Positions 1-34,570 are shown, numbered from the stretch's first letter. The stretch is DNA of 34,570 nt from Actinomycetota bacterium (GCA_028717265.1 JAQUOE010000011.1:9976-44545); one strand, 5' to 3'. Translations and numbers: made by a program. The notes: generated by a model from the letters alone, not told the origin.

Positions 1-497
1 ATAGGCTCATTATGGGTTATCCATAATTTTACGGAATCATTAAGCTCCTCAAATACTTTTGCTGCATATTCTTCGAACCATATCACTGAATCCCTGTTCA
101 ACCATCCGCCCATATTATATGCCCATAATGGCAAATCCCAGTGGTAAAGAGTAGCAACCGGTTTTATATTTCTCTTTTTTAATTCAATAATCAAATTTTT
201 ATAAAATTCCATACCTTCCGGATTATATTTTCCTTTTTCAGGAAAAATCCTTGACCATGAAATCGAAAATCTGTATGCATCTGTGCCTATCTTTTCCATT
301 AAATTCACATCTTCTTTATATCTGTGATAATGATCACATGCAATATCGCCTGTATGGCCCTCATACGTTTTTCCGGGAGTTGCGGAAAATATATCCCAGA
401 TAGAAGGGGTTCTTCCCCCTTCGTTGACTGCCCCTTCAACTTGATAAGATGATGTCGCAGTACCAAAAACAAAATCCCTGTTAAATCTTTTTACCAT
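1..497 (-). CDS. Glycoside hydrolase family 1 (beta-glucosidase-like), N-terminal part, truncated by window start
   Basis: Own translation: MVKRFNRDFVFGTATSSYQVEGAVNEGGRTPSIWDIFS...DAYRFSISWSRIFPEKGKYNPEG...LYHWDLPLWAYNMGGWLNRD...LWITHNEP; GH1 N-terminal signature and the NEP acid/base motif at the window edge. Not in the ORF track because it is open at the edge. Confidence 0.93.
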   Translation of the reverse strand, partial: MVKRFNRDFVFGTATSSYQVEGAVNEGGRTPSIWDIFSATPGKTYEGHTGDIACDHYHRYKEDVNLMEKIGTDAYRFSISWSRIFPEKGKYNPEGMEFYKNLIIELKKRNIKPVATLYHWDLPLWAYNMGGWLNRDSVIWFEEYAAKVFEELNDSVKLWITHNEP

Positions 498-536
498 TTT
501 AATCCTTATATCAATTTAAATTTTTCCAATTATAGC

Positions 537-2981
537 TTACTTCTTACCTAAAATTACACTGACTTTTACTTCTTTTTTCCCTTCTTTAAATGGAACCAAA
601 TTTCCTTCTATCAACTCATCATCTACCTTCAAATATCTAACCCCTCTGCTGATTCCGTCCGGATTATTTATTGTAATATTATATTTTACTCCCCTGAACC
701 GGCGTATTATGTGATACTCCTTCCATTCCTCGGGAATACAGGGATCTATTATAAGCCCATCGTAATAGGGCTTAATCCCAAGAATTGCCTGAGAAATGTT
801 TACGAAACTCCAGGCTGCCGTACCGGTGAGCCAGGAATTTTTAGCCTCGCCGTATGTGGCAGCATCGCGGCCGGCAATCATTTGAGCATAGCAGTATGGT
901 TCACAGCGATAAGTTTCTATATTATCTTCCTTCGTGCTGGGACATATGCGCAGATAATAATCAAACGCTTTATTACCATTTCCAAGAATAGTCTCGGCTA
1001 TGGAAATCCATGTATTATTATGGCTGAATATTCCAGCATTTTCCTTGTATCCAGGAGGATAGGAAGAAATTTCTCCCAGATTCAGGTAATATTTCGAATA
1101 TGCGGGTTGATGAAGAACTATTCCCTGCGGAGTTGATAAATATTTCTCCACACTGTCCAGTGCTTTTCTGGCTCTGCCATCTTCCAAACCTACACCACCC
1201 ATAATGCACCATCCCTGGGATTCAACAAATATTTTTCCCTCTTCACATTCTTTCGATCCGATCCTGGATCCATAATAGTCATAAGCTCTCAGGAACCATT
1301 CTCCATCCCATCCATATGTTTCTACAGCTTTTTTTACAAATTCATAACTTTCTCTGACTTTATCGATTCTCTCTCTATGATCCGTCCTCTTTAAAAGTTC
1401 GATTAGTTCCTTACACGCATATAGAAATAACCCCGCGATCATAACTGATTCTGCCACGCCACCGGGCCTATCCCCATAAGTCTGAAAACTTTCACCCGGA
1501 TTTTCTGAAAAACAATTCAGGTTCAGACAATCATTCCAGTCAGCATGCCCTATAAGTGGAAGATTGTGAGGCCCCAGATTCTTAAGAGTATATTCCATAG
1601 AGAGGAAAAGATGATCAAGAAGAGTATCTTTTCTATCGGCAATATCGGAATAACCGGCCGCTTCATCAAGTATCGAGAAGTCTGCTGTTTCTTTAATATA
1701 TGCACATACAGAGACTATCATCCATAATGGGTCGTCGTTAAATCCTCCACCGACACCTTTGTTACCTTCCTTCGTAAGCGGCTGATACTGATGATAACAG
1801 CTTCCATCTGAAAGCTGGACACCGGCAAGTTCCAGGATTCTTTGCTTTGAACATTCCGGAATCATATGTACGAAACCAAGTACATCCTGATTAGAGTCCC
1901 TGAATCCCATTCCGCGTCCAATTCCTGATTCATAAAAAGATGCGGAACGGGATAGATTAAAAGTTACCATACATTGATATTGGTTCCAGATATTGACCAT
2001 ATTCTCAACATGTTTATTATCTATATTTACACTGTATCTGCCGAGTAATTCTGACCAGTATATAGCCAGTCGTTTAAAAGCTTCGTCTATCGCTCCGGAT
2101 CTTTTATAATTTTCAATTTTTCCCCACAGTGATTTTTTATTTATTGTATCAGGAGCCGAAAACTTCTCACTGGTTTTGTTTTCCATGTATCCAAGGATAA
2201 AATTGAATCGGTTACTCTGGTCCGGTTCAAGGGTAATATCGAGTTGGTGGGCACCTATCGGGGCCCATCCATGTGCAATTGAATTTGTACACTTCCCATC
2301 ATGCACCGCTCCGGGATTTCCAAATCCGTTATTCATACCGATAAAAGCATCCCTGCTTGTATCAAAGCCGCTTATATCCTTACTGCATCTAAAATAAGCG
2401 TAATGATTTCTCCGTTCCCTGTATTCAGTTTTATGAAAAATTATATTATTTTCTACTTCTACTTCACCTGTATTGAAATTTCTCTGAAAGTTGGTCATAT
2501 CATCCAAGGCATCCCATAAACAAAACTCTATGAACGAAAAGAGGATTAATTCTTTTTTCTTGTCCGTATGGTTTACCACTTTTACGTCCCATATTTCCAT
2601 ATCCTCACCGATAGGTACGAAAAATTTTACTTCAACCTCTACACCGTTTTTTTGCCCATTTATTACAGTATAACCGAGACCATGGCGGCAGGAATACTTA
2701 TCAAGTGATGTGCAGACCGGCTTCCAACCGGGATTCCATATTACATCATCATCTTTGATATAAAGATAACGCCCACCGGTATCCACGGGAACATTATTAT
2801 ACCTGTAGCGGGTCAGGCGGCGGAGCCTTGCATCCCTGTAGAAACTATAACCTCCTGCCGTATTGGAAATAATGCCAAAATAATTTTCACATCCCAAATA
2901 GTTTAACCATGGCAGAGGGGTATCAGGTCTCAGGATAACATATTCTTTATTTGCATTATCGAAATAACCAAATTTATTCAT
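537..2981 (-). CDS. Cellobiose phosphorylase-like glycoside phosphorylase (GH94)
   Basis: 814 aa; N-terminus FGYFDNANKEYVILRPDTPLPWLNYLGCENYFGIISNTAGGYSFYRDARLRRLTRYRYNNVPVDTGGRYLYI is typical of GH94; also HADWNDCLN and GMGFRDSNQD. Confidence 0.93.
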   Translation of the reverse strand: MNKFGYFDNANKEYVILRPDTPLPWLNYLGCENYFGIISNTAGGYSFYRDARLRRLTRYRYNNVPVDTGGRYLYIKDDDVIWNPGWKPVCTSLDKYSCRHGLGYTVINGQKNGVEVEVKFFVPIGEDMEIWDVKVVNHTDKKKELILFSFIEFCLWDALDDMTNFQRNFNTGEVEVENNIIFHKTEYRERRNHYAYFRCSKDISGFDTSRDAFIGMNNGFGNPGAVHDGKCTNSIAHGWAPIGAHQLDITLEPDQSNRFNFILGYMENKTSEKFSAPDTINKKSLWGKIENYKRSGAIDEAFKRLAIYWSELLGRYSVNIDNKHVENMVNIWNQYQCMVTFNLSRSASFYESGIGRGMGFRDSNQDVLGFVHMIPECSKQRILELAGVQLSDGSCYHQYQPLTKEGNKGVGGGFNDDPLWMIVSVCAYIKETADFSILDEAAGYSDIADRKDTLLDHLFLSMEYTLKNLGPHNLPLIGHADWNDCLNLNCFSENPGESFQTYGDRPGGVAESVMIAGLFLYACKELIELLKRTDHRERIDKVRESYEFVKKAVETYGWDGEWFLRAYDYYGSRIGSKECEEGKIFVESQGWCIMGGVGLEDGRARKALDSVEKYLSTPQGIVLHQPAYSKYYLNLGEISSYPPGYKENAGIFSHNNTWISIAETILGNGNKAFDYYLRICPSTKEDNIETYRCEPYCYAQMIAGRDAATYGEAKNSWLTGTAAWSFVNISQAILGIKPYYDGLIIDPCIPEEWKEYHIIRRFRGVKYNITINNPDGISRGVRYLKVDDELIEGNLVPFKEGKKEVKVSVILGKK

Positions 2982-3057
2982 TCTTGATTCTCTGTTTTAA
3001 AGTTTTTTCAGTTGAGTAATAAAGAATCTAAAGTTTAGTTCTATAAATAAATCGATA

Positions 3058-4098
3058 TTATTTTTTTGTTGTTGATTCTCTTATGACCAGCTCTGCTGGA
3101 ATAATGAAATATTCCAGAGCATTGATTTTATTTTCTATAGAATTTATTAGATTTTTTGTGGCAACAGATGCCATTTCCATAATAGAGCTTCTGACAGTTG
3201 TCAGAGTCGGAGAAACATAACTTGCAATCCTGATATCATCGTAACCAACGATTGAAATATCCTCGGGAATTCTTATTTTCATCTTTTTTAGGGCCTTCAT
3301 GGCACCGATAGCCATTGTATCATTTGACGAAAAAATAGCTGTTATCCTGTTTTTGACTTTATTTCTTAAAAGCTGGTTTGCACAGTTAAATCCGCCTTCT
3401 TCTGTAAAATCCCCATATGTTATATAATCTTTTTTATTTTTGAGTTTTATTTCACTCATTGCTTTTAAATATCCTTCAAATCGTTTGAAGCCTGAGTACT
3501 TATTCATATCTCCGCAAATATGCGCTATTTCCGTATGACCATAGTCTATTAAATGTCTCGTGGCTTTATATGCACCGCCAAAATTATCCGAATTCACAAT
3601 AATATAATTGTGTACCGTTCTGTTCTGGTTTTTCTCCTGATCTATTATCGCTATTTTATATCCGGATTTTATAAGATCGAAGATTTCTCTGGAGTTATTA
3701 TTTGCTCCCAGAAAAATCCCGCCGGATAATATCTTGCTGTCAAAAAGTTTTTTTATCTTGTTGAAATCACTGTCATTATTAATTATCAAAGCCAGAACGT
3801 TATACCCTAACTTATCCGCATAATCTATTATTGCCGCTTCGAAAGGTGAGATATATACATTCTGATATACTCTGAATTTTTCATTGCCGAGTTTAATATT
3901 AGCGATAAAAATGCCTATAATATTACTGAATTTACCGGCAAGTGCCCTTGCCGGTCCATGAGGTACATAACCATATTTTTTAATGATACTGTTTACTTTT
4001 TTTCTTGTTTCTTCTTCTACATTGGAGTAATTATTAACTACCCTGGATACTGTACTCCTGGAAACTCCTGCTAATTTTGCTATATCTTTACTATACAT
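3058..4098 (-). CDS. LacI-family transcriptional regulator
   Basis: N-terminal HTH SKDIAKLAGVSRSTVSRVVNNYSNVEEETRKKV; periplasmic-binding-like C-terminal domain (GYDDIRIASYVSPTLTTVR). Confidence 0.95.
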   Translation of the reverse strand: MYSKDIAKLAGVSRSTVSRVVNNYSNVEEETRKKVNSIIKKYGYVPHGPARALAGKFSNIIGIFIANIKLGNEKFRVYQNVYISPFEAAIIDYADKLGYNVLALIINNDSDFNKIKKLFDSKILSGGIFLGANNNSREIFDLIKSGYKIAIIDQEKNQNRTVHNYIIVNSDNFGGAYKATRHLIDYGHTEIAHICGDMNKYSGFKRFEGYLKAMSEIKLKNKKDYITYGDFTEEGGFNCANQLLRNKVKNRITAIFSSNDTMAIGAMKALKKMKIRIPEDISIVGYDDIRIASYVSPTLTTVRSSIMEMASVATKNLINSIENKINALEYFIIPAELVIRESTTKK

Positions 4099-4343
4099 AC
4101 CATCCTGTAATCACTTTTATTTGTATTTATGCATATAGACCCTATAAACACGCGTGCAATCATTTTATAATAAAACTTTCAGGGTAGTCAAGCTTTTGAA
4201 GAAAGCATATTTTGATTTCTATGTTAAGCTTGTAAAACTTTATTAAACTTATAAAACTTTATGTATAAAAAATTTTATTAAACCATTATGCATCACGGGC
4301 ATTAAAACCGACAATCAGCATCAATGTCACCGGGCGACTTTAT

Positions 4344-5441
4344 TTACCTGTAAACCTTTTCTGTTTTCTTATCAAACATATGTATTTTATCTATATCCAC
4401 ATGTAAAGTCCCCTTATCGCCGCTCTTGTAGCTTGATCTGGGATTGACCCTTGCTGTAACAAGAATACCATCCACATCGATATATACATATATTTCAGCA
4501 CCCATAGGTTCCGTAACCTCGATATTGGCAGTAATGGTATTGCTTCTTGAAACGTTCTGCACAAAACTGCTATCTTCCAGATCTTCGGGTCTGATCCCTA
4601 TTACTATTTCTTTTCCGGTAAGGTTGTTATCTTTGATTATTTTCTTGACCCTATCGGAAGTATCGAGTTCAAACATGTTCCCCTTGAAAGTCATCTGATT
4701 GGTTACTGTAGCATCCAGGAAATTCATGGCGGGACTTCCAATGAACCCGGCTACGAATATATTGTCGGGACAGTCATATACTTCCTGAGGTTTGCCTGTC
4801 TGCTGGATTATTCCATCTTTTAGAATAATTATCTTCTCTGCCATCGTCATCGCTTCTGTTTGATCGTGAGTGACATAAACTATCGTAGCTTTAAGTCTTT
4901 TATGAAGTTTTTCGATCTCTGTTCTCATCTGCACCCTGAGCTTCGCATCAAGGTTTGAAAGAGGTTCATCCATTAAAAAAACCTTAGGATCTCTTACAAT
5001 TGCTCTTCCCAGAGCAACTCTTTGTCTCTGCCCGCCTGAAAGCTGTTTAGGCTTCCTCTTCAGCAGGTCCTCGATTTTTAAAATCTTCGCTGTATCCGTT
5101 ACTCTTTTTTGAATTTCCAGCTTGGGAGTTTTTCTCAATTTCAATCCGAACGCCATGTTATCATAGACGTTCATGTGGGGATAAAGAGCATAATTCTGAA
5201 AAACCATTGCTATGTCCCTATCCTTTGGAGGAACACTATTGACTAACCTGTCTCCGATATATATTTCCCCCCCGGTAATCTCCTCCAATCCTGCTATCAT
5301 GCGCAGGGTTGTAGTCTTACCGCATCCCGATGGTCCTACCAGGACCGCGAATTCCTGGTCTTCGATTGTGCCGTTGATACTGTTTACTGCTGTTACGTCA
5401 TCGAATTTTTTTGTGAGGTTTTTTAGAATAACTTTTGCCAT
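4344..5441 (-). CDS. Carbohydrate ABC transporter ATP-binding protein, MalK/UgpC/MsmK type
   Basis: Walker [10 protein letters not shown], signature [41 protein letters not shown]-terminal regulatory domain. No permease genes adjacent. Confidence 0.95.
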
Positions 5442-5496
5442 TTCTTCTCCCTTTTTTGATTGATAATCAATTGTTAAATTATAAAATAAAAAAAAA

Positions 5497-6336
5497 TTAT
5501 TTCCTATAGTAAGAAATATAATTCATACCGTATGGATCTCTGCCGGCAAGGAAGTCTGCGGCTTTCATCGCCTCCTGAATTCCATTTATCAGCGGATCGG
5601 TAATAGCTGCGCACAAACCGCTCTCGATGCCCATAGTTATAAAATGAATATTCAGCAGGTCACGGGCCGGCATTCCAAAACTGATATTTGAATAACCTCC
5701 CGTAATCGATACTCCAAAATCCTTTGCGATCCTCCGCTGGGTTTCCAGCGTTATTTTCGCTGAATCGGAATTAGTCGCATTCGTCATGACCAGACAATCA
5801 AATACCAGATCTTCTCTCTTTATTCCCATAGACTCGGCTCTCTTCATTATTTTCTTCGCAATCTCAAATCTTTTTTCGGCGTCATCAGGAATGCCGTTGT
5901 CATCCATTGTGAGACATATAACTGCGCTCCCGCTGTCTTTCACCATCTGTAAAATCTCTTCCATTGATTCTTCCTTGCCGTTTACTGAATTTATGATAGC
6001 TTTATAAGGATAGACTTCCAGTGCCGCCTTCAGTGCCCCTGGATTCGCCGAATCAATGCAGATAGGCTGATTTGTCGCCTCCATGACAATCTTAACGGCT
6101 TCCGGCAGCATCTCTACCTCATCCACCCCTACTGCTCCAACGTTGACATCGATTATTTGGGCTCCTGCTTCAGCCTGCCTCATGGCGTCTTCTCTGACTA
6201 TATCGAACTTACCCTGTTTCAACTCTTCCGCAAGGTCTTTTCTTCCCGTAGGATTGATCCTTTCAGCTATTATGACAGTCGGCAGAGTCAGCCCGAATCG
6301 AACTTCCGTACCTTTACCGGTTACTATCGTTTCCAT
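5497..6336 (-). CDS. Pterin-binding methyltransferase (methyltetrahydrofolate:corrinoid methyltransferase / DHPS-like fold)
   Basis: [19 protein letters not shown]...[12 protein letters not shown]...[16 protein letters not shown]...VFDCLVMT...[20 protein letters not shown]; AcsE/MtrH-like pterin-binding motifs. Confidence 0.88.
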
Positions 6337-6345
6337 TTTTCGTTC

Positions 6346-7452
6346 CTATCCCTTTTTATATAGATTATTAAATATTTTTACAAAGGCCGTAAGAAATTTC
6401 TTATTTACATCCGGTAAAGCAATAGTTACCCTTATGTATCCGGGTATTCCAAGATTTTTTCCGGGTCTTACTATAAATCCTTTTTTAAGCAGCTCTTCCA
6501 CGATCCTATCGCTATTTTCTCCGCTGTTTATTAATATGAAATTCGTGTATGATTTTATGAAACCTATTCCGTTTTTAACCAGCACATCATAAAAGTACTT
6601 CTTTTGCTCCTCTATCTTTGCTTTGATTTCGTTGACATAGGATTCATTTTCAAGTGCGGCTACAGCAGCTCTTTGCGCAACCGAATTCACATTGAATGGA
6701 AGTTTTACTTTATTTAACACTGAGATAATCGAATCTTGCGATATGCCATATCCGATCCGCAGTCCGGCCAATCCGTAAATCTTTGAAAACGTTCTCAATA
6801 TCATAAGATTTCTATTCCCTGATAAATATCCTGTGGTATCGATCTTTTCCTCAGCGGTCATATACTCGCAGTATGCCTCATCCAGAACTACCAATAAATT
6901 TTCTCCGGCATTTTCCATGACAAAATCAAGTTCGCTTCGATTGATATTGGTGCCTGTAGGATTATGTGGATTTGTAAGGAATAATATTTTTGTCGTATTA
7001 TTTACCGAATGCACCATTTTTTTCACATCCTGCCGGAAATCCTTTAGAGGGACCCTGATCACGGTCCCGCTGCGTTTAAGAACTGATTTTTCGTAAATCA
7101 AAAAAGTAGGATCGGCAATAACGGCATTTTCTCCGGGTCCCATAAAACTGTCGCATGTCATCTCTATAATCTGGTCCGTGCCATTCCCCACAATAATGGA
7201 ACCCATATCTACATTATACTTTCCGGCAAGTTTTTCCCTTACCTCACAGCATTCACCGTCGGGGTAATATTTGATGTTGCTCAGGTTCTCGCATATCTTT
7301 TTTATAACATCAGGATGCGGCCCGAATAAATTCTCATTGGAGGCAAGTTTATGAACTTCTTCCAGACCATACTCTTTTTTTATTTCTTCTATGGTTCTGC
7401 CCGGGATATATTCCGGCATCTTAGAGATCCATCCTTTGATTTCCATGCTCAT
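6346..7452 (-). CDS. hisC: Histidinol-phosphate aminotransferase
   Basis: Class I/II aminotransferase; KLASNENLFGPHPDV, TNPHNPTGTNINRSEL, LDEAYCEY, RTFSKIYGLAGLRIGYG. Stop codon TAG. Confidence 0.93.
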   Translation of the reverse strand: MSMEIKGWISKMPEYIPGRTIEEIKKEYGLEEVHKLASNENLFGPHPDVIKKICENLSNIKYYPDGECCEVREKLAGKYNVDMGSIIVGNGTDQIIEMTCDSFMGPGENAVIADPTFLIYEKSVLKRSGTVIRVPLKDFRQDVKKMVHSVNNTTKILFLTNPHNPTGTNINRSELDFVMENAGENLLVVLDEAYCEYMTAEEKIDTTGYLSGNRNLMILRTFSKIYGLAGLRIGYGISQDSIISVLNKVKLPFNVNSVAQRAAVAALENESYVNEIKAKIEEQKKYFYDVLVKNGIGFIKSYTNFILINSGENSDRIVEELLKKGFIVRPGKNLGIPGYIRVTIALPDVNKKFLTAFVKIFNNLYKKG

Positions 7453-7456
7453 TCTT

Positions 7457-8806
7457 TCATCCCTGTTTCTTTTCGAATCTTATTCTAACGGAATTTCCGT
7501 GTGCGAATAATTTTTCGTATTCCGATATTGTCTCAATAAACTTCTTTTCTTTCTCCAGTGCATCTTTAGTATAAAAAGCGACACTGCTTCTTTTTAGAAA
7601 ATCAAAAACACTCAGAGAAGAAGAAAATCTTGCATTGCTGTCCGTGGGAATGATGTGATTTGTCCCTCCAGTATAATCACCAACCGCCACCGGAGTATAA
7701 TCCCCTATAAATATTGCTCCTGCATTCTTTATTTTCTTAAGGACCTCTTCTGTGTCTTTTACCATTATTTCCAGATGTTCCGGAGCTATCATATTACAGG
7801 CCTCCACCAGCCACGCTTTATCTTTATTAAAGATTATTTTACAATTCTTTTTTAACGATTTTAAAATGACCCTGCTATTTATCTTATTCCCATATTCCTT
7901 TATAAGTGAATCTATATTTTCATATATTTTCTTAATGGCTTTTTTTGCCGTATCCAGGCTCGAAGTCAACAGTATGCTTCTGGAATCAGGATCATGTTCT
8001 GCCTGTGAAATAAGGTCGGCGGCAATAAAGACAGGATCAGCCGAATCGTCTGACAGTACCGTTATATCGCTTGGCCCGGCAAGGCTATCGATTCCGACAT
8101 TACCAAAAACCTTTTTTTTAGCTGCAGTCACATAAATATTTCCCGGCCCTACGATCTTATCTACTTTTTTGATGCTTTTCGAACCAAATGCGAGGGCCCC
8201 TATGGCCTGGGCACCGCCTATTTTATAGACTTCCCTGATCTTCAGCTTTCCAAACAAATATAAAAGAACTCTGTTCAAATTGCCATCCGGCCGAGGCGGT
8301 GTGCAGATTACAATTTCATTTACTTTTGCTATCAGAGCAGGAATTATTGCCATAAGCACCGATGAGGGATATATATATCTCCCTCCCGGTATATAGATCC
8401 CTACCCTTCCCAGTGGACGCATTATCTGTCCGACTTCTTTGCCGCTACCGGATTTCATATACCATGAACCGGTATCTTTCTTAAATTGGGTGGTGTGATA
8501 TTTCTCAATGTTTTTACGGCTTACTTCAAACGCTTTTATAAGTTCAGGAAATTCTTTTTCTACATCAGCCTGTGCGGATTCTATTTCTTTTTGTTTTACT
8601 TTAATATCATCGATATCTCCGGCTTGAAAACGATCGAACTGCCTGCAGAATTTTACTATAGCCTTATCCCCGTCTGATTCTATTTCCTTTAATATTTTTC
8701 CGACTGTTTTATCTACCGAATCAGGAATTTTTAATCCGGGGGCCATAAGATCGTATATTTCACTGATTTTTCCGGGTTTTTCAATTTTTAAAAAATCATA
8801 ATTCAT
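7457..8806 (-). CDS. hisD: Histidinol dehydrogenase
   Basis: GRVGIYIPGGRYIYPSSVLMAIIPA, GGAQAIGALAFG, VDKIVGPGNIYVTAAKK, SLAGPSDITVLSDD, APEHLEIM, GGTNHIIPTD. Confidence 0.97.
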   Translation of the reverse strand: MNYDFLKIEKPGKISEIYDLMAPGLKIPDSVDKTVGKILKEIESDGDKAIVKFCRQFDRFQAGDIDDIKVKQKEIESAQADVEKEFPELIKAFEVSRKNIEKYHTTQFKKDTGSWYMKSGSGKEVGQIMRPLGRVGIYIPGGRYIYPSSVLMAIIPALIAKVNEIVICTPPRPDGNLNRVLLYLFGKLKIREVYKIGGAQAIGALAFGSKSIKKVDKIVGPGNIYVTAAKKKVFGNVGIDSLAGPSDITVLSDDSADPVFIAADLISQAEHDPDSRSILLTSSLDTAKKAIKKIYENIDSLIKEYGNKINSRVILKSLKKNCKIIFNKDKAWLVEACNMIAPEHLEIMVKDTEEVLKKIKNAGAIFIGDYTPVAVGDYTGGTNHIIPTDSNARFSSSLSVFDFLKRSSVAFYTKDALEKEKKFIETISEYEKLFAHGNSVRIRFEKKQG

Positions 8807-8894
8807 ATGAAAGACCTTTGATACTTTTAAATGTTTTTATTAATATGATCAGTGAAAACGAAAATAGTAAAATAGACCTAACATTATAAAGAAA

Positions 8895-9446
8895 ATGCCA
8901 GAATATTCAACTTTAAAACCTAAAATTCTTCTCCACGCCTGCTGCGGGACCTGCGCCGTTTATCCTTATTTTCTTCTGGAAAAAGATTTCGATGTTACTC
9001 TGTTTTATTATAATCCCAATCTGTATCCGGAAAAAGAATATGTCAATAGACTTGAAGGAATAAAAACCATTTCAGAAAAATATTCTATCCCCCTTTTAAA
9101 AGGTAAATATGAAAATAAAAAATGGCTCAGCCTGACGGCAGATTTTAAAAATGAACCCGAAGGCGGAAGAAGATGCAGCCTGTGCTTCGAAATGCGTCTT
9201 CGTGAAACGGCCCGCACAGCAAAAAAGCTGGATTTTGATTTCTTTGGTACCACTCTTACCATAAGCCCCCATAAAAACCACGAGATTATAAATTCAACAG
9301 GAATAAGACTTGCATCCTCGAAGGGTATCAATTTTTATGAGGCAAATTTAAAGAAAATGGACGGATTTAAAAAAACCATGGAGTTAAGTAAAAAATTGAA
9401 CCTTTACCGGCAGAATTATTGCGGCTGTATATATTCTATGAAATAA
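8895..9446 (+). CDS. queH: Epoxyqueuosine reductase QueH (former DUF208)
   Basis: LLHACCGTCAVYP, RCSLCFEMRLRETA, GTTLTISPHKN, YCGCIYS cysteine motifs. Confidence 0.92.
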   Translation: MPEYSTLKPKILLHACCGTCAVYPYFLLEKDFDVTLFYYNPNLYPEKEYVNRLEGIKTISEKYSIPLLKGKYENKKWLSLTADFKNEPEGGRRCSLCFEMRLRETARTAKKLDFDFFGTTLTISPHKNHEIINSTGIRLASSKGINFYEANLKKMDGFKKTMELSKKLNLYRQNYCGCIYSMK

Positions 9447-9456
9447 ATCAATGCTT

Positions 9457-10275
9457 TTATTCGTCCAGATTTTCTTCAAGCTGCTTTTTTTCCCTGAATT
9501 TTTTGATCACATAATTGGCTATAATAAACGCAACTATAAGTACGACAAAATCTATTATATATACTACTTTAACAGGACCGAGATATGAGCTATCTATGCG
9601 GTAATATTCAATAAATGTCCTGTAAACCGAATAAATCCCAAGATACGCTGACAGTATCAATCCATAAGGTATTTTCCCCGGTCTCTTTTTATAATATCTG
9701 TGCATCAGCAAAAGAAACCCGAACAACAAAAAATTGGCTATTGACTCGTATAGAAATGTTGGATGAAAGTATTCGTAACTTCTATAGCCCTCGATTCTGT
9801 TGGCTTCAGCGATATAGAAAAAATTCCACTTAAGGCCTATTGGTTTTCCGTAGGCTTCCTGATTAAAGAAATTACCCCATCTTCCTATTGCCTGACCAAG
9901 TATCAGACCCGGAATAAATATATCCGCCCACAACCAGAAATCAAGTTTCCTTACTTTACAAAATATGATAAGAGCAAGTATGCCCCCTATCATAGCTCCC
10001 TGTATGGCAAGCCCGCCTTTTCTGAAAGCAAAAATATAGACCGGATGATTGGCATAGTAGGACCAGTTTACGATGACATGAAGCAGCCTCGCGAAAAGGA
10101 CCGAAGATACTACTGCAAACGGGGCGAAATTCAAGACTTCCTCTGCTCTCTGCCCCCTGTACCTTGCTATGAAATATACGACAGTAAAACCTATCAGCAG
10201 TGCCAGAGCAGTTAATATTCCGTACCATCTTATCTGGAATCCAAACATACTAAAAGCAACCGGGTCTATATTCAA
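9457..10275 (-). CDS. lgt: Prolipoprotein diacylglyceryl transferase
   Basis: FQIRWYGILTALALLIGF, RKGGLAIQGAMIGG, GQAIGRWGNFFNQEAYG, HPTFLYESIANF. Confidence 0.97.
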   Translation of the reverse strand: MNIDPVAFSMFGFQIRWYGILTALALLIGFTVVYFIARYRGQRAEEVLNFAPFAVVSSVLFARLLHVIVNWSYYANHPVYIFAFRKGGLAIQGAMIGGILALIIFCKVRKLDFWLWADIFIPGLILGQAIGRWGNFFNQEAYGKPIGLKWNFFYIAEANRIEGYRSYEYFHPTFLYESIANFLLFGFLLLMHRYYKKRPGKIPYGLILSAYLGIYSVYRTFIEYYRIDSSYLGPVKVVYIIDFVVLIVAFIIANYVIKKFREKKQLEENLDE

Positions 10276-10348
10276 AACATCCTCCTAAAAATTAGATTTA
10301 ATATAATAAATATTTAAGATTTTAACATAAATCAAACTAAAAATTTAT

Positions 10349-11083
10349 TTAAAAATTAATTTTATTTAAAAACGGTAAATACCTGGATAAAAATCCTACT
10401 ACCAGATTCATGGAATCCGTAACAAAAATGATGCCCAGAGCTACAAGAAAGATTCCTGAAACAATGGAGACAACATTAAGATGCCTGTTTATTTTTTTTA
10501 AGAAATTGGAAAAAAAACTTAAGAATATTCCGGCAAGTACAAAAGGAAGTCCCAGACCCAGCGAAAAACTCCCGAGAAGCAGCATCCCTTTAAGCAGGGT
10601 TCCAAGCTTGCTTGCCAGAAGCAATATACCCGATAATATCATCCCCACGCAGGGAATCCATCCAAAAGAAAATATTATCCCGATCAGGAAAGAACTGGCA
10701 TAACCTGATTTCAATGAAGATGATATCTTAAATCTTCTTTCTATATTCAAAAAACGAATCCTGAAAAGACCTGCGTACTGCAAGCCGAATATTATCAGTA
10801 TGCCCCCGCCGATTCTTGAAATGATACCGGAATATTCTCTTAGAATCCGGCCTATAAGTGTAGCAGTCGAACCCAGAGTTATGAAAACCAGTGAAAATCC
10901 CAAAACGAACAGTATGCTGTTTATCAAAAGATATAACCGTCCTGAAATTTTTATCCTGTCACTTTTGTGAATTACCCTGCCCGACATCATGCTTATATAA
11001 ACCGGGATTATCGGTAAGATACAGGGAGAAATGAATGCCAGTATCCCTGCAATAAAAGCAGAAAGTAAACTGATCTCTAACAT
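10349..11083 (-). CDS. ccdA: Cytochrome c biogenesis / thiol-disulfide transmembrane protein CcdA
   Basis: FISPCILPIIPVYISMMSG, FSFGWIPCVGMILSGILLLAS; multi-TM. Confidence 0.93.
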   Translation of the reverse strand: MLEISLLSAFIAGILAFISPCILPIIPVYISMMSGRVIHKSDRIKISGRLYLLINSILFVLGFSLVFITLGSTATLIGRILREYSGIISRIGGGILIIFGLQYAGLFRIRFLNIERRFKISSSLKSGYASSFLIGIIFSFGWIPCVGMILSGILLLASKLGTLLKGMLLLGSFSLGLGLPFVLAGIFLSFFSNFLKKINRHLNVVSIVSGIFLVALGIIFVTDSMNLVVGFLSRYLPFLNKINF

Positions 11084-11611
11084 TTAGAGCACATCTTCGA
11101 TAACGTTTCTAATTTGTTCCCCGGTCATCATTCCGACATTTTCGAAAACAATCTTCCCATTTCTGTCAAACACAAAGGTGGTGGGAATTGCACGTATTCC
11201 CCAGGCCGTCATGATATTTTTGTCATCTATCAAAATCGGATAATTTATATCATAGTAAGCCGTGAAACTTTTTAAGGTAGAAATGTCCTCATCCGAAACT
11301 CCAATAAATTGGACATCTTTATTTTTGTATTTATTGAATATATCCACAAAATCGGGAATCTCCGCTATGCATGGAGGGCACCATGTCGCCCAGAAGTTCA
11401 ATACAACTATCTTTCCTTTAAAATCCGATAAGGATATCTCTTTTCCGCTCAGGTCATCAAGTGTAAAATCAACATCGGAAGAAGAAACATTGCCGGATAC
11501 CCTGCAGCCTGAAAAAATAAAGATAACGGAAGCTATTAGCAGAGCCTGAATAATAATTACAAAAAAATATTTTGCTATTTCCCTATTCTTAAAAAAGTTT
11601 TTCTTTGCCAA
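11084..11611 (-). CDS. TlpA/ResA-family thioredoxin-like lipoprotein
   Basis: Lipobox-like IFSGC; GKIVVLNFWATWCPPCIAEIPDF thioredoxin active site WCPPC. TTG start; stop codon abuts the ccdA ATG. Confidence 0.92.
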   Translation of the reverse strand: MAKKNFFKNREIAKYFFVIIIQALLIASVIFIFSGCRVSGNVSSSDVDFTLDDLSGKEISLSDFKGKIVVLNFWATWCPPCIAEIPDFVDIFNKYKNKDVQFIGVSDEDISTLKSFTAYYDINYPILIDDKNIMTAWGIRAIPTTFVFDRNGKIVFENVGMMTGEQIRNVIEDVL

Positions 11612-12203
11612 ATTTGTATAAAGTCTCCAAATACTCTTTATTTTTTAGAATATCGCCTTTTCTGTCCACGTTATTAAACACAAAATCATATAAATAATCA
11701 ACATACAATACATCAAAAAAAGACCGGATCACTTTTTTGGGACAGTCAAAAATATTGACCGAGTTTGAACCGGCTGTACTTATGAAAATACCCTTTCTAT
11801 CCTTTCCGATTATCCTTTTTTTATGTTCATACTTAAGGGACCAGAATCTCTGGCATCTGTCGATCTAAGCTTTAAGATATCCCGATACGGTAGTAAAAAA
11901 AACAGGAGATGCAACAGCCAGAAAATCAGCTTCTATTAAATCTTTGTATACCTGCTGCATATCATCATCGATGATGCATTCCCCGGTTTTTGAACAATTC
12001 CCGCATCCCCTGCAGGAAGATATGTTCAGGCTGGCTGTAATTATCTTTTTGATTTCCAGATCTTTTTTAGAAACGGCGGCAGCGGATACCGTACCCTCAA
12101 GGAAACTATCCAGTAGCAATCCGGTATTGCCCTTTTTTCTGGGACTGCCATATATGGCCGCTATCTTAAAACTTTTATTTTTACTTTTGGGATTATTTTG
12201 CAT
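11589..12203 (-). pseudogene. Iron-sulfur flavoprotein / NADPH-dependent FMN reductase family, interrupted by one in-frame TAG (11865..11867)
   Basis: AAIYGSPRKKGNTGLLLDSFLEG; ISSCRGCGNCSKTGECIIDDDMQ; ASPVFFTTVSGYLKA-[TAG]-IDRCQRFWSLKYEHKKRIIGKDRKGIFISTAGSNSVNIFDCPKKVIRSFFDVLYVDYLYDFVFNNVDRKGDILKNKEYLETLYKFGKEKLF*. The frame is open on both sides of the TAG and family-consistent downstream. Confidence 0.85.
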
Positions 12204-12236
12204 TGTCAAACTTTATGACAGAACTATAAATATTTT

Positions 12237-13133
12237 TTAATAGAATCTGTTTAATAGCCTGTTGATATCTATGTCAGCTATCATATGATCTACCAGCGGT
12301 TTTCTTTCTATTTGCTTCAGTCCATCTTCGTATGTCGGCCTATCGATATCGTAAAAGATACCTGTCGGTATCTTCTCTTCCTCCATGGATTTTTTTATAG
12401 CTTCATTCAGGTTGCTCCTGTCGTAATCTTTTAATTCTTCCAGTTTATATATCCTGTCCCTGTAGAAATTATATGTGTTTATTTTATTGAATGTCACACA
12501 GGGCTGCAGGACCTCTATAAAAGAAAAACCTTTATGCTTTATGGCTTTTTTCATTATATCCAGAAGATGTCCCGTGTCTCCTGAAAAACCCCTTGCTATA
12601 AAAGTGGCGCCGCATATAAGAGCCAGTGATACGGGATTTACCGGTATTTCCAGAACTCCTGATGGAGTTGATTTGGTTTTGAAACCTCTACCGCTTGTGG
12701 GGGCAGTCTGGCCTGTGGTGAGTCCATACACTTTGTTATTATGCAGGATATATGTCATGTCGATGTTCCTTCTGCATGTATGTATGAAATGGTTCCCTCC
12801 TATGCCTACCCCGTCACCATCTCCGCCCATGATCAACACATTGAGCTTGTGATTCGCGAGTTTTACTCCCGTCGCTACAGGAAGAGCTCTCCCATGCAAT
12901 GAATGAAATGCATAGGTCCTGATAAAATTGGCACCATTACCGGAACACCCTATGCCGTATACTATAACAATTTCATGGGGCATAAGTCTTAATTTTACGA
13001 ATGTCTTTTTAAGTGAGTTCCAGATTCCATAATTACCACAACCGAGACACCAGGTGGGCTTTCTTTCTGTGTTGAAATCTCCGGGTTTTAAATTGTAGCT
13101 TTCTCTTAAAGACTTATTTTTAATTTTACTCAT
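12237..13133 (-). CDS. 2-oxoacid:ferredoxin oxidoreductase, beta subunit (TPP-binding)
   Basis: RKPTWCLGCGNYGIWNSLKKTF, VYGIGCSGNGANFIRTYAFHSLHGRALPVATGVKLAN, MGGDGDGVGIGGNHFIHTCRRNIDMTYILHNNKVYGLTTGQTAPTS. Confidence 0.96.
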   Translation of the reverse strand: MSKIKNKSLRESYNLKPGDFNTERKPTWCLGCGNYGIWNSLKKTFVKLRLMPHEIVIVYGIGCSGNGANFIRTYAFHSLHGRALPVATGVKLANHKLNVLIMGGDGDGVGIGGNHFIHTCRRNIDMTYILHNNKVYGLTTGQTAPTSGRGFKTKSTPSGVLEIPVNPVSLALICGATFIARGFSGDTGHLLDIMKKAIKHKGFSFIEVLQPCVTFNKINTYNFYRDRIYKLEELKDYDRSNLNEAIKKSMEEEKIPTGIFYDIDRPTYEDGLKQIERKPLVDHMIADIDINRLLNRFY

Positions 13134-13181
13134 ATTCCATTACCCGTAAAAAAATTTATGTCATATCGATAATTCATTCTG

Positions 13182-14915
13182 TTATTCTATTTGTTCGATC
13201 CCGTTGACAATTTCGCCGGGAAGAAATTGCCTCCCGCTATATTTTAAAATTTTATTCTTTATCCTGTAGCCGGTATTCATCATTATGATTTTTGCAAGCT
13301 GTGAAGTCTTATTATTCTCGACCACTATATTTTTATTGCTCTTCTCGATGATCCCCTCTATGGATTCACCATCGAATGGATATAGATATGTAAAGTGAAT
13401 CAAGTTTACTTTCTTTTCTTTCTGATTCAATATATTCATGGCCTCAAGAATCGGTCCTTTACAGGATCCCCAGCTCCATATGGTTATTTCGGCATCAGTA
13501 GGACCGTATATTTTTGGAGGGGGTATTTCTTCCATTAACTTTTTTATTTTCCTGAATCGTTTATCTACCATGATCTTCCTGTTAAAGGCCCCGTCTTCCG
13601 AATATCCGTACTCATCATGTTCATCACTGTTGGCTATATGGATCCCTCTGTCTATTCCTGTTACTGCCCGCGGAGAGACACCATCTTCGGTGTTAAGATA
13701 ACGTTTATATCCCGCATCTATATCCTTGCTCCTTGTCAGCAACTTCCCTCTCTCAACCGTTATGTTTTTAAAGTCGAATCTTTCATATGAGAAATGGTTT
13801 TCTGATAAGTATTTATCAAGCATGACAATAACCGGGATCTGGTAAGTATCAGCGATATTGAACGCCTTCCCTGTAAGATAAAAACATTCTTCGGGATCAC
13901 CGGGTGCCAGTACCACCTTTAAAAATTCACCATGCGAAGCGTGAATAGCAAACAAAATATCGCCCTGTTCCGACCATGTCGGTAAACCGGTAGCAGGAGC
14001 GGGTCTCTGGCATAATATGATAACAAGCGGGGTTTCGGTTAAAGCGGCGCTGCCCAATCCTTCATTCATGAGAGAAAAACCTCCTCCCGATGTTGCGACC
14101 ATCGCCCTTACCCCTGCAAAGGAAGCGCCTATTGCCATATTTATTACCGCTATCTCATCTTCGGCATGTTTTGTTACAATGTTATAATCATTTTCGACAG
14201 ATGCGAATGATTCCAGTATCGAAGTTGAAGGAGTCATGGGATAAGCAGCATAAAATTTACAACCCGATCTGACGGCTCCCAGAAAGACTGCATCATTGCC
14301 TGTAAGGAGCATCTTGTTTACAGGCTTTACTATTTCAAGTTCGTAAGCGTTTATTTTTAATTTCTCTTTTATATATTTGTATCCGAATTCAGATGATTTG
14401 ATATTAAAACTGACGACTTCAGGTCCCTTCCTCTCGAAAATATCTCTAATGATATTTCTTAATACCTCAAGGTCGTAATTCAATAAAGCGACCGAAGCCC
14501 CCAGCGAGACATTGTTGATCATGATCCGGGGAACTCCCAGTTCCGTAATTATTTTGGAAAATGGTACCATAATATAATTGATATCTTTTCTGGCTTTTTT
14601 TATTTCCGTGATATCGCCACTATCTTCATCATAGATAATATATCCCCCATATATCACTTCTTCCTGATGAAGCTTTATGGTTTCTTCATTTAATGCAACC
14701 AGAATATTTATATCTTTATCGATGGAAAAGACCTCATTGGAACTCACCCTTACGGTGAAAGCATTATGTCCGCCTCTTATCAGCGAAGGATATTCATTGT
14801 TATCAACAACATAGTATCCCTTTTTTGCAAATATTTTCGAAAAGATAGCCCCTGTGGACATTATTCCAAAACCGGCTTCCCCGCCAATTTTCCAGCTTAT
14901 ATTCGAGACTTTCAA
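13182..14915 (-). CDS. 2-oxoacid:ferredoxin oxidoreductase, fused gamma-alpha subunit
   Basis: N-terminal gamma domain (IGGEAGFGIMSTGAIFSKIFAKKGYYVVDNNEYPSLIRGGHN) plus alpha domain (GCKFYAAYPMTPSTSILE, ATSGGGFSLMNEGLG, PLVIILCQRPAPATGLPTWSEQGD). Confidence 0.96.
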   Translation of the reverse strand: MKVSNISWKIGGEAGFGIMSTGAIFSKIFAKKGYYVVDNNEYPSLIRGGHNAFTVRVSSNEVFSIDKDINILVALNEETIKLHQEEVIYGGYIIYDEDSGDITEIKKARKDINYIMVPFSKIITELGVPRIMINNVSLGASVALLNYDLEVLRNIIRDIFERKGPEVVSFNIKSSEFGYKYIKEKLKINAYELEIVKPVNKMLLTGNDAVFLGAVRSGCKFYAAYPMTPSTSILESFASVENDYNIVTKHAEDEIAVINMAIGASFAGVRAMVATSGGGFSLMNEGLGSAALTETPLVIILCQRPAPATGLPTWSEQGDILFAIHASHGEFLKVVLAPGDPEECFYLTGKAFNIADTYQIPVIVMLDKYLSENHFSYERFDFKNITVERGKLLTRSKDIDAGYKRYLNTEDGVSPRAVTGIDRGIHIANSDEHDEYGYSEDGAFNRKIMVDKRFRKIKKLMEEIPPPKIYGPTDAEITIWSWGSCKGPILEAMNILNQKEKKVNLIHFTYLYPFDGESIEGIIEKSNKNIVVENNKTSQLAKIIMMNTGYRIKNKILKYSGRQFLPGEIVNGIEQIE

Positions 14916-15118
14916 TTTAAATCCTTACTTTTTTGAACCAATCTTAGATACATAATATTACCCTGATAACTTATTTGCAACTAATCCTAATATCTTTTTA
15001 GAACTTAATTTCAGTATATCGGTTACTTTAGATGCTGATTCAAGAAATTATTAATTCATGTGGCAAAATCCTGTTTTTTTTTAGATAATATATCGGAATC
15101 CCTGATTTAAAGAAATGA

Positions 15119-16441
15119 ATGAAGAAGTATAAATTTAAAGATACAGTTAGAATACTTTTCAGGCGCCCGGTTGTATCATGGGCCCTTTATGATTTTGCCA
15201 ACACTTCCTTTGCGGTGGTTATAATCACTATAATTTTTCCGGTTTATTTCACCGGAATAATCGCATCCCCGGAAATCTATTCCAGAAACTTTGGAGATTT
15301 AATGTGGGGAATTGCCAGCGGTACCTCTATGATAATCGCTTCTTTCCTATCACCGGTATTCGGAGCAATTGCGGACACTTCGAGGTCCAAAAATAAATTT
15401 TTGACTATCCTGACCCTGGCATGTGTTTCTTTTAGCTCGCTCCTTTTCTTTTTAAAGGAAGGAATGGTGGCCTGGGCCGTGATCCTGTTTATAGTCTCCA
15501 ACGTTTTTTATGAGACTTCGATGATGTTTTATAACTCTTTCCTTCCCGGGCTTTCTTCTAAAAAGAATACGGGTATCATATCCGGATTTGGATTCTCAAT
15601 CGGGTACCTGGGGGGCCTGATTATTTTGATACTTATTTATCCTTTTGCAGCAGGGGGAATCGAACCAGCCAACTTGTTCAACATTAAAATAACATTTATT
15701 ATTACATCAATATTCTTTTTAGTGTTTTCATTGCCATCATTTATATTCCTGAAAGATTCTCATGCTGCAAGTACCGTAAAAATTAAAACTTCTTACGTTT
15801 CTTATGGATTTAAAAAATTTATCAGTACTTTGAGAAACATAAGGAAGCACAGGGACCTTATGAAATTCCTGATTTCTTATTTTCTATTCAGTAATGCTTT
15901 TTCCGTCCTTGCCTTTTATGTAGCAATATATGCCAGAGGTACCCTGAATATGGAACTCACTGAAATAATAATGCTTTTTATATTCGGGCATATACCCGCT
16001 ATCATAAGTTCTATTTTCTTTGGCTGGCTTACCGATAAGATCGGTTCTAAACTTACTGTTACAATAACTCTCGTCATGTGGATAACAGTAATAATCCTCA
16101 TGACAGCTTCCGATATAAAAGCCGTGTTTTATGCGGGCTACATACTTGCCGCCATATCTACCGGGTCGACTCTTATCGCAAGCAGAAGCCTCATGTCATT
16201 TCTTATACCCCGGGACAGGGAAGCGGAATTTTTCGGTTTCTATTCAATAAGCGGAAAGGCATCTTCCATTCTGGGTCCGGTCACTTTTGGCATAATATCT
16301 TTTATTACAAAGAATCAGAAGATAGCTCTGCTGAGTACATTGCTTTTTCTTATAAGCGGGCTAATAATCCTGCAGTTCGTGAAAGTGACTTCATATCGGG
16401 CCAAAGAAACTGAGGGAACGGGTCACTTATCGGAAAACTGA
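15119..16441 (+). CDS. MFS transporter, UMF1 / Atg22-like family
   Basis: VSWALYDFANTSFAVVIITIIFPVYF, LSPVFGAIADTSRSKNKFL, YNSFLPGLSSKKNTGIISGFGFSIGYLGGL; about 12 TM segments. Confidence 0.9.
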   Translation: MKKYKFKDTVRILFRRPVVSWALYDFANTSFAVVIITIIFPVYFTGIIASPEIYSRNFGDLMWGIASGTSMIIASFLSPVFGAIADTSRSKNKFLTILTLACVSFSSLLFFLKEGMVAWAVILFIVSNVFYETSMMFYNSFLPGLSSKKNTGIISGFGFSIGYLGGLIILILIYPFAAGGIEPANLFNIKITFIITSIFFLVFSLPSFIFLKDSHAASTVKIKTSYVSYGFKKFISTLRNIRKHRDLMKFLISYFLFSNAFSVLAFYVAIYARGTLNMELTEIIMLFIFGHIPAIISSIFFGWLTDKIGSKLTVTITLVMWITVIILMTASDIKAVFYAGYILAAISTGSTLIASRSLMSFLIPRDREAEFFGFYSISGKASSILGPVTFGIISFITKNQKIALLSTLLFLISGLIILQFVKVTSYRAKETEGTGHLSEN

Positions 16442-16443
16442 TT

Positions 16444-18126
16444 TTAAATTTTTTTTATCCAGCTAAGATATGAACCATTTAAAATTTTTATATTTTTAAA
16501 ACCACTGTTTTTAAGGATCCTGAATACCTGATAAGCTCTGTATCCTGACCTGCAGTATATTATTATTTCTCTTCCGGCATCCAGTTTATCCATATTCTCT
16601 CTGAATTCATCGATGTGAATATTGACCGCACCGTCTATGTGTCCGCGTTTATATTCCTCTCCGGTCCTCACATCCAGAATGGTTATTTTCTCTTTATTTT
16701 TAATTTTTTCTTTCAGGCTTTCGGGACTTATAAAACTGACTTCACCTTTTTTTAAATTTTCCGCTATCATTCCCAGTATATTCACCGGATCCCTGGCGGA
16801 ACCATAAGCAGGATGATAACAAAGATCCAGGTCGGCAAGCTCCCATAGCTTTAGATTCCCTTTTATGGCAGTAGAAATGACATCAGTCCTCTTATCGGCT
16901 CCGTTTCTTCCTATGGCCTCAAATCCCAGTATTCTCCCGCTTATCCTATTAAAAATTATCATCATATGGATCATATCGGCTCCCGGATAATACCCTGCAT
17001 GCGATAATTCATGGAGTTCGATATAATCAGAGGCATCATCTATTGCGGCTGCTTCTTTAAAACTCAGGCCCACTTTCGTTATTGACAGGTCCAGCACCTT
17101 TATTATCGAATTGACCACACTTCCTCGAAAATTCTCCCTTCCGCCGGCCGCATTGATACCGGCAATCCTCCCCTGTCTTCCTGCAATAGCGGCAAGATTA
17201 TAAGATCTCTTTACACCGCTTATCCTGTGCTCACATTCACAGCAATCACCGGCTGCATAAATATTCTCAATATTGGTTTTCATGTATTCGTCGACAGCTA
17301 TATAGCCGGACCGCCCTATTTTTATTCCACAATCCTGCGCTGGCTTTACATCCGGTTTTGTCCCAACCGCCAGAAATATGATATCGGATCTTAATACTTT
17401 ACCCTTCAGGGTTTCTACAGATACGGCTCTGCCGCCTTTTACTTCTGTCACCCTTGAAACTTCATCTTCCATGTGTAATTTTATTCCCTTTTCAATCAAG
17501 TATTTTTCCAGGTATCCAATGATTTCCTTATCGAACATAGGGAGCATCTGAGCGGCTTTTTCAACAATATTTACTTCATACCCTCTGCCAAGGAATGAAT
17601 CGAGGAGTTCAAGTCCTATAAAACCGCCGCCTACGAGAAGCGCGCTCCTTCCGGGCTTTTTATTCTTATCCAATTTATCAAGATATTTTTTTAAATTTAC
17701 GGCATCGTCGATATTCTTCAGTATAAAAATATTTTCCATAAGATTCCCATCGAATTTTAATTTTATGGGAACCGATCCCGCAGTGATGATAAGTTTGTCA
17801 TACCGGTCACTAAACTGCTTTCCCGTATTCAGATCCCTTATATTTATTTGATTTATTTCCGGTTTTATCCCGGTCATCTCATGAAAAACATTAACCTTGA
17901 GGTTAAATCTTTTTTCGAAACGTTCCCTCGTGTTTACAATCAGATTATCTATTTTTTCTATTTCTCCGGAAACGAAATAAGGCAGGCCGCAGCTCCCGTA
18001 AGATATATATTTGTCCTTTTCATATATTACGATTTCTGCATCTTCGCTCTGTCTTCTTATTTTTACGGCAGCAGCTGTTCCTGCCGCTACGGCACCTATT
18101 ATTATGACTTTTGTTGCTCGCACCAT
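16444..18126 (-). CDS. CoA-disulfide reductase-like FAD/NAD(P) oxidoreductase with C-terminal rhodanese domain
   Basis: KVIIIGAVAAGTAAAVKIRRQ, YISYGSCGLPYFVSGEI (redox Cys), ALLVGGGFIGLEL, NIYAAGDCCE; C-terminal ITILDVRTGEEYKRGHIDGAVNI...IIIYCRSGYRAYQVFRIL (rhodanese). Confidence 0.93.
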   Translation of the reverse strand: MVRATKVIIIGAVAAGTAAAVKIRRQSEDAEIVIYEKDKYISYGSCGLPYFVSGEIEKIDNLIVNTRERFEKRFNLKVNVFHEMTGIKPEINQINIRDLNTGKQFSDRYDKLIITAGSVPIKLKFDGNLMENIFILKNIDDAVNLKKYLDKLDKNKKPGRSALLVGGGFIGLELLDSFLGRGYEVNIVEKAAQMLPMFDKEIIGYLEKYLIEKGIKLHMEDEVSRVTEVKGGRAVSVETLKGKVLRSDIIFLAVGTKPDVKPAQDCGIKIGRSGYIAVDEYMKTNIENIYAAGDCCECEHRISGVKRSYNLAAIAGRQGRIAGINAAGGRENFRGSVVNSIIKVLDLSITKVGLSFKEAAAIDDASDYIELHELSHAGYYPGADMIHMMIIFNRISGRILGFEAIGRNGADKRTDVISTAIKGNLKLWELADLDLCYHPAYGSARDPVNILGMIAENLKKGEVSFISPESLKEKIKNKEKITILDVRTGEEYKRGHIDGAVNIHIDEFRENMDKLDAGREIIIYCRSGYRAYQVFRILKNSGFKNIKILNGSYLSWIKKI

Positions 18127-18144
18127 TGTAAATCCCTTTCTTTA

Positions 18145-20187
18145 CTAAAGTTTTAACCTCTTTAACCTTAATGAATTGCTCACCACGGAAATACTACTGA
18201 AAGCCATAGCCGCCGCTGCGTATATCGGACTTATAAGTATTCCGAAGGATGGATACAGCACGCCTGCGGCTATAGGGATCAATATCAAATTATAAAAGAA
18301 TGCCCAGAAAAGATTCTGCCTTATTATTTTCACCGTATTCCTGGAAAGAATTATGGCCCTTAGTACGCCATTCAGGTCTCCCTTTACCAGCGTGATCTTA
18401 CCCGATTCGAGTGCAATATCGGTCCCGGTCCCAAGAGCGATCCCTACATCTGATTGGGTAAGTGCAGGAGCATCGTTTATTCCGTCCCCGACCATTGCCA
18501 CTATCTTGCCCGCTTTCTGAAGTTTCTTTATCTCCTCTGCCTTTTGATCCGGCAGGACCTCGGAAATCACTTTTTCTATTCCTGCTTTCTTTCCTATGGC
18601 ATCAGCGGTGTTTTTATTGTCGCCTGTGATCATTATAACTTCGAATCCAAGTTTTTTCAGTCCGGACACCGTTTCCGCCGCATTATCCTTCAGGCTGTCA
18701 GCAACGGCTATTATTCCGGCAGATTTTTTATCTATGGCAATAAATACAGGGGTAAGTCCTCTTTTTGAGATTTCCTGAGCCCCTTCCTCAAGACCGGACA
18801 GCGGGATATTATTTTCAATCATTAATTTAATGTTTCCTTTGATGATCTCTTTTCCACCCACTTTTGCCTTTACCCCCTTACCGGCGATGGACACGAATTC
18901 CTGGGGTTCCATTAACTTCAGGCCGCTGTCTTTTGCCTTCCTTACTATTGCCTTTCCCAGAGGGTGTTCGGAATAAAGTTCCGAGCTTGCAGCCAGGCTC
19001 AATAAATCCGAATCTGTCCCCTTAAAATTATCTCTATCTGCGATTATTTCTTCCACCCCGGGCTGGCCCATGGTAAGGGTGCCGGTTTTATCGAAAATTA
19101 TAGTATCCAATTTATGGGCAATCTCTAAGCTTGAAGCGTCTTTTATCAATATCCCGTTTTCTGCACCTCTGCCGGTACCGACGATTATTGCAGTCGGGGT
19201 CGCGAGTCCCAGAGCGCAGGGACAGGCTATTATAAGAACCGAAACAAAGCTGACCAGAGCAAAAGTCAGAGAAGGTTCAGGTCCCCATATAAACCAGACT
19301 ATAAAAGTTATCACTGCTATAAGGATGACTACGGGTACAAAATAGCTGGCTACTCTGTCCACCAGTCTTTGTATCGGAGCCTTGGATGCCTGCGCCTCCT
19401 CTACCATTTTTATTACCTGGTTCAAAAATGTATCCTTACCTACCCGGGTTGCCCTGAATTTCAAAAAACCTGTCAGATTTATGGTGGAACCAATCACTTC
19501 GTCCCCGGATTCTTTATCTGCCGGTATGGATTCGCCTGTGACCATCGACTCATTTATTGCGGAATTACCCTCAATTATCGTTCCATCCACCGGTATCTTT
19601 TCTCCCGGCCTGACCAGTATTACGTCTCCCACTGCTACATCATCTACATCGATTTCTTCCTCTTTCCCGTTTCTTATCACAGTTGCCTTTGACGCTTTCA
19701 GTTTTAAAAGTTTTCTTATCGCACCTGAGGCACTGCTCTTTGATCTGGCTTCAAAAAATCTGCCGAGAAGTATAAGAACAATTATCATTGCCGAAGTGTC
19801 GAAATATATATGGGGTTCAAATCCGGCTACTGTAAAATAACCCAGGAAAAATGTTACTGCTGTACTATAGATAAAAGCTGAAAGGGTTCCCACTGCGACA
19901 AGAGTGTTCATATCCGCTGTTCTGTATTTAAAAACAGAGACCAGGCCGCGATAGAATTGGGAACCTACCCATATTTGAACCGGACATGCCAGAATAAATA
20001 TGATGATATATCTGATTTTGGTCGAAAGTGAAGAAAATCCGGGAATCAGATTCATAGAAAGAAGCATTATAAGAACCGCAAGCACGGCTCCTACTGTAAG
20101 CTTCGTAAGAAGTCTCTTCTGGAGGAGCTTCTCTATGAGTTCTTTTTTCTCTTCAAGGCTGAGTTTATTGTTTTTCCTGGCAGTCAA
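18145..20187 (-). CDS. copA: Copper-type P1B ATPase core, without N-terminal HMA domain
   Basis: SVLIIACPCALGLATPTAIIVGTGRGAENGILIKDASSLE (CPC), DKTGTLTMG, SEHPLGKAI, MVGDGINDAPAL, C-terminal NSLRLKRLKL. TTG start at 20187 with CCGGAGG 9 nt upstream; stop TAG. Confidence 0.93.
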   Translation of the reverse strand: MTARKNNKLSLEEKKELIEKLLQKRLLTKLTVGAVLAVLIMLLSMNLIPGFSSLSTKIRYIIIFILACPVQIWVGSQFYRGLVSVFKYRTADMNTLVAVGTLSAFIYSTAVTFFLGYFTVAGFEPHIYFDTSAMIIVLILLGRFFEARSKSSASGAIRKLLKLKASKATVIRNGKEEEIDVDDVAVGDVILVRPGEKIPVDGTIIEGNSAINESMVTGESIPADKESGDEVIGSTINLTGFLKFRATRVGKDTFLNQVIKMVEEAQASKAPIQRLVDRVASYFVPVVILIAVITFIVWFIWGPEPSLTFALVSFVSVLIIACPCALGLATPTAIIVGTGRGAENGILIKDASSLEIAHKLDTIIFDKTGTLTMGQPGVEEIIADRDNFKGTDSDLLSLAASSELYSEHPLGKAIVRKAKDSGLKLMEPQEFVSIAGKGVKAKVGGKEIIKGNIKLMIENNIPLSGLEEGAQEISKRGLTPVFIAIDKKSAGIIAVADSLKDNAAETVSGLKKLGFEVIMITGDNKNTADAIGKKAGIEKVISEVLPDQKAEEIKKLQKAGKIVAMVGDGINDAPALTQSDVGIALGTGTDIALESGKITLVKGDLNGVLRAIILSRNTVKIIRQNLFWAFFYNLILIPIAAGVLYPSFGILISPIYAAAAMAFSSISVVSNSLRLKRLKL

Positions 20188-20214
20188 ATCGCACGACCTC
20201 CGGAAGAAGCAAAC

Positions 20215-20430
20215 TTAAGTGATAAGCTCATATCCGATGCTCTTTATTATTTTCCCTATCTTTTCCAGATCTATCTTATCATTATCATACTCAACGGTTA
20301 CTTTCTCCGATCCAAAATTGACAGATGCTTCAATGATCCCTTCTGTTTTTCCGAGGACCGTTTCTATTTTTCTAACACAGGAAGCACAGGTCATACCCAG
20401 AACCGGATATGTCTCTTTAATCCTTGCCAT
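20215..20430 (-). CDS. Heavy-metal-associated (HMA) copper-binding domain protein, CopZ-like
   Basis: MARIKETYPVLGMTCASCVRKIETVLGKTEGIIEASVNFGSEKVTVEYDNDKIDLEKIGKIIKSIGYELIT; GMTCASC. The ORF-track start (20511) is probably too long; ATG at 20430 has AAAGGAAAC upstream. Confidence 0.93.
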   Translation of the reverse strand: MARIKETYPVLGMTCASCVRKIETVLGKTEGIIEASVNFGSEKVTVEYDNDKIDLEKIGKIIKSIGYELIT

Positions 20431-20542
20431 CTTGTTTCCTTTCAGGATAATAATTACTTTATGACAGTAAAAATCATAAATCTTACGATGGGATAATAAC
20501 TTTAAATTCAATTATTCGTAGACCGATTAAAAATACAGTAAA

Positions 20543-20860
20543 TTATTTTGCTAAATCTTTTTGTTCGGCTATTATTTTCTTAATGAACTCTATTTCTTTT
20601 TCAGTAAGATCCTTTATCTTTTTATAACCTGATATGACACTATTTACTATCTCGTTGTATTTATCTCTGGTTATATTTTTAATCTTACCGGTTTCCTCTT
20701 CAACTTTTTCAGCCAGATCGCTGGCTATTTTTTTTATATCGGTTCTTAATTCCTCACCGGTTTTAGTAGTTAAAAGTAATGCAGTAACTGCACCTGCAAC
20801 AAATCCCAGAGTAAGTCCTATAAAAATGCCTTTTGCTGTTCCCGATTCATTATTGTTCAT
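20543..20860 (-). CDS. YtxH domain-containing membrane-anchored protein
   Basis: GIFIGLTLGFVAGAVTALLLTTKTGEELRTDIKKIASDLAEKVEEE; internal ATG at 20860 preceded by GGTAGGGGG. Confidence 0.85.
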   Translation of the reverse strand: MNNNESGTAKGIFIGLTLGFVAGAVTALLLTTKTGEELRTDIKKIASDLAEKVEEETGKIKNITRDKYNEIVNSVISGYKKIKDLTEKEIEFIKKIIAEQKDLAK

Positions 20861-20971
20861 AAAACCCCCTACCTTAAAAAAATATTTTTTGATACTGTTC
20901 TTATTATACATATTATCAGAATTTTTTAATATTTTTTGAAATAAAAAAATTTTTTGATAGTATCTATTAAT

Positions 20972-21976
20972 ATGGAACTATATCACTATAGATATAAAAA
21001 ACTTGATTATATTTTAGAAGAAGTAGAACAAAAAAATGCATACATCAATGAATATAGATTAATCTACCGTTCACCCTATCCAACAGGAATTAAAACTAAC
21101 GATAGAGTAAATGTCCGGCTTTTTTTAAATAAAAATAAAAGTAAAAAAAATACGACATATATTAAAAACAATCATATTCTAATACTGATTCATGGATTTT
21201 CAAGCAAAAATAAAAGTATGGATAATTATTATCGCTTCATTGATAAAATGAATGAAAATAATTTATCTTGTGCATTTATGAACCTCCCATTTCACTTAAA
21301 CAGAACTCCGGATGGCGAAAAAAGCGGCAAGAGGCTGCTATACTTTGACGATATGGAAACGTTACAATTTTTCCATCAATGTGTGGTTGATGTCAAAAAG
21401 CTAATAAGCATTCTTACCAAAATTCTTACCTTTAAAAGAATCTATATTTGCGGCATAAGTCTTGGAAGCATGGTCTCGTTAATCACAATGGCCAATGATA
21501 ACCGGATAAGCAAGGGTGTTTTTATAATTGGCGGTGGAAACTGGGAAGAAATCCACTGGAAAGGAATTTTAAGATTTGCCTTAAAGGGTAATTGCACCTG
21601 CGGAGAAAAGAAATATAAAGATAAGACAAACAGAGAAGCATGCAGAGAGATTTATTCAACCTTCCCTATTTTTTTAAAAAAAATCAAAGAAATAAAACCT
21701 GATAAAATAAGAATGGATCTAAAAAACCTGCCGGACTTAAAAAGAGTGACAACAAAAATGTGCTTTCTATGCGATCCTCTGGCTTTTGCTTATCGGATCC
21801 AACCCGAAAAAGTGCTTATGATTAATTCCAAATTTGATTTCTATTTTTCTAAAGATTCGTCAGAGCAGTTATGGGAAGAACTGGGAAAACCAAAGATCCT
21901 CTGGCTCAATAAAATGCACTCCAGTAAAATATTAACCGATAAAAAGATTATAAAGGAGATTACGAGTTTCTTATAA
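20972..21976 (+). CDS. Alpha/beta hydrolase fold protein
   Basis: HILILIHGFSSKNKSMDNYYRFIDKM, nucleophile elbow YICGISLGSMVSL (GxSxG); ATG at 20972 favoured over the upstream TTG. Confidence 0.78.
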   Translation: MELYHYRYKKLDYILEEVEQKNAYINEYRLIYRSPYPTGIKTNDRVNVRLFLNKNKSKKNTTYIKNNHILILIHGFSSKNKSMDNYYRFIDKMNENNLSCAFMNLPFHLNRTPDGEKSGKRLLYFDDMETLQFFHQCVVDVKKLISILTKILTFKRIYICGISLGSMVSLITMANDNRISKGVFIIGGGNWEEIHWKGILRFALKGNCTCGEKKYKDKTNREACREIYSTFPIFLKKIKEIKPDKIRMDLKNLPDLKRVTTKMCFLCDPLAFAYRIQPEKVLMINSKFDFYFSKDSSEQLWEELGKPKILWLNKMHSSKILTDKKIIKEITSFL

Positions 21977-23206
21977 GCTGTCCGGTTTTTTTCTTTTCCT
22001 GGTCAGTTTACCGGCCATTTCCAGCCAGTTAAAAATCAAGTTCCCCAGAAATGGATATTTTATGCCAATCGCTCCCTCGGGACACATCTCACTGCAGCAA
22101 AAGCATCTTATACAGGTCCTACGGTTAAACTTTATCCTTTTGTTATCTGAAGTGATCGATTTATGCGGACAGATGCTCCGGCAGGTCATACAAAAACTAC
22201 ACTTATCGTAGTCGATATAAAGATAAGGATTAAGTGAATTCCTGACAAACGGTAAAATATACGTATTTATAAAATTATTTGTGATAAGTCTCTTCTGGCC
22301 TGCGCCCTCAGGGATCTTGAAATCATGGATTATCGTATCGGATAGCTTTTCCCCTGCTACCTCTATATATTCTGCCATATAAGATCCGGCATTCCATTTC
22401 TTCAATACTTCCATAAAGGGATTCAGAGCTTCCGGTACGTTCATTATTCTGCTCATAATAATATCCATCGATATGGCATCGCTGCTTGCCAGTATCAATC
22501 CTACATTTCTGGGAGTTCCTCTTCTTCCCGGTCCTTCTCCTTCTATTCCCCATACCCCATCCATGATATTCAAAGCCGGCTTGATGAAAGATATTACATC
22601 CAGAAGCATTCCAGCAAATTTTTCTAAATCATCAAATCTCAGATGATAGCCTACTTTATTAAATCCCGGGATTATACCAAACATATTTTTTATGGCTCCG
22701 CTTATGACCGTTAGATTATGAGTTTTAAACTTTGGAAGATTAATGATAACATCAGCCTCAATTACCGGTTTTATTACTTCTGTCCTCTTTAAAATCCGGC
22801 CATTTTTGTTGGAAAGGCATTCATATTCGGCAGAATAATTCAACCTGCACCCTGTTCTTTCTGCAATATCCGTCATCCCTGTCGTACCATAAATTTTTTC
22901 CATCCCTTTTTTGTTATACGGAGTTGCGGGACCGAAACTGTCAGCAATCAAAATATTTTCACTTTTACCTGTGACATCAACAATATTTTCTATTACGGCT
23001 TCTATAAACAGAGGATGGGTTGTAATGGCCCTCCCGGGTGGCGCTGATAGAAGTAAGTTTGGTTTTAATAATATTTTACTTTGGGGATCCAGAAATTTCT
23101 CAAAACCGCCTATAAGACCGACACACCTTTTAATGGCTTCTTTTAGATTTTTTTTATCGTAGTCTCTGCATTTTACGATACTGACTCTGCCGGACTTATG
23201 GTTCAT
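21971..23206 (-). CDS. DUF362 protein with C-terminal 2x[4Fe-4S] ferredoxin domain
   Basis: KILLKPNLLLSAPPGRAITTHPLFIEAV, INLPKFKTHNLTVISGAIKNMFGIIPG, then CSFCMTCRSICP...CIRCFCCSEMCPEGAI. Confidence 0.92.
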   Translation of the reverse strand: MNHKSGRVSIVKCRDYDKKNLKEAIKRCVGLIGGFEKFLDPQSKILLKPNLLLSAPPGRAITTHPLFIEAVIENIVDVTGKSENILIADSFGPATPYNKKGMEKIYGTTGMTDIAERTGCRLNYSAEYECLSNKNGRILKRTEVIKPVIEADVIINLPKFKTHNLTVISGAIKNMFGIIPGFNKVGYHLRFDDLEKFAGMLLDVISFIKPALNIMDGVWGIEGEGPGRRGTPRNVGLILASSDAISMDIIMSRIMNVPEALNPFMEVLKKWNAGSYMAEYIEVAGEKLSDTIIHDFKIPEGAGQKRLITNNFINTYILPFVRNSLNPYLYIDYDKCSFCMTCRSICPHKSITSDNKRIKFNRRTCIRCFCCSEMCPEGAIGIKYPFLGNLIFNWLEMAGKLTRKRKKPDSL

Positions 23207-24147
23207 TCTTTTTTTTCTAAATATCTGCTTTTATAGAGAGTTTTTAATGCAAGATAAGTTATCCATTTGCTGGGCTTATTCTTTTTTTCTATATTAACAA
23301 GCATTCTTCCATTAAGTGAATACTCCATCTTCCACGTCCCGTCCGGAAGCCTCTTTGAGAGGATGTAATCAAGTGCCCTCTTGACATTGCGGCTATCTCC
23401 GCCGCACCCCGCATCTACAACAGCCGAAACCAGTTCCAGTATATCGCTGTGATAGCTTCTCGGAAATCCAAACATCAACCAGTGATTACTTTTATTTTTC
23501 TTACGGGGGTAAGCGGCTTCGACAATATCGTATTTAACCAGAAAATCCAGGGCTTTCTTTCTGGTGGATTTCATTTTCTCATCAATATATTTATCAGGTA
23601 TCAAATTATATGCCTTAAGAATTTTTATAGCGCCCCAGGGACATCTTAAATTTTGCCTGTATTTGCATCTAAAAGATTCCCTGTACACCATGTTATTTAT
23701 ATAATCAATACCCTTCTTCGTGAAATCATTATCGGTATATCCAAGGCGGAGAAGCATTTCAAGAGAAATCCCCTGCATGCAGCATAAGGTCGCTGAATAT
23801 CCGGAATCTGGTCGGAAGGAACCGTTATCTTTTTGTATATGGCCGACCACAAGGCTGACAGCTTTATCGATTCCGCCGACTCTTTTTGTGATTCCCATCA
23901 TGGATAAAAAATACAGCTGCCAGAATGTATTCTTATATAATGGATTGAACGAATAATTATCCAGGCCCCACCATCCTTCTCTGTTCTGCATACTAAGAAT
24001 GGTTGAAACAGGTTCACGTTTGGCTATGTTATCGATAATTTCAGGTGAGTTTTTTTTATTGATTTTTTCCCCGAGAATATTCTTTCGGGTTAGATACCCC
24101 ACATAGGGATCATTAGTTTCCGTTAACCAGGCAATTACCGGTTCCAT
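23203..24147 (-). CDS. Terpenoid cyclase / prenyltransferase alpha-toroid fold protein of unknown function
   Basis: Repeated motifs typical of alpha-alpha toroids: NREGWWGLDNY, KDNGSFRPDSGYSAT, RLPDGTWKMEYS; overlaps the DUF362 start by 4 nt. Confidence 0.7.
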   Translation of the reverse strand: MEPVIAWLTETNDPYVGYLTRKNILGEKINKKNSPEIIDNIAKREPVSTILSMQNREGWWGLDNYSFNPLYKNTFWQLYFLSMMGITKRVGGIDKAVSLVVGHIQKDNGSFRPDSGYSATLCCMQGISLEMLLRLGYTDNDFTKKGIDYINNMVYRESFRCKYRQNLRCPWGAIKILKAYNLIPDKYIDEKMKSTRKKALDFLVKYDIVEAAYPRKKNKSNHWLMFGFPRSYHSDILELVSAVVDAGCGGDSRNVKRALDYILSKRLPDGTWKMEYSLNGRMLVNIEKKNKPSKWITYLALKTLYKSRYLEKKE

Positions 24148-24189
24148 ACTGAAAAATCCATAAAAAAATATATTTTAAAGCTGTTCCTT

Positions 24190-25059
24190 TTAAGAGGCTT
24201 TTGCCGCATTAACAATCATTTTCACGAACCTGACTATTGTGTCTATGCTTGTTCCGATAACAGCCAGTATAAGAACCACAATAACAATTGGATTCAAGAT
24301 TCCGGTTAAATCCCTCGGGAATACCGTAAAATCAAATGGGAATATGGTAAGCAGTGAAATGATTGCGGCCAGTCCAAACAGATTAAGGACGATATGAATG
24401 ATCTGACGGAAAAAATAACCATCATAAATAATCAGCAGGATATTTCCGACAACTGACACAGCAAGCGCCGTTGTGACGATTGGCAGCCACTGACTGAAGT
24501 TTGCGGTAAGAATCTCATGTCTGTGCCATATTCCGTCATAACTGTAATAAGCTATATACTTGCTATAGAAATTAAAAAGCACAAGAAAGACAACACTCCA
24601 CATTATGGCAAAGCTGTAGCCGGTTATTCTGCCGCATCTTGAATCCTTGAAGTAACGATTTACATCGTCACCCACTTTTTCCATCTTGCTGCCTATTTCC
24701 TGGCCGACTTTTTTTGTTTTCTCTCCGAAATTTTTCATTTTCTCATCCAGTTTTTTTTCCCATTCATATTCTTTTTGGCTGATGTCTTCACCTTTGTCTT
24801 TATCATCTTTAAAATAAGCGGCCACATCATTTCCAAAATCACGTGCAGCTTTTCCAAAATCTCCGAATTTTTCTTTCACTCCTTCATCCTTGAATCTTTT
24901 TCCAAAAGCCTTCGCGGAATCTTCCGTGCTCTTTGCAAAATCCTTTGCTTTTTTCTTTAATTCAGGGTCACTAAAAATTTTACTTATGGCTTCGCCGAAT
25001 TCCTTAACCATGTCACTAAAACTTTCTACCGGGCTTCTATTTCCTTTATTTACAGCCAC
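24190..25059 (-). CDS. Membrane protein with long charged amphipathic N-terminal region (unknown function)
   Basis: About 150 N-terminal residues of Lys/Asp/Phe-rich helical sequence (KKAKDFAKSTEDSAKAFGKRFKDEG...), then about 4 predicted TM segments. GTG start. Confidence 0.7.
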   Translation of the reverse strand: MAVNKGNRSPVESFSDMVKEFGEAISKIFSDPELKKKAKDFAKSTEDSAKAFGKRFKDEGVKEKFGDFGKAARDFGNDVAAYFKDDKDKGEDISQKEYEWEKKLDEKMKNFGEKTKKVGQEIGSKMEKVGDDVNRYFKDSRCGRITGYSFAIMWSVVFLVLFNFYSKYIAYYSYDGIWHRHEILTANFSQWLPIVTTALAVSVVGNILLIIYDGYFFRQIIHIVLNLFGLAAIISLLTIFPFDFTVFPRDLTGILNPIVIVVLILAVIGTSIDTIVRFVKMIVNAAKAS

Positions 25060-25216
25060 TTTGAACCTCCCTTATAACTAACGGATATTATGGCACTGGT
25101 GAAAACCAATCGATGCATCTCATATACGGCCCATATTATATGTGATAAATGGATATAAAAATTCTATCTCAATCGTTTTATTTAATCAATGGAAGAAATG
25201 AATTTTCCGGCAGGAT

Positions 25217-26215
25217 CTAATTTCTTTTTTTCTTTTCCACTACTATATTTCTCCTGTTTATTTCCATAAGCGCCTGCTTATATTTGAGAAGCCTTCTTTT
25301 TGCTCCTTTAAAGAGCAGCACTGAATGTGAGTTTACAATGGCAAGTCTTAGCGAAAATTCCATATCCCCTGTCTTTATCATCCCGGCGAGGAAAGATGAG
25401 GCAAAACTGTCTCCGGCACCGGTGGCTTCGACCACTTTTACATCATAAGGAATTGCTTTATAGAAAATATTTTTATTATCAAGGCCATAGACGGGATTTT
25501 CTTCATCAGTGACCACGACTATTTCCGGTCCCAGCTCCTTCAGGTTTAAAGCAAGTTCACGTGGCTCGCCGCGCCCTACCAGAAGTTCCGCTTCTTCTTT
25601 ATTAAGCACCAGGATCTCCGTATTTTCCAGTATTTTCTTTAAATATCCTTTCCCTTTCTCGGCCAGATAATTGCTTACGTTAAATAATATCCTTATATTG
25701 TTTTTAGAAGCAAACTCCGCTATTCTTTCTATTGTGAGAAAGGACCTGCCCATCATGCTCGAGATATAGAACCATTTTGCTTTCACCTTTTCCGGATCTA
25801 TTTCGGAGTAGTCCAGATAATTATTGGCACCCTTGTATGATAGTACGGTTCTTTTCTTTTCCAGGCTGTCAAGTATCACGGAATAACCTGTTTTTTTCCT
25901 GGTATCATGACATATGGGACCCAGAAAATCTATTTTCTCCTTTTTTAATTCGTCTAAAATTCTAAGGCCATTCTGATCATTTCCGACCTTGCCTATATAA
26001 GCCGTTTTAAGTCCCAGCCTTGAAAGAGCAACTGCGGAATTGGTCCCGCCTCCGCCGGAAAAGAAATGAAGATCATTTATAAGAAGCTTTGCCCCCACAG
26101 GATAGCAGATGAAACTTTCCTCATCGCTTTTTGTTTTTATGAAAATGGACTGGGATCTGTCGGTATATACAAAAACATCGACAGTGTTGGATCCTATAGT
26201 AATAACGTCATACAT
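25217..26215 (-). CDS. PfkB-family carbohydrate kinase
   Basis: FFSGGGGTNSAVALSRLGLKTAYIGKVGNDQNG, ILVLNKEEAELLVGRGEP, VKVVEATGAGDSFASSFLAGMI (PfkB signature 2). Stop TAG. Confidence 0.93.
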   Translation of the reverse strand: MYDVITIGSNTVDVFVYTDRSQSIFIKTKSDEESFICYPVGAKLLINDLHFFSGGGGTNSAVALSRLGLKTAYIGKVGNDQNGLRILDELKKEKIDFLGPICHDTRKKTGYSVILDSLEKKRTVLSYKGANNYLDYSEIDPEKVKAKWFYISSMMGRSFLTIERIAEFASKNNIRILFNVSNYLAEKGKGYLKKILENTEILVLNKEEAELLVGRGEPRELALNLKELGPEIVVVTDEENPVYGLDNKNIFYKAIPYDVKVVEATGAGDSFASSFLAGMIKTGDMEFSLRLAIVNSHSVLLFKGAKRRLLKYKQALMEINRRNIVVEKKKRN

Positions 26216-26346
26216 ATTATAATTTCTCAGGTTTCATTAATTTAATAATTTCAGGTATTTATCAGTATTGCTAAATTATCTTATGACGACAGATTTTTAG
26301 CAAATAGATTTTGAAATTATGAAGTGTTTCAGTCAGTATGCGGATC

Positions 26347-26622
26347 TCATTTATACTCAGGAATTAGAGGAACGTACTTCAGATAAAGAAAGAGACTGAG
26401 AGAAGCCATAACAACCGAAATAACTATTTTCAATATAATAGAATCTACAAATGACAATACTGTAATAAATCCCACTGTAAATATTGACAGGATAAGCGCT
26501 GAAGTATAAGGTACCCTTACTTCATTTCCACATTCTTTACAAATAGCTGGATTGTACATTCCTATAGTTAACTTTCCCCATACCGAGATTCCCTTCTTAC
26601 CGCAATGTGGACATTTATACAT
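26347..26622 (-). CDS. Small zinc-ribbon membrane protein
   Basis: MYKCPHCGKKGISVWGKLTIGMYNPAICKECGNEVRVPY (CPHC...CKEC) followed by two TM segments. Confidence 0.75.
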   Translation of the reverse strand: MYKCPHCGKKGISVWGKLTIGMYNPAICKECGNEVRVPYTSALILSIFTVGFITVLSFVDSIILKIVISVVMASLSLFLYLKYVPLIPEYK

Positions 26623-26803
26623 ATTTATCGCCCCCCCCTCCCATTGTGTTAGTAATTTATATATACAATATTAATAGTTTGACGACATTCTTATTAATAA
26701 TAGTCATATTATCGTTATTATCCTACTAAAATAGTATAATATCCACTGGATTTTGATAATTGTTTATCATTAAGCAAAGAAGAGGAATAGAAAAACGATT
26801 TCT

Positions 26804-26873
26804 ATGAGAATTGGAAAAGTAGCCTCTCCTTCAACTATTTACAAAAGGCATTAAAGATTCAGAAAATTACTTG
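26804..26873 (+). pseudogene. Decayed N-terminal fragment of a tyrosine recombinase, homologous to 28209..28278
   Basis: Frame reads MRIGKVASPSTIYKRH*RFRKLL versus MKTEKMASPSTIYGYNKELRKFF in the ORF at 28176. 30/39 nt identical over 26804-26842 vs 28209-28247 by manual count; 47/70 over the whole stretch. Confidence 0.6.
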
Positions 26874-26892
26874 TGTCTTCAAAGGGGGTATT

Positions 26893-27882
26893 ATGTATAA
26901 AAATAAACTCTTTATGTCTGTTTTTGTGCTATCGATTATATTGGCTCTTTCCCTTACGTCATGCGATACATTCAATGTTACCGAAGAAGAGGATACAGAG
27001 GAAATTAGTGAAACTAAATCCGATGTGGAAAATAACAGCGAACGGGAGGATGAGGAAAAGCCACAACAAGAAACCGGGCAAGAGAGGAACACGGAAACAA
27101 AGAATTCTTTATCTGGCAGTTTCAGTGTAGATCAAATCTGGAGCGATGAAATCGTAATCACAGGAGATATATGTATCGATGGGGATTTGACCATCTTACC
27201 GGGAACGGTTATAAAATTTGTTGTGTGCGACGATACCGGATTGGGTGATGAGATTTCGCCGGACGGTTATAACACCTTTGATCCTACCAGGCTAAAAAGT
27301 TATGAAATAACACATTCCAACTTAATCGTTATGGGAAAATTGACAGCTAAGGGGACACCGGACAAAAGAATAATTTTCACCTCTGCGGCTCCCGAGCCGG
27401 ATTATGCTGATTGGGTAGGAATTTACGCGGGTTCCGATGGAAGCATTATAGAGTATAGTACAGTCGAATGGTCAAGAAATGGTATCGTTTTAGGATCCAA
27501 TACCCCTAATACTATTGTTAGAAATAATATAATAAAATATACGTTCTGGGGTTCAATTAGCTCGGGTTATTCTTCTGCTCAGATCTATAACAATGAAATT
27601 TGGGAAGCGGGTCATGAAGGCATAGATGTTGGAGGAGGAAACCCAATAATAGAAAATAATGAAATCCATAATGCTCACACGGGAATCGTCATATTGCACG
27701 ATTCCGCTATTGTCAGGAATAACACAATAATGAATGTTGGAAATGGAGTTTACATACAACAAAACGCTACACCTGTTCTGGAAAATAACTATGTTGAACT
27801 GGCCCCTGATGATTCAAAGCTGGAGTGGAGCTATGGAGACTTCTCATATGTAATGTTTGGCGACCCCTTAATAAAGAAATAA
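26893..27882 (+). CDS. Lipoprotein with right-handed parallel beta-helix repeats
   Basis: Lipobox ALSLTSC; acidic linker; repeats NTIVRNNIIKYT, AQIYNNEIWEAG, PIIENNEIHNAHTGIVI, AIVRNNTIMNVGNGVYI, PVLENNYVE. Confidence 0.85.
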   Translation: MYKNKLFMSVFVLSIILALSLTSCDTFNVTEEEDTEEISETKSDVENNSEREDEEKPQQETGQERNTETKNSLSGSFSVDQIWSDEIVITGDICIDGDLTILPGTVIKFVVCDDTGLGDEISPDGYNTFDPTRLKSYEITHSNLIVMGKLTAKGTPDKRIIFTSAAPEPDYADWVGIYAGSDGSIIEYSTVEWSRNGIVLGSNTPNTIVRNNIIKYTFWGSISSGYSSAQIYNNEIWEAGHEGIDVGGGNPIIENNEIHNAHTGIVILHDSAIVRNNTIMNVGNGVYIQQNATPVLENNYVELAPDDSKLEWSYGDFSYVMFGDPLIKK

Positions 27883-28175
27883 AATAAAGCTTATGGGCGA
27901 TTCTCCGGATCTGATTACTTAAGATATGGATTAAAAATATTTTCATAAATGAAACGAACCCTCTCAGGGATTCGCCGATCGTGGCTCGCGATCCATTAAT
28001 GATATATCAATATTAGCATAATATCGTATATAGCTTTTATTCTTTTTGCTGAATAATTCCTGTACCAAATAGAAAAAATAAATTAAAAAATTTTTATAGT
28101 TAGCCTGTAAGCCGAGAACGATTTTTAATAGGATATAATTTCTTAGTTTACCTTGGAAGAAGAGAAAAAAAGGAC

Positions 28176-28649
28176 ATGAGAGATTATATCGATAGCTTCT
28201 TAGCTTACATGAAAACCGAAAAAATGGCTTCACCTTCAACCATTTACGGTTACAATAAAGAGCTCAGAAAATTTTTTGATTTTATTTTTTCTATAAACAT
28301 TTTGGATATAAACTTAATTAGTACAAGAATAGTAAGGCAGTATTTCTATTATACAAAGGAGAATAGAGGCCTCGGGCAAAACACCATATCAAAAATAATT
28401 TCAACAATAAAAAGCTTTTTTAACTACCTTGAGGAAGAAGAAATAATAGTTAAAAATCCAACCAGAAAAATTAGAGTTCCTAAAAATGTATGCAGGATCC
28501 CATCTGTTATGTCAAAGTATGAGGTAGATCTAATTATTAAATCCGTAGACTTTGCTCCTTTAAGATGTAGAAAAAATAACGTGAGAGATAAACTGGTACT
28601 TTCCCTACTCTACTATACCGATATAAGGAAAAGTGAACTCAAGCTATAA
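28176..28649 (+). pseudogene. Tyrosine recombinase (XerC/D-like), truncated before the catalytic residues
   Basis: SAM-like N-terminal domain: IDSFLAYMKTEKMASPSTIYGYNKELRKFFDFIF...NTISKIISTIKSFFNYLEEEEIIVKNPTRKIRVPK; ends at SLLYYTDIRKSELKL*, the region of the first catalytic Arg. Confidence 0.85.
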
Positions 28650-28750
28650 TCTACACCCTTGTTAAAACATAGTGTGTGGTACTGAAATGGCTCTGCTTTA
28701 GGTACATCATGGTATTAAATATTTACCAAAAGACAGAGGAGCGCTTTCAT

Positions 28751-28770
28751 ATTCAGGCCAACGCCTGAAT
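28751..28770. repeat. Perfect inverted repeat ATTCAGGC-caac-GCCTGAAT
   Basis: 8-bp arms, 4-nt loop, read directly; no downstream T-tract. Confidence 0.7.
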
Positions 28771-28839
28771 TATTCTTAGCGGAATGAAGCAATTATTCTG
28801 AATACCTGTTGTTTACATAAAAAAGTACTCAATAGTTAT

Positions 28840-28868
28840 TTGACATATAAATAGTAAACTTGTAACAT
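28840..28868 (+). promoter_or_regulatory. Candidate sigma70-type promoter for the exported-protein/ABC cluster
   Basis: TTGACA (28840-28845), 17-nt spacer, TAACAT (28863-28868). Confidence 0.45.
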
Positions 28869-28967
28869 ATTTTAATAATATATAATATAAGTTTTTATAA
28901 AGCATTCCTTAGATGTGCTTAACATAAGTAAGTTAAGATATAATGATATAGAGAGGAGATGTATAAA

Positions 28968-29372
28968 ATGAGTAACAAATTAATTAAGTTTTTATTGGTA
29001 TTAACTTTATTAATAGTCCTTCTAACACCTGGTTTTTTGTCTGCAGGCTGGATATCCTATAGTGGCTTTTCACTGAAACCGTTTAAAGGTAATACATACA
29101 CTGGCAATCACTCCAAACAAACAACAAACCAATATATAGTAAATAATGTTACTGCCCTTACTGATACTGATTGTGCACAGTTTTGGGCTACCCTGGGTTC
29201 ATCTTCAGGTCAAACAGAGGTATCCGGTGTTTATACTCAATATCTGAATTCTACATTAAATATACCTTTTACCTCTTATTTAGGTGCAGGCACAGTTATT
29301 GCTATGGGCATGCAGAATGGCAGGTTAGTCCCCAACTACGCATGGGTCTCAGGTCGAGTAGACTTTAAGTAA
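28968..29372 (+). CDS. Small exported protein of unknown function, first gene of an ABC cluster
   Basis: MSNKLIKFLLVLTLLIVLLTPGFLSAG|WISYSGFSLKPFKG... Sec-type signal peptide; one Cys in the mature part; RBS GAGAGGAG upstream. Confidence 0.75.
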   Translation: MSNKLIKFLLVLTLLIVLLTPGFLSAGWISYSGFSLKPFKGNTYTGNHSKQTTNQYIVNNVTALTDTDCAQFWATLGSSSGQTEVSGVYTQYLNSTLNIPFTSYLGAGTVIAMGMQNGRLVPNYAWVSGRVDFK

Positions 29373-29483
29373 TATTTAGATTATTGATTATATTTAACTA
29401 AAGTGCTGCTCTGACTTTAAGGATGTTAGGCACATCTAGGAGTATTTTATGTTTTTAGTATAGTTTAAAAGGTGATACATAGA

Positions 29484-30308
29484 ATGAAACAGATGCTTTC
29501 AATTGAATTTAGAAATTGTATTAATAGAAGAGAATTCAAGATTGTTTTCCTGATTTTATTCCTTATTTCTATTGCCGCATATTTAATAGAATGCTTTAAA
29601 TATTATGGTGGGAACTTAAGCTCCATAAGATCAGCATACGATGCGTGTATTGTAAAGAGTAGTTATTCACTCTTTATAATACAATTTGAAGCCTTTCTTG
29701 CGCCTATACTGGCTTTACCTGTATATTCAGATTCATATTATACTGATTGCAGATGTGGAGTGCATAAATATATAATGACAAGGACCAATATGAAGACCTA
29801 TATAGCATCTAAAGGTATTATAATATTTACAGTTACTTTTTTTATTTTTTTCATACCTTTATTAATAAATCAACTTTTAGCTTTTATAGCATTCCCCCTG
29901 AATGGTTATGATAACATATTTGGTCTTCCTTTATATTACCTTTATTACAACAAAGAATACCTCTTTGATTTTATAAGGCTACAATGGCCTTACCTTTTTA
30001 ATTTAATATGGATGTTTTTCCTGAGCCTGTTTGCAGGATTATTTGCTTTGCTGGGGTATTCCATGTACTTTATTTTTAAAAAAAATAGAATATCTGTACT
30101 TATAGGTTTGTATATGTTCTTTGTTTTATCGGAATTACTGTTAGCTTTGTTAGGTTTTTATAGACTGTCTTTATTAGAATATATGTTTTCCACTACAAGA
30201 GGATATCCCTTAATTATGGTGCTGTGGGTCTTAGTATTATTGATACCAGCTATTTCCATAATAGCTACTAAAGGCGTAAATGATGAACCAGATATTAGCA
30301 AGAAATAG
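29484..30308 (+). CDS. ABC-2-like transporter membrane subunit 1
   Basis: Multi-TM; MLSIEFRNCINRREFKIVFLILFLISIAAYLIE...; ATG 29484 with AAAGGTGAT upstream. Confidence 0.72.
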   Translation: MKQMLSIEFRNCINRREFKIVFLILFLISIAAYLIECFKYYGGNLSSIRSAYDACIVKSSYSLFIIQFEAFLAPILALPVYSDSYYTDCRCGVHKYIMTRTNMKTYIASKGIIIFTVTFFIFFIPLLINQLLAFIAFPLNGYDNIFGLPLYYLYYNKEYLFDFIRLQWPYLFNLIWMFFLSLFAGLFALLGYSMYFIFKKNRISVLIGLYMFFVLSELLLALLGFYRLSLLEYMFSTTRGYPLIMVLWVLVLLIPAISIIATKGVNDEPDISKK

Positions 30309-31068
30309 AACTGTCAAAATAAAAAAGATTCATAGGCTTCTGGCCAGAACCCTTCTTAAATCTAAAAGGTTGTACATATTTATAGCTCTTATATTAATAG
30401 CATCGTTAGGAGTTGGATGGCACTATCGTGCTGTTACGGCAAACACTGAAAATAAAAATGATATGCTGCTTTCAATATACCAGGATACTTTATCAACAAT
30501 AACTATTTTAATTATAATTGTGCCATTTTTCTTATATCTGATCGAATTCGTTGTGGAAGTATTTAATAAATGTAATGTTTTACTAAAATACAGGAATTTA
30601 AAAGAATGGTGGTATGATGAAAATATATCAATGCTTATTTTCTCAGTTATATTTACTTTCATAATAAATCTTGTGATATTGATTATCATATTATTTATCG
30701 GGAAAATAAGTATTATTGATATTAATATGATAAAGTTCCTTATTGTAGGATTCTTTCTTCAAATTGCTGGTTTTCTGATACTATCAAGTATATTTAATAT
30801 TGTAGTCCTTTTAGTCAATCATCCTTTTTTAGGTTTCCCGATTACTTATTTTATTATTCTACCGTTTAGTCTTATAGGATATATATTTCATAATTCAAGA
30901 GCCTCGATGCTTGCGCTCAATGAGTATATGTTTCTTGGATATAAAGAAAATATCATAATAAACATTGATGACATTTTTAAAATTCTCTGGTTAGTTCTTA
31001 TTTATTTAATAATTTGCTTAATCGGTTACTTTATTGTTAAAGACAAAGATATATATTGGAAGGCTTAA
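30280..31068 (+). CDS. ABC-2-like transporter membrane subunit 2
   Basis: Multi-TM; overlaps the previous gene by 29 nt; syntenic with an ABC ATPase. Confidence 0.68.
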   Translation: MMNQILARNRTVKIKKIHRLLARTLLKSKRLYIFIALILIASLGVGWHYRAVTANTENKNDMLLSIYQDTLSTITILIIIVPFFLYLIEFVVEVFNKCNVLLKYRNLKEWWYDENISMLIFSVIFTFIINLVILIIILFIGKISIIDINMIKFLIVGFFLQIAGFLILSSIFNIVVLLVNHPFLGFPITYFIILPFSLIGYIFHNSRASMLALNEYMFLGYKENIIINIDDIFKILWLVLIYLIICLIGYFIVKDKDIYWKA

Positions 31069-31071
31069 TAA

Positions 31072-31884
31072 ATGAATATATTTTCCCTTAACTGGAAAAT
31101 GATGCGCGGAGTTTTTAAAAGTTTCTTTCTTGGTGTTGGGCTTATTGCGATAATAGGAGTATATAATGTTCATACATGTATAATTTTTGAATCAAAATAT
31201 TTAGAAAGTTTGTTTCTTTTATCATTTGGTCATTTGGGACTGGATGACATAATCATCATCATGATATTGTTATGGATTACACCACAATTATTTTTAATAT
31301 GGATATTAAGAGACTGTATCAGTAGTGAACTTGATGCAAGTGCAGCTTATATATTCACGAGAACCAAAAAGAGATCTGGATGGCTTTTATCTAAGCTTCT
31401 ATTTCTATTCATAATAAATCTTCTATACTGGCTAATCCAGTTTACTGTATTATATTTGATCGGTATCATAACTGGATTTGGCTTTTATAATATACAGGAA
31501 GGGATCCTATTGATCTTCAGGCAATATGTTCTGATGGTACTATTAAGTTATTTTTATATTTTAATTGTTAATATTTTATCTCTAAAAAGCAATGTGATAA
31601 TAGGTTTTTTTACAGCAGTTTCTATAAACATAATCTCAATTCTTATATCTCCTTTTTTTTATAAGTATTTAGAGAAAGGTCCAGTTCTGATAAAGTTGTT
31701 GCCTTCAAGTCAGGCCATAGTCACATGGCATGATTCGATAACCGGGTTTTCCAATAAGCTTGGCTTATTCGAATTCAGATTAAGCGGTTTTAGTATTATT
31801 TATTCTTTAGTTTACCTAATTATTTTTTGCCTTGCATTTATAATTTACGGGTGTTATTCGATTGAGCATATGGATATCGTTTAA
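31072..31884 (+). CDS. ABC-2-like transporter membrane subunit 3
   Basis: Multi-TM; MNIFSLNWKMMRGVFKSFFLGVGLIAIIGVYN...; begins 3 nt after the previous stop codon. Confidence 0.68.
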   Translation: MNIFSLNWKMMRGVFKSFFLGVGLIAIIGVYNVHTCIIFESKYLESLFLLSFGHLGLDDIIIIMILLWITPQLFLIWILRDCISSELDASAAYIFTRTKKRSGWLLSKLLFLFIINLLYWLIQFTVLYLIGIITGFGFYNIQEGILLIFRQYVLMVLLSYFYILIVNILSLKSNVIIGFFTAVSINIISILISPFFYKYLEKGPVLIKLLPSSQAIVTWHDSITGFSNKLGLFEFRLSGFSIIYSLVYLIIFCLAFIIYGCYSIEHMDIV

Positions 31885-31904
31885 GATAACAGGAGGTATA
31901 AAAT

Positions 31905-32552
31905 ATGGATTTTATAGAAATTGTAAATCTAAATAAAGTGATTGGTGGAAAGGACATTTTAGTGGATGTTAATTTAAAATTGGAGCCTGGTAAAATATAT
32001 ATTTTTTGTGGCAGAAACGGATCAGGCAAGACGATGCTTTTCAGAGCTATGTGTGGTTTGATTAAGCCAACATCCGGGGAGATTAAAATAAACGGTAAGA
32101 TACTACATAAGGATATGTCATTTCCCAAAAGTGTGGGAGTAATAATAGAATCCCCAGGGTTCTGGGATTATTATACAGGCTTTGAAAATTTAAAGATACT
32201 TGCATCCATAAAGAATGTTATAACAGACGATGAAATAAAAGAAGCAATTACAAGAGTAGGGCTGGAACCGGAAGATAACCGTATATATAAAAAATATTCC
32301 ATGGGAATGAAGCAAAGGCTTGCCATAGCTCAGGCTATAATGGAAAAGCCGGATTTGCTTATTTTGGATGAACCTGCAGATTCATTGGATGAAGACGGAA
32401 AGGAACTTTTTAGAAACTTATTGCTGGAAGAAAAAGCAAGAGGCGTAACCATACTCATTGCTCTTCCTGATAAAGAGGACATTGATTTTTTATTTGATTA
32501 TCAATTTAAAGTAAGAGACGGTAAAGTAACGCCTGGGGATATACAACAATAA
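31905..32552 (+). CDS. ABC transporter ATP-binding protein, BcrA/CcmA-like
   Basis: Walker A GRNGSGKT, signature YSMGMKQRLAIAQAI, Walker B LLILDEPADSLD; RBS AGGAGG upstream. Confidence 0.93.
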   Translation: MDFIEIVNLNKVIGGKDILVDVNLKLEPGKIYIFCGRNGSGKTMLFRAMCGLIKPTSGEIKINGKILHKDMSFPKSVGVIIESPGFWDYYTGFENLKILASIKNVITDDEIKEAITRVGLEPEDNRIYKKYSMGMKQRLAIAQAIMEKPDLLILDEPADSLDEDGKELFRNLLLEEKARGVTILIALPDKEDIDFLFDYQFKVRDGKVTPGDIQQ

Positions 32553-32563
32553 GGGAGAGAACG

Positions 32564-33316
32564 ATGAAGAAGGGCGATAAGGTAATAGTAATTTTGGTAA
32601 GTCTAATTTTAATAGTGAGCGTAGTTGTGGGATTTATGACGAGGCAGTCTTATTATGATGATACAGATTTTAATAAGGCGGTAGAAAACATTGATAGTTT
32701 TGATGTGGAACTTGAACCCATTTCGCTTTTCCCGGAAGATCCATTTTTGAGCACACTCGGGGAACAATACGGGCAGGAAGACATAAATAGTTTTTCTGAA
32801 TTGCAAGATAAATCCGATTTAATTGTTAAGGTAATACCAACAGATGATAGAAAAGTGCTTTTTGCAAGAACCATACTTTCCAAGGTGAAAGTACTGGATG
32901 TATATAAAGGGAAAGATATAACAGCCAGTGATAACCTTTATATTTATGAACCCTGTAACATCCAATTTGGCAAAGCTGAGCTTTATGAGTCCTATGATGG
33001 GTATATATTTATGCATAAAGCCAGGGAATATGTACTTTTTTTGAAGAAATTAAATGTACCGGAGGGTTATAGATATAGAGGAAAAGAAAAAATAAGTTAT
33101 GTATTAACATCTATGGCTTTTGGGAAATACTCTGTACAAGCTTACGGACATACTGAGATTATAGATGAGGATAGAGTAAATCCCTACATAGCAGATAAAA
33201 CTATAAAATTTGCTGAAATAAAGGATATGAATTTAATAGCTATTAGGATGGAGACATTAAAAAAATACAATAAAATAAAAGAACAACTGATAGCACAGGA
33301 TATGATAGACCCGTAA
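32564..33316 (+). CDS. Membrane-anchored extracytoplasmic protein of unknown function
   Basis: N-terminal TM (VIVILVSLILIVSVVVGFM), then a hydrophilic domain with SDLIVKV...VKVLDVYKG...YVLFLKKL. 11-nt gap to the ABC ATPase, AGGGAGAG RBS. Confidence 0.72.
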   Translation: MKKGDKVIVILVSLILIVSVVVGFMTRQSYYDDTDFNKAVENIDSFDVELEPISLFPEDPFLSTLGEQYGQEDINSFSELQDKSDLIVKVIPTDDRKVLFARTILSKVKVLDVYKGKDITASDNLYIYEPCNIQFGKAELYESYDGYIFMHKAREYVLFLKKLNVPEGYRYRGKEKISYVLTSMAFGKYSVQAYGHTEIIDEDRVNPYIADKTIKFAEIKDMNLIAIRMETLKKYNKIKEQLIAQDMIDP

Positions 33317-33526
33317 GCCAAGACAAGACATGTAAACTTTCTATGGTTAGCTTGAATCGCAATATAAGCTTTGAAACACATTTATATAAAAAGTTCACCT
33401 TGCTGCCCCTCTTGGCCATTTGCTAATTTAATCTAGTCCAGGAAAATGAAAATCAGGCAACCTCACAATACAGCGGAAATTTGCAAACGAAAGAATGTAA
33501 TAATTAAGTTAAAGTTCTGAAAAATC

Positions 33527-33545
33527 CCTTAGAAAAGTTCTAAGG
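33527..33545. repeat. Perfect inverted repeat CCTTAGA-aaagt-TCTAAGG
   Basis: 7-bp arms, 5-nt loop, read directly. Confidence 0.65.
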
Positions 33546-33705
33546 CGGGACTCCGAGGCACTAAGTAGTCTAAGGCTATTCTACTAAAAGGTATTACTGG
33601 ATGCAAGTCATTTTTCTATTTAACTTAATATCTGTTTCATGCAGGACGAGTCTTTAATCCCTTAAAATTTTTATATTTTGATTTTATTGTAATATAATTT
33701 TTAAC

Positions 33706-34570
33706 ATGGTTAATAAAGCAAATTCAAATTCAGACAAAATAAAAATAATTTATAAGTGGGAGAATTATACAAATAATTTTGAATTATTGTTATTTGATGA
33801 TGATATTTTGACTTTAATTTTTGTAATCGATGAAACTATACCAAGTTTTAGAAAAGGTTATGAAGGAAGTAAATTACTCAACTTATATATAGATTTATTG
33901 AAAAAAGCAGATGAGAAAATAAATAAGAATTTTATTAATTTTTATGATTCAGCTATTAGTAAAAAATCAAAAAAATTATTAATTAAAAATAAAAAGAAAA
34001 ATCCTCCAATTATATTTAAAAAATATAAGAAAAAAGAAACTATAATTAAAAACTTGCAAAAAATAATTTGCCTATATAGGAACATTTTTAATCCTAACAA
34101 TATATTAAATTTTATAAGTAATAATTTTGAAGACAATACAATATTAGAGATTTACTTAAGATACTACTTAAAATCTTTAATCTATTTTAACGAGCATAAA
34201 CCTAAAAAACTAGATGATCGATTATATAAAAATATTATTAAAAATACTTTTTCCAAAGTAACAAACAACATCAAAGATATTTTAAATGCCAACAAGGAAA
34301 TAATAGCACGATATTATTTAGATATAATAAATAAGATAATTGAAGATATTAAAGGTACAGAAAATTTTGAGTTCAAAAAATTTAAAGAGGTTTTAGAAGG
34401 AGGCCATGGAGACCTAAATAAAAATTATTATATTAAAATTATTAAGTTCCTTTTCAAGGATCAAATAAATTTAAATAAAGAAAATATTGAACAAGAGTAT
34501 AAGAAAGTTTTGAGCGAATTTATTCTAAGGACTCTTTTTATTCTTATTTCTAACCCATTACTTTTTAATC
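33706..34570 (+). CDS. Lys/Ile/Asn-rich protein of unknown function, truncated by window end
   Basis: 288 sense codons without a stop: MVNKANSNSDKIKIIYKWENYTNNFELLLFDDDILTLIFVIDETIPSFRKGYEGSKLL...; absent from the ORF track because it has no stop in the window. Confidence 0.78.
   Translation, partial: MVNKANSNSDKIKIIYKWENYTNNFELLLFDDDILTLIFVIDETIPSFRKGYEGSKLLNLYIDLLKKADEKINKNFINFYDSAISKKSKKLLIKNKKKNPPIIFKKYKKKETIIKNLQKIICLYRNIFNPNNILNFISNNFEDNTILEIYLRYYLKSLIYFNEHKPKKLDDRLYKNIIKNTFSKVTNNIKDILNANKEIIARYYLDIINKIIEDIKGTENFEFKKFKEVLEGGHGDLNKNYYIKIIKFLFKDQINLNKENIEQEYKKVLSEFILRTLFILISNPLLFN

Follow-up and report, generated by a model that had tools for sequence, protein, structure and literature searches.

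Gene content and boundaries of the locus

The window, i.e., the whole 34,570-nt stretch of DNA analyzed here, from the metagenome-assembled genome (MAG) of an Actinomycetota bacterium, contains six open reading frames (ORFs) between positions 28959 and 33316, all in the same (+) direction. The lead gene (28968 to 29372) encodes 134 amino acids (aa) from the ATG at 28968 or 137 aa from the ATG at 28959. It is followed by three polytopic membrane subunits: M1 (GTG 29472 or ATG 29484 to 30308), which is ABC-2-like by position-specific homology and profile search; M2 (30280 to 31068), assigned through a weak full-length profile match to the WxPxxD-type subunit of Bacilli; and M3 (31072 to 31884), considered DUF2705-like based on a sub-cut-off match to PF10920 and a position-matched profile. 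An ABC ATPase gene (31905 to 32552) and the gene for a 250-aa single-pass, extracytoplasmic anchored protein (32564 to 33316), recognized by family homology and position, complete the set. From M1 onward, the genes are separated by −29, 3, 20, and 11 nt. These coordinates bear out the initial annotation of six co-directional genes, overlapping or at most 20 nt apart from M1 onward.

A promoter-like element proposed in the same annotation (28840 to 28868, TTGACA-17-TAACAT) did not hold up, as 24 such matches were counted, compared to 29 ± 6 in shuffled sequences. The element is also located upstream of, and outside, the block that the window shares with a second copy of the cassette (L010, see below), which begins at 28885. 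In addition, the view of the cluster as self-contained needs to be qualified: the genes do form a cassette, but it is transferable, adjoins an integrase fragment (28176 to 28649), and lies near the contig end, which coincides with the window end (34570). The integrase fragment, just upstream of the cassette, is a 157-aa piece of a tyrosine recombinase that comprises only the N-terminal SAM-like domain and the start of the next domain. Downstream, a very A+T-rich reading frame (33707 to 34570; ~23% GC) apparently runs off the contig end. PADLOC and PHROGs searches returned only generic ATPase and integrase matches.

The lead gene is enclosed by an inverted repeat, with a 5′ arm in the lead leader region (28897 to 28926, +; core AGATGTGCTTAACAT at 28911 to 28925) and a 3′ arm between the lead and M1 (29423 to 29452, +; core at 29423 to 29437). 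The 15-mer RGATGTGCYTAACAT has two mismatch-free sites in the 1.59-Mb host genome, inverted and positioned before and after the lead, and a third site with one mismatch. L010 has the same arms (11293 to 11307 and 11805 to 11819) at the same 512-nt spacing. In both minimum free energy (MFE) and centroid RNA folds, the arms pair in the window and in L010, forming a predicted helix that closes around the lead, but the total fold energy is no better than that of shuffled sequences. No comparable inverted repeat was found at the same place or strength around the leads of other loci in an exact-match scan, which understates even the window arms, as these contain one mismatch. The repeat may mark the boundary of the cassette, serve as a binding site for a regulator, or act in processing of the transcript between the lead and the ABC genes.

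Second copy in Caldisericota and the ATPase H-loop

When 84,980 genomes were scanned for the anchored protein, a single relative was retrieved: L010, which belongs to Caldisericota bacterium UBA646, like the window host a metagenome assembly. L010 carries all six genes, with 84, 81, 77, 79, 94, and 83% amino acid identity to those of the window. Because the cassette genes are this similar while the RecA proteins of the two hosts are only 58% identical, recent horizontal transfer is indicated.

The gene order of L010 is permuted. The ATPase and anchored-protein genes come first, followed by a Fic-like gene and pieces of an IS3-like transposase (both assigned by our own ORF reading), and then by lead-M1-M2-M3. 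The insert follows an hflX-like gene, the end of which is present again at the far side as a 69-bp copy with 98.6% identity, giving an att-like direct repeat (6993 to 7061 and 15078 to 15146). A second, inner direct repeat of 27 bp (7278 to 7304 and 14361 to 14387) flanks the two halves. Synonymous divergence (dS) between the window and L010 equals 0.36 to 0.73 for the lead through M3 and 0.20 to 0.27 for the ATPase and anchored-protein genes. The permuted order, combined with this difference between the halves, shows that L010 has been rearranged or is a mosaic; of the two arrangements, that of the window is probably the ancestral one.

For all six genes, the dN/dS ratio between the two copies is below 1 (0.11 to 0.47), at unsaturated dS (0.20 to 0.73). 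This purifying selection shows that all six are real, functional genes. It is strongest for the ATPase (0.11), and the lead (0.24; 0.12 to 0.44) is not diversifying.

The ATPase has a Walker A motif (GRNGSGKT), a signature motif (YSMGMKQR), a Walker B motif (LLILDE), and a D-loop. At the H-loop (residues ~187 to 190), however, Leu-Pro occupies the place of Ser-His, and the L010 ATPase (7342 to 8004) has Phe-Pro, whereas the histidine is kept, as SH, CH, or AH, in all ~40 related ATPases with a readable region. The divergence between the two copies and the purifying selection on this gene, stronger than on the other five, mark the loss as a lineage trait and not an error. Loss of the histidine may render ATP turnover slow or absent. 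That a near-universal ABC catalytic residue has been lost under purifying selection poses a defined biochemical question. The window ATPase is 52% identical to DUF2712-linked ATPases and ~41% identical to BcrA. Its best NCBIfam model is TIGR03740 (lantibiotic protection; E value, 2.5e-44), at 151.6 bits against a cut-off of 309.75. TIGR03608, the ATPase model used to test for the lactococcin 972 family, scores 93 bits, below its cut-off of 254.85.

Protein families and related cassettes

The lead protein consists of one hydrophobic N-terminal segment and a polar remainder of ~108 residues. Its N-terminal sequence confirms that the 137-aa ORF has a Sec-like signal and lacks a double-glycine leader, as first annotated. 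Pfam assigned no family to the window lead at an E value of ≤1, which leaves it outside PF10916 (DUF2712), and searches of plasmids, viral contigs, and 60 relatives retrieved only the lead itself. The pairwise score between the window lead and the lead of the related locus L045 was matched by 4 of 1,000 shuffles. A profile of six related leads was matched as well by 2 of 1,000 shuffles for the window lead, by 1 of 1,000 for the L010 lead, and by 0, 0, and 1 of 1,000 for DUF2712 leads; with a DUF2712 profile against the window lead, 31 of 1,000 shuffles scored as high. The pairwise score, the six-lead profile, and the matched gene order together link the window lead to that of L045. With moderate confidence, these comparisons place the window lead as a putative distant member of a DUF2712-like superfamily. 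Lactococcin 972 was considered as an identity for the lead and rejected, as no sequence similarity was found in a single-sequence test.

One transmembrane segment, at the N terminus, tethers the anchored protein, which has no lipobox. Its alignment scores with the L045 anchored protein and with a Listeria lipoprotein were reached by 0 of 1,000 shuffles, and judged by these scores its link to L045 and Listeria is firmer than that of the lead. The gene of this Listeria lipoprotein (L012, 7857 to 8435) stands alone, without adjoining ABC genes. Across related loci, the anchored proteins fall in unrelated families. A strand-rich, "KG"-centered pattern had raised the idea of an NTR/TIMP-like domain, which is backed by no tool and is not claimed here. 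Initially, neither the lead nor the anchored protein could be placed in a named family. Families of homologs have now been found for both, but neither could be assigned to a named functional family. AlphaFold2 models from two-sequence alignments reached a mean pLDDT of 44 (lead) and 32 (anchored protein), too low for a fold to be claimed, and PDB sequence searches with enlarged profiles gave best E values of 0.67 and 0.86, which is chance level.

Among the membrane subunits, M1 is related in a position-specific manner to its counterparts in profile comparisons (E values of 1e-12 for Bacilli and 5e-15 for Clostridia/Collinsella), and so is M3 (E values of 4e-4 and 4e-6). Against PF10920 (DUF2705), M3 aligns over its full length at 12.1 bits (E value, 0.12; cut-off, 22.4). 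M2 matches the WxPxxD-type subunit at the corresponding position in Bacilli over its full length, but weakly (E value, 0.005). M2 has no NCBIfam match to the WxPxxD family model NF035952, on which the M2 of the related locus L019 scores 229 bits.

Related gene sets, comprising a small Sec-type protein, M1, additional membrane subunits, an ATPase, and in most cases an anchored protein, have a patchy distribution: they occur in Priestia, Listeria, Carnobacterium, Vescimonas, and Collinsella as well as in numerous genomes of the host's phylum. The M1 profile matches 12 of 397 genomes of this phylum and none of six host congeners, and the anchored-protein profile matches 18 of 300 genomes of a related class. 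The lead profile, which includes L045 and is by itself no proof of the window-L045 link, matches 3 of 300 genomes, each time within ~3 kb of an anchored-protein match. In every one of the 16 loci that were fetched after matching the anchored-protein profile, the ATPase gene lies immediately before the anchored-protein gene; M1 belongs to the cluster as well and is nearly always upstream. Co-occurrence of the ABC genes with lead or anchored-protein homologs, on which the initial annotation depended, is therefore seen in all of these loci and in all three genomes. The order lead-M1-M2-(M3)-ATPase-anchored is kept in L045, L081, L082, and further loci. A Sec-type small protein is found near M1 in about half of the related loci; beside the ABC and anchored-protein genes of others (e.g., L022, L083, L087, L088, L092, L095, and L096), no such lead was seen, a provisional assessment based on ORF and signal heuristics. 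In Lachnospira eligens, a related ABC set (L021, 1758 to 9193) adjoins genes for an agr-type peptide, AgrB, a LytTR regulator, and a histidine kinase.

Plasmid-collection records of matching layout were reached via the ATPase. Priestia sp. J2 is annotated with DUF2712, hypothetical, WxPxxD, DUF2705, and ABC genes, and Priestia aryabhattai with DUF2712, DUF2705, WxPxxD, DUF2705, ABC, and a 211-aa anchored protein. A Listeria locus encodes a DUF2712 protein, three membrane proteins, an ATPase, and a 206-aa anchored protein. Carnobacterium, Vescimonas, and Collinsella combine other small Sec proteins and other anchored proteins with the ABC genes. Among 14 control genomes, PF10916 and PF10920 match only Bacillus subtilis, consistent with its yybN operon, whose order we take to be yybN-yybM-yybL-yybK-yybJ. 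The operon is a target of Rok, listed with sboA-alb, sunA, sdpABC, yydH, and bhlA (PMC2978689); another paper also includes it in the Rok regulon, with the label "of unknown function" (PMC11841835). It is now tied to a large, patchy set of cassettes in several phyla.

Like the yybN, Priestia, and Listeria loci, the window has a small Sec-exported lead first, followed by membrane subunits and an ATPase of the same subfamily, and like P. aryabhattai and Listeria it ends with an anchored protein and has a homologous M1 at the matched position. Judged from sequence, the M1 homology, the ATPase subfamily, and the co-directional, lead-first order make the window set a divergent variant of the DUF2712/DUF2705 cassettes of the B. 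subtilis yybN-yybJ type. It differs from these in that its lead and M2 fall below Pfam/NCBIfam detection, the H-loop histidine is lost, and its anchored protein shows no similarity to those of L019 and L020, belonging to another family. The cassettes of L045, L081, L082, and other genomes in the host's phylum share the lead family, M1, ATPase, anchored family, and order with the window, but have two or three membrane subunits, in some cases a second secreted protein, and an intact H-loop histidine. The lactococcin 972 locus (pBL1) likewise combines a Sec-exported small protein with a following membrane protein and ATPase; its lead is unrelated, its single membrane protein has 648 aa, and its gene table lists no anchored protein. 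LanFEG/BcrAB immunity transporters share the ATPase superfamily and separate membrane subunits. In contrast to these, the window set has an ATPase below the TIGR03740 cut-off, an extra membrane subunit, and an anchored protein, and no lanthipeptide genes were found among the window ORFs.

Possible function of the cassette

Our preferred interpretation, to which we assign a probability of about 0.5, is a secreted antagonistic protein encoded together with its self-protection. The lead would be exported by Sec as a free protein of ~108 residues and act on competing cells. M1 to M3 and the ATPase would assemble into an ABC-2-type complex, with the protein encoded behind the ATPase as its presumed extracytoplasmic partner. 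Complex and partner could then capture the lead on the outer face of the membrane, to expel it or to keep it off its target, and so provide immunity. This interpretation is favored by the conserved order, mobility, sporadic distribution, purifying selection, and ABC modules without a lead, as well as by the listing of yybN beside the other Rok targets named above (PMC2978689), the best NCBIfam model being TIGR03740 (albeit below its cut-off), and the lactococcin 972-like layout. Immunity genes often occur in orphan modules of this kind. The initial annotation had doubted that the ABC complex is simply the exporter of the lead; the roughly half of loci in which no lead is (provisionally) recognized argue likewise, fitting immunity or sensing better than simple export. 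Against this interpretation count the non-diversifying dN/dS of the lead, the many possible causes of fast divergence in small secreted proteins, and the missing H-loop histidine of the window ATPase, which makes energized export doubtful. No experimental paper on any homolog was found in the open-access literature. Lead toxicity, and then protection by the ABC and anchored proteins, form a clear order of questions.

Conserved synteny would fit equally well if the ABC complex processed or released the lead. The ABC and anchored proteins could mature, extract, or release a nontoxic surface or matrix protein after Sec export, in line with the strict co-directional order, the joint movement of lead and ABC genes between phyla, and the extracytoplasmic location of the anchored protein. 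We nevertheless consider this rather unlikely, since many homologous ABC-anchor modules have no recognized adjacent lead, the leads already possess Sec signals and lack a membrane anchor, and the anchored proteins come from unrelated families in different loci. It is similarly improbable that the cassette is a BcrAB/Bce-type module for envelope stress or for peptide sensing and detoxification, in which the secreted lead would act as a scavenger or a sensor ligand and not as a weapon. The BcrA-like ATPase, the agr-type neighborhood of the L. eligens relative, and another relative with an upstream sigma factor and a DUF4367 protein point in this direction. However, no two-component system or regulator was found in the window cluster, the ATPase is nearer to its DUF2712-linked relatives than to BcrA, and M1 to M3 are separate proteins of ~260 aa each, unlike BceB with its large extracellular domain.

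A further, quite improbable variant takes the window ATPase as an ATP-binding gate or a very slow enzyme, in a complex that sequesters the lead instead of pumping it. The altered H-loop amid otherwise intact motifs and the strong selection on the gene would fit, but the Walker B glutamate is intact, loss of the ABC switch histidine does not always abolish turnover, and only two sequences have the change. Unrelated housekeeping genes adjacent by chance, an idea with nothing but poor gene annotation in its favor, are hardly credible: the conserved synteny refutes them, and the scattered occurrence in different phyla counts against them as well.

If the lead is indeed an antagonist, it is tempting, albeit speculative, to unite the DUF2712-like leads, their diverged "GVWSPD" and "SGRVDF" relatives, and the ABC-plus-anchor partners in one large undescribed class of Sec-secreted bacteriocins with self-protection. 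This class would span Bacillota, Actinomycetota-like genomes, and Caldisericota, with an ABC complex that binds rather than pumps in the window lineage.

Related cassettes also contain a second small secreted family, ending in V.(M/I)YSW and located upstream of the lead position (L082, 7198 to 7596; L090, 7648 to 8127; L091, 1791 to 2267; L093, 7554 to 8012; L094, 7573 to 8040).
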